From: Nitrospinaceae bacterium
GTDB lineage: Bacteria > Nitrospinota > Nitrospinia > Nitrospinales > Nitrospinaceae
Direction of reading: 5' to 3'
Length of the DNA: 64,000 nucleotides
NCBI GenBank assembly: GCA_024644405.1
Contig: JAHELC010000008.1
Span: 1 to 64,000, forward strand
Part shown: in pieces, positions 1-64,000 of the stretch
Numbering within the stretch: the stretch's first letter is position 1
Layout: the number at the start of each line of letters is the position of its first letter
Program-made: the position numbers and the translations under genes
Notes under the pieces: model-generated
Seen by the model: the letters and a program-made list of their open reading frames with translations, nothing else
Told to the model about the DNA's origin: nothing
The model's database searches: none

Positions 1-475
1 CCGTTTCGACATAACCCCAGCGGTTCGCGATCCGGTGCACATGGGTGTCCACACAAATCCCCATGCCGTCGAACGCCAGGATCAAGGTCAGGTTGGCGGT
101 CTTCCGGCCCACCCCCTGCAATGTCAATAACTCTTCAAGAGTTTCGGGAACCTGTCCCTCGAAGCGATCGATCAAGTCGGAGCAGAGCGACTTCAGGGCT
201 TTGGCTTTGTTCCGGTAAAAGGCTACCGGATAGATCTCCCGCTCCAGTTGCCGGGGCGATAATTTCAAAAGATCCCGGGGACCCTTCACTCTCTGGAACA
301 GGCGGGAACTGGCGGCTTCGGTGACCTCGTCCCGGGTGCGGGAACTGATCAGGCACCCCACCAGGATCCGGAAGGGATCGGCCTTTTGGCCGATTTTCAC
401 CATCGCCGGGGGCGTTCTCTGCGCCAGGGACTTCTCGACCCGGGCAAGATTTGCGGCCAGAATGCGATTATTCAT
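1..475 (-). CDS. nth: Endonuclease III (DNA glycosylase/AP lyase), C-terminus cut by window edge
   Basis: Base-excision repair enzyme that removes oxidised pyrimidines and nicks abasic sites. Reading the minus strand from the ATG at 473-475 gives about 158 residues that run off the left edge. The helix-hairpin-helix is visible as LQGVGRKTAN, whose lysine is the catalytic nucleophile of the family, followed by the catalytic aspartate in CVDTHVHR. The C-terminal part, including any 4Fe-4S cysteines, lies outside the window. The gene is divergent from ilvH/N, with about 115 bases between the starts. Family assignment is firm from the HhH-GPD signature. Confidence 0.93.
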   Translation of the reverse strand, partial: MNNRILAANLARVEKSLAQRTPPAMVKIGQKADPFRILVGCLISSRTRDEVTEAASSRLFQRVKGPRDLLKLSPRQLEREIYPVAFYRNKAKALKSLCSDLIDRFEGQVPETLEELLTLQGVGRKTANLTLILAFDGMGICVDTHVHRIANRWGYVET

Positions 476-590
476 AATAAACCAAGGGTCAGGGTATAGA
501 AAACACGTTAAGTTTTTGTTAGTATACCCGATTCACTATTAGGACCTTGCGTCCGAACGAACCCCAAATTTCAACATTCAACGCGGCACT

Positions 591-1079
591 ATGCAACACA
601 CAATTTCAGTTTTGGTATCCAACAAGTTCGGGGTGTTGTCCCGTATTTCCGGCCTGTTCAGCGGCCGGGGATTCAACATCGAGAGCCTGAACGTCGCCGA
701 AACCAACGATCCCGATATTTCACGAATGACGATTGTCACCCGCGGCGATGACCAGAAAATCGAACAGATCACCAAACAGCTCAACAAACTGGTGGATATT
801 ATCAAAGTGGTCGACCTGACCGAGGAAAATTTCATCGATCGGGAAATGGTTTTGATCAAAATGAACGCCGAACAGAAAAACCGAGAGGAGATTCTGCGCA
901 TTGTTGAAATCTTCCGGGCCAAAGTGGTCGACGTCAGCTCATCCACCTACACTATCGAAATTACGGGAGACCAGGGCAAACTAAAAGGAATTATGGAGCT
1001 GTTGCGACCGCTGGGAATCAAGGAAATCGTCCGATCCGGACGCATCGCCCTCAGCCGCGGAATGAAATCCATTAATTGA
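591..1079 (+). CDS. ilvN: Acetolactate synthase small (regulatory) subunit
   Basis: Regulatory subunit of acetohydroxyacid synthase, the first common step of valine, leucine and isoleucine synthesis. It confers valine feedback control on the catalytic subunit. The 162-residue length is typical of the IlvH/IlvN family. An N-terminal ACT domain begins HTISVLVSNKFGVLSRIS, followed by FNIESLNVAETNDPDISRMT, the expected ligand-binding region. A second ACT-like C-terminal half follows. The large subunit ilvB is not next to it and must be elsewhere. It is followed after 32 bases by ilvC in the same direction, so the two are probably co-transcribed. The family is called ilvN or ilvH; the sequence alone does not decide the symbol. 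Confidence 0.95.
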   Translation: MQHTISVLVSNKFGVLSRISGLFSGRGFNIESLNVAETNDPDISRMTIVTRGDDQKIEQITKQLNKLVDIIKVVDLTEENFIDREMVLIKMNAEQKNREEILRIVEIFRAKVVDVSSSTYTIEITGDQGKLKGIMELLRPLGIKEIVRSGRIALSRGMKSIN

Positions 1080-1111
1080 TACGAAGTAGAGGACAGTAAA
1101 GGAGAAATCTC

Positions 1112-2113
1112 TTGGCCAAGATATATTACGACAAAGACGCGGACCTTAAACTCATCAAGAACAAAACCGTTGCCATTATCGGTTACGGCAGTCAGGGCCA
1201 CGCCCACGCGCGCAACCTGCACGACAGCGGGATCAAGGTGGTGGTTGGCCTGCGCAAGGAGAGCGATTTCTGGAAACGGGCGCAGAAGGACGGCCTCAAG
1301 GTGATGACGGTTGCGGAAGCGGCCCAGGCGGCGGACATTATCATGATCCTGATCCCGGACGACAAACAACGGGCCATGTACGTGAACGATATTGCTCCCC
1401 ACTTGAAAAAAGGCGACGCCATCGCATTCGGGCACGGCTTCAATATCCATTTCGGCCAGGTCGTTCCTCCGGACACGGTCGACGTCTTTATGGTCGCACC
1501 CAAAGGTCCCGGTCACCTGGTTCGCCGCACCTATGAACAGGGCGCCGGCGTTCCCTGCCTCATGGCCGTCTATCAGGATGTCAGTAAAAATGCTCAAAAG
1601 GTGGCTCTTGCCTACGCCAAGGGAATCGGCGGCACCCGTGCCGGCGTTCTGGAAACCACCTTCAAGGAAGAAACCGAAACCGACCTGTTCGGCGAGCAGG
1701 CCGTCCTGTGCGGCGGCGTCACCGAGCTGATTCGCGCCGGGTTCGACACACTGGTGGAGGCCGGTTACAGCCCCGACCTGGCCTACTTCGAATGTCTCCA
1801 TGAACTCAAGCTGATCGTCGACCTCATTTATGAGGGCGGGATCGGCAACATGCGTTATTCCATCAGCACCACCGCCGCTTATGGCGATGTCACCCGGGGT
1901 CGCCGACTGATCACGGACCGGACCCGCCAGGAAATGAAAAAAATCCTCTCCGAGATCCAAAGCGGCAGTTTTGCCCGCGAATTCATTCTCGAAAATCAGG
2001 CCAACCGCCCTGTTTTTAATGCCTTGCTGAAAAAGGATTCCGAGCATATGATAGAAGAGGTTGGTGACCGATTGAGAAAAATGATGCCTTTCGTCGGCAA
2101 AAAACTGAAATAA
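1112..2113 (+). CDS. ilvC: Ketol-acid reductoisomerase (NADP+)
   Basis: Converts acetolactate or acetohydroxybutyrate to the dihydroxy acids of branched-chain amino acid synthesis, using Mg2+ and NADPH. The Rossmann fingerprint [15 protein letters not shown] is near residue 25. The C-terminal metal-binding region includes [16 protein letters not shown] near residue 190 and [14 protein letters not shown] near residue 230. At 333 residues it is the short class I form. The start is a TTG at 1112 preceded by GGAG at 1101-1104, and the protein begins [12 protein letters not shown], a standard IlvC beginning. The gene follows ilvN by 32 bases and precedes psd by 12. Confidence 0.97.
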
Positions 2114-2125
2114 CCTGGAGTCCCA

Positions 2126-2764
2126 ATGAAGCTGCCCATCGTTGCCGATGGCTACAGATTTATCATTCCACTTGCAATTATCACGGCTGTGCTTTTTGCA
2201 TTTGCTCTGTTGCCCCTGATCTGGTTGGCCTGCCTGTCGGGCCTGCTCCTGTTGTTCGTCCTCAATTTTTTCCGGGACCCGGATCGTGTCATACCGAATG
2301 GGGAGGGGGTCGTCGTTTCTCCCGGTGATGGCAAAGTGGTCGAAATCGTTGAAGAAAAAGACCCCTTGCTGGACGAGTCCTACCGGCGAATCAGTATTTT
2401 TCTGAATATCTTTAACGTACATGTGCAACGGACGCCCGTTGCCGGACGCATTGAACAGATCAAATATAATGAGGGAAAGTTTCTGAACGCCGCCAGCCAC
2501 AAAGCCTCGCTCGATAACGAACAAAACTCCATGGTCATTCACACCGGCAAAGAAAAAGTTCTGGTCAAACAAATTGCAGGTTTAATTGCCCGACGTATTG
2601 TATGTTGGGCCAAAGAAGGTGATAATTATAAATTAGGGGAACGGTACGGACTGATCCGGTTCGGCTCCCGAGTCGACCTGTTCCTGCCGTTGAGTGCAGA
2701 GATCAAAGTTTCCCTGGGCGACCACGTCAGCGGGGGCAGCAGTATCATCGGTTACCTCAAATAA
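2126..2764 (+). CDS. psd: Phosphatidylserine decarboxylase, short form
   Basis: Makes phosphatidylethanolamine from phosphatidylserine at the inner membrane. It has two N-terminal hydrophobic segments (about residues 12-48), then the conserved VVSPGDGKV and FLNIFNVHVQRTP stretches. The C-terminal LGDHVSGGSSIIGYLK contains the G-S self-cleavage site that creates the pyruvoyl cofactor. The 212-residue length matches the short Psd subfamily rather than the approximately 300-residue E. coli enzyme. It lies between ilvC and pssA (3-base gap to the latter), so the two enzymes of PE synthesis are made together. Confidence 0.95.
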   Translation: MKLPIVADGYRFIIPLAIITAVLFAFALLPLIWLACLSGLLLLFVLNFFRDPDRVIPNGEGVVVSPGDGKVVEIVEEKDPLLDESYRRISIFLNIFNVHVQRTPVAGRIEQIKYNEGKFLNAASHKASLDNEQNSMVIHTGKEKVLVKQIAGLIARRIVCWAKEGDNYKLGERYGLIRFGSRVDLFLPLSAEIKVSLGDHVSGGSSIIGYLK

Positions 2765-2767
2765 AAA

Positions 2768-3532
2768 ATGAAAAAGGTTCCAAAAGTTCCATTCAAAAAA
2801 GGCATCTATATTCTCCCCAGCCTGTTCACGACGGGTAATGTCTTCTGCGGATTTTATGCGTTCATTTCCGTCATGAACGAAAAGTTTTACGTAGCGGCAG
2901 TGGCCATTGTCGTCGCGATTATTTTTGACGCACTGGATGGGAGAGTGGCTCGCCTGACAAAAACAACAAGCGAGTTCGGGGTGCAGTACGATTCCCTGGC
3001 TGATGTGATTTCTTTCGGGATGGCCCCTGCCCTGCTCGCCTACGCCTGGGTGTTGAAACCGTTCGGCCGGCTGGGATGGCTGGCCGCCTTCCTGTTCCTG
3101 CTCTGCGGGGCACTGCGGCTGGCGCGGTTTAATGTCACCAAACCGGACAAAAAGGGAGATAACTTTATAGGGCTCCCGATACCTGCGGCGGCGGCGGTCA
3201 TCGCTTCGATCGTAATCGCTTTTGAGGATATATTTAAAACCAAACTCGATCCCATGATCATGGTTGCAGTCGTTTATCTGCTCGCTTTTCTCATGGTCAG
3301 TAATATCAAGTACCCTGCATTCAAAAAATTTGAATTTAAAAAACGGGTGACCTTTACCCGGTTCATGTTCGTCATTTTGTTTATATACGTTCTGGCCACG
3401 ATTCCGAGAGAGGCTCTGTTTTTCCTCAGTTTCACTTATGCCATTGCGGGTCCCGGGAAATTTATTTTCTCACTCTTCAGGAATTCTGATCGACACAACG
3501 TAAAAGAAACGATCACCAGGCAGGACAAATAG
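2768..3532 (+). CDS. pssA: CDP-diacylglycerol-serine O-phosphatidyltransferase
   Basis: Integral membrane enzyme that makes phosphatidylserine from CDP-diacylglycerol and serine, feeding Psd encoded immediately upstream. The CDP-alcohol phosphatidyltransferase motif (D-G-x2-A-R-x8-G-x3-D-x3-D) is seen as DALDGRVARLTKTTSEFGVQ followed by YDSLADVISFG. Several hydrophobic segments span the rest of the 254 residues. It begins MKKVPKVPFKKGIYILPSL three bases after psd stops. No terminator is evident before accD, about 70 bases downstream. Confidence 0.95.
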   Translation: MKKVPKVPFKKGIYILPSLFTTGNVFCGFYAFISVMNEKFYVAAVAIVVAIIFDALDGRVARLTKTTSEFGVQYDSLADVISFGMAPALLAYAWVLKPFGRLGWLAAFLFLLCGALRLARFNVTKPDKKGDNFIGLPIPAAAAVIASIVIAFEDIFKTKLDPMIMVAVVYLLAFLMVSNIKYPAFKKFEFKKRVTFTRFMFVILFIYVLATIPREALFFLSFTYAIAGPGKFIFSLFRNSDRHNVKETITRQDK

Positions 3533-3605
3533 TAACGTAGATTTGGTTTTTATTGTTTTCCCGGTTAACCTGTATCAATTAACAACAAGTTTGAAGGCCT
3601 GAATC

Positions 3606-4490
3606 ATGTCTTGGTTGGAAAGAATCATATCGAGAACCGGGATGGGGAAAAAAGTCCCCAAACCCTCGGAACCCGCGTGGGTCGAGTGCAAAAAATGCAA
3701 GGAGCAGATTCTTGAAGGTGAGCTTGCGGAAAATTCCCACATCTGCCCGAAATGCGACCACCATTTTCGCATGAAGGCCATAGATCGCATCCGGTTATTG
3801 GTCAATCCCGATTCGTTCGAGGAACACGATTATAACCTGACTTCCTCAGATCCGATCAAATTCAAGGACAAAAAAAAGTACAAAGACCGTGTTAAAACTG
3901 CACTCAAGGCCGGGGAGAGTACCGACGCCATAGTCTGCGGCACCGGGAATATCGGCGACCATGAAGTGGAGCTGTGCGTATTTGATTTCTTCTTCCTCGG
4001 AGGCAGTATGGGTTCGGTGGTGGGTGAAAAAATCACCCGTGCCATCGAACGGGCCATCCGGTATGAACGCGCCGTGATTATCGTCAGCTGTTCCGGCGGC
4101 GCACGCATGCAGGAAGGAATTCTCTCCCTCATGCAAATGGCGAAAACCTCCGCCGCCCTGCAGCTCCTGGCGGAGAAACAACTGCCCTACATTTCTGTTT
4201 TGGCCGATCCCACCACCGGCGGGGTTTCCGCCAGTTTCGCGTTTCTGGGAGATGTCATCATCGCCGAACCCAACGCCCTGATCGGGTTTGCCGGACCGCG
4301 AGTCATCGAACAAACCATCCGCCAGAAACTTCCCGAAGGCTTCCAGCGTTCCGAATTCCTTTTAGAGAACGGCCTCATCGACCAGGTGGTGCATCGCAAG
4401 GAATTGCGGAACCACCTGAACAACCTGCTGAGCCATATGAATAACACCCCTATTGCAAAATCCGACATTATCGAAGCCGAAGCAGAATAA
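3606..4490 (+). CDS. accD: Acetyl-CoA carboxylase carboxyltransferase subunit beta
   Basis: Beta half of the carboxyltransferase that forms malonyl-CoA, the committed step of fatty-acid synthesis. It has an N-terminal four-cysteine zinc ribbon (CKKC at about residue 24 and CPKC at about residue 47). The crotonase-fold carboxyltransferase domain follows with SCSGGARMQEG and ADPTTGGVSASFAFLGD. The 294-residue length is normal. The catalytic partner accA is not in the window. The start ATG at 3606 is at the normal position for the family, just before the zinc ribbon. Confidence 0.97.
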   Translation: MSWLERIISRTGMGKKVPKPSEPAWVECKKCKEQILEGELAENSHICPKCDHHFRMKAIDRIRLLVNPDSFEEHDYNLTSSDPIKFKDKKKYKDRVKTALKAGESTDAIVCGTGNIGDHEVELCVFDFFFLGGSMGSVVGEKITRAIERAIRYERAVIIVSCSGGARMQEGILSLMQMAKTSAALQLLAEKQLPYISVLADPTTGGVSASFAFLGDVIIAEPNALIGFAGPRVIEQTIRQKLPEGFQRSEFLLENGLIDQVVHRKELRNHLNNLLSHMNNTPIAKSDIIEAEAE

Positions 4491-4524
4491 ATCCCCCTGT
4501 TTTTCAGTGACCTCATATTTTTCT

Positions 4525-4551
4525 TTGACATTTCACAGATAATAGTAGAAT
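4525..4551 (+). promoter_or_regulatory. Putative sigma70-type promoter of the J-domain/MORN gene
   Basis: A perfect -35 hexamer TTGACA (4525-4530) and a -10-like TAGAAT (4546-4551) are separated by 15 bases, about 32 bases before the chosen ATG. The spacer is shorter than the usual 16-18. It fits the downstream gene being transcribed separately from accD. Confidence 0.5.
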
Positions 4552-4582
4552 CAAGCTTATCTTTGAATTGTGCCAAGGAATC

Positions 4583-5266
4583 ATGAAGCAGTATTTTGAC
4601 ATTTTAAAATTGCCTCCGGGCGCTTCCTGGAAGGAAATCAAACGCGCCTACAAGTCCGAAGTCAAGCGCTGGCACCCCGACCGATTTCCCGTGGAGGATA
4701 CCCGGGCCCAACAGAAAGCCCACGCGAAATTCCAGAAAATCGGTGAAGCCTACCAGTTTCTCGAAAAAGTGTATGGCACACGGTCGCGATCCAGATTCAA
4801 GGATGACCAACCTTCACAATCCGCCAAACGTCCCTTTTCACCCGAAGATCCAACTCAGGATAGAGAGGCGGAAAGAGGTCCGCATTCATCCACCCGGGAG
4901 TCCGAGGAAGCCCACGGTTTCTTCACCCGTTCCTGGCCCAACGGCGACACGTATGAAGGCCAGATTATAAACGGCATGCCGCATGGCATGGGCATTTACA
5001 CCTCCGCCAACGGCGACAAATATACGGGACAGTTCAAATACGGCAAGGCTGATGGGCAGGGGAAAATGGTCTATGCCAGTGGGGATACTTATACCGGTGA
5101 ATTTCGGGAAGATACCATGTCCGGTAAAGGAAAATACAACTATGCCAACGGGGACCGGTACATGGGCCAGCTCCTCAATGATCTGCCGCACGGCGAGGGA
5201 GTTCATATCCTGGCGAGCGGCCAGGTCTACGCCGGCCGATGGGAATACGGCCAGTTACTGGCCTAG
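4583..5266 (+). CDS. DnaJ-domain protein with C-terminal MORN repeats
   Basis: The N-terminal J-domain (about residues 1-65) starts MKQYFDILKLPPGASWKEIK and contains the HPD motif (RWHPDRF) needed to stimulate DnaK ATPase. A polar low-complexity linker of about 45 residues follows. Four to five MORN repeats make up the C-terminal half, with units such as YEGQIINGMPHGMGIYT, YTGQFKYGKADGQGKM, YTGEFREDTMSGKGKY and YMGQLLNDLPHGEGVH. MORN repeats often bind membrane lipids or proteins, so a J-protein recruiting Hsp70 to a surface is plausible inference. I chose ATG 4583 over an in-frame TTG at 4568 because the domain starts there and AAGGA lies just upstream. No zinc-finger or DnaJ C-terminal domain is present. 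Confidence 0.85.
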   Translation: MKQYFDILKLPPGASWKEIKRAYKSEVKRWHPDRFPVEDTRAQQKAHAKFQKIGEAYQFLEKVYGTRSRSRFKDDQPSQSAKRPFSPEDPTQDREAERGPHSSTRESEEAHGFFTRSWPNGDTYEGQIINGMPHGMGIYTSANGDKYTGQFKYGKADGQGKMVYASGDTYTGEFREDTMSGKGKYNYANGDRYMGQLLNDLPHGEGVHILASGQVYAGRWEYGQLLA

Positions 5267-5283
5267 CCTTCTCACCCTACAAA

Positions 5284-5309
5284 AAAAGCCGTCCCGAAGG
5301 ACGGCTTTT
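5284..5309. terminator. Bidirectional rho-independent terminator
   Basis: AAAAGCCGTCC (5284-5294), a CGAA loop (5295-5298) and GGACGGCTTTT (5299-5309) form an 11-bp stem with a tetraloop. A-rich and T-rich flanks serve both strands. It sits between the convergent MORN gene (ends 5266) and the haem-protein gene (ends 5337). Confidence 0.9.
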
Positions 5310-5336
5310 ATCGAATCACTTAATATATCTTTACAA

Positions 5337-6299
5337 TCAGATTCCCAGGCTGTTCACCGCATCTTCCAGCGACATGGCGGTGCAGGTGAAAATCGGCGTG
5401 TCTTCTTCCGTAAACCGGCTGCCTTCCGTTTCCCTCAAATCCATGACCAGATCGACGAAGTCATCGGGCGAATCGGTTTCGAACGCCACCACGAATTCGT
5501 AATCGTCGATACCGAAGGAATAGGTGGTGTTCAATTTGACCGAGGGATATTTGTTGCCGATGAAAATATGTTCGTCCATGATGCCCTGCCGCGCGAATTT
5601 GGTGAGCAGGTACCATTCCCGTTTCTTGGTGAAGGGATAGATGAACAGGTATTTGGCTTTGCCGGGAATGATATGGGTCCGGTCTTCCTCATGCTCCGGA
5701 TTGAAGATGTCCATGTACATGGATCGTTTGGTCTGGGAAAAATACGAGTAGGTCTGGACCAGATATTTCCCAAGGCCGGTGCGGTACATTTTGGTGGTCA
5801 TCTCCTGAAAGTTCTCCATCCGGTGGGAAACTCTCCAGAACATGATTTCCGCATCGGCGCGGATGCCCATGGTGGTGTAGCTGAGCAGGATGATATCGTT
5901 CCGGTTGTCATACTCCTCCAGCACCTCCATAAATTCCTTTTTGCCCTGGTCGATTTCCGCCTGCGGCAGACGGCGGAACGCCGGGTCCAGCTTAAAAAAC
6001 GAAAAGTTTACAAACTGGCGGGGCACCTTTTTCTCTTCTTCGGTTTCCGTTTGCTCCTGGGCCTTCCTTTTGGCCTGTGCCTCGGCGATGGCCGACCCTT
6101 CCCGCTCCTGGCGGGCGCGGGAAACCACATCGTCGTCTATCACTTCGATGCTCTTATCCTTGGCGTATTGTTCGATCCCCCGCACCACGCTTTTGCGAAC
6201 GAAAAAAGGAACATTCAGCATCCGGGACCGGGCGTCTTCCGTCCAATTCAGCTCGGTGGCGGGCATCAATTCATCAAGTTCTTTATCATCAATCGCCAT
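5337..6299 (-). CDS. PCP_red domain fused to chlorite dismutase/HemQ-fold haem protein
   Basis: Residues about 15-62 (LNWTEDARSRMLNVPFFVR onward) match the small PCP_red domain known from the C-terminus of protochlorophyllide reductase ChlB/BchB and some other proteins. A charged linker rich in E, K and Q follows. Residues about 95-320 match the chlorite-dismutase/coproheme-decarboxylase fold, with YLFIYPFTKKREWYLL, a proximal-haem-histidine motif MDEHIFIGNKY (His about 244) and SFGIDDYEFVVAFETD. From memory of the families, the residue equivalent to the catalytic distal Arg of true chlorite dismutase (Gln in HemQ) is here Leu (VKL, about 256). Chlorite degradation is therefore unlikely. Coproheme or haem binding is plausible. 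The gene is monocistronic and ends at the shared terminator. Confidence 0.8.
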   Translation of the reverse strand: MAIDDKELDELMPATELNWTEDARSRMLNVPFFVRKSVVRGIEQYAKDKSIEVIDDDVVSRARQEREGSAIAEAQAKRKAQEQTETEEEKKVPRQFVNFSFFKLDPAFRRLPQAEIDQGKKEFMEVLEEYDNRNDIILLSYTTMGIRADAEIMFWRVSHRMENFQEMTTKMYRTGLGKYLVQTYSYFSQTKRSMYMDIFNPEHEEDRTHIIPGKAKYLFIYPFTKKREWYLLTKFARQGIMDEHIFIGNKYPSVKLNTTYSFGIDDYEFVVAFETDSPDDFVDLVMDLRETEGSRFTEEDTPIFTCTAMSLEDAVNSLGI

Positions 6300-6441
6300 G
6301 GTTTAATCTCTACGAATTAGGTTGGTAAGGTGTGGACAAATTATACTATAATCCCTTGAAATATCAATTCGATTGTATTTTCAGGCTGGACCCTTTCAAC
6401 ACCTGGTATTTGAAAGTTTTTTGTGCCCTCCTTGAGTGTCT

Positions 6442-6447
6442 TATAAT
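6442..6447 (+). promoter_or_regulatory. Probable -10 box of the rocD promoter
   Basis: A perfect TATAAT lies about 48 bases before the chosen rocD start. A weak -35 candidate TTGTGC (6421-6426) is 15 bases upstream of it. The surrounding 195-base intergenic stretch separates rocD from the divergent haem-protein gene. Confidence 0.45.
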
Positions 6448-6494
6448 AAACTTTGGGTCCAATATTTTCAACATCAAACCCCCATTTGGGCGAT

Positions 6495-7697
6495 ATGAAA
6501 ACACAGGGATTCATCGACCTTGAAAACCAGTTTGGAGCCCACAATTACAAACCGTTAGATGTGGTCTTGTGCCGGGGCCAGGGCATCTGGGTGTGGGATG
6601 TTGAGGGCAATAAATACCTGGATTGCCTTTCCGCCTATTCCGCAGTCAATCAGGGCCATTGCCATCCGCGCATTCTGAAGGCCTTGACCGAGCAGGCGAA
6701 GCAACTGACCCTGGTGTCCCGGGCGTTCCGGAACGACCAACTGGGGCCGTTTTACAGGGAAATCTGCGAACTCACCCGGTCGCACTCGGTCTTGCCCATG
6801 AACAGCGGCGCCGAAGCGGTGGAATCGGCCATCAAAGCGGTCCGTAAATGGGGCTATGAAGTCAAACAGGTTCCGGATGGTCAGGCCGAAATCATTGTCT
6901 GCGCCAACAATTTTCACGGCCGGACATTAACCATTGTCGGATTCAGTACGGAGGATCAGTACCGGCAGGGCTACGCGCCCTTCACGCCCGGTTTTAAAAT
7001 CATCCCGTTCGGTGACGCCGGGGCCCTCGAACAAGCCATCACACCGAATACGGTCGGTTTTATGGTGGAACCGATCCAGGGTGAAGGCGGGGTGATCGTC
7101 CCCCCGACCGGCTATCTGAAAGATGCCCGCCGCATCTGTGATGATCAGAACGTCATCCTGATTCTTGACGAAATCCAGACCGGGTTGGGGCGCACCGGCA
7201 AACTGTTCGCGGAAGAACACGAAGGTATTGAATCGGATCTGACGATTGTCGGTAAGGCGCTTTCCGGAGGCTTTTATCCTATCTCGGCAGTGCTGTCCAA
7301 CAAGGAAGTGTTGGGAGTGTTCAAACCGGGCGATCATGGGAGCACATTCGGCGGCAACCCCCTCGCCTGTGCGGTGGCGCGTGAAGCTTTGAAAGTCCTG
7401 ATAGAAGAAAAGCTGATCGAAAATTCAGCCAAGCTCGGTTCCTACATGATGGATCGACTGCAGGAAATTTCTTCCCCCCACGTCAAGGAAATCCGCGGGA
7501 AGGGATTGATGATCGGCGTCGAATTGCATCCCAAAGCCGGGGGCGCGCGGCGGTTCTGCGAATCCCTGCAGACCCTAGGACTGCTGTGCAAGGAAACCCA
7601 TGAGCACGTGTTGCGCATCGCGCCGCCGTTGATCATCCAGAAACCGGACATCGACTGGGCTCTGGAACGCATTGCGGATGTCTTGACACAACAATAA
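6495..7697 (+). CDS. rocD: Ornithine aminotransferase (ornithine-oxo-acid transaminase)
   Basis: Class III PLP aminotransferase that moves the delta-amino group of ornithine to 2-oxoglutarate, giving glutamate semialdehyde and linking arginine, ornithine and proline metabolism. Visible hallmarks are [57 protein letters not shown] and the PLP lysine in [22 protein letters not shown] completes the set and is typical of RocD. From ATG 6495 the protein is 400 residues, like known RocD proteins. An in-frame TTG at 6453 would add 14 residues next to the -10 box and is less likely. It is followed after 25 bases by a flavodoxin-fold reductase. Confidence 0.92.
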
Positions 7698-7722
7698 ATT
7701 TCCATCAGGGAAGGCAGCAAAC

Positions 7723-8250
7723 ATGTCGCAAGTGGTTCTCATCCAGGGAAGTCTCAATAAAGAATCGCGTACCGCGGTTCTGGTCCAGCATGCGGAAGAG
7801 GAATTGAAGCGCGCTGGGCTGGGGGTGAGCGTGCTGGACCTCAGAAACCTCCAAATGGAGTTCTGCGACGGGAGATCCCTCAAGGAATATCACCCGGACA
7901 TGCAAAAGGCGTTTCAGGCCATGGACAATGCCCAGGCCTTCGTCATCGGCATGCCAGTGTACTGTTATTCCGTTTCCGGCCCGCTGAAAAATTTTATCGA
8001 TATCACCAGCGGAGCCATGGAGAAAAAGATCGCCGGAATTCTCTGCAACGCCGGCGGCAAACAATCCTACATGGCCTCGGCGGACTTGAGCAACATCCTG
8101 GCCTACGAATCGCATGTCACCACCATGCAACCGATCGTCTACAGCAGTTACGAGGATTACGACGATCAAACGCTTACCAGCGACAAGGTTAAATCCAAAA
8201 TCCGGGAACTGATGGACCATCTCGCCCGTCAATTAAAAAACTATTCATGA
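7723..8250 (+). CDS. NAD(P)H-dependent FMN reductase family protein (flavodoxin fold)
   Basis: This 175-residue protein begins with the phosphate-binding loop of the FMN_red family, VLIQGSLNKESRTAVLV. Later come the flavin-contacting stretches IGMPVYCYSVSGPLKNFID and CNAGGKQSYMAS. Members transfer electrons from NAD(P)H to free or bound flavin, quinones or azo compounds. The substrate cannot be read here. It lies 25 bases after rocD and overlaps the following GNAT gene by 4 bases (ATGA), which indicates translational coupling. Confidence 0.82.
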   Translation: MSQVVLIQGSLNKESRTAVLVQHAEEELKRAGLGVSVLDLRNLQMEFCDGRSLKEYHPDMQKAFQAMDNAQAFVIGMPVYCYSVSGPLKNFIDITSGAMEKKIAGILCNAGGKQSYMASADLSNILAYESHVTTMQPIVYSSYEDYDDQTLTSDKVKSKIRELMDHLARQLKNYS

Positions 8251-8708
8251 CGCACCTGCCGATTCAAATCCGTGAGGGCCGTCCGGAAGACGCGCCGATC
8301 ATTGCCGAATTCAATCAACGCATGGCGTTGGAAACCGAAGACAAAGACCTGGACGCCGAAACCGTGGGCGAAGGCGTGGTGCAGGGATTACTCCAGCCAG
8401 ACAAGTGCCGGTTTTTTGTAGCCGAGGCGCACGGTACTTTGATCGGCCAGGCGATGATCACCTACGAATGGAGCGATTGGGACAATGGGGATTTGTGGTG
8501 GATTCAAAGCGTTTATGTCCATCCCGAGTACCGGCGCCAAGGGGTTTTCACGAAGTTATACCAGCATATCGAGTCACTGGCCCGCAAACAAAGCCAAGTG
8601 CGTTCTCTGCGTCTCTACGTGAAAGAAAATAACGCAGCTGGACAGGCTGTCTATAAAAAACTGGGTATGTCCTACACCGGTTACCACGTTTATGAAAGGG
8701 AATTTTAA
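8247..8708 (+). CDS. GNAT-family N-acetyltransferase
   Basis: A 153-residue single-domain acetyltransferase. The acetyl-CoA pyrophosphate-binding motif A is seen as VYVHPEYRRQGVFTKLYQHI, preceded by the central beta strand DLWWIQSV. The C-terminal motif B region is NNAAGQAVYKKLGMSYTGY, typical of small GNATs. The substrate is unknown. The start ATG overlaps the preceding reductase stop (ATGA), so the pair is probably one operon with rocD. Confidence 0.88.
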   Translation: MTHLPIQIREGRPEDAPIIAEFNQRMALETEDKDLDAETVGEGVVQGLLQPDKCRFFVAEAHGTLIGQAMITYEWSDWDNGDLWWIQSVYVHPEYRRQGVFTKLYQHIESLARKQSQVRSLRLYVKENNAAGQAVYKKLGMSYTGYHVYEREF

Positions 8709-8767
8709 GCGTTTTCCCACCTCACGACCTTCTCCTCTTATCCCTTCCGCAAGAAACTGCTTGGAGA

Positions 8768-8794
8768 TTGATTTACATTTAGTTACCATATAAT
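8768..8794 (+). promoter_or_regulatory. Putative sigma70-type promoter of the lipoprotein locus
   Basis: TTGATT (8768-8773) and a perfect TATAAT (8789-8794) are separated by 15 bases, 56 bases before the first lipoprotein ATG. No other -10 of this quality lies in the 141-base gap. Confidence 0.5.
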
Positions 8795-8849
8795 AGAGTT
8801 GAGTGAATCGACCCGACAACAAGTCCGCCATCTTTTGGGAGTAAAAGTC

Positions 8850-10886
8850 ATGAGTTCCATTAAAAGCCCTTTCCACCCCGGGAATTATCTCAAATATAAA
8901 TATACGGCCGGGATTTCCGTGCTGTTCATATTCTTGATGGGTTTTGTTGTTCAGGGATGCGTCGTCCATAAACACGGGCATAGACATCGCTCTTACGTGA
9001 AACCGGCACCAGTCACCTTTACCTTTAACAGCCATCACCGGCACACGGTCCAGAATTATTACCACCGCCACCCACTTAATTACCATGGCAACAAGCACGG
9101 TTCGAGGCAACAATGGAAATATAAAAGAAAAGCCTACTTATCCCGAGGAATACAGATGCGGGGGATACCTGTCAATTTAAGTCGTCAGTTGCCATCGGCC
9201 CCTCGTGGCACACGATATATTTACGTTGACGACCAGTTACTTCTGGTTAATGTGAAGACCCGTCGGGTATTGGATTTCATAAATATTAAGGTGTCGACCC
9301 AGCATCAGAACGCCTATAACCGGAATCCGGCTACAAAAACAGTAGACCAAATACCTTCCTACGAAGACCAACACCCCTCGAATCGGCATCTGCCACCTCC
9401 TCATGCGAGATCCCATGAAGTTTCGAAGGGCAAACCGTTCATGCAAGACGAACACCCCTCGTCCCATGGCCAGGGCCGTCGCATGAACAAAGGCAAACCC
9501 TACATAGGAGGCGAACATCCGTCTCAGCAGTCCATGAACGACCGGGGTCGCGGTCCAGGACACGGACAGGGGAAACCGTTATGGGGAGACGACCATCCGT
9601 CTTCCCAGGGCAAAAACCATAAAAAGGGTCTATCAAAGCCTGAGAGAAATCCAAATCATCCTTCTTCTCACGGCCAAGGCAACAGAGGACACCAGGGTAA
9701 ACCTATTCGAGAGGAAGATGATTCTTTATCTTATACAAAAACCGATAAAGGCCATCAGAAGGGTGGCCCCCAATGGGAAAAGGACCACCCATCGCCCATG
9801 AAACAGGGTAAATCGGGAAAACCCAAAAAGGGAAACGACCACCCCTCCTCCCACGTTAAAAAGGATAAAGGCAATCGGGGTGGATCGCAGGACGGCCAAA
9901 AAGGCGGACCTCCCAAAGGGCATGATCACCCCTCCCAAGGCAAGGGTAAACCTTCAATGGATAACCCGATGGCGGGTGATACGGAATCACACCCGATGAA
10001 CACCAAGGGAAAACCGGGTAAGGGAAAATCCAAAGGTAAGGGAAAACAAAAAGACACGTTTTCCGATTCTTCAGTGCAGAACGATTCTTCAGTGCAGGCT
10101 TTCTCTCCTTCGGAAAACAAGGGAAAACCGGGTAAGGAAAAATCCAAAGGCAAGGGAAAACAAAAAGACACGTTTTCCGATTCTTCAGTGCAGAACGATT
10201 CTTCAGTGCAGGCTTTCTCTCCTTCGGAAAACAAGGGAAAACCGGGTAAGGGAAAACAGAAGGACACATTTGCTGATTCTACAGAACAATCTTTCTCTCC
10301 TTCTAAGAACAAGGGCAAACCGTACAAGCAAGATCCGGGTTCCGCACGCGGAACTTCCGGCCAGGAAGACCGGGAACAGTACCAGCCCAGCTCCACAACC
10401 GAGGAGAACATTCAAATCGCCAAAGCAGAAAAAGGTCGTGGTAAAGGCCTCTCCAATAGGCCTGGCAAAGCTAAAAAAGCAAAACGCGATCAACACAAAC
10501 AGCAGAACATTTCTACCACTGCTGTCACACATCAGGAACCGGCCCCGAGCATGGCTCCACTGGAACCGGCCGTCACCGCCTCTTTCGCGCCATCGGTATT
10601 CGATAATAACGAACGAAACCTCATCCAGAGATATTTTCTGAATTCCAGCTCGAAAAACTCAGGCAAAGGAAAAGGGAAAAAATCCAGAGGACGAAACAAA
10701 AGCAATGGCCCCTCTGTCGCCAAGAGCGATATTCTGACGCAACCCACTGAACCCTTGCCGCGGGGCCTTGAATCCCAGCTTCCGCCTCCACCTCCCAACA
10801 CCCGGCGGGTGCTCTACAACCAGCAGGTTCTCCTCTTGGAAAGAGGAACCCATCGAGTCCTGGATGTGATCAACGTGAATAACTGA
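8850..10886 (+). CDS. Large repetitive His/Lys/Gly-rich lipoprotein with two RcnB/CigR-like end domains
   Basis: The start ATG 8850 has GGGAG at 8837-8841. A long basic N-region, a hydrophobic core and the lipobox VVQGC predict a lipoprotein of about 678 residues. The mature end is His-rich (CVVHKHGHRHRS). Residues about 55-155 form a first domain with PVTFTFNSHHRHTVQNYYHR, GIQMRGIPVNLSRQLP and LLLVNVKTRRVLDFINI, resembling RcnB/CigR-type periplasmic domains. The C-terminal about 90 residues repeat the plan (NNERNLIQRYF, LPPPPPNTRRVLYNQQVLLL, THRVLDVINV). Between them lie about 430 low-complexity residues with at least eight HPS-containing units (for example DEHPSSHGQ, DDHPSSQGK, NDHPSSHVK) and many GKPGKGK runs. 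The linker is strongly cationic. Function is unknown; metal, polyanion or surface-matrix binding is conjecture. Confidence 0.75.
   Translation: MSSIKSPFHPGNYLKYKYTAGISVLFIFLMGFVVQGCVVHKHGHRHRSYVKPAPVTFTFNSHHRHTVQNYYHRHPLNYHGNKHGSRQQWKYKRKAYLSRGIQMRGIPVNLSRQLPSAPRGTRYIYVDDQLLLVNVKTRRVLDFINIKVSTQHQNAYNRNPATKTVDQIPSYEDQHPSNRHLPPPHARSHEVSKGKPFMQDEHPSSHGQGRRMNKGKPYIGGEHPSQQSMNDRGRGPGHGQGKPLWGDDHPSSQGKNHKKGLSKPERNPNHPSSHGQGNRGHQGKPIREEDDSLSYTKTDKGHQKGGPQWEKDHPSPMKQGKSGKPKKGNDHPSSHVKKDKGNRGGSQDGQKGGPPKGHDHPSQGKGKPSMDNPMAGDTESHPMNTKGKPGKGKSKGKGKQKDTFSDSSVQNDSSVQAFSPSENKGKPGKEKSKGKGKQKDTFSDSSVQNDSSVQAFSPSENKGKPGKGKQKDTFADSTEQSFSPSKNKGKPYKQDPGSARGTSGQEDREQYQPSSTTEENIQIAKAEKGRGKGLSNRPGKAKKAKRDQHKQQNISTTAVTHQEPAPSMAPLEPAVTASFAPSVFDNNERNLIQRYFLNSSSKNSGKGKGKKSRGRNKSNGPSVAKSDILTQPTEPLPRGLESQLPPPPPNTRRVLYNQQVLLLERGTHRVLDVINVNN
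10005..10232 (+). repeat. Two tandem 114-bp repeats inside the large lipoprotein gene
   Basis: Two copies (10005-10118 and 10119-10232) are nearly identical. I count two base differences: G to A in the lysine/glycine run and T to C shortly after. They are followed by a shorter degenerate third copy from 10233. The period is 38 codons, so the frame is kept. Each copy also holds an internal near-duplicate of GATTCTTCAGTGCAG. The near-identity suggests recent duplication. Confidence 0.9.
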
Positions 10887-11059
10887 ATTTAGAAGCGTCC
10901 GGGGCATTGTCGAAGTCGCCTTTAAGCAGGCGAAATTCAAGGATAATCAAAAAAGACTTCGTATACCTCCGTGATCTGCTTAACATATTAGAAGGAATTA
11001 AATTTATCGTGAGGGGGCTTACTGCAGGAATTTCATATAGTTTTAGGGAGGTATTTGTT

Positions 11060-11302
11060 ATGATTTCTGATGAAACTCGGAAGATGCACCCCACGACCCG
11101 TTTAACCTTTAAACGATTTCTGGCGCCAACTTGTCTGGGGTTGGTTTTTATTTTGTTAACGGCCGTATTTATGTCCGGCTGTGTTGTCCACCGCCACGGA
11201 CATGGATACAAGCGCGGCCATGGACACCACCACAAAGGGCATATTAAAATTAAACCCTCCGTGGGGGTTTCTGTTTCCCCCATGATCGTCATTGATGATT
11301 GA
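11060..11302 (+). CDS. Small His-rich lipoprotein
   Basis: An 80-residue protein with start ATG 11060 and a strong Shine-Dalgarno AGGGAGG at 11045-11051. Residues about 18-40 are a signal sequence ending in the lipobox FMSGC. The mature part is only about 40 residues and very His/Gly/Lys-rich (HRHGHGYKRGHGHHHKGH), followed by a short valine-rich tail. It matches the start of the two flanking lipoproteins but lacks their C-terminal domain. It may be a minimal member of the same set, perhaps binding metal; function is not established. A longer in-frame opening from 10907 has no good ribosome site. Confidence 0.75.
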   Translation: MISDETRKMHPTTRLTFKRFLAPTCLGLVFILLTAVFMSGCVVHRHGHGYKRGHGHHHKGHIKIKPSVGVSVSPMIVIDD

Positions 11303-11320
11303 TTCAAGGAGAACCCGCTT

Positions 11321-11863
11321 ATGCTTTTCGACAAACCCGACCCAATGAACCCAAGCCTTCCGATCCAGTCCTCTAACACGGGGACTCGAACCCGGATGGC
11401 TTCATTCATCGCGATTCTGTTTCTGACCGCCGTTCTTGCTTCGGGATGCGTTATTCATGATCCCAACCGGGGTGGCTATAACACTTACGGAGGCCCGGTT
11501 GCCGTCCAACCCCGCGTAGCGGTCGCCGTTCCGGCACCGGTCACCTTTACTTTTACCGATAACCACAGGCACAGGGTCCGGGATTATTACCACCATCACC
11601 CACATAGATACGACAAACGGCACAAGTGGAAAAATAAGTGGAAGCGCAAGGGAAGAAAACACTTGCCACCGGGTCTGCGCAGACGGGATGTTCTGCCTCC
11701 GGGAATACAGATGCAGGTGATCCCCTCCGATTTAGGGCGCCAGTTACCCCCGCCGCCTCGCGGGACAAGATATGGTTATTATGAAGATCGGGTGCTTCTG
11801 TTTGATGTGCAGACCCGCGTGGTACTGGATTTCATCGATATAACGGTGTCAACGGGATATTAG
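11321..11863 (+). CDS. Lipoprotein with a single RcnB/CigR-like domain
   Basis: 180 residues from ATG 11321, with AAGGAGA at 11306-11312. The signal sequence ends in the lipobox LASGC. The mature part begins with a Gly/Pro/Val-rich stretch, then PAPVTFTFTDNHRHRVRDYY and a very basic His/Lys region. It ends with LPPGIQMQVIPSDLGRQLPP, GTRYGYYEDRVLLFDVQT and VVLDFIDITVS. This is the same order of elements as the N-terminal domain of the large lipoprotein at 8850, so the two are paralogues. An in-frame ATG at 11396 would leave a shorter signal sequence, but the ribosome site favours 11321. It converges on the next gene with a 16-base gap. Confidence 0.78.
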   Translation: MLFDKPDPMNPSLPIQSSNTGTRTRMASFIAILFLTAVLASGCVIHDPNRGGYNTYGGPVAVQPRVAVAVPAPVTFTFTDNHRHRVRDYYHHHPHRYDKRHKWKNKWKRKGRKHLPPGLRRRDVLPPGIQMQVIPSDLGRQLPPPPRGTRYGYYEDRVLLFDVQTRVVLDFIDITVSTGY

Positions 11864-11879
11864 ATCTGGCGGGAGGGAG

Positions 11880-14063
11880 TCACTTCTTTCCCAGACCTGA
11901 GAATTTGAAAATATCGGACATGGCGTTCAGGAAATTGGTTTGTTCCTGCGACTGCATGTCCTTTATTTTTTTGTCTTCATCAAAAATATTGAGACGAATC
12001 TCAGGCGGACGCCCCAACAAATTATAGAGCGCATGGGCGGTATGCACCGGCGGATGACAGGTCCCTTCTTTACAAACGTATGCCGTGGGCTGATTGGATA
12101 CCGGACCCCGCCCCTCCGCCCAGGGAATCCATTTCACGGTCTCCTCTCCCTGATACACCACCATCAGCTGATTAGGACGGTAATCACGGTATAGCGTCTC
12201 CAGCATGTTCTGATATTCCTTATCCCCCTCAGGTCCGGACAATACAATTTCCACCGGGGACGATTCCATGAAATCCATGGCGGACAGCATGCCTGTAAAG
12301 GCGGCGGGACGTTGTGCCATCTCTGCCTCAAACGCCTGCACTGTTTGTCGCCCCTTAGCCTCAAGTGATTTGTTGCCGGTCAGGTGCCCCAACCGCAACA
12401 GCGCGAGAGCAGCCACGGCATTGGCGGAAGGGGTGGCATCATCCATCGGATTTTTAAGACGCGCGACCAGGCGTTCATGATCGCTGCCCGTCATGAAAAA
12501 TCCTCCGCTTTTCTCATCCCAGAAGCGATCGATCATCGATTCAGCCAGCGCCTGGGCCTTCATGAGCCATTGTGATTCATACGACGCCTCGAAAAGCGTC
12601 ACCAGACCGTCCAGTAAATAAGCATAATCCTCCAGACACCCGTTGAACCGGGCCCGGCCATCCTTATATACCCGCAGAAGAGAGCCGCCCTGCCACAAGT
12701 TTTTCCAGATAAAATTCGCGCAGGTTGCGGCGCGTTTGAGATACGGCTCCCTGCGAAGCACTATAAACCCTTTTGCCAGGGCGGAAATCGTCAACCCGTT
12801 CCAACCCGCCAGTATCTTATCATCACGGTGTGGCTGAGGCCTTTTGTTTCGCGCTTCCAGCAGCGCTTGCTTGCCGCTTTTGATGATATGTCCGACTTCA
12901 AAAATGGGCATGCCTTCTTTGTCCGCGATGTTCTCCAAACTGTCGGTGATCCGCAAAACATTGCGCCGCTCGAAATTGCCACTCGGGGTAATGCCATACA
13001 CCATTGCGAAGACTTTGGCGTGGCGCGGGCCCAGCAGGTCCAGAACTTCCTTCAACTCCCAGGTGAAGTAAACTCCTTCCCGTCCATCAGTATCGGCATC
13101 CTGGCTGGTAAAAAACGCCCCCTCGGGGGAACACATCTCGCGGTCCAAATATTCAAAGATTTCTTCCGGTATGGTTTGGTAAATATCCTGCTGAGTGGCC
13201 TGGAACGCATCCAGATACAAGCGGGCCATGAGCGCATTGTCGCACAGCATTTTTTCAAAATGAGGCACCCGCCATTCCCGATCCGTCGAGTACCGGTGGA
13301 ATCCCCCACCCAACTGATCGTATAGGCCGCCTTCGGCCATGTGGGTCAGGCTCTTATCCACCATCATCAGCACATCATTGCTTTCCGAATGCACCCAGTG
13401 CCGGAGAAGCAGGGAGTACAGCATGGGTTCCGGAAATTTCATGCCCGCCCCGAAACCGCCGTAAGCTTCGTCAAACTTTTCGGTTAACAACTGCACCGCT
13501 GCGTTGATCAGGATTTGGGCAGAATTTTCCTGAGCGACGGCGGGTGTGTGCCGGGTATTGACCTTCCGGAGAATTTCCCCGGATCGGTTCTGAACCTGCT
13601 CCTTTTGATTCCGGTATTGATCATGGGCCTGCAGGAGCACTTCACCGAAGCCCGGTTGGTGGTTGACCGGAACCGGAGGGAAATACGTGCCTCCCAAAAA
13701 TGGCTCCTGCTCAGGTGTTAAAAACAGGTTCAAGGGCCAGCCGCCCTGCCCGTTCATGGCGATCAGGGCATTCATGTAAATCGCATCGATTTCCGGCCGC
13801 TCTTCCCGGTCCACCTTGATATTGACGAACCGCTCGTTCATCTGGCGTGCCAACTCCTCGTTGTCAAAACATTCTCGGGACATGACATGGCACCAGTGGC
13901 AGGCCGAATACCCGATGCTCAGGAAAATCGGCTTGTCCTCCTGCCGGGCTTTGTCCAGGGCCTCCGGCCCCCAGGGATACCAGTCCACCGGCTGGTGCGC
14001 GTGCTGGAGCAGGTACGGGCTGGTTTCCTGCGCCAGCCGATTGTTATATTCGGTCGATGCCAT
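11880..14063 (-). CDS. DUF255 thioredoxin-domain protein (YyaL/SPATA20 family)
   Basis: 727 residues. The N-terminal domain begins [20 protein letters not shown] and has a CxxC motif in [16 protein letters not shown], characteristic of the DUF255 thioredoxin-like fold. The remainder is an alpha/alpha-barrel resembling six-hairpin glycosidases or cellobiose epimerases ([48 protein letters not shown]). The family is widespread, but its biochemical role is not settled. No signal peptide is seen, so it is probably cytoplasmic. It lies 98 bases after the MlaA homologue on the same strand. Confidence 0.9.
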
Positions 14064-14161
14064 TCGAAGAGTTCACTTTTAATTAAAGTTCTGCTTTAGA
14101 TATGGATTCCCAAAGCATACAGAATATGGAAGGATGAATAAAGTTTTTATTCCAAGGAGGG

Positions 14162-15133
14162 CTATTCATCAACCAGAATTTCACGGCGCTGGTTATAAAA
14201 ATCACGGAGGCTTATATAGGGGTCGATGGCGCCTTCCTTCAACGCTTTGATATCTTCGATGAAGAATGAGGTCTCGTTGACCATCTGTTCGGAAGTGACG
14301 CCGGCACCGGTGGCAAAGTCGGGCACCAGCCAGAACAGGGGATTCATCAGGGCATCCACGGCCCGGCCCACGCCATCTCTGACCGAGGATGGCCCCAGTA
14401 AAGGAAGCACCAGATAGGGACCTGGCGGAATTCCGTAAAATCCCAAAACCTGGCCAAAGTCCTCATCCACCGGTTTTATACCGAACTCTTCATTTGCGAC
14501 ATCCACCATGCACACAAATCCCAGGGTGCAATTGATCAGGACCCGGCCGATCACCCGGCCGGCTTTATCCAGCTTGAACTGGAGCAAACTGCTGACAAAT
14601 CGTCCGGGGAAGGTCACCGTTTGATAAAGATTTCGTATCATGATCCGAAAGTTTTCGGCCAGCAGGTCTTTGTAGGTCTGTGCCACCGGCCGCAAAAAGT
14701 ATTCATAAAAGTGATCGTTGAACACATAAACCGGGCGGTTGTACCACCTCTCCAAAGGATCGGACATGTGAGCAATTTCTTTTTCTTCATCTGCAAAAGG
14801 GTCCTCTTCAAGATCAGAAGCCGTGTCGGCATCATCTCCAAAGGGATCATCCTCTTCCAGAGCTTCGTCGGAATAAGGGTCCACTTCCGGTGGATTCGCC
14901 GGTGGTTCGGCTTGTACCCGGTTAGAGTCCTGGGGAAGATTCTGGGACTTGAATACCACGTCGCCCTGAGCATTGAATTGGAGGGCGGATAAAACTTCCG
15001 CAGGGCTTGAGAAATAGGAGGCAAACGAAGAACTGGGAAGAACCAGCAGGCCAAGTACCAGACAATATAAGGGGAGGCGTTTTGCCTGCTCACAAAACGG
15101 TTTCCTTGAGCTGGCTGTGGTCTTAAAGATCAT
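14162..15133 (-). CDS. mlaA: MlaA/VacJ family protein with acidic linker
   Basis: Member of the outer-membrane lipid-asymmetry family, which removes misplaced phospholipids from the outer leaflet. The core is recognisable from SDPLERWYNRPVYVFNDHFY (about residue 120) through FPGRFVSSLLQ, GFVCMVDVANEEFGIK, DEDFGQVLGFYGIPPGPYLV and PLLGPSSVRDGVGR. From ATG 15133 there is a signal peptide (LYCLVLGLLVLPSSSFASYF) but no lipobox cysteine, unlike E. coli MlaA. About 80 residues with a very acidic segment (DEALEEDDPFGDDADTASD) precede the domain. An in-frame TTG at 15169 is an alternative start; neither has a clear ribosome site. No mlaFEDBC genes are nearby. Confidence 0.88.
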   Translation of the reverse strand: MIFKTTASSRKPFCEQAKRLPLYCLVLGLLVLPSSSFASYFSSPAEVLSALQFNAQGDVVFKSQNLPQDSNRVQAEPPANPPEVDPYSDEALEEDDPFGDDADTASDLEEDPFADEEKEIAHMSDPLERWYNRPVYVFNDHFYEYFLRPVAQTYKDLLAENFRIMIRNLYQTVTFPGRFVSSLLQFKLDKAGRVIGRVLINCTLGFVCMVDVANEEFGIKPVDEDFGQVLGFYGIPPGPYLVLPLLGPSSVRDGVGRAVDALMNPLFWLVPDFATGAGVTSEQMVNETSFFIEDIKALKEGAIDPYISLRDFYNQRREILVDE

Positions 15134-15223
15134 AGGTGAGTGATATTCAGGAAAATCCAGGGTCAGCAAAAAGGCACTAAAAAGGTATCAAATCAGTCTA
15201 ACAGAAGGCTTTAGGCATGGCAA

Positions 15224-15961
15224 TCAGTGGGGTTCCGGACTGGCCTCGGATAACCGTTTGAGGGTGGCTTCCTTGATATCGATTTTATTCTTGCGGGCCC
15301 GGGCAACCACACCCCAAGCTTGTTGATATTGCCCCTTATGGAAGTAGGCATCCACCAGAACACCATAGGCTGAATCGTTGAACTGATTATGGCCCAGAGC
15401 CTCCTCCAGTTTTATGATGGCCTCGTCGTGTTTTCCAAGACTGTTCAGGGCCGATCCCCAGGAAGCCAGGGCCTTGCTGTTTTCGGGATCCAGAAGAAGC
15501 GCATTTTCAAACTTATCAATCGCTTCCTCATTTTTATTCTCCACCAACAAAATCAACCCCCAGAAATAATAGTTTTTGGCCTGGTTGGGATCCAGCCGGG
15601 AGGACTGATCGAACTTTTCATAAGCTTCCTTGACTCTTCCCGACTTGGCCAGAGAAAACCCCCACAAAGTATGAGCTTCGGCATTATTGGGATTCATCCC
15701 CGCAGCTCTGGAAGCTGTTTCCGCCGCCTGATCATATTTCCCGAGAGTGTTTAATTCCCTGACTTCTGCCATCAATTTCCCAAACTGAACTTTCAACTCC
15801 TCGTGCTTTTTCTTTTCTTCGGTTCTTTGTTTATCCTTGGTGACATCTTCCTGCTTCTGTTCACGTATATCCTGCACCCGGTTTTTGGCCGACAGATAAC
15901 TGAATCCGAGAAAGATACAAATACAACACAGAACCCAAATAATTTTGATTTTACGGGGCAT
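15224..15961 (-). CDS. Membrane-anchored TPR protein
   Basis: From ATG 15961 (GAGG eight bases upstream on the minus strand) the protein is 245 residues. It has one N-terminal transmembrane helix (about residues 7-25), a charged coiled-coil-like stretch rich in K and E, and four to five TPR units (for example AEAHTLWGFSLAKSGRVKEA and SKALASWGSALNSLGKHDEA). The TPR part probably faces the periplasm as a protein-binding scaffold; this is inference. A longer in-frame opening from TTG 16078 overlaps the previous gene by 20 bases and lacks a ribosome site. It follows the MFS-SpeE-TPR fusion gene, suggesting shared expression. Confidence 0.78.
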   Translation of the reverse strand: MPRKIKIIWVLCCICIFLGFSYLSAKNRVQDIREQKQEDVTKDKQRTEEKKKHEELKVQFGKLMAEVRELNTLGKYDQAAETASRAAGMNPNNAEAHTLWGFSLAKSGRVKEAYEKFDQSSRLDPNQAKNYYFWGLILLVENKNEEAIDKFENALLLDPENSKALASWGSALNSLGKHDEAIIKLEEALGHNQFNDSAYGVLVDAYFHKGQYQQAWGVVARARKNKIDIKEATLKRLSEASPEPH

Positions 15962-16058
15962 TCGTTTCGCCTCAAATAATTCATCCAAACAAGCTTCAGG
16001 AGTATACAGACAACCGCATCGGGTATCAAAGTTTCTTTGCTCGCAGGCGGGCACTGTT

Positions 16059-18878
16059 TTACGCGTTTGTTTTTTCAAGTGCCCGTTTCAACAACCGGGT
16101 AATGTCGGGATCATGGGGCAACCGTTCACCCGCCTTTTTTAGAACCGTCACCGCCTGATCCGGGCGATTCGTCTGCAGGTAAAGCCTGGCGAGGGAAAGC
16201 GATCCGAAAACATAATACGGGTTGATCTCGAGTGTCTTGCGATACGCCTGCTCCGCCTTGCCAAACTCCTGCACAACGGTATACACATTCCCCAGGTTCA
16301 GATAAGTGATCACATGATCCGGTTCCTGCTCCAGAATTTTCAGATACAGGTGAACCGCCCGTTCATAAGCCTCCCGGTTCACCGCCGCCACCGCCTCATC
16401 CAGATACTGATCGATGCGGGCTTTGCGTTTGATCTCCCGGACCTGAACCTCAGACCGCTCGAGGGTCCCGATCTGCTTTCTAACCGTCTCCTGTTCTTCC
16501 AGGCTCAGTTCATCGAACCTTAACAGCGAAGGCATCACTTGAAAATGAGGGGTGATCTGGCGGACGATCACCTGGCGCTCGTCTTTATAAATATATTCGG
16601 GCGCACCGAACTCCAGCAGGGAGTTGTCATCGGTGTGAATGGGAGCGTCTCCGCTGAATTTTCTTAATTCGCCCTGATCCATGATCAACAATCCCATCAA
16701 GTCCCGCACGCTCGATATCCCCAGCCGTTTCAGTGCCCGCCCCTGGACCGGGTCCTCCAGCAACCGTTTGACTTTTTCATAAGGCAGGGAGTACGGCGCT
16801 TGCGACCCGATCAACAGATAATCGTCCCCGACAATGGACTCCCACATGGTGACATTGGGAAATACTGAAAGAAACGCGCGGGAGATGGATTTGAAACTTT
16901 CCGGAGACATGTTGGTGTGCATCCAGATGCACATGATTCCGCCAGGCTGCAAACGGGTATTTGCCAACTCGTAAAAATCCCGCGTGAACAACGCCCCGAC
17001 CCCGGAAATCCAGGGATTGGAGGGTTCGGAGATTATGACGTCATATTTCTTTTTCGTCAGCGTAATGTGGTTCCGGCCGTCTTCCAGGATCACCCGCACC
17101 CGGGGATCGTCCAGAGCCTGATGATTGAAGGGATCAAAAAACCGGCTCCCTTCAATGACCGTGGGAGAAATTTCCACGAGGTCAATATCCTTCGCCGGGA
17201 ATTGCTCCACCGCCCCCAAGGTCACACCACTCCCCTGCCCTACAACCAGAACACTTTCAGGATTTTTACTGAAAAACATCGGAAGGTAACCGGACAACAA
17301 TTGAGTCCGCATGTCCAAAGCCAACGAAGCGTCGGTCTTGCCATTCACCCGCAAAAAGATATTGCCGTCGACGGACAATTCGGTGGTCACCGTGGTGTGC
17401 ATGCCCTCCTTGTAAAACAGGATCTTGTTTTTTCTCTGAAGGGCGCCCTCCAGTTCATCGATCCGGTAGGGCATGAACGAACCGCTGGATATCACAGCTT
17501 TATCCCAGGGATCAATACCACGAGCCCCCAGAATCCAGATAAACAGCAAACCCGGCAAAACATACGTTTTAAAACTGGCCTGCAGGCTGGAGGTGTACAG
17601 CAATATGATTCCCAGAACGATATTAACGAATACCGCCCAGAGAATCGTATTTTGGACCCCCAGGATGGGAATCAACAAAAATCCTCCAATCAAAGAACCG
17701 AGGATGGTTCCCACGGTATTGGACGCGTACGCGGTTCCCACATGATGTCCCAGCGTCCTGAGGTTCCGCGCCACCAACCGCACCACCACCGGAAACTGGG
17801 CTCCCATGAGAAACGTGGGGATAAAGATCAGTGAAAGGATGATTAAAAAATTTGACCATTGAATGGTAGAAAAATCCAGGCCCCAGTTCAGGTACACCCA
17901 GCGATTGACCAGAGGCACTCTTCCAAAAAAAGGTAACGCCGCCAGCGCGGACAGGCCGATACCCACCTGCAGCCAGCCGAAAACTTTTTTCAAATCTTTG
18001 AAGCGCCCGACGATTCGGGAAAACACCAGGGTCCCTAAAGCCAGCCCCAGAATGAAGGCGGTCAGTATCAGACTGAACGCATAAACGGACGATCCCAGTA
18101 GGAGAGAAAAAATACGGGTCCACGCCACCTGATAAACCAACGAAGCGATTCCGGTCACACAAAAACCGCCGAGGATCAAAATCACGTCCGGGGTATAAAA
18201 CCGGAATTCTTTTTCCGAAGGCGGTAACGCCTCAGACGAACTGGAACGAGCCCACTGACTGCGGAAGAAAATCAAAATGACCGATGCCAGGCCGAGATTG
18301 AGACCCGCGGCAATCCAGATGGTGGTGCTGACGCCGTAGAGTTTCATGAACACGAAGGCGCTGGTCAAGGCTCCCGCCACTGCTCCAAAGGTGTTCACCG
18401 CGTACAAGGTGCCGACATCCCGGCCGATCACTTCCGGTTTTTCCGAAACGAATTTGCCCAGAATCGGCAGGGTGGCGCCCATCAACGCAGCCGGGACCAA
18501 TAGAATTGCCCCACACACCCCGAAACGAAAAAAACTGGTGAGCGTATAAGATTGCTGGAAATTGGTATAGATCCACTGGAAGAACGGCAGGGAGACATCG
18601 ATGAAGTGAGGAATGAGCAAGCAGTAAATCCCGATCGCACCCTCAAGCAAAGCATAAATCAATAGCGGCCGGCCGCCCCGGTCGATGAACCGTCCTCCGA
18701 AGAAACTCCCCAGAGCCAGCCCCCCCATGAAGGTGGTGAGCACAGTGGAAACGGAATAATGCGTGTTGCCGAGAACGAGGGTGAGCAGGCGGGTCCACAC
18801 CACTTCATAAATAAGACCGGTGGCACCGGAGACGAAGAAAAAAAGAAAAACCCAAATGCGAAAATGGGAGCGGCTCAA
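16059..18878 (-). CDS. Fused MFS-like membrane domain, spermidine-synthase-like domain and C-terminal TPRs
   Basis: 939 residues. Residues about 1-470 are hydrophobic, with at least a dozen membrane segments and duplicated beginnings (GATGLIYEVVWTRLLTLVLG and GIASLVYQVAWTRIFSLLLG), the pattern of MFS-fused SpeE proteins. Residues about 520-760 form a methyltransferase-fold spermidine-synthase-like domain with VLVVGQGSGVTLGAVEQF, IDLVEISPTVIEGS and VIISEPSNPW. The usual catalytic Asp region is EPSNP, so polyamine synthesis is uncertain. The last about 130 residues contain two to three TPRs (PDHVITYLNLGNVYTVVQEF). The start is a TTG at 18878. It lies 24 bases after the FGE-like gene. Confidence 0.85.
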   Translation of the reverse strand: MSRSHFRIWVFLFFFVSGATGLIYEVVWTRLLTLVLGNTHYSVSTVLTTFMGGLALGSFFGGRFIDRGGRPLLIYALLEGAIGIYCLLIPHFIDVSLPFFQWIYTNFQQSYTLTSFFRFGVCGAILLVPAALMGATLPILGKFVSEKPEVIGRDVGTLYAVNTFGAVAGALTSAFVFMKLYGVSTTIWIAAGLNLGLASVILIFFRSQWARSSSSEALPPSEKEFRFYTPDVILILGGFCVTGIASLVYQVAWTRIFSLLLGSSVYAFSLILTAFILGLALGTLVFSRIVGRFKDLKKVFGWLQVGIGLSALAALPFFGRVPLVNRWVYLNWGLDFSTIQWSNFLIILSLIFIPTFLMGAQFPVVVRLVARNLRTLGHHVGTAYASNTVGTILGSLIGGFLLIPILGVQNTILWAVFVNIVLGIILLYTSSLQASFKTYVLPGLLFIWILGARGIDPWDKAVISSGSFMPYRIDELEGALQRKNKILFYKEGMHTTVTTELSVDGNIFLRVNGKTDASLALDMRTQLLSGYLPMFFSKNPESVLVVGQGSGVTLGAVEQFPAKDIDLVEISPTVIEGSRFFDPFNHQALDDPRVRVILEDGRNHITLTKKKYDVIISEPSNPWISGVGALFTRDFYELANTRLQPGGIMCIWMHTNMSPESFKSISRAFLSVFPNVTMWESIVGDDYLLIGSQAPYSLPYEKVKRLLEDPVQGRALKRLGISSVRDLMGLLIMDQGELRKFSGDAPIHTDDNSLLEFGAPEYIYKDERQVIVRQITPHFQVMPSLLRFDELSLEEQETVRKQIGTLERSEVQVREIKRKARIDQYLDEAVAAVNREAYERAVHLYLKILEQEPDHVITYLNLGNVYTVVQEFGKAEQAYRKTLEINPYYVFGSLSLARLYLQTNRPDQAVTVLKKAGERLPHDPDITRLLKRALEKTNA

Positions 18879-18902
18879 ATGAGACTGTTCCGTAAGTAAC
18901 GG

Positions 18903-19808
18903 TTATTTGTTTTTTGTGTTCTTTTCAACCGACTTGCCACAGCGGAAACCGACAATACTGTCTTTACGTCCGGGAGTGGCGGCGAATCTTTTGGCGGAGC
19001 GAATATCCACTTTACGTGCATCCCAGGATCCACCCCGGAATACCCGGTTCTTGGATCGATCAGCCCCTTGTGGATTGATCATGGGAGACTTCTGGTAATA
19101 ATGCTGATCATACCAATCCTCCACCCATTCGGAAACGTTTCCTGCCATATCGTAAACCCCATACACGCTGCGGCCCATGGGGAAACTTCCTACCGGGGCC
19201 ATATATTGAAATCCATCTGCGGTGCCGGAGATATTGGCGCGTTTGGGGAGCACCGAATTGCCCCAGGGATATATCAGGCCATGCGTCCCTCGGGCGGCTT
19301 TCTCCCATTCCGCTTCCTTGAGGAGACGCTTGCCCGCCCAGGTGCAGTAATTCACCGCATCGCTCCAGGATACCCCGACCACCGGGTACTTGGGGGTTTT
19401 CAGAATATTGTGATCGCCCTGGAAAAAAGGTACGGACGGTTCCACATAGCTGGCGGCGCGTCGGAACACGTTGTAATCTTCCACGCTCACCTCATACTTA
19501 TCGATGTAAAAAGCATCGAGATATATCTCCTGTTGGGGTTTTTCGTCAAACCCGCCGGATTCCGAACCGCGCGTGAACACGCCTTCGGGAACCAGGATCA
19601 TTTCCCGCCCGTCGTCGCCGACCAGGGTTTCATAAATACTGAAATCGCGGTTATCTTCAATCGTGACCTGTTTGGTTTGCGCCTGCATTTTGCGAACCTT
19701 GGCATCATGATCGATGGATTTTTTGATTTCCCAGACGATCACCAGAAGAAACAGGATGGAAATGGCAAAGCAGGCGATCACCCCTATGACTAACTGTTTA
19801 TTGTTCAT
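18903..19808 (-). CDS. Formylglycine-generating-enzyme-like protein (FGE-sulfatase domain), catalytic cysteines absent
   Basis: 301 residues. One N-terminal membrane helix (about residues 6-27) puts the rest in the periplasm. The FGE-sulfatase fold is clear: MILVPEGVFTRGSESGGFDE, FYIDKYEVSVEDYNVF, PVVGVSWSDAVNYCTWAGKR, EAEWEKAARGTHGLIYPWG and VRFRGGSW-type RVFRGGSWDARK, ending GFRCGKS. In true formylglycine-generating enzymes the RGGS motif is followed by a pair of cysteines. Here that stretch reads WDARKVDIRSAKR with none, so cysteine oxidation is unlikely. Such paralogues serve other roles, such as PvdO- or EgtB-like functions. ATG 19808 begins MNNKQLVIGV. Confidence 0.85.
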   Translation of the reverse strand: MNNKQLVIGVIACFAISILFLLVIVWEIKKSIDHDAKVRKMQAQTKQVTIEDNRDFSIYETLVGDDGREMILVPEGVFTRGSESGGFDEKPQQEIYLDAFYIDKYEVSVEDYNVFRRAASYVEPSVPFFQGDHNILKTPKYPVVGVSWSDAVNYCTWAGKRLLKEAEWEKAARGTHGLIYPWGNSVLPKRANISGTADGFQYMAPVGSFPMGRSVYGVYDMAGNVSEWVEDWYDQHYYQKSPMINPQGADRSKNRVFRGGSWDARKVDIRSAKRFAATPGRKDSIVGFRCGKSVEKNTKNK

Positions 19809-19853
19809 ATTTTTATATGTTTAAAGGAGATAAAAGGCTAAAATGGCAAAGTG

Positions 19854-19881
19854 ATTATAGTTTAACACGACCGGAAAGCAA
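19854..19881 (-). promoter_or_regulatory. Putative promoter of the FGE-like/SpeE-fusion/TPR run
   Basis: On the minus strand, TTGCTT (19876-19881) and a perfect TATAAT (19854-19859) are separated by 16 bases, ending about 45 bases before the FGE-like ATG. It lies within the 88-base gap shared with the divergent phosphatase gene. Confidence 0.45.
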
Positions 19882-19896
19882 TCCTAAACGATACGG

Positions 19897-20685
19897 ATGA
19901 AAGATCTCCTCGCCGCCAAAGAAACCGCCCTGTCCTGGCTGAAACCCGTTAGCCGGGAAATCCTCAACGGGTTCCAAAAAGAGCTCACCGTACAACAAAA
20001 AGCGGACCAAAGTCCAGTCACCATTGCCGATCAAAAAGCCGAGGAAATGCTGCGTAAAAGCATTCACCGGTATTTTCCGGACCATGGAATCATCGGCGAG
20101 GAATTCGGCGAAGAGGAAGCGGACAGGGAATGGGTGTGGACGGTGGATCCGATTGACGGCACCCGTTCGTTTATTCAGGGATTACCGCTGTTTGCCACGC
20201 TCCTGTCCCTCCTGCACAAGGGGGAGCCCGTGATGGGTATTATTTGCCTGCCTGCGATGGAGGAAACGGTCTGGGCTGTGAAAGGCAAAGGCACCCACTC
20301 GGGAAACCGCCGGCTGCATGTTTCTTCCCATACGAAATTGCAGGATTCCGTTCTGGCGACGGCGGACCTTTACTGTTTCCGCGAAAAAAAATTTCTCCGG
20401 TTCTGGAACCAGTTGCATTCCCGGGCCAAGCTGGTGAGAACCTATCCCGACGCATTCGGACACCTGATGGCGATTCGAGGATCGGTCGATGCCATGATCG
20501 ACCCCTGGGCTTACATCTGGGATTTCGCGCCCTGTAAAATTCTGGTTCAGGAAGCTGGAGGGGCTTTTATCAATTTCAGGGGAAACAAAAACAGTCTCTG
20601 CGAAGGGTCGGCACTGGTGGGAAACGCCCAGCTTGTGAAGGCACTGCAGAAATCGATACAATCCGCCCGCCCACAAAAAGGATAG
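19897..20685 (+). CDS. hisN: Inositol-monophosphatase family phosphatase, HisN-like
   Basis: 262-residue Mg2+-dependent phosphatase. The metal site is seen as GEEFGEEE (about residue 66), WTVDPIDGTRSFIQGLPLF (about residue 83) and AYIWDFAPCKILVQEAGG (about residue 208). Among IMPase relatives, the DPIDGTRSF with WDxAP pattern and short loops resemble HisN-type histidinol-phosphate phosphatase. Inositol or 3'-phosphoadenosine-5'-phosphate phosphatase (CysQ-type) activity cannot be excluded. No histidine genes adjoin it; hisC is about 16 kb away. It is convergent with the DUF2203 gene with a 13-base gap. Confidence 0.8.
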   Translation: MKDLLAAKETALSWLKPVSREILNGFQKELTVQQKADQSPVTIADQKAEEMLRKSIHRYFPDHGIIGEEFGEEEADREWVWTVDPIDGTRSFIQGLPLFATLLSLLHKGEPVMGIICLPAMEETVWAVKGKGTHSGNRRLHVSSHTKLQDSVLATADLYCFREKKFLRFWNQLHSRAKLVRTYPDAFGHLMAIRGSVDAMIDPWAYIWDFAPCKILVQEAGGAFINFRGNKNSLCEGSALVGNAQLVKALQKSIQSARPQKG

Positions 20686-20698
20686 CGGTTTGCATTCA

Positions 20699-21076
20699 CT
20701 AAATGGGCTGGCGGCCCGCAAACCCGGTATCCAGATCGTGCCAGAACCGGATTTCCTGTTCGGGGATTTTCCAGCACAGGAAAACCTCTTTGCCTTCCCG
20801 GATGGAGGGAAAATCCACCAGCCCCATTTCGATCCCTTTTAGAACACAGCCTCTTTTCTCAAAGTTCTTGGTGATCTGGTTGGCTTTTAATGCCACTTTC
20901 AGATAATCCGTCCCGTAAATGCTTCCCCCACCATATTCCGCCTTGGAGCGGGCTTTTTGAATATCCGGGAAACCTTTATGCATGAGCGAATACAATTCCT
21001 GCAGGCGGGGAACCCAGTCGTTCAATTCGGGAATCAGAGCGTTGGCTTCTTCAACGGTAAAGTACTTTTTCGGCAT
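20699..21076 (-). CDS. DUF2203 family protein
   Basis: 125 residues from ATG 21076, which has GGAAGAG upstream on the minus strand. It begins KYFTVEEANALIPEL, the signature start of DUF2203, and ends with the family's other conserved stretch, LVDFPSIREGKEVFLCWKIP followed by RFWHDLDTGFAGRQP. The family is small, helical and cytoplasmic, and has no established function. A longer in-frame start at 21133 would add 19 residues with no support. Confidence 0.85.
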   Translation of the reverse strand: MPKKYFTVEEANALIPELNDWVPRLQELYSLMHKGFPDIQKARSKAEYGGGSIYGTDYLKVALKANQITKNFEKRGCVLKGIEMGLVDFPSIREGKEVFLCWKIPEQEIRFWHDLDTGFAGRQPI

Positions 21077-21509
21077 GAAAACTCTTCCTGATACGGGGTT
21101 TTCTGAGAAAGGTTTGAAATTGCAATCATACACGGGAACCCAAAAAATTCAAATGGCTTCCGGAAAAGTTTTTATGCCAGAGATTTCAATTAGTTAATAT
21201 AAATTTTGTGCCCTTTCCCGGAAAACAGCTAAAAATCGTCTTCAGAATACGTAAATCCCTGAAAATTCCATTTGATCAGATAATTAGCCGGACGAAATGG
21301 AGTTTTTCTATTGACAAATCTCCTCTAAGATTATAAATTCCGGTGCAAGACGCCTCAGAATGTCTTCAAAAATGGCCGCTTAGTGGTGGAGACGCAGCGC
21401 GGGCCTGATACTGTCGGTATTTCATAATTCATTCGTTCGCTGTTTGTAAATGAATTATTTATTTATGAGTTTTACCTATTAAGTACAATCTTTTTTAGGG
21501 GAGACAACA
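21077..21509 (+). other. Intergenic stretch holding a promoter and a possible structured leader
   Basis: About 430 bases with no plausible protein gene. TTGACA (21311-21316) and TATAAA (21332-21337) are 15 bases apart (TAAATT at 17 bases is the alternative). They would start a leader of about 165 bases before the small secreted protein at 21510. Three short hairpins can be drawn in it: AAGAC/GTCTT (21347-21366), a bulged GGCCGC/GCGGGCC (21374-21404), and AUAC/GUAU (21409-21420). A perfect 10-bp inverted repeat follows. The left half (21077-21300) shows nothing I recognise. Confidence 0.5.
21424..21458. repeat. Perfect 10-bp inverted repeat upstream of the small secreted protein
   Basis: ATAATTCATT (21424-21433) and its exact complement AATGAATTAT (21449-21458) flank a 15-base spacer, about 50 bases before the ATG. 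It is AT-rich and not followed by a T-run, so an operator or an RNA hairpin in the leader is likelier than a terminator. Confidence 0.7.
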
Positions 21510-21962
21510 ATGAAAAAGAAAGCGCTTTTGTTAGCAGTATGTATTGCGGCTGTACTGGCTTTCGGAGTGAACAGTGCCGTTGCCGACGAATTGGTTCCGG
21601 GTTCCTATGCTCAGCAGGATCAGAGCGTAATGAGCGTTGGCCAGACCATGGTTGAAATGGGTGCCAGACAACGTGCTCTGACGGATGCCGTCAACCGCGC
21701 GTCCCGCGCTCATCTGTCCCGAAACTCTGCCTCTGGAATCAATGTGGACCAGCAGTTTGGTTCCTCCCAGACCGATCAATCCTGGAAAGCCGCCAAGACG
21801 GTGGAAGAAGCCCAGGTTCGTGGACTGGTAGCCGGTGACTGTCAGGGTGACAATTCCGACGGCCAATACCGGAAGCAGATGAATCAGAATCGCAAAGGCT
21901 ACATGAAGGAAAATCTGGTTCCGAATTCCATGTGCGCCGAAATTCATCCGACTCTGAAGTAA
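21510..21962 (+). CDS. Small secreted protein of unknown function
   Basis: 150 residues. The start ATG 21510 has GGGGAG just upstream. A clear signal peptide (MKKKALLLAVCIAAVLAFG, cleavage after about residue 25 at AVADEL) leaves a mature protein of about 125 residues. It is rich in Gln, Ser and Asn, with two cysteines (GDCQGDN and NSMCAEI) that could form a disulfide. I recognise no family. A promoter and possible structured leader upstream and a strong terminator 41 bases downstream make it a self-contained transcription unit, probably well expressed. Confidence 0.8.
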   Translation: MKKKALLLAVCIAAVLAFGVNSAVADELVPGSYAQQDQSVMSVGQTMVEMGARQRALTDAVNRASRAHLSRNSASGINVDQQFGSSQTDQSWKAAKTVEEAQVRGLVAGDCQGDNSDGQYRKQMNQNRKGYMKENLVPNSMCAEIHPTLK

Positions 21963-22003
21963 GCTAAACAGCTTTGGGACTCTTGGTCCTGGTAGATTCG
22001 ATT

Positions 22004-22039
22004 AAAAAGCCGATAGAGTTAATACTCTATCGGCTTTTT
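22004..22039 (+). terminator. Strong rho-independent terminator
   Basis: A 16-bp perfect stem, AAAAAGCCGATAGAGT (22004-22019) and ACTCTATCGGCTTTTT (22024-22039), with a four-base TAAT loop and a T-run. It closes the unit of the small secreted protein that ends at 21962. Confidence 0.95.
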
Positions 22040-22063
22040 CTATGCCATTTCCTCCGAAGGAAT

Positions 22064-22489
22064 ATTCAAAAAACTTTCCTCCTTCTCCTTTCAGGCTGGT
22101 TTTTGGTTTTATATATGACCTTTCCTGCCTATTCGTTTGAAACGATTTCCCTCAAGAAGTACAAGACCCAGGCAATCAAGGTGACCAACCCGGTGGATTT
22201 GACCCGGCTCCCGCTCAACAAAACATTTCAGGTCAATTCACCCGACTTTGTCCTGCAATTTTTCTTCAGCGGTCCGGATATTCTGGGAATCATCTTAAAG
22301 CGTAATTTAGACAAAGCGCTTTTCGTGAGGTGGTGCTTCTTCCGAAACTGCGAGGAAAGTCCGTTTGATTTTATATCGGTCATCGCCCAACCTCATGGCC
22401 CTCCCATGGCAAACGGCTTTTTTGAAAACAAGTTTCCTCCCGGGCTGAATTATCGTTTCCAGGGCCTGTCTTTTTACACCCGAAATTGA
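22064..22489 (+). CDS. Probable exported hypothetical protein, start uncertain
   Basis: The open frame continues through the terminator, so the true start must be after 22039. From an ATT at 22064, with GAAGGAA ending about two bases before it, the protein would start with a plausible signal peptide (QKTFLLLLSGWFLVLYMTF), cleaved near AYSFET, and be 141 residues. The only in-frame ATG (22115) would remove most of the signal. An ATT start is rare, so this is tentative. The mature part has no family I recognise; it includes a VNSPDFVLQFFFSGPDILGI stretch and a Cys pair. It may instead be a decaying gene. Confidence 0.4.
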   Translation: MQKTFLLLLSGWFLVLYMTFPAYSFETISLKKYKTQAIKVTNPVDLTRLPLNKTFQVNSPDFVLQFFFSGPDILGIILKRNLDKALFVRWCFFRNCEESPFDFISVIAQPHGPPMANGFFENKFPPGLNYRFQGLSFYTRN

Positions 22490-22550
22490 TTTTGTCCTGA
22501 ATACGAATTCGATCAAAGTCTCACCCCGTAGCCTGCCCATTTCCAAATTC

Positions 22551-22559
22551 TGATATAAT
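22551..22559 (+). promoter_or_regulatory. Extended -10 promoter of the DUF1566 gene
   Basis: TGATATAATA contains TG-N-TATAAT (TATAAT at 22554-22559), 33 bases before the ATG at 22592. No -35 hexamer is visible, as expected for extended -10 promoters. Confidence 0.5.
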
Positions 22560-22591
22560 ACCCCCATCTCAAAATTCTTACCGAGGTCTCC

Positions 22592-23029
22592 ATGTCAGAC
22601 AACAGATTTATCGATAACGGCAACGAAACCATCACCGACTCCTCAACCGGGTTGACCTGGCTGAAAAAAGATACCCGGCAGATGCTGGGAAAATGGCGAA
22701 ACCTGGAACAATGCCAGGAGTACGCTCAACAACTGAATAATGAAAACTATGCCGGGTTCAACGACTGGCGGGTGTGCAAACTCGAGGATATCAAAAGTAT
22801 CTATGACAAGAATTTCTCTTTGAAAGCCAAAGGCGGAGATATCATTTACCTTCCGCCGGTATTTGAACCGGATTGCGCCGATGTCACCTGGACGGATACG
22901 GTCAACAAGGACCGGGCGATGATGTTCAATTTGATCAAGGGCCGGTCCAACTGGATCAACAAGCTGGGTGAAGGTCCTTTTGCCGCAAGAATCGTCCGAG
23001 GCTCCTTGGCAGGAGAGACAGCTGGCTGA
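22592..23029 (+). CDS. DUF1566 (Lcl C-terminal) domain protein
   Basis: 145 residues without a signal peptide. It is built on the DUF1566 pattern: RFIDNGNETITDSSTGLTWL at the start, then QCQEYAQQLNNENYAGFNDW and RVCKLEDIKSIYD, and a VTWTDTV stretch before an ARIVRG ending. The family adopts a C-type-lectin/FGE-like fold in secreted and cytoplasmic proteins, with no defined activity in most. GAGG precedes the ATG. It stands alone behind an extended -10 promoter. Confidence 0.85.
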   Translation: MSDNRFIDNGNETITDSSTGLTWLKKDTRQMLGKWRNLEQCQEYAQQLNNENYAGFNDWRVCKLEDIKSIYDKNFSLKAKGGDIIYLPPVFEPDCADVTWTDTVNKDRAMMFNLIKGRSNWINKLGEGPFAARIVRGSLAGETAG

Positions 23030-23178
23030 CGGTTAACAGCAAACGATGTTCGCTGAGCGCATTTAAAAGAAGATGCAGTCCAGCGTCACGCTTGCCAGGC
23101 AAGGCCGGGAGCAATCTTCGCTGAGGCACTATTGCGCGTTCGAGAAGTATCCTTCGCCAGCCGAGGTTTTAAATTGCC

Positions 23179-23195
23179 ACCGGCGGCTCTCCGGT
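23179..23195 (-). terminator. Possible weak terminator after the TauE/SafE gene
   Basis: ACCGG (23179-23183) and CCGGT (23191-23195) form a short hairpin with a seven-base loop. On the minus strand it is followed by the T-containing GGCAATTTAAAACC. It lies 20 bases beyond the TauE/SafE stop. The T-tract is poor, so the call is tentative. Confidence 0.3.
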
Positions 23196-23214
23196 CACCC
23201 CCCACGAAACGGCT

Positions 23215-23580
23215 TCAGACGGCACTGCGCGACTGAACCACCAGCCAGATGGCCAGGAGCACCAGAATGCCCGCAAAGAAACGCTTAAAGTTCTGTTCGG
23301 ACATGCTTTGTAAAATGATGGGGCCGACCTGAGCCCCGGCGATCCCTCCTAAAGCAATCATCAGGCCGGTTTTCAAGTCGATGTTCCCCAATTTGTAATG
23401 GGCCGCCACCGAGGATACGGCGATCAGTAACACCACCAGAAACGAGGTGCCGACCGCCATATGCGCTTTCTTCCCCAGATACAGCAGAACAGGGACTACC
23501 AGAAATCCGCCGCCCAAACCGGACATGGAGGCCAGAATTCCAATCGCCAGTCCCAACAAAACCAAGAGAATCCATTCCAA
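23215..23580 (-). CDS. Half-size TauE/SafE family membrane protein
   Basis: 121 residues from a TTG at 23580. It has GGAGG upstream with an eight-base spacing and lies four bases after the stop of the symporter gene. The sequence LAIGILASMSGLGGGFLVVP is the conserved first half of the sulfite/organosulfonate exporter family, and LMIALGGIAGAQVGPIILQ is the second conserved loop. Full TauE proteins have about 250 residues and duplicate this unit. Half-size forms occur and probably act as dimers. A longer in-frame opening to 23622 lies within the upstream gene. Confidence 0.8.
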   Translation of the reverse strand: MEWILLVLLGLAIGILASMSGLGGGFLVVPVLLYLGKKAHMAVGTSFLVVLLIAVSSVAAHYKLGNIDLKTGLMIALGGIAGAQVGPIILQSMSEQNFKRFFAGILVLLAIWLVVQSRSAV

Positions 23581-23584
23581 TTGA

Positions 23585-24808
23585 TTACCCTCCTTCCACG
23601 TATTTTTCTTCGAGTTTATCAACCACCGCCGCGCCTATGGAATCGCCCCAGACATTGATGGTGGTGCGGCACCGGTCCAGAAACCAGTCGATCGACAACA
23701 GCATCCCAATCCCCTCCAGAGGCAATCCGACGGACTGCAGAACCATGACCATGGTCACCAATCCTGCTTCCGGGATGCCTGCGGCCCCAATAGCGGCCAG
23801 GGTCGCGGTCACGAATATAATAAGCTGTTCTGAGAATCCCAGAGGCACCCCGATCATTTGAGCGATGAAGATAGCCGCGATCGCCTCGTACATGGCGGTG
23901 CCGTCCATGTTGACCGTCGCGCCAATGGGTAAAACAAACAGCGACGCCTGGCGCGACACGCCATTATTCTCTTCGGCACATTCGATGGTCACCGGTAAAG
24001 TCGCGGAGCTGCTGGCCGTCGAAAATGCCGTGGTCAAAGCCGGGCTCGCTCCCTTGAAATATTTGATGGGATTCCGGCGGGTGAAAAATATCAGAATGGT
24101 GGGAAGGACCACTATCGCGTGAAACAGCAACGCGGCCAGGACAGTAAATGCAAACTTCCCAATCTTCATCAACTCCGCCCAGAAGGCGTCCCCTCCCCCG
24201 GCGGCTCCCAGCTTGGAGGCGATAAGCGCGAAAATTCCCAGCGGCGCCACATACAGTACCAGGTGAACCATTTTCATGATGGCTTCATTCACCGTATCAA
24301 AAAAACTGATGACCCCTTTACCTTTTTCACCCAGTGTGGTCAACACACCGCCAAACACCAACGAAAAAATTATGATGGGCAGAATATCCATTTCCATCAT
24401 GGATTTAACGAGGTTGGGCGAAATGAAGCTCTGTAGAATATCGGTAATTCCCATTGCCCTTTTACTGGCCACTCCTTCGGGAAGGTCGGACACCATCTCC
24501 ACCGACTCTCCGGGTGTCATGAGATTTACCATGCTCAGGCCGATGACTACCGAAAAAGCGGTCGTCGTCATAAAATAAACCAGGGTGATCACCCCGGTTT
24601 TCCCCACTTTGGTGATGTCCCCCAAACCGGAAATTCCGACTATCAACGAAGAGATGATGAGGGGAATGACCAGCATTTTAAGGGCATTCAAAAAGATTTC
24701 CCCGATCCAGTCCACTGCGGTCATTTGAGGTCCGAACCACCAGCCGCAAATTCCCCCCAGAATAATTCCCACTAGAATAAAATATAAAAGCCAGTTATTG
24801 TTTTTCAT
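23585..24808 (-). CDS. Dicarboxylate/amino acid:cation symporter (DAACS family)
   Basis: 407 residues with about eight membrane helices plus re-entrant loops. Family marks are FLNALKMLVIPLIISSLIVG near the start and FSTASSSATLPVTIECAEEN (serine-rich HP1 loop) in the middle. PIGATVNMDGTAMYEAIAAI and GIPEAGLVTMVMVLQSVGLP carry the substrate- and cation-binding residues. Such carriers import glutamate, aspartate or C4-dicarboxylates with H+ or Na+. Which one cannot be read from the sequence. Citrate synthase is divergent from it, with a 123-base gap, and the TauE/SafE gene follows at once. Confidence 0.92.
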   Translation of the reverse strand: MKNNNWLLYFILVGIILGGICGWWFGPQMTAVDWIGEIFLNALKMLVIPLIISSLIVGISGLGDITKVGKTGVITLVYFMTTTAFSVVIGLSMVNLMTPGESVEMVSDLPEGVASKRAMGITDILQSFISPNLVKSMMEMDILPIIIFSLVFGGVLTTLGEKGKGVISFFDTVNEAIMKMVHLVLYVAPLGIFALIASKLGAAGGGDAFWAELMKIGKFAFTVLAALLFHAIVVLPTILIFFTRRNPIKYFKGASPALTTAFSTASSSATLPVTIECAEENNGVSRQASLFVLPIGATVNMDGTAMYEAIAAIFIAQMIGVPLGFSEQLIIFVTATLAAIGAAGIPEAGLVTMVMVLQSVGLPLEGIGMLLSIDWFLDRCRTTINVWGDSIGAAVVDKLEEKYVEGG

Positions 24809-24931
24809 ATTGAGCCGTCAGTTATTTAAGTTGATTACTGGAATTCCCTTTGAGAAACTTTAAGGCAGAGCCGTTTGAGTTTTTGTTTTCCTGTCCAACA
24901 AGCTACCGCGAACCACCCAACGGAGGTTGCC

Positions 24932-26221
24932 ATGACCCAGAACGTCGAATTGATCCACCAGGGCAAATCATACTCGTTACCCATCATAGAAGGAACCTGC
25001 GGGGAACAAGCGGTGGATATTTCCACCCTGCGCACCGCAACGGGATTGATTACCTACGATCCCGGTTTCGTCAGCACCGGTAGCTGTCAAAGCCAAATCA
25101 CGTTTCTGGATGGGGAAAAGGGAGTCCTGCTGTATCGAGGCATCCCGATCGAACAGCTGGCGGAACACAGCAGTTTTATCGAAACGGCCTACCTGCTGAT
25201 CTACGGCAATCTTCCCAATGCGGAGCAACTGGACTACTTCAACCATCATGTCACTCACCATTCCATGATCCACGAATCCCTCAAAAATTTGTATGATGGG
25301 TTTCCCAACAACCCGCACCCCATGGCCGTCTGCAGTGCCGTCGTGGGTTCCCTGGCCACTTTTTACCAGGACCAGCTCAACGAGCAGAACGAGCGGGAAG
25401 TCGAAATCACCATCCATCGGCTCCTGGCGAAACTTCCCACCATCGCCGCCTACAGTTACAAAAAGTCCATCGGCCAACCCTTCTCCTATCCTCAAAACGC
25501 CCTGAGTTATACCGAGAATTTCCTGCACATGATGTTCTCCAACCCATGCGAGGACTATGAAGTGGATCCTCTGGTGGCGAAAGCGCTGGACACCCTTCTG
25601 ATCCTGCACGCCGACCATGAGCAGAATTGTTCTACCAGTACCGTACGTCTGGTCGGCAGTTCCCGGTGCAACCTGTATTCCTCGGTATCGGCTGGAATCT
25701 ATGCCCTTTGGGGACCGTTACACGGAGGCGCCAACCAGGCTGTCATCGAAATGCTGCAAACCATTCAGGATAACGGCGGCAATGTGAAGCAGTTTGTGGA
25801 AAAAGCCAAGGATGCCGATGATCCTTTTCGGTTGATGGGATTCGGACACCGGGTCTACAAAAACTTCGACCCCCGGTCCAAAATAATCAAAAAACTGGCG
25901 CATGAGGTGTTTGAGAAGTTGGGACTCAATGAACCCCTACTGGATATCGCCTTGCAATTGGAGGAAATCGCCCTCAAGGATGACTATTTCATCTCCAAAA
26001 AATTATATCCCAATGTGGACTTTTATTCAGGATTGATTTACAAAGCCCTGCAGATTCCAGTCAACATGTTTCCGGTGATGTTTGCCATCGGTCGCCTGCC
26101 CGGTTGGATTGCACATTGGATTGAGTTGCAAGGAGACAAAGAATTTAAAATCGGCCGGCCGCGGCAGATTTACCAGGGACGAGGAAAGACGGATTACATC
26201 CCTCTAAAGAAAAGAAAATGA
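24932..26221 (+). CDS. gltA: Citrate synthase
   Basis: Condenses oxaloacetate with acetyl-CoA at the entry to the TCA cycle. From ATG 24932 (GGAGG ends seven bases upstream) the protein is 429 residues, the type II length. Hallmarks are PGFVSTGSCQSQITFLDGEK near the N-terminus, YRGIPIEQLAEHS, the active-site stretch ALWGPLHGGANQAVIEML with its histidine, and LMGFGHRVYKNFDPRSKIIK with the second histidine. VDFYSGLIYKALQI holds the catalytic aspartate. The in-frame opening to 24875 lacks a better start. It is convergent with the clpS gene with a 40-base gap and no visible terminator. Confidence 0.96.
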   Translation: MTQNVELIHQGKSYSLPIIEGTCGEQAVDISTLRTATGLITYDPGFVSTGSCQSQITFLDGEKGVLLYRGIPIEQLAEHSSFIETAYLLIYGNLPNAEQLDYFNHHVTHHSMIHESLKNLYDGFPNNPHPMAVCSAVVGSLATFYQDQLNEQNEREVEITIHRLLAKLPTIAAYSYKKSIGQPFSYPQNALSYTENFLHMMFSNPCEDYEVDPLVAKALDTLLILHADHEQNCSTSTVRLVGSSRCNLYSSVSAGIYALWGPLHGGANQAVIEMLQTIQDNGGNVKQFVEKAKDADDPFRLMGFGHRVYKNFDPRSKIIKKLAHEVFEKLGLNEPLLDIALQLEEIALKDDYFISKKLYPNVDFYSGLIYKALQIPVNMFPVMFAIGRLPGWIAHWIELQGDKEFKIGRPRQIYQGRGKTDYIPLKKRK

Positions 26222-26261
26222 TGCGTCGATACAGGATGCCAACACAGGATTTCAGCAGAGA

Positions 26262-26606
26262 CTACAAAGCTTCAATCGAACACTTGAAGGGATAGTTTTC
26301 CATAGCGGCTGCCGTATGAACCTGCTGAACCTTGAATTCGGCCCGCTCCAGAGGCAGGGTGTCGACATGGGCTGCCCCGGTGAGGTGGACTTCCAACATC
26401 AGTTGTTCTGCGGTATGATAATCCTTGCCAAAAATTTTGACTAGCATGCGAACCACAAACTCCGTAGTCGTAACATTATCATCCCACATGATCACTTTAT
26501 ATAACGGCAAAAAAGCCGTCTTTTTGCGGGTCTTCTCTTCAGGAACGACTGCGGGAGCGGGAGCCTCGATATCCGGCAAGGTTTCTGGTAAGGTTTCGGT
26601 CGTCAT
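26262..26606 (-). CDS. clpS: ClpS-like adaptor with altered N-degron pocket
   Basis: 114 residues. The N-terminal about 35 residues are disordered and Pro/Glu-rich. The ClpS core follows: YKVIMWDDNVTTTEFVVRML, AEQLMLEVHLTGAAHV, AEFKVQQVHTAAAMENYPFK. ClpS delivers N-end-rule substrates to ClpA/ClpC. Aligned by eye with E. coli ClpS (VNDDYTPMEF), the pocket reads WDDNVTTTEF: the Met gatekeeper is Thr and the Asn is Asp, while the VH histidine is kept. Substrate preference may therefore differ. No clpA adjoins it. Confidence 0.82.
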   Translation of the reverse strand: MTTETLPETLPDIEAPAPAVVPEEKTRKKTAFLPLYKVIMWDDNVTTTEFVVRMLVKIFGKDYHTAEQLMLEVHLTGAAHVDTLPLERAEFKVQQVHTAAAMENYPFKCSIEAL

Positions 26607-26721
26607 GATTACTAAACTTATAGAAACTAAAGGTTAAATCCAACAAATTCCAGAAGTTTTTCTTGTCAAATATTAAGTTATTCGGCCACTTTTTTCAATA
26701 AATTTTTGCGGAACCAGAAAT

Positions 26722-27621
26722 ATGACCCGCTCCGGGGTAAAATTTGATAAATATTTGAAATTATTTGTCTTAGGGTTATCCATGCTCCTGCTGAGCGCTT
26801 TCTACCCGATTCTTGCTGAAGTATCCGGTCCGCTCAATACTTCGGCTTTTATCAACTCTCAGGGAGAATACCCCTCGTTTGTTCCCAAGGGAGATATCCG
26901 GCGCTTTACGGGAGAAACACTCACATATGACATCGACTTCCTTTTCTTCGAAAAGGCGGCTACCGCAAAGGTGCGCTTTTATGAGTACAAGGGGAAATAT
27001 TATTCAACGCTGTCTGCTGAAACCAGGGGCGTGGTGGGCTTTTTCACCAATTACCGTAAACACTATTACAAGTCGTCATTCGACATTGTCGACCAGGGCC
27101 AACGGGTCCAAACCCATAAATTCGAAAGAGATGTGATCATCGGCAGGGAAAAAGAGCGTACCGTTCACTTTCTGGACTATGCCTCTCACACTCACTTCTG
27201 GTTCCTGTTTAGCGGGGGCGACCTGAAAGAGCGCCAGCGTAACCCCATTCCTGAAGGAGTCATCTATGACGATATCCTTGCGTTCTTTTACAATTTCCGT
27301 AATGGGGTGTACGGTAATTTGAAAAAAGGAAGGACTTACAAGATTGATACCGTGCCGGACCTAAGCATGAAAAGCATTACCACTTATATCAGTACTGAAG
27401 AGGAGCAGGAACTATTTCGCATCAAAGAAAACCGAACCAAAAATGACGAGATGTTATTGAAGGTACTCATTCCAAAAGATGTCTTCAAAACTGAAACCGG
27501 GGAGCTGGTCTTCTGGGCTTCCAACCACTATATACCTCTCGAAACCACGATTAAGGACTACCTCCTGCTGGGGGATTTGCATGGGAGACTGACCAACGGG
27601 ATACCGGGTAAATTAAATTAA
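26722..27621 (+). CDS. DUF3108-like exported protein, copy 1
   Basis: 299 residues with an N-terminal hydrophobic signal (KLFVLGLSMLLLSAFYPILA). The body begins GDIRRFTGETLTYDIDFLFF and continues AKVRFYEYKGKYYSTLSAET and GFFTNYRKHYYKSSFDIVDQ, then FYNFRNGVYGNLKKGRTYKI. That is the periplasmic beta-rich DUF3108 pattern as I recall it. It is a clear paralogue of the gene at 27844, with the same motif order. Function is unknown; the family is associated with the envelope. The gene has its own start ATG at 26722 and a 222-base gap to the second copy. Confidence 0.72.
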   Translation: MTRSGVKFDKYLKLFVLGLSMLLLSAFYPILAEVSGPLNTSAFINSQGEYPSFVPKGDIRRFTGETLTYDIDFLFFEKAATAKVRFYEYKGKYYSTLSAETRGVVGFFTNYRKHYYKSSFDIVDQGQRVQTHKFERDVIIGREKERTVHFLDYASHTHFWFLFSGGDLKERQRNPIPEGVIYDDILAFFYNFRNGVYGNLKKGRTYKIDTVPDLSMKSITTYISTEEEQELFRIKENRTKNDEMLLKVLIPKDVFKTETGELVFWASNHYIPLETTIKDYLLLGDLHGRLTNGIPGKLN

Positions 27622-27783
27622 AATGCCGCGCCCTTGCACCTGCTCTTCCGTCATATCCGTTCGATAATCCCAACAAAATACCTGATCAGATATCCAAAGC
27701 AACCTCACCCAGTTCCTTCCGATAAGTGTATTGCATCTTCAAATAAAACCCCTGACCTGAGAAACCCGGATTCGTTAAATGAG

Positions 27784-27810
27784 TTGACTTCCCAATAAAT
27801 AATGAATAAT
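27784..27810 (+). promoter_or_regulatory. Putative promoter of the second DUF3108 gene
   Basis: TTGACT (27784-27789) and AATAAT (27805-27810) are 15 bases apart, 33 bases before the ATG at 27844. The rest of the 222-base gap holds nothing I recognise. Confidence 0.4.
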
Positions 27811-27843
27811 ATTTAAAATATTTTATTACTGGGCGGCAACGCC

Positions 27844-28809
27844 ATGAAGCTCCCTCCTTACAAATTACTTATCCAGAAAATTTTAAAAGTTTTTTTCGTT
27901 ATCTGCTGGCTTGGCATCAGCTCCACCCCCGCCTTGTCGGAAACTTCGAAAAGCCCAACCCTTGGCACCTATGCCTCGTTCTCACCGAATGGGGATATTC
28001 GCCGTTTTGCCGGCGAAACGCTTTTCTTTGATATGGACTTTATGATTTTTTCAAAAGCCGCTCAGGCGCAAATCAGTTTTTACGAGGAAAACGGCAAATT
28101 CAAATGCATTCTGGTGGCCGAAACCCAGGGTCTGGTGGGTTTTCTGACCTCTTACGTCAAGCATATTTATAAATCCACCTTCGACATCATTGATAACGGG
28201 AAACGCTTGCGCACCACAACATTCGAACGGGAAATCATTGATGGAAGTGACCGGGAGCGAATCGTCCATGTTATGGATTACCTTGCCAAGCGTCACTACT
28301 GGTTTTCATACGATAATGAAACGCTGGTGAAGCAGGACAACGAATCGATTACGGGAGAAGATCCCCTGGACGACGTTCTGGGGCTCTTTTACAATTTTCG
28401 CAACGGTGCTTACGGAAAAATTGAAAAAGGGGGTATATACAAAGTCCCCACCTTCTGGACCAAGGGCAGTTCCAGAACCGCAACCAACGAAATGTCCATT
28501 TACATATCCACCAATTCGGAAAGAGCAAAATTCGAGGAAGAAGAAAGTGGCCAGGAACTGGCCGCTAAGATGCTGATGAAGGTGATGGTTCCTTCAGACT
28601 TGTTTGAAACCAAAAATGGGGAATTATATTTTTGGTCGTCGGAGCACTATGTCCCGCTGGAAGCGATTTATAAGGATTTCATCCTGTTTGGGGATCTGCA
28701 CATCAAATTTGTCAAACGGACGGTGCTCCCGGCCAACCCCCTCGCTTCCACACGGCACTGCTCCTCTAAACATCCCAGGTCGGCAACGGCGGATCCTGCC
28801 AAATGTTAA
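27844..28809 (+). CDS. DUF3108-like exported protein, copy 2
   Basis: 321 residues with a signal peptide (KVFFVICWLGISSTPALSET). The body parallels copy 1: GDIRRFAGETLFFDMDFMIF, AQISFYEENGKFKCILVAET, GFLTSYVKHIYKSTFDIIDN, FYNFRNGAYGKIEKGGIYKV and HYVPLEAIYKDFILFGDLHI. The last about 25 residues have no counterpart in copy 1. They are encoded over the 3' end of the convergent gene at 28766-29110 (44-base overlap), so they may be a read-on tail. Tandem duplication with divergence is the simplest origin. Confidence 0.72.
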   Translation: MKLPPYKLLIQKILKVFFVICWLGISSTPALSETSKSPTLGTYASFSPNGDIRRFAGETLFFDMDFMIFSKAAQAQISFYEENGKFKCILVAETQGLVGFLTSYVKHIYKSTFDIIDNGKRLRTTTFEREIIDGSDRERIVHVMDYLAKRHYWFSYDNETLVKQDNESITGEDPLDDVLGLFYNFRNGAYGKIEKGGIYKVPTFWTKGSSRTATNEMSIYISTNSERAKFEEEESGQELAAKMLMKVMVPSDLFETKNGELYFWSSEHYVPLEAIYKDFILFGDLHIKFVKRTVLPANPLASTRHCSSKHPRSATADPAKC

Positions 28810-29110
28810 CCTCGGTCGTCTCGTCCAGCGTCACCTCGCCAAAAACCACAGAATACGTCGGGGTGTGTTCGCAATCGTAATCCACTTTCATTTTGCGGAT
28901 ATCCCATTGACCGGATTCGGGCCCGACCAGCGTCAACGAGTGGGCAAAGCTGCGAATCTCGAATCCGCCGGAGAAGGTTTCCCCCGGCTGCACACCACCC
29001 TGGGTATCCTCCAGGGGAAGTTTGTGGTTGTTGATGGTGAAATGGACCGGTAGATCGGTTCCCGTGTCTCCGGTTTCGATTTCGATATTGAATCGGTTCA
29101 GCTTAGGCAT
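28766..29110 (-). CDS. Conserved-looking small beta-rich protein next to Nfu, unknown
   Basis: 114 residues starting MPKLNRFNIEIETGDTGTD, acidic and predicted mostly beta strand. It has no signal peptide, membrane helix or motif I know. It starts eight bases after the Nfu scaffold gene stops, on the same strand, so the two are very probably translated from one mRNA, and a role with the Fe-S scaffold is possible. Its last 44 bases overlap the convergent DUF3108 gene. Confidence 0.65.
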   Translation of the reverse strand: MPKLNRFNIEIETGDTGTDLPVHFTINNHKLPLEDTQGGVQPGETFSGGFEIRSFAHSLTLVGPESGQWDIRKMKVDYDCEHTPTYSVVFGEVTLDETTEVNIWQDPPLPTWDV

Positions 29111-29118
29111 GGAGTCCT

Positions 29119-29901
29119 TTAACGGTAATAGGGGTTCGAACCGGCGGCGTGGTCGGTTTCATCATAAATAGCACCGACATAGGGCACCGCTTTCCTGAAG
29201 GCGTTGTGAATCCCCTGTTTCAGAGTCAGATCCGCGGCACTGCATCCCTGACACCCTCCGCCCATTTCAATTGTCACCGTGTTGCCCGTCACCGCAGTAA
29301 GGGTAATACGCCCGCCATGCCCGGCAACTCCGGGATTGACCTCGGTGTCGATCACCTTCTGAATTTCTTCCCGCACCACCGGCTCGGCAGGAATCTTGGC
29401 GATGATGTCTTTGGACACCAGGTCCGTTTCCGCCTGCAGTGTTTTCCTGAGCGCGCTTCCTACATCTTTCGCGAGAGTTTCCCAATCGGAGAGTCCCTTA
29501 GCTCCCGTTTTGGTGACTACGGCGGTAGAGTCGTGGACCAATAACGTTTCGACGGAATCGACACTGAAGACTGACTCGGCCAGAGGAGAACCCGCCGCCT
29601 CTTCAAAATTCGAAAACAACCAGGAATGCCCTTCGAACAGAGGACGGTTCACCATAAATTTGCATTGCTCATTATCCCGCGAGGGCTCGGCTTTGATCAG
29701 GATTTGGTCGGACGAACCAACCTCCGCCGCCTGGTCCACAATCACCGGCGCCTGAATCACCCTTCTCTGAACCGGCGGCGCCTCGGTAAAAGAATTTGCG
29801 GGTTCCGGTGGGTTCGGGGTTTCGCTCACCGGTTTATCCGTGGTGGATTCCTGACGACCCGTCCCTGAGAACATTTGAGATAATTTCTTAAGCACTGACA
29901 T
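29119..29901 (-). CDS. Nfu-type Fe-S cluster scaffold protein
   Basis: 260 residues. The N-terminal about 60 are disordered and Pro/Thr-rich. Residues about 65-155 look like the Nfu N-terminal domain (RPLFEGHSWLFSNFEEAAGS, FSVDSVETLLVHDSTAVVTK). Residues about 170-245 are the NifU C-terminal domain with the cluster-binding pair in GGGCQGCSAADLTLKQGI. Nfu proteins carry and transfer 4Fe-4S clusters to apoproteins. The start ATG 29901 has GGAG nine bases upstream. A following small gene (gap eight bases) may be a partner. No isc or suf genes are nearby. Confidence 0.85.
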   Translation of the reverse strand: MSVLKKLSQMFSGTGRQESTTDKPVSETPNPPEPANSFTEAPPVQRRVIQAPVIVDQAAEVGSSDQILIKAEPSRDNEQCKFMVNRPLFEGHSWLFSNFEEAAGSPLAESVFSVDSVETLLVHDSTAVVTKTGAKGLSDWETLAKDVGSALRKTLQAETDLVSKDIIAKIPAEPVVREEIQKVIDTEVNPGVAGHGGRITLTAVTGNTVTIEMGGGCQGCSAADLTLKQGIHNAFRKAVPYVGAIYDETDHAAGSNPYYR

Positions 29902-30012
29902 ATCGTAACGCTCCTTGAATACCGGATACGGTCACCCGGCTGAGAATTCAATCATTGTAAAGATCGTACCCCACAAAGCTTATTACCCAAAGACCGGAAT
30001 CATTCTATGCAA

Positions 30013-30048
30013 AAAATCCCGCCTGCTACAAGATAACATGCCGGATTA
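30013..30048 (-). terminator. Probable rho-independent terminator after yraN
   Basis: On the minus strand, AATCC and GGATT arms (with one mismatch and two further pairs inside, about 17-base loop) are followed at once by TTTTTT at 30007-30013. It lies about 115 bases beyond the yraN stop. The stem is imperfect. Confidence 0.4.
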
Positions 30049-30163
30049 AATAATATTATATAAATATATGATTTTTATAGTCTATTTAATTAATAAATAT
30101 TTGGATTTCAGCAGGCAAACTACAGGGTTCCCTACCCGGCAAGGGAAGTATTTTGCAGAGTCG

Positions 30164-30535
30164 TTAAAGCCGGAAGGCGTCCTGAATCAGTTTGATGTCC
30201 CAGGTTTTGGGTTGGTTGGGATCGCCTTTAATCCCCACCACGTCGAACCGGCAGTCCCGGTTTTCGATCCGGTGCTGGACCATAAACCCCTTCGCGACCT
30301 GGCCGATTTTTCTTTGCTTGTGCGGCGTGACGGCCTCCAGCGGTTCGCCGTATTCCGCATCGATCCGGGATTTGACCTCGACAAACACCAGCACCTGGTC
30401 CTGCTCGGCAACGACATCGATCTCCCCGGATTTGTTACGATAGTTTTTCTCAATGATGCGGTATCCCCGCTTCTTCAGAAACTTGACCGCCGCGTTCTCG
30501 CCCTCTTTTCCAAAATGCAATCGCTCCTGTGTCAC
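30164..30535 (-). CDS. yraN: YraN/UPF0102 family nuclease-fold protein
   Basis: 123 residues. It begins GKEGENAAVKFLKKRGYRII and has the PD-(D/E)xK-like core NKSGEIDVVAEQDQVLVFVE followed by VKSR, the family signature. The C-terminal part has FDVVGIKGD. The family resembles Holliday-junction-resolvase-type nucleases, and its biological substrate is not settled. The gene is divergent from the membrane protein at 30586. It follows no gene on its strand, and a 262-base AT-rich gap lies between it and Nfu. Confidence 0.9.
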   Translation of the reverse strand: MTQERLHFGKEGENAAVKFLKKRGYRIIEKNYRNKSGEIDVVAEQDQVLVFVEVKSRIDAEYGEPLEAVTPHKQRKIGQVAKGFMVQHRIENRDCRFDVVGIKGDPNQPKTWDIKLIQDAFRL

Positions 30536-30585
30536 TGATTTCCTCCAATATTGCGCAACGGATTCCCGCCTGCTATGCTCTGACC

Positions 30586-31035
30586 ATGATACTCGGCTGG
30601 GAAGACATTATTGGCGGCACCTCCATACTGGCTTTCCTGATCTGGCTGGGCTTTACCGGACTGTTTTATCTGGTGTGCTACCTGGCCGCCCTCAACACCT
30701 TCGACCATATCACCAAAAACAGCCTGGTAAAAATCCCTCTGATGTTGGCGATCGCACCACTGTCCGCCTTCATGATATCCATCTTCAACTACAATCCGTT
30801 GATGCTGTTTCTGTTGATGATGATTTCCAATTACTTCCGGGTCAAAAAACTGGGCGGCCCCGACGACAAGCGATTTCAGGGCCTCACACTCAACCGGCCG
30901 CTGTTCTATACCGCCAGTTACCTTTATATTATCGCGCTCTATGGTTTCGCCGCCTGGTTTCAAAGTCCTGTGGAAGTGGGCGACCTCACCAAACCCCTCT
31001 GGAAAACCTGGTTCCCGGACATTCACGAAAATTGA
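30586..31035 (+). CDS. Small multi-spanning membrane protein, unknown
   Basis: 149 residues from ATG 30586. Four hydrophobic segments are visible: SILAFLIWLGFTGLFYLVCY, PLMLAIAPLSAFMISIF, LMLFLLMMISNYF and LFYTASYLYIIALYGFAAWF. No family is recognised. A longer in-frame opening from 30529 begins within the divergent yraN start and is unlikely. It converges on the methyltransferase gene with a nine-base gap. Confidence 0.6.
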   Translation: MILGWEDIIGGTSILAFLIWLGFTGLFYLVCYLAALNTFDHITKNSLVKIPLMLAIAPLSAFMISIFNYNPLMLFLLMMISNYFRVKKLGGPDDKRFQGLTLNRPLFYTASYLYIIALYGFAAWFQSPVEVGDLTKPLWKTWFPDIHEN

Positions 31036-31044
31036 TACCGTCTG

Positions 31045-31788
31045 CTAGCGCATCATCCTGGGAAACCACATCCCGGTTTTATTCCGGTACGCCGCATATT
31101 CCTCACCGTACTGTTCCAGCAGGGCCTTTTCTTCGTGATGAATCCGGTATTGAAACCCGAACCAGGCGGAGACCAATCCCAAACCTCCCGCCAGCCAGTG
31201 ATGCGTGGTCAGGGCGTACGCCAGAATGACGATCATCATCGCCGTGTAGGAAGGATGCCGTATCCAGGAATACAGTTTTTGGGTCCGCAGGGTCTGTTGC
31301 TCGCGGAAGACGATATCGAATTTGAAAGCCTGCGAACCCAACTGGTAGACCGCCATCACCCGCAATATGGATCCGGCTAAAAATACCGTCATTATAACTG
31401 CCAATTCAAGTTGTCCGAGGGGCACCTCGCTCATCCGGGAAACATAGGACAATCCGATCAAAGCGGCGGCAATCGGCAGAGTATGCCCCAACAGCTGCTT
31501 GACGTGTGCCCGGTCGAACGTGGCATCGGCGGGTTTGACGGTCATCACAAAAATCACCAGTTCGATGACGCCGAATACCATATTGTGAATCGACTGCACC
31601 ACGAACCGGGGTCCAATGACCGGCTCCCATCCAACAGGAATCAAGGGAAGCAGATATATCATCCCCACCATAATGATGTTGAAGTTACAGTTGATACGCA
31701 GCGCGACAACAAACACGGCCAGATAGATCAAAAAGTTGGCCGTAATCCACCAGAACACCCAATGCTCAACCAGCCATGCCTGACCCAT
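31045..31788 (-). CDS. ICMT/PEMT-like membrane methyltransferase family protein
   Basis: 247 residues with about six membrane helices. The C-terminal part has the family signature REQQTLRTQKLYSWIRHPSY, then YRIHHEEKALLEQYGEEYAA and YRNKTGMWFPR. These are the SAM-binding and catalytic segments of isoprenylcysteine O-methyltransferase and phospholipid N-methyltransferase relatives. The bacterial members methylate varied lipids or isoprenoid thiols, and the substrate here is not readable. The start is at 31788, divergent from the reductase gene. Confidence 0.82.
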   Translation of the reverse strand: MGQAWLVEHWVFWWITANFLIYLAVFVVALRINCNFNIIMVGMIYLLPLIPVGWEPVIGPRFVVQSIHNMVFGVIELVIFVMTVKPADATFDRAHVKQLLGHTLPIAAALIGLSYVSRMSEVPLGQLELAVIMTVFLAGSILRVMAVYQLGSQAFKFDIVFREQQTLRTQKLYSWIRHPSYTAMMIVILAYALTTHHWLAGGLGLVSAWFGFQYRIHHEEKALLEQYGEEYAAYRNKTGMWFPRMMR

Positions 31789-32121
31789 TCTCTCTCACCG
31801 GCCCCCTTTACACTGTTGTTTCGGCCCTCTGCCAAGACCGCACTCAATGCTTAATTCATTGAATTTAATGCCAGATCCTGTATCATGAATGCAGCTTGGG
31901 TTCTGACCCCGCAGAGAGTATGGGAAATATAACCCAAAATCGCATTCTTGTGTTTTTTGAAATGTTTTTGTTATATGATTGGTTCATTGTAATAAATAGT
32001 TAGAATCGCCGGGGCCTTTGTAAAACAGGGCGTTTTCCGGCATTTTCCAAACTTTAAACCAAATTGGCGCTTGGGGCAGTTTGCCTCTAGCCCCGATTTT
32101 AAAAATTAGAGCAGGTTTATC
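31789..32121. other. Intergenic stretch between divergent genes
   Basis: 333 bases with no plausible gene. It holds a small palindrome (AATTCA-T-TGAATT, 31853-31865) and a GGG-TTCTGA-CCC hairpin (31898-31909). The AT-rich part around 31948-31980 could supply the reductase promoter (TTGTGT and TTATAT at 17-base spacing, weak). Nothing else is recognised. Confidence 0.4.
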
Positions 32122-34509
32122 ATGGATTTGGAAACTTTGAACCTCCCGCCGGAGGTCAAACAGGAAATCGAAGACTTCGCCGCCGAAGTGGAACGGCTTG
32201 AAAAAGGCGAAGTCGGTGAGGAGGACTTCAAACGGTTCCGCCTGCAACAGGGCATTTACGGACAACGGCAGGAAGACGTACAGATGGTCCGCACCAAACT
32301 TCCCTTCGGCCGCATCACGTCTGACCAGCTCAACTGCCTGGCGGATTTCGGGGACAACTATTCCAACGGGATTCTGCACGTCACCACCCGGCAGGATGTT
32401 CAGTTCCATTATGTCAAAATCAAGGACGTTCCCCAAGGGCTTCAGGATTTAGCAGAACACGGTCTGACCACCCGCGAAGCCTGCGGCAACACCGTCCGTA
32501 ACGTCACCGCCTGTCACAAAGCCGGCACCTGCAAAGATGAAAAGTTTGACGTGACACCTTACGCCGGAGCGGTTTCCCGTTATCTCCTGCGGCACCCTTT
32601 AACCCAGAACCTGGCGCGCAAATTCAAAATCAGCCTCGGCGGATGCAAAGGCTGTGGACTGGGACCCATCCACGATATCGGAATGAACGCTGAGGTCAAA
32701 GACGGGGTTCGCGGTTTCAAGGTTATTGTAGGCGGCGGCTTGGGCTCCTCCCCGCATCTGGCTAAACTCTTGTCGGAGTTTGTGCCCGCAGACCAAATAT
32801 TACGCACCTGCGAAGCCATCGTTCAGGTTTTTGACCAACACGGCGACAAGCGCAACCGCAACAAGGCCCGTTTCAAATTTGTGGTGGATAAATACGGCAT
32901 CGAGAAAGTACGTGCCCTCGTGCAGGAAGAATTCAAAAAGCTGGAAGGCACCAAATACCCCGTAATTGAAATTCCCGAAGACACCATTCCAAATATTCCT
33001 GAGTTTTCAGTCAATGGAGATATGGAATCGGACAACAATTTCATCCAGTGGAAAGCACGCAATTCTTACGAGCAGAGGCAGAGCGGGTTTTACAACGTAC
33101 ACATCAAATTACAGTTGGGCGACTTGACCAGCGATCAGGCCCGGGCCCTCAGTCAAATTGCCTCGGATTATGCCGGCGGCATCCTGGTCAACACCGTGTT
33201 TCAGAACATCATGATCCCCTGGGTGAAACCGGAAGCATTCGGCCCGATTTATCATGCTCTTAAAGAAATTGACCTGCACAAAGCCGGTACGGAAGAATTG
33301 AAAGATATGACGAGTTGCCCTGGCTCCGAGACCTGCAATCTCGGGATCACACACTCACGGGGATTGATCAACAAGCTGACCGAAGACATCGACAACGAGA
33401 CCACCGAGTCGACCGATCTGGATCACATCACCATCAAAGCCAGCGGTTGTCCGAACTCCTGCGGTCAGCACCACATCGCGTCCATCGGTTTTGCCGGTTC
33501 CGCGAAGAAGGTCAACGGCATTCTTGCCCCTCATTACGAAATGATGATGGGCGGCCGCATCACCGAAGACGGAGCCGTCTTCGGCACCAACGTGATCAAA
33601 CTGCCCGCAAAAAACGCTGCCAACGCGGTGCGCCGCTCCGTCGACGCTTACAAGAAGGACAAGCAGGGCGACGAATCGTTCGTGCAGTTCTTCGACCGGG
33701 TTGGCAAAGCTTACTTCTCCAACCTGCTGATCGATCTGAAGGAACTGCCGGATATCGAATCGTCCCCGCAATCGTATATCGATTTCCACGCGACCAAAGC
33801 TTTTTCACTGGACGACCGGGGACAGGGTGAATGTGCCGGAGCGGTGACGGATATGATTTCCGACCACCTTTCCGAAGCCGAACGAGCCCTCTTTCAATGC
33901 ACCCGGGCTTTTGAAAAGAGCGAATTTGCCGAAGCGGTCCGCCAGGCTAACCGGTCGATCGCTTCCTCCGCCCGCGCTTTGCTGGTGACCGAGGGCATGG
34001 ATTTTACCGACAATGTGGAAACCCTGACCAAGTTTGAATCGCTGATCGTGGAAACCGGCATTGTTTCCGAAAAACACGCCGGCGTCACGGAACGTTATCA
34101 GGAAGATCCCGAACAGGCCGACAACGCCAAAGCCAAGGCGATGCTGGTTGAATCACAGGCGTTGGTGGACGAATGCCGGAAAGCCAACGATAAGATGCAA
34201 TCGGACAAATCACTCCGCATTCGCGTCGGTTCCAAGGGCAACGTCCCGGAAGAGCCGTCCGGCAACGGCAGCGCCGATAAGGCGGCCGTTAGCCAATCGA
34301 TCGATCTGCTAGGAGTCAAATGCCCCTTCAATTATGTCAAAACCAAACTCAAGCTGGAGACCATGCAATCGGGTCAGCGGCTTGAGGTTCTTCTGGATGA
34401 CGGCGAGCCCTCCACCAACGTTCCCCGAAGCGTCCAGAATGACGGACATAAACTACTGTCCCATGTGGAAGAAAACGGACACCACAAAATCGTCATCGAA
34501 AAAGCCTAA
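32122..34509 (+). CDS. Ferredoxin-type sulfite/nitrite reductase fused to a helical domain and a TusA domain
   Basis: 795 residues. The first about 560 follow the siroheme reductase plan, two half-domains beginning FGRITSDQLNCLADFGDNYS and LQLGDLTSDQARALSQIASD. The siroheme/4Fe-4S ligands are CPGSETC (about 399-405) and CPNSC (about 443-447). Six-electron reduction of sulfite or nitrite with ferredoxin is expected. Residues about 570-690 are helical and resemble a HEPN-type domain (AERALFQCTRAFEKSEFAEA, ASSARALLVTEG). Residues about 725-795 are a TusA/SirA-like sulfur-carrier domain (DLLGVKCPFNYVKTKLKLE) whose CPxP cysteine is kept as CPFN. The TusA part favours sulfur over nitrite chemistry. 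Confidence 0.85.
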   Translation: MDLETLNLPPEVKQEIEDFAAEVERLEKGEVGEEDFKRFRLQQGIYGQRQEDVQMVRTKLPFGRITSDQLNCLADFGDNYSNGILHVTTRQDVQFHYVKIKDVPQGLQDLAEHGLTTREACGNTVRNVTACHKAGTCKDEKFDVTPYAGAVSRYLLRHPLTQNLARKFKISLGGCKGCGLGPIHDIGMNAEVKDGVRGFKVIVGGGLGSSPHLAKLLSEFVPADQILRTCEAIVQVFDQHGDKRNRNKARFKFVVDKYGIEKVRALVQEEFKKLEGTKYPVIEIPEDTIPNIPEFSVNGDMESDNNFIQWKARNSYEQRQSGFYNVHIKLQLGDLTSDQARALSQIASDYAGGILVNTVFQNIMIPWVKPEAFGPIYHALKEIDLHKAGTEELKDMTSCPGSETCNLGITHSRGLINKLTEDIDNETTESTDLDHITIKASGCPNSCGQHHIASIGFAGSAKKVNGILAPHYEMMMGGRITEDGAVFGTNVIKLPAKNAANAVRRSVDAYKKDKQGDESFVQFFDRVGKAYFSNLLIDLKELPDIESSPQSYIDFHATKAFSLDDRGQGECAGAVTDMISDHLSEAERALFQCTRAFEKSEFAEAVRQANRSIASSARALLVTEGMDFTDNVETLTKFESLIVETGIVSEKHAGVTERYQEDPEQADNAKAKAMLVESQALVDECRKANDKMQSDKSLRIRVGSKGNVPEEPSGNGSADKAAVSQSIDLLGVKCPFNYVKTKLKLETMQSGQRLEVLLDDGEPSTNVPRSVQNDGHKLLSHVEENGHHKIVIEKA

Positions 34510-34526
34510 CAAAGGTTCCAGGCGGA

Positions 34527-35408
34527 ATGCTTAACAGTATGACCGGTTACGGCCGGTCGGAAAAACAAAACGGACAGTTCGCCTGCAAGGCGGAAATACG
34601 TTCCGTCAACAACCGCTTCATCGAAATCAATACCCGCCTGCCCAAGTATCTGGCCGCACTGGAACTGCCCATCAAAAAGTTTATCAAATCGAAATGCGCA
34701 CGCGGTTCGTTCGACCTGTTCCTGAGCCTGGAAAAAAACGATGACTCCGGCGCTGATCTCGAAATCAAACCCAATCTGGGTCTTGCCACTCAATACTTCG
34801 AGGCCTTCAAACAGATCAAAGATGAGCTGGGCCTGGCGGGAGACATGCCCATCGAAACTTTGCTGGGGGTGAAAGACATCATCAAAACGGAACCGTTGAC
34901 TCTCGATACGTCTCAGGAAGAGATGATTCTGGAAACAGTGGATGGCGCTCTGTCGTCTCTGATAAAAATGCGGCAGGAGGAAGGCAACAATCTGCAAAAG
35001 GACCTTGCGGACCGTTTGCAGGCAATTCGTCAATTGATGAAGAACATCCAGGAACGTCAACCCGTGGTGCTGGAAGAATATCGCAACCGTCTTAACGATA
35101 AAATCAAAACGCTGACCGGGGGAATAGACCTGGACGAAACCCGCCTGGCTCAGGAAACCGCCCTGCTGGCAGACCGGTGCGATATTTCGGAGGAGATCAT
35201 CCGGATGGGGAGTCATTTGGAACAGTTCAGCGACCTGTTTGAAAAAACCGGTCCGATTGGCCGGAAGATGGAATTCATCACCCAGGAAATCAACCGGGAG
35301 ACCAATACCATCGGTTCCAAATCCGTGGATTTACAAATTTCGCAGAATGTGATCGAAATCAAGAGTCTTTTGGAAAAAATCAGGGAACAGATCCAGAACA
35401 TCGAATAA
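34527..35408 (+). CDS. yicC: YicC family endoribonuclease-like protein
   Basis: 293 residues. It begins MLNSMTGYGRSEKQNGQFAC, the family signature, followed by EIRSVNNRFIEINTRLP. It ends FLTQEINRETNTIGSKS-type FITQEINRETNTIGSKSVD and VIEIKSLLEKIREQIQNIE, both highly conserved in YicC. The family has been linked to RNA cleavage and stress, with limited knowledge. It lies 17 bases after the reductase and 42 before gmk; yicC-gmk adjacency is common in bacteria. Confidence 0.95.
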   Translation: MLNSMTGYGRSEKQNGQFACKAEIRSVNNRFIEINTRLPKYLAALELPIKKFIKSKCARGSFDLFLSLEKNDDSGADLEIKPNLGLATQYFEAFKQIKDELGLAGDMPIETLLGVKDIIKTEPLTLDTSQEEMILETVDGALSSLIKMRQEEGNNLQKDLADRLQAIRQLMKNIQERQPVVLEEYRNRLNDKIKTLTGGIDLDETRLAQETALLADRCDISEEIIRMGSHLEQFSDLFEKTGPIGRKMEFITQEINRETNTIGSKSVDLQISQNVIEIKSLLEKIREQIQNIE

Positions 35409-35450
35409 GCCGCCCCATTGTCGGGCAAACCTCAACCATCCCATCGTTCT

Positions 35451-36077
35451 ATGGCTCAAGAAGGATTACCCATCATCATCTCAGCACCCTCCGGTGCCGG
35501 AAAAACGACGCTCCTCCGTTCCCTGAAGGAACGATTGCCCGCTCTTGATTTTTCCGTATCGCACACCACCCGCCCGCCACGCGAGAATGAACGGGATGGT
35601 GAAGATTACCATTTTATATCCAAAGCAGATTTTCTAAAAATGACCGACCGCAACGAATTTCTGGAATGGGCCAAAATCCACGACAACTATTACGGAACAA
35701 CCCTCAAAAATATCGAGAGCACCCTGAAAAAAGGGAAAGACCTCGTACTCGAACTGGATGTTCAGGGGGTGGAGGCACTGCGCGACCTGAAATACCAGGG
35801 CGTTTATATTTTCATTTTGCCCCCTTCTTTGGAGGAACTTAAAAAACGATTGACGGGTCGCGGTACGGAACCGGACAGCCAGATCAGACAACGCCTCGAG
35901 GTGGGTAAAAAAGAAATTTCCAAAAGCCATCTCTATGATTTTGCCGTGACCAATGTGAATGTCGATGAGTCGGTGGATACGATTCTCTCTATAATCCGTG
36001 CCGAGAAAAGCCGGATGAACCGTTATCAACCCGATTGCCCGGAAATCCGGAAAATCATTGAATCGGGGAACACCTGA
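35451..36077 (+). CDS. gmk: Guanylate kinase
   Basis: Phosphorylates GMP to GDP with ATP. 208 residues from ATG 35451. The P-loop is SAPSGAGKTTLL near the start. GMP-binding residues follow in SVSHTTRPPRENERDGEDYHF. A typical VLELDVQGVEALRDL and YIFILPPSLEELKKRLTGRG complete the core. The in-frame TTG at 35418 would add 11 residues not found in the family. It is two bases from hisC. Confidence 0.96.
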   Translation: MAQEGLPIIISAPSGAGKTTLLRSLKERLPALDFSVSHTTRPPRENERDGEDYHFISKADFLKMTDRNEFLEWAKIHDNYYGTTLKNIESTLKKGKDLVLELDVQGVEALRDLKYQGVYIFILPPSLEELKKRLTGRGTEPDSQIRQRLEVGKKEISKSHLYDFAVTNVNVDESVDTILSIIRAEKSRMNRYQPDCPEIRKIIESGNT

Positions 36078-36079
36078 TC

Positions 36080-37150
36080 ATGTCCAAACTGGATTTAATT
36101 CAACTCGTCAAAGCAAAAGTTCAATCGCTGAAAGCCTATCATGTGGAGCATATCGATTGCGAAATCAAACTCCACGCCAATGAAAACTCGTTTCCGCCGC
36201 CTCCGGAAATTCTCAAGCAGTTCGAAGAGGTTTTTAAATCCACCGAGTTGAATCGCTACCCGGACCCCGACTGCGGCCCACTGAAGCAAACGCTTGCCAA
36301 ACGATTGAACGTAGCTCCCGAAAACCTGGCTATCGGCAACGGGTCCGACGAGTTGATCCAGATCCTTTTGCAGGTTTTCTGCGATTCCGGTGAAACGGTC
36401 GGCTTTCCCGATCCCACGTTTGCGATGTACGCCATTATCGCTCAAGGAATGGGCCTGCAGTCGCACACCCACCCGTTGGATGACCAGTGGGACTTTAAAG
36501 CGGAGCCATTTCTTGAATCCTTGGAAAAAAGCCAGGCACGCATCGCTTTTTTAAGTTACCCCAACAATCCCACGGGCAATTGCTTTTCCGCACCGGAAGT
36601 GCAAAAGGTCATCGAAAATTTTCCAGGCATCGTGGTGCTGGACGAGGCCTATCACGATTTTGCCGGGAAAAGTTTTCTTTCCGAATTACCGAAACACAAC
36701 AACCTGGTTATTTTAAGGAGCCTGTCCAAAATCGGTTTGGCCGCCCTGCGGGTGGGGTATGCGGTTGCGGATCCCATCATTATCGATCAGATCGATAAAA
36801 TCAGGCTGCCTTACAACTCCAACGCCCTTTCCCAGAAATTGACGGATCGGTTGCTGAACCACTTCATGCCCGTGCAAAAGCAGCTGGATGCCCTGATCAA
36901 AGAGCGGGACCGGATGATCCGGGAGCTTTCCCAATTCAAATCACTCAAAGTCTTTCCCTCCGACGCCAACTTTGTACTCTTCCGGGTGGAACAGGATTCC
37001 GACTACCTCTTTAAGCAATTGATGGAAAACGGCATTTTAATCCGCGACCTGAGCACTCACCCACGGCTCAAAAACTGCCTGCGGGTTACCATCGGAACAC
37101 CCGAAGAAAACAAGGCTTTTTTGAAGAAAATGGCACATATAATCAAATAA
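36080..37150 (+). CDS. hisC: Histidinol-phosphate aminotransferase
   Basis: Transfers an amino group from glutamate to imidazole acetol phosphate in histidine synthesis. 356 residues of the class I/II PLP fold. Marks are HANENSFPPPPEI, NRYPDPDCGPLKQTLAKRL, LAIGNGSDELIQILLQVFCD, FLSYPNNPTGNCFS, VVLDEAYHDFAG and the PLP lysine in RSLSKIGLAALRVGYA. HisC paralogues can act on phenylalanine or tyrosine precursors, so activity on histidinol-phosphate is assumed from the family. The start ATG is two bases after gmk, so the two are co-transcribed. Confidence 0.9.
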   Translation: MSKLDLIQLVKAKVQSLKAYHVEHIDCEIKLHANENSFPPPPEILKQFEEVFKSTELNRYPDPDCGPLKQTLAKRLNVAPENLAIGNGSDELIQILLQVFCDSGETVGFPDPTFAMYAIIAQGMGLQSHTHPLDDQWDFKAEPFLESLEKSQARIAFLSYPNNPTGNCFSAPEVQKVIENFPGIVVLDEAYHDFAGKSFLSELPKHNNLVILRSLSKIGLAALRVGYAVADPIIIDQIDKIRLPYNSNALSQKLTDRLLNHFMPVQKQLDALIKERDRMIRELSQFKSLKVFPSDANFVLFRVEQDSDYLFKQLMENGILIRDLSTHPRLKNCLRVTIGTPEENKAFLKKMAHIIK

Positions 37151-37188
37151 TTATGGATATTTCAGCCATTTTCTGATCTCCTATTAGT

Positions 37189-38238
37189 ATGGCAGATCCA
37201 GCGACAAAATCTTTTCGCGAGCGGCTCAAGTCCAGGCTGATTCTATTTTTCTCAGTGATGGGGGTCACGGGTATAGTCTTTATTGTCCTCTTGTATAATT
37301 ATGGCAATACCCCGGCCAGCTCGAGCTCGAGGGAACAAGTCGTCGATATCAAACCGGGTATGACCCTCAGGCAAGTCTCCACTTTTCTCGCCCATAGGAA
37401 ACTGTTGGATGAGCCCAGCGCGTTCGTCCTGTACACTTACCTTCAGGGAAAGCAAAACCGTATTCAGGCGGGAGAGTACCGGTTTTCACCCTCCATGCCT
37501 CCATGGAAAATTCTGGATTCCCTGACCAACGGCACCGCCATTCTTTACACGGTCACCATTCCCGAAGGTTACCGAATCACGGAGATGGCAGAATTGTTTG
37601 AGAAAAAGGGGTTGGTGAAAAAGGAAGCCTTTGTTGCAGAAACGCGAAATACGGAGCTTCTGGATGCTTTCCAAATTCCCCCAGGCGGCACTCTGGAAGG
37701 TTATTTGTATCCTGAAACTTATAAGTTTTCCAAGGCTGACGGAGCCAAAAGGATTGTTAAAACCCTTGTCAACACTTTCAAGAAACGCGTCCAAACAACA
37801 GATTTGATGCAACAAGCCAAAGCGGGAAAACTCACGTTTCACGAAATCATCACCCTGGCTTCTTTGATCGAAAAAGAAACCGGCCTCGGAGCAGAAAGAA
37901 AATTGATCTCTTCGGTTTTTCACAATCGTCTGATTAAAGAAATGCGTCTGCAAACGGACCCGACGGTTATCTACGCAATGGTTAATTTCGACGGCAATAT
38001 CCGTAAAAAAGATCTGTCCATTGACTCACCTTACAATACCTACAAGTACTTCGGACTTCCGCCCGGTCCGATTGCCAGTCCGGGTCTGGACTCCATTCGG
38101 GCGGCGCTGGAACCGGAAACTTCAGATTTTCTCTATTTCGTTTCGCGCCAGGACGGCAGTCATCAGTTCTCCACCAACTACGAGGACCACAGCCGGGCCG
38201 TTCAGAAATACCAGATCAACCACCGGGTTCGTGGTTAA
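37189..38238 (+). CDS. mltG: Endolytic murein transglycosylase
   Basis: Cuts nascent glycan strands near the membrane, ending chain growth. 349 residues. One N-terminal membrane helix (LILFFSVMGVTGIVFIVLLY) is followed by a LysM-like region and the YceG catalytic domain. The catalytic glutamate is in ITLASLIEKETGLGAERKLI. Supporting motifs are FHNRLIKEMRLQTDPTVIYA and SPYNTYKYFGLPPGPIASPG. It follows hisC by 38 bases. The next gene is 178 bases downstream. Confidence 0.95.
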   Translation: MADPATKSFRERLKSRLILFFSVMGVTGIVFIVLLYNYGNTPASSSSREQVVDIKPGMTLRQVSTFLAHRKLLDEPSAFVLYTYLQGKQNRIQAGEYRFSPSMPPWKILDSLTNGTAILYTVTIPEGYRITEMAELFEKKGLVKKEAFVAETRNTELLDAFQIPPGGTLEGYLYPETYKFSKADGAKRIVKTLVNTFKKRVQTTDLMQQAKAGKLTFHEIITLASLIEKETGLGAERKLISSVFHNRLIKEMRLQTDPTVIYAMVNFDGNIRKKDLSIDSPYNTYKYFGLPPGPIASPGLDSIRAALEPETSDFLYFVSRQDGSHQFSTNYEDHSRAVQKYQINHRVRG

Positions 38239-38416
38239 TCAAAAATATTAAATATTTATTATATTTAAATAGTTCTATTTGATGTAATAGATTATCTTAT
38301 TCCGCTTCCTGATTGAGTTTTCCCTCCCATTCAAACGGTCATAATTATCAGTGGCCGCACTTGTTTTTTTCGAGCACTTTGACGATAAGTAAAAATAAAC
38401 TCCTGTTCCTAAGCTC

Positions 38417-40693
38417 ATGAAATTTAAAACCACACTCCCATTGCTATGCTTCCTGATCTGGCTTCTGCCTGTGCCCGCGAACTCAGATTTTCTAAGAATC
38501 GACGAGTTCAAAGCCGCACTCAAGATTGATCCCAAAGACCATATTGCGCATTACGGTTTGGGCCGGGCTTACCGTCAAATGGGATTGTACGAGGACGCCA
38601 TCAAGGAGTTTGAGGAGGTTTTAAAGCTGGAGCCTCTGTTCCCGGCAGCTTATTTTGAAATCGGCGAAAGTCGCAAAACCTTGAAACGATTCAAGCCAGC
38701 CGCGGACGCGTATCTGGAAGCCATCCGGATGGACCCCCATTATCCCGAAGCCCAATACGGGCTGGGGGATACCTACCGCATTATGGGACAGTATGGGGCG
38801 GCCATGGATCACCTGAAGGAAGCCATCCGTCTCAGCCCGAATCTCAGCGAACCGTATTTTGCCTTGGGTAAAACCTATGCGGCCCAGGGCAATCACAAAC
38901 GCGCCATCCAGGAATACAATAAAGCCCTTAACCTGAATCCCCTGCAACCGCAGTGGTTGTACGCCTTGGGCCAGAGCTATGAAACACAAAAACAATACCG
39001 GCGGGCCATGGAGGAATACCGCCAGGCGCTGGATCTGGATGCCAATTTTTACAAGGCCTATTCAGGTATCGGGCGGATTTATTTCAAACAGGGGAAACCG
39101 CGCAAGGCCCTGCCCCTCTTGCGGGACGCCCTCCTGGTTTACCCGAATGATGTTGCCGCACTGGACTACCTCGGACGCGTCTACATCGCTTTGGGCCAGC
39201 ATGAGAAGGCCCTCCATCACTTGGAACAGTTAGTCCGGGTGCGCCCGAAAAGCGCTGAGGCACATTTCCAATTGGGCCAGGCCTGGTTGACCCGTAACAA
39301 CTATGCCAAGTCCAGCCGATATTTTCAGGAAGCCGTCCGGCTGGACGACAGCCACAAACACGCGCACTTCAAACTGGCCCAGTCGTTTGAGAAACTGAAC
39401 GACTGGGAACAGGCGGCACGGGAATACGGCCGGGTCGTACAAATTGACCCCAAGCACGCCCGGGCCTACTACCGGTTGGGCAGTATCCACATAAACCTGA
39501 AGCAATACGCCCAGGCCGTGAATGCGTACGAAGCGGTGCTTCGGATTCAACCCTTAAACCAGGATGCCCGGGAACAACTGGCCGTCGCTTACGTTCATAT
39601 CGGGAATTACAAAGGCGCAATTCAGGGCTTTCAGAAGATCTTAAAGCAAAAATCCAAGTCCGCGAATCTCTGGTTCCAGTTGGGAAAGGCCCAATATTTC
39701 GAAAACAATTACCGGGAAGCGATTCCCGCGCTCAATCATTCTTTGCGCCTCAATCCCAAAAGTGCCTGGGCCTACTTTTATCTGGGTGAATCCTATCTGA
39801 AATCAGGGAATCACAAACAGGCGGTCCTGCCCTACCGCAAAGCTCTGGCCCTGAACCCCGAACTCAAGGAAGCCGAACTCGGACTGGGAATCGCTTATAC
39901 CCAACTCCACCAACCGAAGTACGCCCTGTATTATCTGAAAAAAGTTATCGAACGGGACAGCAAAAACACCGAACTGTACACGCTGATGGCGGAAAACTAC
40001 TTGAGACTTGGAAGGCATAAAGAAGCCATCGCCCCTTACAAAAAAGCGTTGGAAGTGGAGCCGGACAATCAAAAGGTATGGCTTCATCTGGGAACGATTT
40101 ATCTGAAATTGAAACGGTACGACGATGCGATCGAGACTTATCATAAAGTCCTGCAACTGTCCCCCAACAACCCTCACATTTATTACGAATTGGGGAAAGT
40201 CAACACCACCGTAGGACGTTACGAAACAGCCCTCAATGCCTATGTCAAGGCCATCCAGTTTCGGCCCAATTACCTGAAAGCACGGTACCGGCTGGGTTTG
40301 CTTTTGGAATTGATGGGAAGGCACAAAGAAGCGATCAAACTATTCCAGTCCGCTCTGAAAATTCCGCACCAGGGAGATCGCATCCATCTCAGCCTGGCCT
40401 GGGCTTTGACGGAAGAAAAACGCTTTTACGAAGCCGTGGACGTCTTGAACAAATCAATCGCTCGAAACCCGGAAAATCCGGAGTCCCACTATGCCTTGGG
40501 CGGATCTTATGAGGGGCTGGGACGTCTGCCGCTGGCAGTACAATCGTATCAGGAAACCCTGCGCCTCAACCCCGGCCATACGGGAGCCCAATTCAAATTG
40601 AACCGTATCCAGGCTCGGATAAAAGGCCAGGACCCGGTGCCGGTTTCCACCACTCCGCCCTCTTCCGTGCCCGTCCCCATCCTGGAGGATTGA
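38417..40693 (+). CDS. Exported protein of about 20 TPR repeats
   Basis: 758 residues. The signal peptide (MKFKTTLPLLCFLIWLLPVP, cut near ANSDF) is followed by an unbroken TPR superhelix. Regular 34-residue units include DHIAHYGLGRAYRQMGLYED, PEAQYGLGDTYRIMGQYGAA, AWAYFYLGESYLKSGNHKQA and QKVWLHLGTIYLKLKRYDDA, about 20 in all. The tail is Pro/Ser-rich (STTPPSSVPVPIL). No catalytic domain is present, so a periplasmic protein-binding scaffold is the likely role; partners are unknown. The gene stands alone between mltG and the 354-base gap before nuoE. Confidence 0.85.
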   Translation: MKFKTTLPLLCFLIWLLPVPANSDFLRIDEFKAALKIDPKDHIAHYGLGRAYRQMGLYEDAIKEFEEVLKLEPLFPAAYFEIGESRKTLKRFKPAADAYLEAIRMDPHYPEAQYGLGDTYRIMGQYGAAMDHLKEAIRLSPNLSEPYFALGKTYAAQGNHKRAIQEYNKALNLNPLQPQWLYALGQSYETQKQYRRAMEEYRQALDLDANFYKAYSGIGRIYFKQGKPRKALPLLRDALLVYPNDVAALDYLGRVYIALGQHEKALHHLEQLVRVRPKSAEAHFQLGQAWLTRNNYAKSSRYFQEAVRLDDSHKHAHFKLAQSFEKLNDWEQAAREYGRVVQIDPKHARAYYRLGSIHINLKQYAQAVNAYEAVLRIQPLNQDAREQLAVAYVHIGNYKGAIQGFQKILKQKSKSANLWFQLGKAQYFENNYREAIPALNHSLRLNPKSAWAYFYLGESYLKSGNHKQAVLPYRKALALNPELKEAELGLGIAYTQLHQPKYALYYLKKVIERDSKNTELYTLMAENYLRLGRHKEAIAPYKKALEVEPDNQKVWLHLGTIYLKLKRYDDAIETYHKVLQLSPNNPHIYYELGKVNTTVGRYETALNAYVKAIQFRPNYLKARYRLGLLLELMGRHKEAIKLFQSALKIPHQGDRIHLSLAWALTEEKRFYEAVDVLNKSIARNPENPESHYALGGSYEGLGRLPLAVQSYQETLRLNPGHTGAQFKLNRIQARIKGQDPVPVSTTPPSSVPVPILED

Positions 40694-41047
40694 TTCCTCA
40701 CCCGGACAAGGCAACCCGCTGATTTTTTTCAACCTCGCATTGTTTTGAAACGGGTTCCCGCAGGTCCACCGGAATCCATTACAAGCCCTGAAAAACTCCA
40801 CCTCCTCTATAATTCAACCCCCTTGAACCCCTTCAATAATTGGAGGTTAAACCGTTCTCACGAGAGAATCGAAGTGCCGTTTTCCTCAGGTTTCAAGCCC
40901 TATAATTAAGTTGACAGTCGCCGGACCCCCCCTATATACTTCGGATTTCGTTTTGGGTTTGATATAGTTGGATCGCGAATATCCTTGTAAAATTGGGAGT
41001 CTCAGCCGACTCCCGATACCCGACAACCCCAATTTTGGAATCTTTTC
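40694..41047 (+). other. Intergenic stretch upstream of nuoE
   Basis: 354 bases with no plausible gene. It holds the nuoE promoter candidate at 40911-40940 and otherwise nothing I recognise. No terminator for the TPR gene is evident. Confidence 0.5.
40911..40940 (+). promoter_or_regulatory. Sigma70-type promoter of the nuoE-nuoG-nuoD run
   Basis: A perfect TTGACA (40911-40916) is followed by TATATA (40933-40938, spacer 16) overlapping TATACT (40935-40940, spacer 18). It would give a leader of about 100 bases to the nuoE ATG at 41048. It is the best promoter-like sequence in the window. Confidence 0.6.
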
Positions 41048-41575
41048 ATGGATACCCCTGATAGCGAAAACCCAGCTGAAGAAATCGCGACCGAAACCGC
41101 TCCGGAAGAGAAAAAGATCTGCATGGAAACGGTTTCCCGGATATTGGACAGTTTTCCCAGCCGGTCCCGGCGGTACATGATTCCCATGTTGTCGAAAATC
41201 CAGGAGGAATTCCGCTATCTTCCCGAGGACGTCATCAAATTCGTGATGAAGGAATTGAACATCACCCGTGCGGAAATTTACGGGGTGATTTCTTTTTACC
41301 ATCAGTTCCGTGTCACCGAGCCCGGAAAATATATATACAAATTATGTTATGGCACCGCCTGTTTCGTAAAGGGGGCGCCTATCATTGCCGAGAAATTGAA
41401 GGAAAAATATCATATCGGACAGGGAGAAACGGATGAAACGAAGCTGTTCACCCTGGAGTTTGCCTCCTGTCTGGGTAACTGCGGCGCCGCGCCCATGGCC
41501 ATTATCGGGGAGGACACCTACGGCACCATCGACCCCGAAAAAACCATCGAAATCGCCAACAACTATTCTCTTTAA
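41048..41575 (+). CDS. nuoE: NADH-quinone oxidoreductase subunit E (24-kDa type)
   Basis: 175 residues. The thioredoxin-fold 2Fe-2S (N1a) ligands are in LCYGTACFVKGAP (Cx4C) and FASCLGNCGAAPMA (Cx3C). IMPMLSKIQEEFRYLP-like MIPMLSKIQEEFRYLPEDV and SFYHQFRVTEPGKY are also typical. The N-terminal about 25 residues are acidic and disordered. NuoE normally docks with NADH-binding NuoF, but nuoG follows directly and nuoF is absent here. NuoE-like subunits also occur in formate dehydrogenases and hydrogenases, so the complex it joins is open. The spacing to nuoG is 32 bases. Confidence 0.88.
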   Translation: MDTPDSENPAEEIATETAPEEKKICMETVSRILDSFPSRSRRYMIPMLSKIQEEFRYLPEDVIKFVMKELNITRAEIYGVISFYHQFRVTEPGKYIYKLCYGTACFVKGAPIIAEKLKEKYHIGQGETDETKLFTLEFASCLGNCGAAPMAIIGEDTYGTIDPEKTIEIANNYSL

Positions 41576-41607
41576 TTAAAAATGAAAACTAGGAGCCCAT
41601 AGCTGTT

Positions 41608-44184
41608 ATGAGCACCGTTGTCAAAAAAACGATCAATTTTACTTTGAATGGAGAATCCATCTCCGCTCCCGAGGGAACGGTGATTCTGGACGCCGCCAAA
41701 CGCAAGGGCGTCTTTATAACCAATTTGTGCTCCAGCCCGAAACTGAAACCCTTCGCAGCCTGCCGCACTTGCATGGTGGAAACCGTGGTCGACGGCAAAA
41801 AGGAACTGGTGTATTCCTGCACGCATCCTGTCTCCGAAGGAATGGCCGTGCGGACCGATACCGAGGAAACCGACCGCTACAACAAAGCCTGTCTGGAAAT
41901 GCTGTTGGTCGAACACCCGCTGGACTGCCCGATTTGCGACAAATCCGGAGTGTGCCCCCTGCAGGACAACACCGATGCGCTGAGCCTGTATAACGGGCGT
42001 TTTGAAATCCAGCGGCGCAACGAACCGAGCATCAAGACCAATCCCATCATCGAGTTTTATCTCAACCGATGCATCATGTGCGGCATGTGCGTGCGCATCT
42101 GCGATGAAACACAGGGCGTGCAGGCACTCGATTATCACAAACGCGGTTACAAAATCACTATCGGGACCGCCAACGAGGAACCGCTGGATTGCGAATTCTG
42201 CGGGCAATGCATCACCATCTGCCCCACTGGCGCTTTGATGGACCTGACCTCCGAGGCACGAGGCCTTGCTTCCATGTTCACCAACACGGAAACCACCTGC
42301 AATTTCTGTTCGTGGGGCTGTACGTTCAAACTGGAAACCAAAAAAGGCCAATTGGTCCGTATTGAGGGCGACGAAACCTTCGACGTCGGCATCAACGAGG
42401 GCAACCTGTGCGCCAAGGGTCGGTTCGGTCACGGCATCGTACAAAACGAAAACCGTATCCAGACCCCGCTGATGAACGTCGGCGGAGAATTCAAGGAAAT
42501 CGGGTGGGACGAAGCCCTGCAAACCATCGCGGAACGCATCACCGCGACTGTGAACCGGAGCGGACCCGCAAGCCTGGCGGCCATCGGTGGAGAAACGCTG
42601 ACCAACGAAGAAAATTATCTGCTTCAAAAGTTGTTCCGTGAAGTTATCGGATCGAACCAGGTCACCAACCTGAATCATTTGCGCGCGCCCTACATCAATG
42701 CCTTCCAACAGAAATGCTTTGAAGGAGGAATCGTCTCCAAGCCCATTACGGAGTTGGAGGAAGCCGATGTCGTTCTGCTGTTCAATACGGATATTCCATC
42801 CGAATATCCCGTAGCGGGCAACTCCATCCGCAAAGGCGCCATTTACACCGGCACGGATATTTTGATCGCCAACCCCCGGAACGTGGAATTCCGTCACGAA
42901 TCCCGGACGGAAGTGCGAATGACCTACAAACCGGAGTCCGATGCCGCCGTGGCGAACCGGATCAGCCGGATCCTCATCGACAATAATCTGATTAACACCG
43001 CCCAGGCCAAGCAAGTTCTGCCCAACTACGACGCCTTCGTCCAATCCCTGGGCAAGTATACCAGCCAGTACACTGAAGAAGTCACGGGGGTGAGCGATGC
43101 GTCCCTGATTCAGGCAGCTGAAAGGCTGGGAAGAAACGCCGACCGGTTTATTCTGATCGGCAACGATATTATAGAAACCGGCCAGGGCGAAGCCATTCTC
43201 AGCGCCCTGCTCAACCTCAGCTTGCTTCTCCAACATGGCGGTGAAGGCAGTGTCAACATCTACCCGCCGAGAGAGCATTGCAACTCGCAGGGGGTCAACG
43301 ATATGGGAATGGTTCCTGAGACGCTTCCGGGATACCGGCTGCAGGAGATGAACCAGCAAAACCTGGTCGCGGATCTTTGGACGAACTGTTCTCAGGGCGC
43401 CATCAAAATGCTGTTCATCGCCGGCGAAGACCCGTGTCGTTCCAGCAGCCAGGCCTCCAAAGTGAAAGCGGCCCTGCAAACGGTCCCCTTTCTCGTGGTC
43501 CAGGACATGTACATGACGGAAACGACACGCATGGCGGATATTATTCTGCCCACTTGTTCCTATGCCGAGAAAGAAGGCACGTTCACCAATATGACCCGTC
43601 ACGTGCAACGAGTGACACCCGCGGTACTTCCTGAGGGACAAGCGCGACCCGACTTCGATATATTCGGCGATTTGGCGCAGGCTCTGGGCAAGCCGTTCAC
43701 TCACACTTCCATTCGGGAGGTTCAAAAAGAAATCGAACAAGTGGCTCTCAGTTACAAGGGAACATTCCCCGGTAAAAAATCGGCGCAATGGATTCCGACG
43801 GAATCCGGAATCAAACCCGAATTTGCCCTTGTGGAAGAAAACGCCGCTGAGGCACCCCCACAGGACTACCCGCTGAAATTGATCACCAACAACCATATGT
43901 TTCACATCGGGAGTTATTCGCATTACGCCAAGGCGCTGGTCGATATCGGACCCGATTGCGTGGCGGAAATCAGCAATGAAGATTCCCAGGCTATGAATAT
44001 CAACTCCGGTGACCGGATACGCATTCAATCGGAAACCGATTTCCTGGAGGTCCCGGTGGCGGTCACCGACCGCACTCCACCTGGAGTGGTGTATGTGCCG
44101 AAAAACTGGGTGGATGTCCCGGTCAACAAACTGAGAAACGGTCACCAGGGTCTTATTCCTGTCCGTATCAACAAACAGGAATGA
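41608..44184 (+). CDS. nuoG: NADH-quinone oxidoreductase subunit G (75-kDa type)
   Basis: 858 residues. The N-terminal 2Fe-2S ferredoxin domain has Cys 41, 52, 55 and 71. The His/Cys-rich region is HPLDCPICDKSGVCPLQDN. A ferredoxin pair follows: CIMCGMCVRIC and CEFCGQCITICPTG. The N7-type motif is CNFCSWGC with Cys in NLCAKGRFGHG, then a molybdopterin-oxidoreductase-like domain and a molydopterin-dinucleotide-binding C-terminal domain. The Mo-ligand Cys/Sec position of formate dehydrogenases reads NHLRAPYINAFQQK with no Cys or Sec, so a structural, NuoG-like role is more likely than formate oxidation. Start and length are normal. Confidence 0.9.
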   Translation: MSTVVKKTINFTLNGESISAPEGTVILDAAKRKGVFITNLCSSPKLKPFAACRTCMVETVVDGKKELVYSCTHPVSEGMAVRTDTEETDRYNKACLEMLLVEHPLDCPICDKSGVCPLQDNTDALSLYNGRFEIQRRNEPSIKTNPIIEFYLNRCIMCGMCVRICDETQGVQALDYHKRGYKITIGTANEEPLDCEFCGQCITICPTGALMDLTSEARGLASMFTNTETTCNFCSWGCTFKLETKKGQLVRIEGDETFDVGINEGNLCAKGRFGHGIVQNENRIQTPLMNVGGEFKEIGWDEALQTIAERITATVNRSGPASLAAIGGETLTNEENYLLQKLFREVIGSNQVTNLNHLRAPYINAFQQKCFEGGIVSKPITELEEADVVLLFNTDIPSEYPVAGNSIRKGAIYTGTDILIANPRNVEFRHESRTEVRMTYKPESDAAVANRISRILIDNNLINTAQAKQVLPNYDAFVQSLGKYTSQYTEEVTGVSDASLIQAAERLGRNADRFILIGNDIIETGQGEAILSALLNLSLLLQHGGEGSVNIYPPREHCNSQGVNDMGMVPETLPGYRLQEMNQQNLVADLWTNCSQGAIKMLFIAGEDPCRSSSQASKVKAALQTVPFLVVQDMYMTETTRMADIILPTCSYAEKEGTFTNMTRHVQRVTPAVLPEGQARPDFDIFGDLAQALGKPFTHTSIREVQKEIEQVALSYKGTFPGKKSAQWIPTESGIKPEFALVEENAAEAPPQDYPLKLITNNHMFHIGSYSHYAKALVDIGPDCVAEISNEDSQAMNINSGDRIRIQSETDFLEVPVAVTDRTPPGVVYVPKNWVDVPVNKLRNGHQGLIPVRINKQE

Positions 44185-44227
44185 CGGCCTACCGGTCTTT
44201 TACTGAAGAGAAAACGCGAGCTGAATC

Positions 44228-45418
44228 ATGTCTGATCTGAAAGAAAATTTACATACCGAGCATATGGTCCTCAATATGGGACCTTCGCATCCTGCCACGC
44301 ATGGAACCGTCAAGTTCCTGTTGACCCTGGACGGCGAAACGGTGGTGGACTGTGTCATTGATGTGGGCTACCTGCACCGCGGCTTCGAAAAAATGTGCGA
44401 GAGTGTCACCTGGACCAATGTGTTCCCCTACACGGACCGGCTCAATTACTGTTCCGCCATCATGAACAACATCGGGTATGCCCTGGCGGTGGAAAAACTG
44501 CTTGGTATCGAATGCAGCGACCGCTGCCAGTACATTCGCGTGGTGATGAACGAACTGTCCCGCATCGCCGACCATTACACCAATATCGCCGCGGCCGCGC
44601 TGGAGTTGGGAGCCCTCACGGCATTCATCTATTTTGTGGAAACCCGCGAAATCATCTGGGATTTTCTGGAAATGGTCTGCGGCGCACGCCTCACCTCCAA
44701 CTACGTCCGCATCGGTGGCCTGATGTGCGATCTGCCTCCCGAATTCGATGAAAAACTTCAAGCCGCTTATCCGAAGCTGGACAGCCTGTACGATGACGTC
44801 GACAAACTGTTGACCAAAAACCGGATCTTCCTCGACCGCATGCGCGATACCGGAACCATTTCCAAGGAAAGCGCCATCTCATTCGGCTTCACCGGCCCCT
44901 GCCTGCGGGCCTGCGGAGTCAACTACGATGTCCGGAAAGCTCAACCATATATGCTTTACGAACGCTTCGATTTCGATATCCCCCTGGGCACAGTGGGCGA
45001 CAACTTCGACCGGTACCTGGTGCGCATGGAGGAAATCAAGCAAAGCTTCAAAATCATCAAGCAGGCCATGAAGGAAATGCCCGACGGTCCCATCAACGTC
45101 GACAACCCCTACATGCGGCAACCCTCCAAGCAGGACGTCTATTCGAAAATGGAGGAAATGATCGCCCATTTCAAGATGACCATCGAAGGCCTGAAACCCC
45201 CGGTCGGCGAAGTGTATATGGCCACCGAGGCGGCCAACGGGGAACTGGGCTTCTATATCGTCAGTGACGGCGGCGGCCGGCCCTACAAGTGCCGGGTGCG
45301 CCCCCCCTGCTTCACCATGACCGCCGGGGTGGAAGAAATCGTCCGGGGTGGCATGCTGGCGGACATCATCCCGACCTTCGACATGATCAACATGATCGGC
45401 GGAGAGTGCGACCGCTAG
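44228..45418 (+). CDS. nuoD: NADH-quinone oxidoreductase subunit D (49-kDa type)
   Basis: 396 residues of the quinone-site subunit, derived from the NiFe-hydrogenase large subunit. Marks are VLNMGPSHPATHGTVKFLLT, VGYLHRGFEKMCES, DRLNYCSAIMNNIGYALAVE, RVVMNELSRIADHYTN and EAANGELGFYIVSDGGGRPY. The NiFe cysteines are lacking, as is normal in NuoD. It is not fused to NuoC, and nuoB and nuoC are not beside it. It follows nuoG by 43 bases. The next gene is unrelated, so the run ends here. Confidence 0.95.
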   Translation: MSDLKENLHTEHMVLNMGPSHPATHGTVKFLLTLDGETVVDCVIDVGYLHRGFEKMCESVTWTNVFPYTDRLNYCSAIMNNIGYALAVEKLLGIECSDRCQYIRVVMNELSRIADHYTNIAAAALELGALTAFIYFVETREIIWDFLEMVCGARLTSNYVRIGGLMCDLPPEFDEKLQAAYPKLDSLYDDVDKLLTKNRIFLDRMRDTGTISKESAISFGFTGPCLRACGVNYDVRKAQPYMLYERFDFDIPLGTVGDNFDRYLVRMEEIKQSFKIIKQAMKEMPDGPINVDNPYMRQPSKQDVYSKMEEMIAHFKMTIEGLKPPVGEVYMATEAANGELGFYIVSDGGGRPYKCRVRPPCFTMTAGVEEIVRGGMLADIIPTFDMINMIGGECDR

Positions 45419-45513
45419 GCCTTAACGTGTTGCCCTTTGTATCTTTCTCCTCCAAATGACGGGGAGACTCCCTTCCTTTCCTGAAGCAATTCTATCCCTT
45501 ATACTGATATCCC

Positions 45514-46509
45514 ATGATGCGATTCCTCAAACCTCTGTTCCTGATCCTCGGCCTGGCCCTGTTCATTTGGGCGGTGCGCAAGGTGGACCTATCACAGGTC
45601 GGCGACCTGATGCTGGAAATGGGCCCGGGTCTGCTGGCCGTAATTCTGGCTTATGGTCTGGTGGCCTGGTTCGATGCCCTCTCCTGGAAGTACTCCTTTA
45701 AACCAGAAGAAGCCGAAGGAATTCATCCTTTCGCCCTGTGGCGTATCCGGACCATCGGCGAGGCGTTCAACATCATCACCCCTCTTGGCACCATGGGCGG
45801 CGAACCGGTCAAAGCCCATTTGCTGAAAGAACAATTCGGCCTGACTTACAAACAGGGCGCGGCGTCCCAGGTGGTGGCGCGAACTACATTGACGGTATCC
45901 TTGATCCTGTTCATGATCCCCGGCATCGTGTACCTGTTCATGGACACAAGTATCTCCGAGTCGTTCAAGATCTCCAGCCTGACCGGACTGATCACATTCT
46001 CCGTCCTTATATTTCTGTTTCTGCTGTTCCAGATCACCGGCACCTTGAGCCGGATCGCTCACGGATTCAACCGGCTGTTTCCCGCCCCGACCCCGCGTCC
46101 CTCGCTCGAGCACCTGGTCGCCCTGTGCGGCATGATGTCCAGCTACTACCGCCAGCATCGCGGATTGTTTCTCAAATCGATCGTTTTCGGTTTTCTCGGA
46201 TGGGGGGCCGGAGTGTTCGAGCTTTATCTGACGCTATACTTCCTGGGGGTACCTGTGGGTTTCAAGGAATTGTGGATTATCGAAGCTCTTCTGCAACTGG
46301 TGCGGGCGGGGAGTTTTTTCATTCCATTCAGCCTGGGGGCTCAGGAAGGAGGATTGATCCTGATTTTCACTTCGATGGGAATGGCCGGCCCGTTAGGCCT
46401 GGCGGTGTCTTTCGTGCGGCGGATCCGCGAATTGGTCTGGATCGGATTGGGATTGCTGTTGGGCTGGGTCAGGGATTCCGGAGTTCATACCGAAAAGGAA
46501 CGCCCTTGA
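45514..46509 (+). CDS. UPF0104/LPG-synthase-transmembrane-like flippase family protein
   Basis: 331 residues with about eight membrane helices. The typical family stretch EAFNIITPLGTMGGEPVKAH with the following QVVARTTLTVSLILFM is present. The C-terminal part has AGSFFIPFSLGAQEGGLILI and SFVRRIRELVWIGLGLLLGW. This resembles the membrane domain of MprF and the HpnL/YbhN-type proteins, which move lipids or hopanoids across membranes. No aminoacyl-transferase domain is attached. The gene begins MMRFLKPLFLILGLALFI, 95 bases after nuoD. Confidence 0.82.
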   Translation: MMRFLKPLFLILGLALFIWAVRKVDLSQVGDLMLEMGPGLLAVILAYGLVAWFDALSWKYSFKPEEAEGIHPFALWRIRTIGEAFNIITPLGTMGGEPVKAHLLKEQFGLTYKQGAASQVVARTTLTVSLILFMIPGIVYLFMDTSISESFKISSLTGLITFSVLIFLFLLFQITGTLSRIAHGFNRLFPAPTPRPSLEHLVALCGMMSSYYRQHRGLFLKSIVFGFLGWGAGVFELYLTLYFLGVPVGFKELWIIEALLQLVRAGSFFIPFSLGAQEGGLILIFTSMGMAGPLGLAVSFVRRIRELVWIGLGLLLGWVRDSGVHTEKERP

Positions 46510-46539
46510 AAAGTTTTTCCGGAGAAATGAGTCCCTTGA

Positions 46540-47127
46540 TTACAGGACATCACGGCGTACCCCGCGGCCTCGTCCGCTACCGAACGGGTTGCGTTTAACC
46601 GACTCGGTGAACACGTCGTTCTGCTGAACCAGACCGTCGTGCGGTGTCCGGATGGTGCCGATGCGTTTGTCCTTTAATTCCTTGATCGCATCTTCGATCA
46701 TTTTTTCTTCCTCGCTCTTCACACGCTCTCCCTTGGCTTTGGGTTTACCTTGAGCGGTCTTGGCCTGCGCGGCCGGTTGTTGCGGCGCGGGTTGGGACGT
46801 GCCGGGTGCCGGGCTGGCGCTTGACTGAACGGCGGGTTGACTGGACGATGCGGCCTTCGGATGAGACCCTCCCAATTGGGCGGTGACTTCCTCTTCGGTG
46901 CTGGCCGGAGCATTTTCAGGATTGGGAAGCTCGCTGGAGGCAGCCTCACCGCTATCCGCCTGCGCCACCTGATCTCCGGATTCCTCTTCGGCTTCCTTCA
47001 TCGAAGTTTTGAAATTTTTGATACTGCGGCCAAAAGCGTTCCCGATTTCAGGAAGTTTGCCGGCGCCGAAAATAATCATGATAATGATCAGTATGACCAT
47101 TAACTCTGGAAAACCGATGCCCATCAT
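46540..47127 (-). CDS. tatA: Twin-arginine translocase TatA/E-type protein with extended C-terminus
   Basis: 195 residues. The N-terminal helix ([20 protein letters not shown]) and the amphipathic [20 protein letters not shown] are typical of TatA/E. TatA is normally 60-90 residues. Here an acidic stretch, a long Pro/Ala/Gln/Ser-rich linker (about residues 60-140) and a charged tail ([20 protein letters not shown]) follow. TatB is the other possibility by length, but the FGxxKLPE hinge fits TatA. tatC is not nearby. The start has two consecutive ATGs (MMGIG). Confidence 0.88.
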
Positions 47128-47288
47128 AACTCTGTCTCCGTGGGGTGATTAAACCTGTCGCCAGGAATTCGTGAACATTATAACACAACCGGGAAAACTC
47201 CACCGGTGATCCTGAAACCAAAATATTACCAATAAAATCAATTATTTATATAAAATTTTTTCAGGTCTTAGGTGCGTTTAAACAACAA

Positions 47289-47316
47289 CGGGAAGCCGGT
47301 TCACCCCGGCTTCCCG
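47289..47316 (-). terminator. Terminator hairpin after the small TPR gene
   Basis: CGGGAAGCCGG (47289-47299) and CCGGCTTCCCG (47306-47316) form a perfect 11-bp stem with a six-base loop. On the minus strand it is followed by a T-containing GTTGTTGTTT. It lies 23 bases past the gene ending at 47340. Confidence 0.75.
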
Positions 47317-47339
47317 CAGTGGGTAACGCTGAAATTCGG

Positions 47340-47699
47340 TTAATGCCCGATATGAGCATTCAAAATATTGGATTTCAAAATTGCTTTGTTGCCCTTGGCG
47401 TGTTTTTTAGCCGCCTTAAAGTGCATGGTGGCTTCGCCATGACGTCCCAGTTTGTCCAAACTGATGGCTTCGTTGAAATGCGTTTCAGCGAGGGAAGAAT
47501 CCGCCTTGGATGCGGCCTGGAAATGCTTCAAAGCCACGTCATAATGTCCCTGTCCCCAGTGATCGATTCCTTCATTATTGTGTTTCACTGCGTCAGCGTT
47601 GGAACCGGCCGGCAACGACATGGGACCTTCCCCTGCAAATGACGTAAGCGGAAGACCGAGTAAACAGAAAGCCGCCAAAACAAGCATGACCTTTTTCAT
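47340..47699 (-). CDS. Small exported TPR protein
   Basis: 119 residues with a signal peptide (MKKVMLVLAAFCLLGLPLTS, cut near FAGEG). The mature part contains two to three TPR-like helices (HNNEGIDHWGQGHYDVALKH, TEAHFNEAISLDKLG-type LAETHFNEAISLDKLGRHGE) and a His/Lys-rich C-terminus. No larger domain is attached. GGAG lies about ten bases before the ATG, and a terminator follows, so it is a single-gene unit. Function is unknown. Confidence 0.75.
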   Translation of the reverse strand: MKKVMLVLAAFCLLGLPLTSFAGEGPMSLPAGSNADAVKHNNEGIDHWGQGHYDVALKHFQAASKADSSLAETHFNEAISLDKLGRHGEATMHFKAAKKHAKGNKAILKSNILNAHIGH

Positions 47700-47932
47700 A
47701 GGGTATTTCTCCCAAAATAGTTAAGAGGGGTAATTTTCACGATTAAGTCTATCATTTTTCCAAGATTAAAAAACAGTTTTCTTGACCCCATGCAGGCTCA
47801 GGATACCCTAGAAAAATGGCCTTAAATCAATACAAACCCATGGTTTCAATTTATAGTGCGGTATTCCAATGGAAAGTCCCCTATTCCCAATTATCATACA
47901 AATTGCCTCAATAAAATTATAAAGTTAAGGGC

Positions 47933-48475
47933 TTGAACGGACGCCGGAAATTCAATAAACTGGACGCTGTTGTTTATGATCCCTGCAACGCTGAAAGTCC
48001 TCAATTCATGCCCATCGAAGAACTGGTCAAACAAAATCTGATTAACGGCGACACCCTGGATCTTGAAAAATCCAATATTGGTGATGACGGGGCGAAGCAA
48101 CTGGCTCAGATGGAAGTTCTGGCGCAAGTCACCCGCCTGGAATTGGGTGACAACCAAATCGGCGATGACGGAGTGAACGCGCTGGCGGCAAGCCCGCACA
48201 TCAGTAATGTAAAAATTCTGAACCTGAAATCGAACGGGATTACCGGGCAGGGAGCCCTGGCAATTGCCAACTCTCCCCATTTGAACCAGATGGAACAGTT
48301 GATCCTCAAATTCAATAAAATTGGTGGAGAAGGCGCCCAACACCTCGCCGCGTCCGAGCATTTCCCAAAATTGAATACCCTGGATCTGTTTCGCTGTGAT
48401 CTGGGGATAGAAGGTGTCGCCGCCATCAAGAAATCTAGATTTTTCAAAAATCTCAGCCGGGTGCGACTGGATTGA
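47933..48475 (+). CDS. Short leucine-rich-repeat protein
   Basis: 180 residues from a TTG at 47933; ATG 48008 is an alternative start, since the first about 25 residues are not LRR. Three to four ribonuclease-inhibitor-like repeats are visible, such as VTRLELGDNQIGDDGVNALA, VKILNLKSNGITGQGALAIA and LEQLILKFNKIGGEGAQHLA-type MEQLILKFNKIGGEGAQHLA. There is no signal peptide or enzymatic domain. Such repeats serve protein binding; the partner is unknown. The DUF5069 gene starts 40 bases downstream. Confidence 0.72.
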   Translation: MNGRRKFNKLDAVVYDPCNAESPQFMPIEELVKQNLINGDTLDLEKSNIGDDGAKQLAQMEVLAQVTRLELGDNQIGDDGVNALAASPHISNVKILNLKSNGITGQGALAIANSPHLNQMEQLILKFNKIGGEGAQHLAASEHFPKLNTLDLFRCDLGIEGVAAIKKSRFFKNLSRVRLD

Positions 48476-48515
48476 AAATCCATCATCCGTCAAACTGATA
48501 AGCGAAGCAAACAAT

Positions 48516-48929
48516 ATGAACCTGACCCAGGAATCCCCCCGGAGCCCCAGAGAAAAAATTGCAGACCTGGTTCATCTTCCGAGAATGATTGACAAGGCAC
48601 GTGCCGCCCAACAAAACACCTTGGGTGAATATATCTATCCCTGCCCAATGGATAAGATCCTGCTGGAGTTTTTGGGAGTGGATTCAGATACATTCCAGAA
48701 AAAAGCCTGCAACGATACAGAAGTCGCTGTCATCTCCTGGATCACCTCCCAATGTGAAAACCGTTCTCTGGGAGACAAAGATGCGGTTAACAATAAAATC
48801 CTGAAAAGCCGGCCCGATAGCCCGGAAAAATGGGAATCCTTTCGTGATATCCTCAAGAGTGTCGATCCATCCAGAACAGACATCGCCACCTGGGTGGATT
48901 TGATCGATCTGGAGGAAGGCCGACTCTAA
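48516..48929 (+). CDS. DUF5069 family protein
   Basis: 137 residues from ATG 48516. It begins MNLTQESPRSPREKIADLVH and has LPRMIDKARAAQQNTLGEYI followed by YPCPMDKILLEFLGVD, the signature of DUF5069. The family is small, soluble and of unknown function. A longer in-frame opening from 48414 overlaps the LRR gene. It precedes PBP1A by 49 bases. Confidence 0.82.
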   Translation: MNLTQESPRSPREKIADLVHLPRMIDKARAAQQNTLGEYIYPCPMDKILLEFLGVDSDTFQKKACNDTEVAVISWITSQCENRSLGDKDAVNNKILKSRPDSPEKWESFRDILKSVDPSRTDIATWVDLIDLEEGRL

Positions 48930-48978
48930 AACTGGTGCTGTATTCCTTTTAACCGCGTCATGAAACTCTGACTCAACC

Positions 48979-51528
48979 ATGAAGAATATCTTAAAAAACC
49001 AAAGAGTGGCCCCAGGCTCCAACCGGTCAAACAAGCCCGGAAACTGGAAACGAACTTTATTGAAAGTCACGCTGTGGGGTTTTGGGGTGTGCCTCGTGAT
49101 CGGTTTTTTGGGAGCCAGCATCCTGTATTTCAAATACTCTGATGGTCTTCCGGATGTCCGGGCACTCAAGGAATATCAACCCAATATCATCACCAAGGTA
49201 TATTCGGACACGGACGAGCGAATCGCAGAATTTTTTATTGAAAAGCGAATCATGATGGCGTTCGACCAGATTCCTCTGCGTTTGAAGCAGGCCACCCTGG
49301 CGGTGGAGGACTCCAGTTTTTATTACCACCTGGGAATAGATCCCAAAGCCATCATCCGGGCTTCCATCGCCAATTACCGGGCCGGCCACGTGGTGGAGGG
49401 CGCCAGCACCATCACCCAGCAACTGACTAAAATCCTTTATTTATCTCCCCAGAAAAAATTCGAACGGAAAATCCGGGAGGCCATTCTGGCAATTCGGATG
49501 GAATTGATTTTCAGTAAAGATGAAATTCTGGAAATGTACCTCAATCAGATTTATTACGGGCACGGCAGTTACGGAGTCGCGGCGGCGGCACGCACCTATT
49601 TCGGAAAGGAATTGAAGGATTTGACGATCAGCGAATGCGCCATGATCGCGTCATTGCCCAAGGCTCCCACGCATTACTCGCCCTACAACAATCTCGACAA
49701 GGCGCTGAAACGACGGGATCATGCCATTCGCCGCATGGAATACCACGGGTTCATTACGGAGGAAGAAATGCTGGCCGCCCTGGGGGAACCTCTCGAACTG
49801 GGAGAAGTCAAGGGCATGCTCAATAAAGCGCCCTACTTCATCGAACATATCCGCCAGTTTATTCAGGAAAATTATGGGAGCAAACAGCTGTATCAGGACG
49901 GGATGAAAATTTACACCACCCTGGATCTGGAAAAACAACTGGCGGCGGAACAGGCGGTGATGGACGGTCTGCGGCTGGCGGACAAACGTTATGGCTATCG
50001 CGGCCCGCTGGGTAATATCGACCCCAAGCAAGATCCCCAGGTACTGGATAACCTTCTGATGGAACTCAACCAGCGTTCCACAGGACCCGGCCCGAGCGCG
50101 GCCGAACTCAGCGAGACAGAAAATCCTACTCCCAGTGAACTGCCAACCATCACCACTGCCGCAAATGAACTTTCAACCAACACCCCTGTGGCAACGGAGG
50201 ACGACGTGCTCCAGCCGGTCATTCAATTTACAGAGGGCGAACTGGTCAAAGGCATCGTGACCCGGATCAAAGACGAAGAGGTCACTGTTTATCTTGGGGG
50301 CGCTCAGGGCATCATCCGGATCGAGAACATGGACTGGGCCCGGGAGCCGAATTTTAAACTGGACGGAAAATACCATCAGATCACCGATCCCAAGGAAGCC
50401 TTGTCCAAGGGAGACATTATCGAAGTCAAGATACTGCCTCCGCCGGAGGGGAAAGAAAATGAGGAAGACGACATCCTTAATTTGGGTCTGGAACAGGAAC
50501 CCGAAGCTCAAGCCGGCCTGATCAGCCTGGAACCTTCCACCGGTTATATCAAGGCCATGGTCGGTGGTTATGATTTCAGCAAAAGCCAGTTCAACCGAGC
50601 CACCCAGGCGGTGCGCCAACCGGGCTCGGCGTTCAAGCCTATTATTTTCGCAACCGCAATTCAGGACGGTTACACTCCCGCAAGTATCATTATCGATTCA
50701 CCGATCATCTTCAATGAAAAGGAAGATACTTTCGGCAAGTGGAAACCAGTCAATTTTGAGAAGAAGTTTTACGGCCCTACTTCGGTTCGCACCGCATTGA
50801 CCCATTCCCGAAATGTGGTCACCATTAAACTTCTCCAAAACACCGGGGTTCCCAAAGCCATTCAAATGGCCCGTCGATTGGGGATTACGACCAACCTCTC
50901 GAACAACCTGTCCATTGCGTTGGGATCTTCCGGAGTCACCTTGTACGAGCTGGTTTCCGCTTACTCTATTTTCGCCAACCAGGGCGTACGATTACCCCCC
51001 GTTCCCATCCGTTACATCAAGGACCGGAACGACGAGGTTCTTTACACCTACGAGCCCGTGGGGGAACCCATCCTTTCCCCGGGTATAGCTTATATAGTTA
51101 CCAATTTGATGGAGAGTGTGGTCCAACACGGAACGGCTCATATCATACGAGAAAACTTGAACCGTCCCATTGCTGGAAAAACCGGCACCACCAACGACTA
51201 TAACGATGCCTGGTTCATTGGTTATTCTCCAGAACTGGTCACTGGCGTCTGGGTCGGAAAAGATGAAGATGAATCATTGGGAGTGAACGAAACCGGGACA
51301 CGCACCGCCATACCCATCTGGATGAGGTTCATGAAGGAAGCCTTGAAGGACGTGCCCGTAAAAGGCTTTCCTGTCCCCAACGACGTGACCTACATCAAAG
51401 TAAACCAGAAAACAGGAGAGGAAACCTCCTTTGATGATCCGGAGGGACGGTTTGAGGTGTTTTTGAACGACAATCTTCCAGACAAAAGCATATCCGGGAT
51501 CGATCCTCTGGAGGAAAGTACCTTCTAG
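48979..51528 (+). CDS. mrcA: Class A penicillin-binding protein 1A
   Basis: 849 residues. Bifunctional peptidoglycan polymerase and crosslinker. The N-terminal helix (WGFGVCLVIGFLGASILYF) is followed by the GT51 domain with EDSSFYYHLGIDPKAI, GASTITQQLTKIL and EMYLNQIYYGHGSYGVAAAA. The transpeptidase carries RQPGSAFKP (SxxK), HSRNVV (SxN) and AGKTGTTNDY (KTG). An OB-like insertion lies at about residues 380-500 with an acidic or Ser/Thr-rich loop, as in PBP1A. The gene converges on an LpoA-like activator gene with only five bases between stops. The start is ATG 48979. Confidence 0.95.
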   Translation: MKNILKNQRVAPGSNRSNKPGNWKRTLLKVTLWGFGVCLVIGFLGASILYFKYSDGLPDVRALKEYQPNIITKVYSDTDERIAEFFIEKRIMMAFDQIPLRLKQATLAVEDSSFYYHLGIDPKAIIRASIANYRAGHVVEGASTITQQLTKILYLSPQKKFERKIREAILAIRMELIFSKDEILEMYLNQIYYGHGSYGVAAAARTYFGKELKDLTISECAMIASLPKAPTHYSPYNNLDKALKRRDHAIRRMEYHGFITEEEMLAALGEPLELGEVKGMLNKAPYFIEHIRQFIQENYGSKQLYQDGMKIYTTLDLEKQLAAEQAVMDGLRLADKRYGYRGPLGNIDPKQDPQVLDNLLMELNQRSTGPGPSAAELSETENPTPSELPTITTAANELSTNTPVATEDDVLQPVIQFTEGELVKGIVTRIKDEEVTVYLGGAQGIIRIENMDWAREPNFKLDGKYHQITDPKEALSKGDIIEVKILPPPEGKENEEDDILNLGLEQEPEAQAGLISLEPSTGYIKAMVGGYDFSKSQFNRATQAVRQPGSAFKPIIFATAIQDGYTPASIIIDSPIIFNEKEDTFGKWKPVNFEKKFYGPTSVRTALTHSRNVVTIKLLQNTGVPKAIQMARRLGITTNLSNNLSIALGSSGVTLYELVSAYSIFANQGVRLPPVPIRYIKDRNDEVLYTYEPVGEPILSPGIAYIVTNLMESVVQHGTAHIIRENLNRPIAGKTGTTNDYNDAWFIGYSPELVTGVWVGKDEDESLGVNETGTRTAIPIWMRFMKEALKDVPVKGFPVPNDVTYIKVNQKTGEETSFDDPEGRFEVFLNDNLPDKSISGIDPLEESTF

Positions 51529-51533
51529 GGAAA

Positions 51534-53582
51534 TCAGTCTTCCGGCACAGGCTGGAGAGCCGGATTTTCAGGAACCTCTTCGGCAATATCCCCCTCCTTC
51601 ACAGTCAGCTTGACGAGGGATTTGAGGGAATCGCCGGAAGGCAGCATGGAGGTATCCCCGGATACCCCGGGAAAATCCTTAAGCGTACGTAATTTTTCCA
51701 ACACATCAAGACGATTAAACGCTCTTTCTTTAATGAATTTTACAAAAATATTCGCGACATCGTAGGATTGAGCGGAATGAATGGTAGGATTCTGTCCAAA
51801 GGTCGAGAGGAACATATCCACAAACTTCACCGTTCTTTCATTTTGCGAATTTACATAAAACCCATCCACAAATAAAACCGTTTTCAAATAATTCCGGGCG
51901 GCATCCACCAATTCACGGGAATGCCAGCCATTGCCTCCCATCAGCAGGATATCCTCGATATTGTAAAAAGCCAGTTGCGGAACAATCAACCTCACTTTGT
52001 CGTACGATCCGGGGATGAAGATGGCATCATAATTCAACTCCAGGGCAACTTTCAGCGCCTCCACTTCATCATCCGCATAAAGTCCCCCTTCGACCAGCGG
52101 TCTGGACTTGATACCCTTATCGTTCAAGGGTGGAGGTTGGGTGCCTCGTTTGATATGCCTCTGGATCCGGGCTTTTAACTGATCATCGGCCATGCCGCCG
52201 ATTTTCAAGATCTGCTTTCTAAAATCCGTCTGTTTCCGTTCATAGGGAATGGATTCGACTATACGCCCCCCGTACGAACGGACTTCATCCTCAAACACCT
52301 GCCGCATGGTTTCGCCGTATGCCTCCGTGGGATAAATCACGACAAACCGGTACAAATTCAGTTCATTGACCGCATGCCGCGCCAGGAAGCTGGCCTGCAG
52401 TTCCTTGGTGAGCGCGTTCCTGAAAATATAGGGACTCTTTTCGGCCAGATCCGGGGTTGAAGCGGTCGGCGTAAAAACAGGCAATTGATATTTTTCAATG
52501 ATGGGAATTACGCTCTCCACATCCTCGGTTAATACAGGCCCGATAATACCGATGACATTGGGGTCCTGAGCCAGTTCTTCCACCACCTGAACCACCTCCC
52601 GGCCCAATCCAGAGTCCTTCACCACCAGTTCCAACCGGCTTTTATCCCGCGTCGCCAATTGGTTGATCGCCAACTGAATTCCCTGTAAAACCCGTTGCCC
52701 GACAATTGCCCGTTTCCCGGACAAGGGCAGTACCACACCAATCCGTATGGCCCGGCTCGGATCGGTTTTCAGGCGGATCAGCAACTTCTCGTAATGTTCT
52801 CTCAATTCATGGCTTGGAAAGCGGAGGATCAGATTTTCCAGACTGATTTGGTAATTTCCCAGATCGCGCTCGATTCGGTAAATTGAAATCAATTTTTGCA
52901 AAATCAAATCCGCCGGAAATTCAGAACCCAGCGACTTGGCAAGGGATACCAATTGCTTTTTATTTAATTTCTCGTTGACGATATTCTCGATGTAGCTGGC
53001 GGCTTCCTGCTTGATTTCCGGATAGGGACTTCTATCCATAATCTGTTTAAATTTCTTAAAGGCGCTTTCGAGCTCCAGGCGTTTGTCATCGATGTAACCG
53101 AGGTAAACAAAAGCCTTCCATTTTTGAATTGGATCGGGGTTGACTTTTACGGTTTCCCGCAACAGTTCTTCGGCTTCCGGGTACCGCTCCAATTCAAAAT
53201 AGCTCCGGCCCATATCCAGCTTGACACTGTAAATCAGCGTGGAATCAGGAAAAGTATCGAGAAAATATTGATAATGCCTGAGAGCTGAAAGATAGGATTT
53301 GTTCTTGGAATCGATCTGGCCCAACCGCATGACGACCTTGGGAGCGCGGGGGTCTGCAGAAAACGCCCTTAGAAAATCCTCATAGGAAGCACGGGACTCC
53401 AGCAGTTTGTCTTCGTGAAATAAGGTTTCAGCCTGGGCAAACAGGGTATCAGCACCTTGACTGGATGCAAAGTCCTGCGCAGAAACATGCGTCGCCGTTA
53501 CGAGCAACAAGCCGAGCAGGATCAAGATACGTATCATTTGAAGGGAGTTGCGCATGGTCGGCGGCCGTGGGAACCGGCTCAT
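51534..53582 (-). CDS. LpoA-like protein: TPR region plus type 1 periplasmic-binding-protein fold
   Basis: 682 residues. The signal peptide is LILLGLLLVTATHVSAQDF, without a lipobox cysteine. Residues about 35-225 contain TPR-like units (LRHYQYFLDTFPDSTLIYSV, DMGRSYFELERYPEAEELLR). Residues about 275-655 are a Peripla_BP_6-type domain (RIGVVLPLSGKRAIVGQRVL, GIIGPVLTEDVESVIPIIEK, VIYPTEAYGETMRQVFEDEV). This is the layout and nearly the length of E. coli LpoA (as I recall about 678), which activates PBP1A. The gene sits head-on to a PBP1A gene. It begins at the ATGA overlap with the upstream regulator gene. An ABC-transport binding protein is the alternative, but no permease is near. Confidence 0.72.
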   Translation of the reverse strand: MSRFPRPPTMRNSLQMIRILILLGLLLVTATHVSAQDFASSQGADTLFAQAETLFHEDKLLESRASYEDFLRAFSADPRAPKVVMRLGQIDSKNKSYLSALRHYQYFLDTFPDSTLIYSVKLDMGRSYFELERYPEAEELLRETVKVNPDPIQKWKAFVYLGYIDDKRLELESAFKKFKQIMDRSPYPEIKQEAASYIENIVNEKLNKKQLVSLAKSLGSEFPADLILQKLISIYRIERDLGNYQISLENLILRFPSHELREHYEKLLIRLKTDPSRAIRIGVVLPLSGKRAIVGQRVLQGIQLAINQLATRDKSRLELVVKDSGLGREVVQVVEELAQDPNVIGIIGPVLTEDVESVIPIIEKYQLPVFTPTASTPDLAEKSPYIFRNALTKELQASFLARHAVNELNLYRFVVIYPTEAYGETMRQVFEDEVRSYGGRIVESIPYERKQTDFRKQILKIGGMADDQLKARIQRHIKRGTQPPPLNDKGIKSRPLVEGGLYADDEVEALKVALELNYDAIFIPGSYDKVRLIVPQLAFYNIEDILLMGGNGWHSRELVDAARNYLKTVLFVDGFYVNSQNERTVKFVDMFLSTFGQNPTIHSAQSYDVANIFVKFIKERAFNRLDVLEKLRTLKDFPGVSGDTSMLPSGDSLKSLVKLTVKEGDIAEEVPENPALQPVPED

Positions 53583-54976
53583 TCATTCCCTTCGGACTTG
53601 GCGTTGATATTATGCTTTTTGACCCGGTACCGCATCGAACGAAAACTCAGGTTCAGCAGTTTGGCGGCCTTGTTGATCATTCCATCCGTTTTGCTTAAAG
53701 CTCCCAGCAGCATGCTCTTCTCGATGTTGTCCAGGGTCACCTCCAAATCAATCGGATGGTCCCCTTCAATGGAGGGAATCAGGTTGTCCGCAGGAGAAGG
53801 GGCTTTGAAGATCTCTTCCGGAAGGCTGGAGATCCCGATCAAATCCTCGGTTTCCAGAACCACCGCCCGCTCGATGGTATTTTCCAATTCGCGAATATTT
53901 CCGGGCCACTCGTAATTTTCCAGGCACTTCAGCGCATCGGGCTGGATTCCCTGAATCTTATGCTCCTTGTCATGTTGCTCGTTGTACTTATTGATAAAAT
54001 GCTGGACGAGCAAAGGGACATCTTCTTTTCGCTTGCGCAGAGGAGGCAATTCAATGGCAATAACTTTTAATCGGTAATACAGATCCTCACGGAAAGTCTT
54101 TTGTTTGACGCCTTCGGACAAATCCCGGTTGGTTGCCGCAATGATGCGCAAATCGACTTTGATGGGTTGGGTCCCTCCGACCCGGGTCATCTCACGCTCC
54201 TGCAGTACCCGCAACAACTTGACCTGGATCGAAAGCGGAGCATCATAGACCTCATCCAGAAAAAACGTTCCCTTGTTGGCCGCTTCCATCAGCCCGATCT
54301 TGGTGGAGTCGGCACTCGTGAAGGCACCCTTTTCATGTCCGAACAATTCGCTTTCCAACAGGTTTTCCGGCATGGCGCCGCAATTGATGGAAATAAAAGG
54401 ATGGTTTTTCCGGGAACTATTATAATGAAGTGCTTTGGCGACCAGTTCTTTTCCAGTACCGCTTTCACCCCCAATCAAAACCGTCGCATTGCTGTTGCTG
54501 ACTTTCTCGATATAGTCGAATACCTTTTTCATGCCCTCGTTTTTGCCGATGATGTTGCCAAACTGATACTTGTCTTTGAGAGCGGATTTAAGATAAGTGT
54601 TTTCCTCGGCCAGTTGTTTTCTTTCAGAAGCGTTGCGGATGACGAGCTTGAAGTCCTCCATGTTGAAAGGCTTGGTAATATAATCGTAGGCGCCCTTCTT
54701 CATGGTTTCAACGGCGGTTTCCGGGGAGGCATAACCCGTCATCATGATAACCGGCGTACCCGGACGAACACGGTTGACGGCATCCAGAACATCGATGCCG
54801 TTGGAGCGGGGCATGTTGATGTCGGTGATCACGACATCATAATTGCTGCCCTCGACCATTTCGACCGCAACCTCGCCGTTGCGGGCGGACTCCACCTCAT
54901 ACCCTTCCTTTTCCAGGGCGATGGAAAGCATTTCCCGCATGCTCTTTTCATTGTCGACAACTAAAATGCGACTCAT
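53579..54976 (-). CDS. NtrC-family sigma54-dependent response regulator, PilR-like
   Basis: 465 residues. The receiver domain (about 1-120) has the phosphoacceptor in VVITDINMPRSNGI. The AAA+ domain (about 140-370) has Walker A GESGTGKELVAKA and the sigma54-contact loop HEKGAFTSADSTK, usually GAFTGA, with the terminal G replaced by S. Walker B is FFLDEVYDAPLSIQ. The Fis-type helix-turn-helix is at the end (INKAAKLLNLSFRSMRYR), resembling PilR. No histidine kinase adjoins it, and no pilus genes are in the window. It overlaps the next gene by four bases and follows argG by six. Confidence 0.9.
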   Translation of the reverse strand: MSRILVVDNEKSMREMLSIALEKEGYEVESARNGEVAVEMVEGSNYDVVITDINMPRSNGIDVLDAVNRVRPGTPVIMMTGYASPETAVETMKKGAYDYITKPFNMEDFKLVIRNASERKQLAEENTYLKSALKDKYQFGNIIGKNEGMKKVFDYIEKVSNSNATVLIGGESGTGKELVAKALHYNSSRKNHPFISINCGAMPENLLESELFGHEKGAFTSADSTKIGLMEAANKGTFFLDEVYDAPLSIQVKLLRVLQEREMTRVGGTQPIKVDLRIIAATNRDLSEGVKQKTFREDLYYRLKVIAIELPPLRKRKEDVPLLVQHFINKYNEQHDKEHKIQGIQPDALKCLENYEWPGNIRELENTIERAVVLETEDLIGISSLPEEIFKAPSPADNLIPSIEGDHPIDLEVTLDNIEKSMLLGALSKTDGMINKAAKLLNLSFRSMRYRVKKHNINAKSEGNE

Positions 54977-54982
54977 AATGTT

Positions 54983-56197
54983 TTAGAACAGTTTGTCACC
55001 AAGGATTTCCGAAAAGCGCTTTAATCGGAGAGCGTTGAGCCGGATAAACCCTTCGGCATCGTTTTGACGGTAAACCTCATCCTTCTCGAAAGATGCAGTC
55101 TCCGGGCAGTAAAGAGAGCGGTCCGCTTTGCGTCCCGTCACTATGCAGTTGCCTTTATACAATTTGAGGCGGACAGTTCCGGTTACCGTCTTCTGCACAT
55201 CATCCATCATTTGCTGAAGCAGAAGCCGTTCCGGCGAATACCACATTCCATTATATACCAACCGCGCATAGGCCGGTATGAGTGAATCCCGAAGATGCAT
55301 CACTTCCCGATCGACGGTGATGGTCTCCAAATCCCGGTGGGCGGCATGCAGGATGGTGCCTCCGGGGGTTTCATAGACGCCCCGCGACTTCATCCCAACA
55401 AAGCGGTTTTCAACGATATCGATCCGTCCAATCCCGTTTTGCCCACCGAGTTCATTCATCCGGGCCAGCAAATGAGCCGGGCTCATCCGCTCTCCGTTGA
55501 CAGCTACAGGATCGCCGTTTTCATAGTTAATTTCAAGTACTGTTGGCTGGTCCGGGGCCTTCTCCGGCGATACGGATAACAGGAACATTTCCTCGTGGGG
55601 CTCGTACCAGGGGTCCTCCAGAACCCCGCCCTCGTAGCTGATGTGGAACAGGTTGCGGTCCATGCTGTACGGTTTGTCCTTGGATACGGGGACCGATATG
55701 CCATGGCTGGTGGCATAATCGAACAGGCTGGTGCGCGAGTCCAGATTCCATTCCCGCCAGGGGGCGATGATGACGATATCCGGATTGAGGGTCATATAGG
55801 TCAATTCGAATCGGACCTGATCGTTGCCCTTGCCGGTGGCTCCATGCGATACCCCTTCGGCGTTTTCGAGGCGTGCCACGCGAATCTGTTCCTTGGCGAT
55901 CAACGGTCGGGCGATGGCAGTGCCCAGCAGGTAATTGTTTTCGTAAAACGCGTTGGCCCGCAACATGGGAAACACAAAATCCTTAACAAACTCTTCTTTC
56001 AAATCCTCGATATAAACTTTACTCGCTCCGGTGGCGAGCGCCTTTTCCCGGACCGGGTCCAACTCTGCCCCTTGACCGAGATCGGCGCAGAACGCGATGA
56101 CCTCCACCTCGTATTCTTCCTTCAGCCATTTGATGATGACCGAAGTGTCCAGCCCTCCCGAATAAGCCAGAACAATTTTATTCAATTTCTTTTTCAT
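54983..56197 (-). CDS. argG: Argininosuccinate synthase
   Basis: ATP-dependent condensation of citrulline and aspartate in arginine synthesis. 404 residues from ATG 56197, with AGGA upstream on the minus strand. The PP-loop is [17 protein letters not shown] near the start. Aspartate/citrulline binding stretches follow: [20 protein letters not shown] and [28 protein letters not shown] is typical of the C-terminal half. A longer in-frame start at 56227 is not needed. It is followed by the NtrC-type gene six bases away and preceded by glk with a 48-base gap. Confidence 0.96.
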
Positions 56198-56245
56198 AGT
56201 TCCATTCCTGAGCGTGCTGTTGAACAAATAAAAACAGTCACCTTA

Positions 56246-57235
56246 TCACTGAATCCGGTTTTCTCCCAGCGCAAAATAGGCCGCCCCCAACAGCGGAGCC
56301 CGTTTATTCATAACGACTTTCACGGGGATCTGCGCCATGAAGTCGCTGAATTTTCCTTTATCGCGAAACGCTTCCAAAAACAAATCCGATTTCAGAAGCG
56401 GCACAATTTCGGGGGCGATCCCGCCGCCAAGGACCACTCCGCCCCGCGCCATCATTTGTAACGCCAGGTTACCCGCCACAGCGCCATAAACGGACACAAA
56501 CATCTCGAGCGCCTGTTCGCATGCAGGAAACTTTCTGGACAAGCCGTTGCGCGAGATTACCGATGCCGGATCCCCCTGCTCAAATTCCGCGACCAGCCAG
56601 TCCGGCTCGGGGGCATGTTCACGTTCTTTCATAAACTCGAAAATCCGGATCAAACCGGGTCCGGACAAAACATCCTCGATACACACCCGGCCGGAAACCT
56701 GACTGAGAAATTCCCGCAGGCTGATTTCCAGTGGATTGCGCGCAGAAAAATCGCACTGCCCACCTTCGGTAGCCATAACCCGGTACCTCCCTTTTTCCTC
56801 CGGGATGAGAAACGCCTGCCCCAAACCGGTTCCCGCCGCCAGCACACCGATGTTCCCGTTGGGATCTCCCTGCCCTTCCTGGATGATCTCCATTTCCTCG
56901 GGTACCAAATGAGGAACCGCGGATGCCATCGCCGCCAGATCGTTGATCAGCGAAACCAAATCGGTTCCCAACAGAGGTTTCAGTTCACGGACATCGATTT
57001 CCCACGGTAGATGAGTGATCTGGCACCGGCCAGCGTGCACCGGACCGGCCACTCCCAGGCAGGCATGACTAAGCTTGGGTTGGGTTTCTTTAAGGAAGTG
57101 TTCGAGCAGGTGGACCAGGTCAGGGTAATCCCGGCTGGCGTAACTGCGCTCCACCGACAAGCTGGGGATTCCCTTTTTGATATCGAACAGGGCCAGGTTG
57201 ACTTTGGTCCCTCCGACATCCCCCGTAAGGATCAT
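56246..57235 (-). CDS. glk: Glucokinase
   Basis: ATP-dependent hexokinase of the bacterial Glk family. 329 residues. It begins MILTGDVGGTKVNLALFD (phosphate-binding loop 1). It then has LSHACLGVAGPVHAGRCQIT, SLINDLAAMASAVPHLVPEE and LAAGTGLGQAFLIPEEKGRY, and VVLGGGIAPEIVPLLKSDLF near the end. It lies nine bases after the transaldolase gene, in one run with pgi, so all three act on hexose phosphates. Confidence 0.95.
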   Translation of the reverse strand: MILTGDVGGTKVNLALFDIKKGIPSLSVERSYASRDYPDLVHLLEHFLKETQPKLSHACLGVAGPVHAGRCQITHLPWEIDVRELKPLLGTDLVSLINDLAAMASAVPHLVPEEMEIIQEGQGDPNGNIGVLAAGTGLGQAFLIPEEKGRYRVMATEGGQCDFSARNPLEISLREFLSQVSGRVCIEDVLSGPGLIRIFEFMKEREHAPEPDWLVAEFEQGDPASVISRNGLSRKFPACEQALEMFVSVYGAVAGNLALQMMARGGVVLGGGIAPEIVPLLKSDLFLEAFRDKGKFSDFMAQIPVKVVMNKRAPLLGAAYFALGENRIQ

Positions 57236-57244
57236 GTGTCGATC

Positions 57245-58495
57245 CTATTTAAGAAAGGATTCGATCCTTGCATCCAGCGCGTTCTGATCCTTGGTGAACG
57301 ATTGCAAAGCGGAGTGGGTCATCAGGTCGTCCAGCGCGATGGTGGCGGGCCAGTCGGTCAGCTTGGGAATTTTGCCGTCACCCTGGATTTTCTCGAGATC
57401 CTGCCGGGAAAAGGGGTGGAACAGGTCCAACCCGCTTTCCTTGCAAAATTGCGTCAGGTCTTCGCCGGAGAGTTGGTCCAGATCGTTACGCGCCATCAAC
57501 CGGTCGACTGCTTGCCGGAAATCGCCTTCCACTTCCCAAAGCGCGGCCACCCGGGAGCTCCAGCCATGTGCTGAATCCACACTGGGATTTAAAGAAGTCC
57601 CTTCGGTTTTTTGGATCTGATCCGGGGTGCGGCCGGACTCCTGAAATTCCTTCATCGCCTTGGGCGGAATCGTGTGGACATCCATTCCCGCCAGCGTCGC
57701 GACCTGATCGCCGTTGCGGATACTGGCGGCGATCAACCGGGTTTTCACATCAGCGTGGTTGTCGCGAACTTCGTTCAAAGCGCTCTGGGTATGCAGAGTG
57801 ACTTTTTCGCCCACCCACTCGCCACTGCCGGCGGAGTTGTCCGCCACCACGGCGTTGAGCCGTCCCAGAAACACATTCACATAATTCGGGTTGGACAGGC
57901 GGGCAGCGAGGTAATTCTGGCGTGCGGAAAAACCCAGGGTGAAATTTACCGGGATGTTTCCCTGCCGGATCCGCCGGGTAGCCAGCAGGCCTTCCGGCGT
58001 CAGAGGCACTTTGACCGTGAAATACTCGGGACACACGGCATAATACCGCCTGCCGTATTCCACGCTTTTTTCGATATCGCGTGAGATGGAAGGATGCAGT
58101 TCGACGCTGACTTTAACCTTGAATGCCTCGACCAATCGAAGGGCGATGCGGCAGTTGATCACGAAGCCGATTTCCATCACCAGTTCTTCACGGCTCAATC
58201 CGGATGCGGCTTCCTGGAGTTTGTCAACGGTTTCCTGTATCACGTCGTCCATCACTCCGCTCTGCACGACCTGGTTGGCCAGCGTGTTGTTGGTGGTGAG
58301 CGCGGTCAGTTCGTTTTTCCAGATCGATTGAGCCAGTTCCAGTTCTCCGGTATCTATCCACAATTCGGTGCCCAATTCCTTGAGACGGGCCAGCAGGGGG
58401 TCACTTGGGTATTGTTTGGATGGCTTTCCCGGACTGATTTCCTTAAATGCAAGGCGGTGAACGGTTTCATTCAAATCTTTGCTGACGGTCCCCAT
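57245..58495 (-). CDS. tal: Transaldolase family protein
   Basis: 416 residues. A TIM-barrel with ELWIDTGELELAQSIWKNEL near residue 45 and the Schiff-base lysine in FTVKVPLTPEGLLATRR (about residue 160), then NFTLGFSARQNYLAA and SNPNYVNVFLGRLNAVV. It is longer than the usual 310-380 residues. The extra C-terminal about 60 residues include LSGEDLTQFCKESGLDLFHP. Transaldolase moves dihydroxyacetone between sugar phosphates in the pentose phosphate pathway. The start ATG overlaps the pgi stop by one base (TAATG), so it is translationally coupled to pgi. Confidence 0.88.
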   Translation of the reverse strand: MGTVSKDLNETVHRLAFKEISPGKPSKQYPSDPLLARLKELGTELWIDTGELELAQSIWKNELTALTTNNTLANQVVQSGVMDDVIQETVDKLQEAASGLSREELVMEIGFVINCRIALRLVEAFKVKVSVELHPSISRDIEKSVEYGRRYYAVCPEYFTVKVPLTPEGLLATRRIRQGNIPVNFTLGFSARQNYLAARLSNPNYVNVFLGRLNAVVADNSAGSGEWVGEKVTLHTQSALNEVRDNHADVKTRLIAASIRNGDQVATLAGMDVHTIPPKAMKEFQESGRTPDQIQKTEGTSLNPSVDSAHGWSSRVAALWEVEGDFRQAVDRLMARNDLDQLSGEDLTQFCKESGLDLFHPFSRQDLEKIQGDGKIPKLTDWPATIALDDLMTHSALQSFTKDQNALDARIESFLK

Positions 58496-59826
58496 TATTT
58501 TTCCTTCCCGTATCCTGGTTTGTTCAATAGTTGAAACATGTTTCTTTTATAAAATTCCACTCCCGGCTGGTCAAACGGGTTGACACCCATCAAATATCCC
58601 GACATGGCAATGGCCCGTTGAAAAAAATAGAACAGATAGCCCAGGGTATGAGCGCTGCGGTCTTTCACCGTGAGAGTCATGTTCGGCACGCCGCCTTCGA
58701 GATGAGCTTGAGCGGTGCCTTGCCAGGCTTTCTCATTCACTTCGTCGAGGCTCCGGCCTGCGAGATAATTCAGGCCGTCGCGATCTTCCGGAGATTTAGG
58801 TATCTCTATCGGATGATTCGAAGAAGCCATCCTGAGAAAGGTCTCAAAGATGATCCGATTACCCTCCTGAACCCATTGCCCGAGAGAATGCAGATCAGCC
58901 GTAAATTCAGCGGTAGCCGGGAAAATGCCCTTTCCGTCCTTGCCTTCGCTCTCCCCGGCCAGCTGCCGCCACCACTCTACCACAGTTTGCAGGGCCGGGT
59001 GAAACGCCGCCATGAGTTCAAGGGTTTTCCCCTTTCGGAGCAATAGATTGCGAACTGCAGCGTAGCGATAAGCCGGGTTTTGATCCAGGGCGGCATGCCG
59101 GGAAGTGTGCTGTTCGCAAGCAACGGCCCCAGCCACCATTTCCCGGATATCCAGACCTCCGGCTGCGACGGGCAATAATCCGACGGGAGTCAGAACTGAA
59201 TAGCGTCCGCCGACATTGGCCGGAATCTCGAAACGCCGGTACCCTTCTTCCTCCGCCAACTGCCTGAGGGCTCCCTTATCGGGATCGGTGGTCACAAAAA
59301 TGCGTTTGCGCATTTCCTCGGGACTGTATTTCTTTTCCATGATTTGCTTGAGCAGACGAAACGCAATGGCCGGTTCGGTGGTGGTTCCGGATTTGGAAAT
59401 GACATTCAGACAGACTTGTTTATCTCCCAAAATGTCCAATAGATCGTGCAAATAGTCGGAACTGATGTTTTGGCCGGCAAACAGGATTTCCGGCCCTCCC
59501 CTTGCTGTTGGCGGGAGTTGATTCAAAAAAGTGTGGCTCCCGAAATCAATCGCGGCTTGGGCGCCCAGATAGGAACCGCCGATGCCGATGGACACAAACG
59601 TCTCACAATTCTCCCGGATCCATTTCGCGGACTTCTCAATATCCTTTAAATGACTTTGCGAAGTCTGTGAGGGGAGGTGCAGCCAACCCAGAAATTCCGC
59701 ACCCTTCCCCTGCCCGGATTCCAGATCCTGATGGAGTCGGTTGATTTCTGACTGGAGTCCTTCAAGGTCCTGCTCCGTCACAAACGATTGAATATTGTCG
59801 GTGTTGAGTTCCAGGGTTTTGATCAT
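58495..59826 (-). CDS. pgi: Glucose-6-phosphate isomerase
   Basis: Interconverts glucose-6-phosphate and fructose-6-phosphate. 443 residues, the short bacterial form. Marks are FVSIGIGGSYLGAQAAIDFG, NVISKSGTTTEPAIAFRLLK, GGRYSVLTPVGLLPVAAGGL and LYFYFFQRAIAMSGYLMGVN-type GYLFYFFQRAIAMSGYLMGV. Catalytic Glu and His positions lie within these stretches. It is followed, overlapping by one base, by tal, then glk. The start ATG is 59826. Confidence 0.95.
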   Translation of the reverse strand: MIKTLELNTDNIQSFVTEQDLEGLQSEINRLHQDLESGQGKGAEFLGWLHLPSQTSQSHLKDIEKSAKWIRENCETFVSIGIGGSYLGAQAAIDFGSHTFLNQLPPTARGGPEILFAGQNISSDYLHDLLDILGDKQVCLNVISKSGTTTEPAIAFRLLKQIMEKKYSPEEMRKRIFVTTDPDKGALRQLAEEEGYRRFEIPANVGGRYSVLTPVGLLPVAAGGLDIREMVAGAVACEQHTSRHAALDQNPAYRYAAVRNLLLRKGKTLELMAAFHPALQTVVEWWRQLAGESEGKDGKGIFPATAEFTADLHSLGQWVQEGNRIIFETFLRMASSNHPIEIPKSPEDRDGLNYLAGRSLDEVNEKAWQGTAQAHLEGGVPNMTLTVKDRSAHTLGYLFYFFQRAIAMSGYLMGVNPFDQPGVEFYKRNMFQLLNKPGYGKEK

Positions 59827-59864
59827 GGTTTATTAAGAGGAAGGTCCTTGAACGAAAATGCAGA

Positions 59865-61406
59865 TTATTGTTTCTTAGGCTTGTCTTGGGGTTCATCCAG
59901 CGCAATGATGAAATAGGATCGGATCTTTTTTTGATTCATCAGGATGGCGGCGATTTTTTCCGCGGTGTCGCGTTCCCGGAATTTTCCCACCCGCACTTTA
60001 TACCAGAAACCTCCTTCGGATCGTGGGATTTTTACGACATACACGTCCTGCACTTTCTTTTTTTTGAGCCGTCGGACAGCGTCGTCGGCCTGGCTTTTTT
60101 CTTTCACCGCAGCCACCTGGAGGGTAAAAACTTTCACCGTTGGTACCGCTGTCGGCTCCGGGGGCACCGTCGGTACGGGTTGGGGGGCCGGCATCAGGGC
60201 TTTCCAATCCACCGCCACTGCAGCGTAAAACATTCCTCCAAATATGAGTCCCGCCAGGATCAGTTTGGCCGTCGTATTCATGCTTCCCATGATGTTCAGA
60301 GCATCGAACATCTTGAAAATCACTTTCTTGATCAGATTGAAAACGCCGCTCCCCAGTCCCGCCACTTTTTTACCGACCACCTGCCAAAATGTAGGACTTA
60401 ATCCGGTATAGACCTTCAATCGCTCCAAAGCCCGTTTGTCATCGGAATGGAACAGCTTGACCCCTTTCCACTTTTCGGAAACCTTGGCGTTCTTGGATAT
60501 ACGGAGCAAGCGCTCCTGGGTTTGGGCTTCCAAAGTATCGAACACCTGTTTGCATCGAGTGTGCAAATCGGGATCGAGCACTTTGAATCGCTCCTCGCAA
60601 TAGCTAGTGCTCACCAGGTAGGCTAACGTTCCCCGCTGGTCCTCGGGCAAAGAGGAAAGGGACTCCAGGTAAAAGTTTACAGCCAGATAATCGGTTCGCT
60701 TTTTATCCAGCAAATGGGGAAGCATGAAGCTGATGATTTTGTCTTCCTGTCCCGTTTTGAGCTGTAAGGCTTTCAGGAACACAGTCTCCGACTTGTTGGT
60801 GAACCATTCCTGCGCCAGAATAACGGTGATCATGTGGTTGAGCAGTTCCCGGTCGGCATAACCCTCCGTCTTCATAATCACCAGCATCAGGTCAATTTCC
60901 TGGTCGGTCAATTCTTCTTTTCGGGTCAGGGTGGAAACCAGGACATTACGGAAGCGGGTTTGCTGGGGATCCTGCAGGAAGGCTTTCAGAAAAACGTTCA
61001 GGGCTTCCGGATCCTCGGCGCCGGTACTCATCAGAAATTCAGCATAATCCTGGATCAACTGCTCACGCAGCTGGCGGCCTTTCCCCGGCAGAAAATAGGA
61101 GGACCCGGTAAAATCGACCAGGTTTTGGAACTGCTCTCTGATCTCAGGCCCCACCGTTTTAAGGTCGATATGTTTCAGGCCGCTGAGAGCGCTGAGAAAA
61201 CGATGCTCTCCGAACACGCTGTACACCACAAACCCGAAAAACAAACAGATGCCGACCACGGTCCACTTGATCCACAAGTCGTTGAAATGCACATTCGGCA
61301 GAGCCACTTCGTGTACGAAATACAACGACAGGTAGCCGAAGACCAGGACCAGGAACAAGGTCAGTCCGGTTCGGACGAGAAGGTATTTAAAGCTCTGGTA
61401 AAACAT
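59865..61406 (-). CDS. Membrane protein with C-terminal SPOR domain
   Basis: 513 residues. Two N-terminal hydrophobic segments (TGLTLFLVLVFGYLSLYFVH and WTVVGICLFFGFVVYSVFG) precede a helical region of about 300 residues. A third membrane segment (KLILAGLIFGGMFYAAVAVD) is followed by a Pro-rich linker. The SPOR domain at the end (FTLQVAAVKEKSQADDAVRR, VYVVKIPRSEGGFWYKVRVG) binds denuded peptidoglycan glycans at division sites in other bacteria. The start overlaps the upstream PBP gene by 20 bases, suggesting they work together in the cell wall. The middle region matches no family I know. Confidence 0.82.
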   Translation of the reverse strand: MFYQSFKYLLVRTGLTLFLVLVFGYLSLYFVHEVALPNVHFNDLWIKWTVVGICLFFGFVVYSVFGEHRFLSALSGLKHIDLKTVGPEIREQFQNLVDFTGSSYFLPGKGRQLREQLIQDYAEFLMSTGAEDPEALNVFLKAFLQDPQQTRFRNVLVSTLTRKEELTDQEIDLMLVIMKTEGYADRELLNHMITVILAQEWFTNKSETVFLKALQLKTGQEDKIISFMLPHLLDKKRTDYLAVNFYLESLSSLPEDQRGTLAYLVSTSYCEERFKVLDPDLHTRCKQVFDTLEAQTQERLLRISKNAKVSEKWKGVKLFHSDDKRALERLKVYTGLSPTFWQVVGKKVAGLGSGVFNLIKKVIFKMFDALNIMGSMNTTAKLILAGLIFGGMFYAAVAVDWKALMPAPQPVPTVPPEPTAVPTVKVFTLQVAAVKEKSQADDAVRRLKKKKVQDVYVVKIPRSEGGFWYKVRVGKFRERDTAEKIAAILMNQKKIRSYFIIALDEPQDKPKKQ

Positions 61407-63459
61407 GGTCCTCTAGAGTGCTGTCAGGTGGAGGGGTCGTTTCAGGTTCTGGCTCGTCTGAAGGGAAGAACCCCTGAAAGGAATCAGTAGACGGCGGCAA
61501 AGTCAATACGACATCATTTTTCACCGCTACCTTCATGGTTTTCTTGGTATTTGAGTTCGCGATATAACCGGTTTCGGAATCCACTTCAACAAACCGGATG
61601 CCTTCGGGGACGGGAAAATTGACCGGGCTTTTGCCTCTCAACCCTTTCTTCAAGAAATAGGCCCATATCGGTGCTGATGCGCCCCCGCCGGTCAGCCCTC
61701 TGCCATTGCGGTCGATCATGGGAATGTTGCTGTCATAACCGACCCAAACGGAAACCGAAAAATCTTTGGTGAAACCATCAAACCAGGCGTCCTTGAAATC
61801 GTTGGTGGTCCCGGTTTTACCGCCCGCCGGATGCCGGAAACCCATGCGCCGGACCACTCTGCCGGTACCTTCTTCCACCACGCCGCGCATCATGTCGAGG
61901 AGGGGGAAAATGGATTTCTGCGAAAACCGCTGAACGCCAAAATAGAAATGCGCATAAAGTGTGTTGCCGCGGAAATCCTCGATCCGGTCCACCACATAAG
62001 GTTCGTTCAGGATTCCCAGGTTGGCGATGACGCTGTAGGCGCCAGCCATTTCGAGCGGTGAGACCCCGGTGGCTCCCAGCGCCAATGACAGGTTTTCTCC
62101 CAATGGACTGGTGATCCCCATCTGCCGCGCGGTTTTGATCACACGTTGCGGGGTGAGATCGCGCACCAGTTTTGCCGACACCACGTTCAGTGATTTCATC
62201 AACGCCTGTTTCAGAATCAAATCTCCAAAATACTCATCATTGAAGTTTTTCGGCTCCCAGGTTTTATCCTGCGAAATTTCCAATATAATGGGCTCATCCT
62301 TCACCACGGTAGCGGGTGTGATTCCCAGATTTTCCATAGCTGCCAAATAAACGATCGGCTTAAAGGAAGACCCGGCCAAACGGTTGTTGGAAACCGCCCG
62401 ATTGAACTGGCTCTGAGCGTAATCCCGCCCGCCCAGCAGCACACGCACGGCGCCGGTTTTGTTTTCCAAGGCCACCACCGCGGCCTGTAAAACTTCTCCA
62501 TCCTCACGGGACTCCATTCGTTTGTCGAGACTTTTCATGTGGGTGGTCACGGCCTGTTGGGCATACTGCTGCAGAACGGCATCAATGGTCGTGAAAATTT
62601 TCAGGCCGCCGAAATGAACAAACTCTTTGCCGTATTCCTGTTCAAGCTTGGAGATCACATATTGGATGAAGTATTGATTGGGATTGGATTGAATCCTTTG
62701 CGGCGCCAGCTCCAGATCGGTTTCCAAAGCTTCTTCCATTTGAAGGGGACTGATAAAGTTGGAGCTGACCATGCGTTTCAAAACCGTCCGAGTCCGACTC
62801 ATGGCCCGTTCAAAATTATTGAACGGATTGGCATTATTGGGGGAATTGGGCAAACCCGCCAGCAGAGCCGCCTGCAGCAGGGTCAAATCTTTCGCCCGTT
62901 TTCCAAAATAAACCAGCGACGCATCCTCAACGCCGTACGCCCCGCTCCCAAAATAAACCTGATTGCAATACGCTTCCAGAATCTCATCTTTGGAAAAGGT
63001 GGCTTCAATTTGAAGAGCGATCATCAGCTCCTTGATTTTACGTACCCATTTCCTTTCAAAGGAGAAGAACAGATTTTTGGAAAGTTGCTGGGTGATTGTG
63101 CTCCCACCCTGCGAGACTCTCATGTCCCGAATATTCCTGAGCATGGCCCGCGTCAAGCCGATATGATCGACCCCGCTGTGGCTGTAAAACCGGGAATCTT
63201 CCGTAGCGATCATGGCCTCGGTAAACCGCGGGGAAATTTCTTCCAGGGACACCGGATGGCGTTGGCCCAGAACCTTGATAACTGAGCCCTCTGAGGAATA
63301 GATTTCGGTCGGCAAACTCAGGTTTATTTTTTCAAGACTGTCCGGCAATTGCGGAAGGTCGTCTTTCAAGTCAACATACAGACCGAGGCCCAGCAGTGAA
63401 AACGCCATCAATAAAGTGAATATTGAAAAAGCTATTTTTTCAAAAATGCGCCGTCTCAA
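61387..63459 (-). CDS. Class A penicillin-binding protein, second copy
   Basis: 690 residues. One N-terminal membrane helix, then GT51 with ATEDSRFYSHSGVDHIG, GGSTITQQLSKNLF and EAYCNQVYFGSGAYGVEDAS. The transpeptidase has LAGSSFKPIVY (SxxK), KSLNVVSAK (SxN) and GGKTGTTNDFKDAW (KTG). It is shorter than the PBP at 48979 and lacks its insertion. The start is a TTG at 63459 with GGAG upstream; it overlaps the stop of the previous gene by four bases. The next gene is the SPOR protein, overlapping by 20 bases. Confidence 0.93.
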   Translation of the reverse strand: MRRRIFEKIAFSIFTLLMAFSLLGLGLYVDLKDDLPQLPDSLEKINLSLPTEIYSSEGSVIKVLGQRHPVSLEEISPRFTEAMIATEDSRFYSHSGVDHIGLTRAMLRNIRDMRVSQGGSTITQQLSKNLFFSFERKWVRKIKELMIALQIEATFSKDEILEAYCNQVYFGSGAYGVEDASLVYFGKRAKDLTLLQAALLAGLPNSPNNANPFNNFERAMSRTRTVLKRMVSSNFISPLQMEEALETDLELAPQRIQSNPNQYFIQYVISKLEQEYGKEFVHFGGLKIFTTIDAVLQQYAQQAVTTHMKSLDKRMESREDGEVLQAAVVALENKTGAVRVLLGGRDYAQSQFNRAVSNNRLAGSSFKPIVYLAAMENLGITPATVVKDEPIILEISQDKTWEPKNFNDEYFGDLILKQALMKSLNVVSAKLVRDLTPQRVIKTARQMGITSPLGENLSLALGATGVSPLEMAGAYSVIANLGILNEPYVVDRIEDFRGNTLYAHFYFGVQRFSQKSIFPLLDMMRGVVEEGTGRVVRRMGFRHPAGGKTGTTNDFKDAWFDGFTKDFSVSVWVGYDSNIPMIDRNGRGLTGGGASAPIWAYFLKKGLRGKSPVNFPVPEGIRFVEVDSETGYIANSNTKKTMKVAVKNDVVLTLPPSTDSFQGFFPSDEPEPETTPPPDSTLEDHVLPEL

Positions 63460-64000
63460 TTCAGGTCTCCTTGATAATCGCCGAACGGAGAAACGCCTTC
63501 GGTGGGCTCGTCATAAACCGGAATTTCAACTTGGGAGAGCAGGTTGTCCGAAATACTCATCGGCACTGGAAGGATTAATACTTCCGTGTAAAAATCACTC
63601 TGGTATTCGACACCCATTCGCACAGGAGGCGGATATGAATCCGAATCTTTGACTTCCTTGATACCCACCCGGGTCACATAGTAATTTTTACTGAAGAACC
63701 AATAGGGATTGGGGAACAATTTTGCCTGAGCGTCCGGATCCAGAGTTCTCATCACTCTCATGAAATCGGTAATCGAAAGAATCGAGGATTGCCCAAACCC
63801 GGCTTCTTCCAACGTGCCTTTAAAAATGTCACGGTTCAGGGGGTTTTCCCCCATTCCTTCCGCCGACAAAAAGACTTCGCGAATGGGGAAATTCTGGTTG
63901 TTGATGAAGCTGATGGTGACCCACTCGCCCAACTGCGTCAACAGGACGCGTTGCCAGTCGCGGTTGGAATCGATTTCCAGCAATTCGTAGGGAGACACCA
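63456..64000 (-). CDS. Hypothetical protein, 5' end beyond the window
   Basis: At least 180 residues ending in QGDLN at 63456. It reads into the right edge; the GTG at 63998 may not be the true start. The visible part begins SPYELLEIDSNRDWQRVLLT and includes PNPYWFFSKNYYVTRVGIKE and RMGVEYQSDFYTEVLILPVP. No family is recognised, and no membrane segment is visible. It overlaps the PBP gene (TTGA), so it probably leads the cell-wall run. Confidence 0.6.
   Translation of the reverse strand, partial: VSPYELLEIDSNRDWQRVLLTQLGEWVTISFINNQNFPIREVFLSAEGMGENPLNRDIFKGTLEEAGFGQSSILSITDFMRVMRTLDPDAQAKLFPNPYWFFSKNYYVTRVGIKEVKDSDSYPPPVRMGVEYQSDFYTEVLILPVPMSISDNLLSQVEIPVYDEPTEGVSPFGDYQGDLN

Follow-up and report, generated by a model that had tools for sequence, protein, structure and literature searches.

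What do three tandem genes with lipoprotein-like, histidine-rich starts encode, and how did one of them come to carry related domains at both of its ends? We addressed these questions for genes A, B, and C, which lie within a 64,000-nucleotide stretch of DNA (the window, to which coordinates below refer) on contig C39 of a 2.98 Mb genome (G000; related genomes are likewise given as G numbers). The host was taken as a member of the Nitrospinaceae, phylum Nitrospinota.

Organization of the locus

All three genes are on the + strand, flanked by genes for a GNAT acetyltransferase and, in convergent orientation, a DUF255/thioredoxin protein, and the start codon of each is preceded by what we judged by eye to be a good Shine-Dalgarno sequence. 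The features of the locus are as follows.

8760..8794, + strand: conserved promoter-like block 5' of A (CTTGGAGATTGATTTACATTTAGTTACCATATAAT), alignable in four species, including at the chimeric single gene of G002; a consensus match only
8850..10886, + strand: gene A, a predicted lipoprotein of 678 aa with two CigR/RcnB-like modules and a long repeat linker; open reading frame over the Pfam RcnB cut-off, with orthologues in G007, G005, and G003
8850..8957, + strand: signal peptide of A, followed by the predicted lipidated Cys codon (8958-8960); conserved PS51257 match
9006..9296, + strand: N-terminal module of A (A-N), lipobox-proximal and probably of C-lineage origin; RcnB match of 27.5 bits, nested in the C clade, 51–52% identity to C
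9297..10574, + strand: linker of A, 426 aa of low complexity (G/K/S/P/Q) with ~21-aa GKP...HPS units; word counts, 41–50% identity between species, dN/dS <1
10004..10256, + strand: tandem duplication within the linker, unit of 114 bp (38 aa), 2.2 copies, 97% matches; a gap in the other three A orthologues
10575..10883, + strand: C-terminal module of A (A-C), distal and better conserved than the rest of A; 52 columns invariant across four species, hhalign, AlphaFold, Foldseek
11060..11302, + strand: gene B, 80 aa, a predicted His-rich lipoprotein of 40 mature residues, homologous to the start of C; among 77 phylum genomes, confined to those of this genus
11321..11863, + strand: gene C, a predicted single-module CigR/RcnB-like lipoprotein of 180 aa; orthologues in G005, G007, G003, and G006

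The original prediction, made from the sequence of the window, described three tandem genes that each encode a lipobox followed by a His-rich start – a description that proved accurate down to its coordinates. Each protein matches the PS51257 lipobox pattern (FVVQG-C37 in A, VFMSG-C41 in B, VLASG-C43 in C), as do all 12 of the locus proteins checked in six genomes, and all are thus predicted to be lipidated. The first 60 mature residues contain 8–13 histidines in each protein, B having 8 in its 40. Small His-rich lipoproteins are common in Gram-negative bacteria.

C and both ends of A resemble the CigR/RcnB family

C and the two ends of A share a module that consists of a helix, a basic stretch, and a three-stranded hairpin. 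Consistent with the predicted RcnB/CigR-like domain common to A and C, the Pfam RcnB profile (PF11776; gathering cut-off 25.9 bits) matched full-length A at 28.0 bits, through two separate stretches, and C at 22.0 bits. Searched as separate pieces, A-N scored 27.5, C 24.8, and A-C 17.1 bits, the latter two under the cut-off. Scores also fell under the cut-off for DUF1236 (PF06823; A 21.3 and C 17.3 bits vs 32.4) and for the NCBIfam CigR profile (NF040487), which C matched at 24.2 bits vs a cut-off of 78 and A did not match.

The two ends of A are homologous to one another: BLASTP aligned them with 44% identity over 41 aa, and hhalign matched 90 columns at 97% (E=1e-10). Each end also matched an independent CigR-like profile (E=1e-16 for A-C, by hhalign to proteins of other phyla, and 1e-10 for A-N). 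When a profile containing only Nitrospinaceae C-type rows was searched against the PDB, Salmonella CigR (4ew5) was the sole significant match (E=1.6e-7), and adding homologues from other phyla brought this match to E=1e-15; A-C alone had no match in the PDB by phmmer. AlphaFold models of moderate confidence (mean pLDDT 67 for C and 71 for A-C) place the same elements in the same order in both – helix, disordered basic stretch, short helix, and three strands – and 4ew5 was the first Foldseek match for each (probability 1.00 for C and 0.87–0.96 for A-C). The Foldseek E-values are weak (6e-3 to 9e-2), so the fold match supports a relationship to CigR but does not prove it. Taken together, profiles and models show that these modules are related to CigR/RcnB in sequence and predicted fold. 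The module has no other significant occurrence in the G000 genome.

The two modules of A come from different lineages

In a module tree, the A-N sequences of G000 and G007 fall inside the C clade (support 100/100), and A-C forms its own clade beside the gene from G009 (80/77). Forcing A-N and A-C together was rejected by an AU test (p=0.004), which rules out an internal duplication as the source of the two ends; a C clade that excludes A-N was not rejected (p=0.13). These phylogenies show that the modules of A come from two different lineages, with A-C the separate, deeper one. A-N, C, and B are paralogous. A would therefore either have gained its N-terminal module from the C lineage or have been reduced in G003, whose A carries the C-end module only. 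The original reading of the locus as duplication followed by domain loss holds for B, a truncated paralogue, but not for the ends of A; likewise, the two-ended form stands in this genome but is not universal.

B had been predicted to be reduced to a signal and a His-rich tail and in fact shares homology with C over the latter's first ~70 residues (hhalign 97.8%, E=1e-12). Its conserved ending, HIKIKPxVGVSVSPMIVIDD, is invariant and its dN/dS is 0.15–0.33, which excludes a decaying pseudogene. B was not found outside this genus in 77 genomes of the phylum. Weak matches of B to MLANA and DmeF were dismissed as hits to His-rich or hydrophobic composition.

No comparison gave a dN/dS of 1 or more (A-C 0.10–0.25, A-N 0.27–0.41, C 0.17–0.47, linker 0.22–0.73), with the GNAT neighbor as a yardstick at 0.08–0.12, though these values are rough because dS often exceeds 1 and some estimates failed. 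The comparisons indicate that the locus is under purifying selection. A-C being the best conserved piece of A suggests that the distal end of the protein may matter most.

Two alphaproteobacterial genomes contain adjacent gene pairs with one module each (G152:C1:2985079-2985797 and G128:C11:86960-87659), showing that tandem duplication of this module family also occurs elsewhere.

The linker is long and repetitive in several species but not consistently basic

The ~430-residue Gly/Lys/Pro/His linker with recurring HPS units that had been proposed for A corresponds to residues 150–575, a stretch rich in G, K, S, P, and Q. HPS occurs 8 times in it, vs 0.27 expected in shuffles (maximum 3 in 2000), and GKP 10 times, vs 0.74 expected from composition; HPS words are often 21 residues apart and occupy corresponding places in orthologues.

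Repeat expansion, also part of the original prediction, accounts for only part of this length. The linker is already 375 aa long in G007 and G003, so that only ~50 aa are new in this genome, and these correspond to the 114-bp tandem duplication. The description of the linker as cationic did not survive comparison either: among the three complete orthologues its net charge (K+R-D-E) is +29 here, -5 in G007, and +15 in G003, as expected of a polyampholyte rather than a conserved polycation.

The locus occupies a single accessory site

The locus is one syntenic accessory site, between the GNAT and DUF255 genes, and is present there in six of the eight genomes of the genus. G007 carries all three genes, as do G005, where A is cut by a contig end, and G003, where they lie on two contigs. 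Only the end of C is visible in G006, at a contig edge. In G002 the site is occupied by one gene (L024 5464-5967) that combines an A-like upstream block and signal with a C-like body, the switch falling around the lipobox – the kind of chimera that recombination between A and C would produce by deleting the interval between them. G009, a 72% complete genome from another genus, also has a single gene at this site. In G001 (same genus, 95% complete; L053), G008, and G010 the site is empty, with the GNAT gene directly next to the DUF255 gene.

The flanking genes give a species tree that does not resolve relationships within the genus but groups G002 with G001 and G005 (88/96). Since G005 has all three genes, derived loss is the most plausible reading of the states of G002 and G001. 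Across 77 genomes of the phylum, RcnB matches at E≤0.01 were confined to this genus, the G009 gene being too diverged for Pfam. The shared site and flanking genes in several genomes make MAG contamination unlikely. Two outcomes would have counted against the original prediction: end domains with no relation in profile-profile comparison, or a locus both absent from all close relatives and free of purifying selection. Neither was observed.

One locus provides a comparative series that runs from no gene (G001) through a single gene (G002, G009) and a one-ended tether (G003) to a two-ended form (G000, G007), within a phylum that plays a major part in nitrite oxidation in the sea. Such a series could reveal which part – anchor, His-rich tail, linker, or module – carries the function of a module that is widespread in Proteobacteria and whose biochemical function is hardly known.

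Relationship to described CigR/RcnB proteins

The domain itself is known, and the locus is a genuine variant of the CigR/RcnB family, specific to this lineage and under selection. With CigR (4ew5, NF040487) it shares the helix, the basic stretch, one or more LPPGLxKR turns, an LPxxLxxxLP element, and a hairpin with ..VLLIDxxTxxVLD... It differs from CigR in its predicted lipidation, His-richness, occurrence in Nitrospinaceae, and lack of an operon link to mgtC, in the two modules and ~430-aa linker of A, and in falling short of the NCBIfam cut-off. The likeness to RcnB (PF11776, E. coli RcnB) covers the hairpin half of the module, and A passes the curated cut-off, whereas A-C and C do not, the proteins are predicted lipoproteins, and 12 Nitrospinaceae genomes have no RcnA/NicO. 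DUF1236 matches the same hairpin weakly, below its cut-off.

In Alphaproteobacteria and other phyla, secreted CigR-like proteins (e.g., L063, L066, and L070) have the helix, a KG-rich stretch, and the hairpin, at 23–36% identity, but they carry one module per frame, and none of 22 homologues from phyla other than Nitrospinota has a lipobox. We found the module in 27 of 142 alphaproteobacterial genomes (30 matches), always once per reading frame and in frames of ≤305 aa; none of these 142 genomes showed the lipidated, His-rich, two-module form. Our literature search, which covered few subscription papers, found no lipidated or two-module RcnB/CigR member, and as far as it shows, the two-module tether architecture has not been described for this family.

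A 1945-aa cadherin-like protein of Rubellimicrobium roseum (L081 436-6273) terminates in LPPGLAKRDVLPPGL repeats and lacks the hairpin.

Possible roles in the cell envelope

Characterized relatives of these proteins affect metals, the envelope, or both. Deletion of rcnB in E. coli changes (lowers) intracellular Ni/Co (PMC7917058), and its loss in A. baumannii weakens envelope/membrane integrity and alters metal-ion metabolism (PMC13371490). In Rhizobium, a DUF1236 gene ranks with those most strongly induced by aluminium (PMC8909678), and CigR binds and sequesters MgtC (PMC6658541; PMC11942329). These family facts, together with the absence of RcnA/NicO and the unlinked position of mgtC, lead us to favor – tentatively, and at a little less than even confidence – a role in handling metal/cation stress in the envelope, broadly as in the RcnB/CigR family, with A as a long-reach tether form.

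Under this metal/cation model, A, B, and C would be lipid-anchored proteins that face the periplasm and are built on the small RcnB/CigR module, and the lack of an Asp at position +2 of the lipid anchor would place them at the outer membrane. The anchor-proximal His-rich segment may bind or buffer divalent metal, and the module may dock on a partner or on envelope polymers. The disordered linker of ~375–430 residues (contour ~150 nm; reach ~20 nm by polymer scaling) would let the distal A-C reach ~20 nm from the anchor, across the periplasm. C might do the same job close to the membrane, with B contributing only a His-rich tail. Several observations weigh against this reading. The lipobox-proximal module is missing from A of G003, so two-endedness is not essential; G001 has lost the locus and G002 retains a reduced form; its neighbors (aminotransferase, FMN reductase, GNAT, and DUF255/thioredoxin genes) include no metal gene; the RcnA/NicO pump is absent from the 12 family genomes; small His-rich lipoproteins are, as noted above, common; and the structural evidence has the moderate model confidence and weak Foldseek E-values given above.

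A more specific proposal, which we consider doubtful, is that A is a periplasm-spanning tether, with a CigR-like module near the outer-membrane anchor and a differently derived one on a flexible ~20-nm arm. One A protein could then connect two layers of the envelope, or join one layer to a metal-handling partner, its two-module architecture having been assembled by recombination between neighboring paralogues.

We regard two further explanations as rather unlikely, and about equally so. The modules might bind an MgtC-family inner-membrane protein, as Salmonella CigR does, with the linker of A giving outer-membrane-anchored reach. CigR is the closest solved structure and its sequestration of MgtC is known, and an MgtC-family gene (PF02308) occurs in seven of the eight genus genomes and was not detected in sister genera. 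This gene is unlinked to the locus, however, lying on another contig (G000:C1:85283-85666); G001 and G004 have MgtC but no locus match; G009 has the single gene with no MgtC detected; and the NCBIfam CigR cut-off was missed. Alternatively, and as the original prediction proposed, a basic linker could bind polyanions such as LPS, polyphosphate, or peptidoglycan. The pI of mature A (10.2), the linker charge in this genome, and the short basic stretch inside each module – a feature of most of the CigR/RcnB-like family – are consistent with this idea, but the charge is not conserved and the linker is the least conserved part of A (41–50% identity between species).

It is improbable that the locus is a near-neutral accessory region whose repeats and duplications serve no important function and which is heading to loss. 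Its loss in G001, contraction in G002, missing N-terminal module in G003, and faster evolution than the GNAT neighbor (dN/dS 0.1–0.5 vs ~0.1) fit drift; the reading frames nevertheless all remain open in four species, the tails of A and B are invariant, dN/dS stays below 1 everywhere, and the upstream block is conserved. A literal RcnB role, accessory to Ni/Co efflux by RcnA, is very improbable despite the Pfam match of A, as searches of 12 family genomes found no NicO/RcnA homologue (PF03824; controls positive) and the proteins are predicted to be lipidated rather than soluble in the periplasm.

Other genes in the window

Just past the DUF255 gene is an MlaA lipoprotein gene (outer-membrane lipid asymmetry; 14162-15169, - strand; Pfam E=6e-58), followed by a TPR gene, in an order retained in relatives. 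Further along, 26722-27621 and 27844-28809 (+ strand) encode tandem, similar secreted proteins that contain ..GDIRRFxGETLxxDxDFxxFxKAAxAxxxFYE.. and have no Pfam match.
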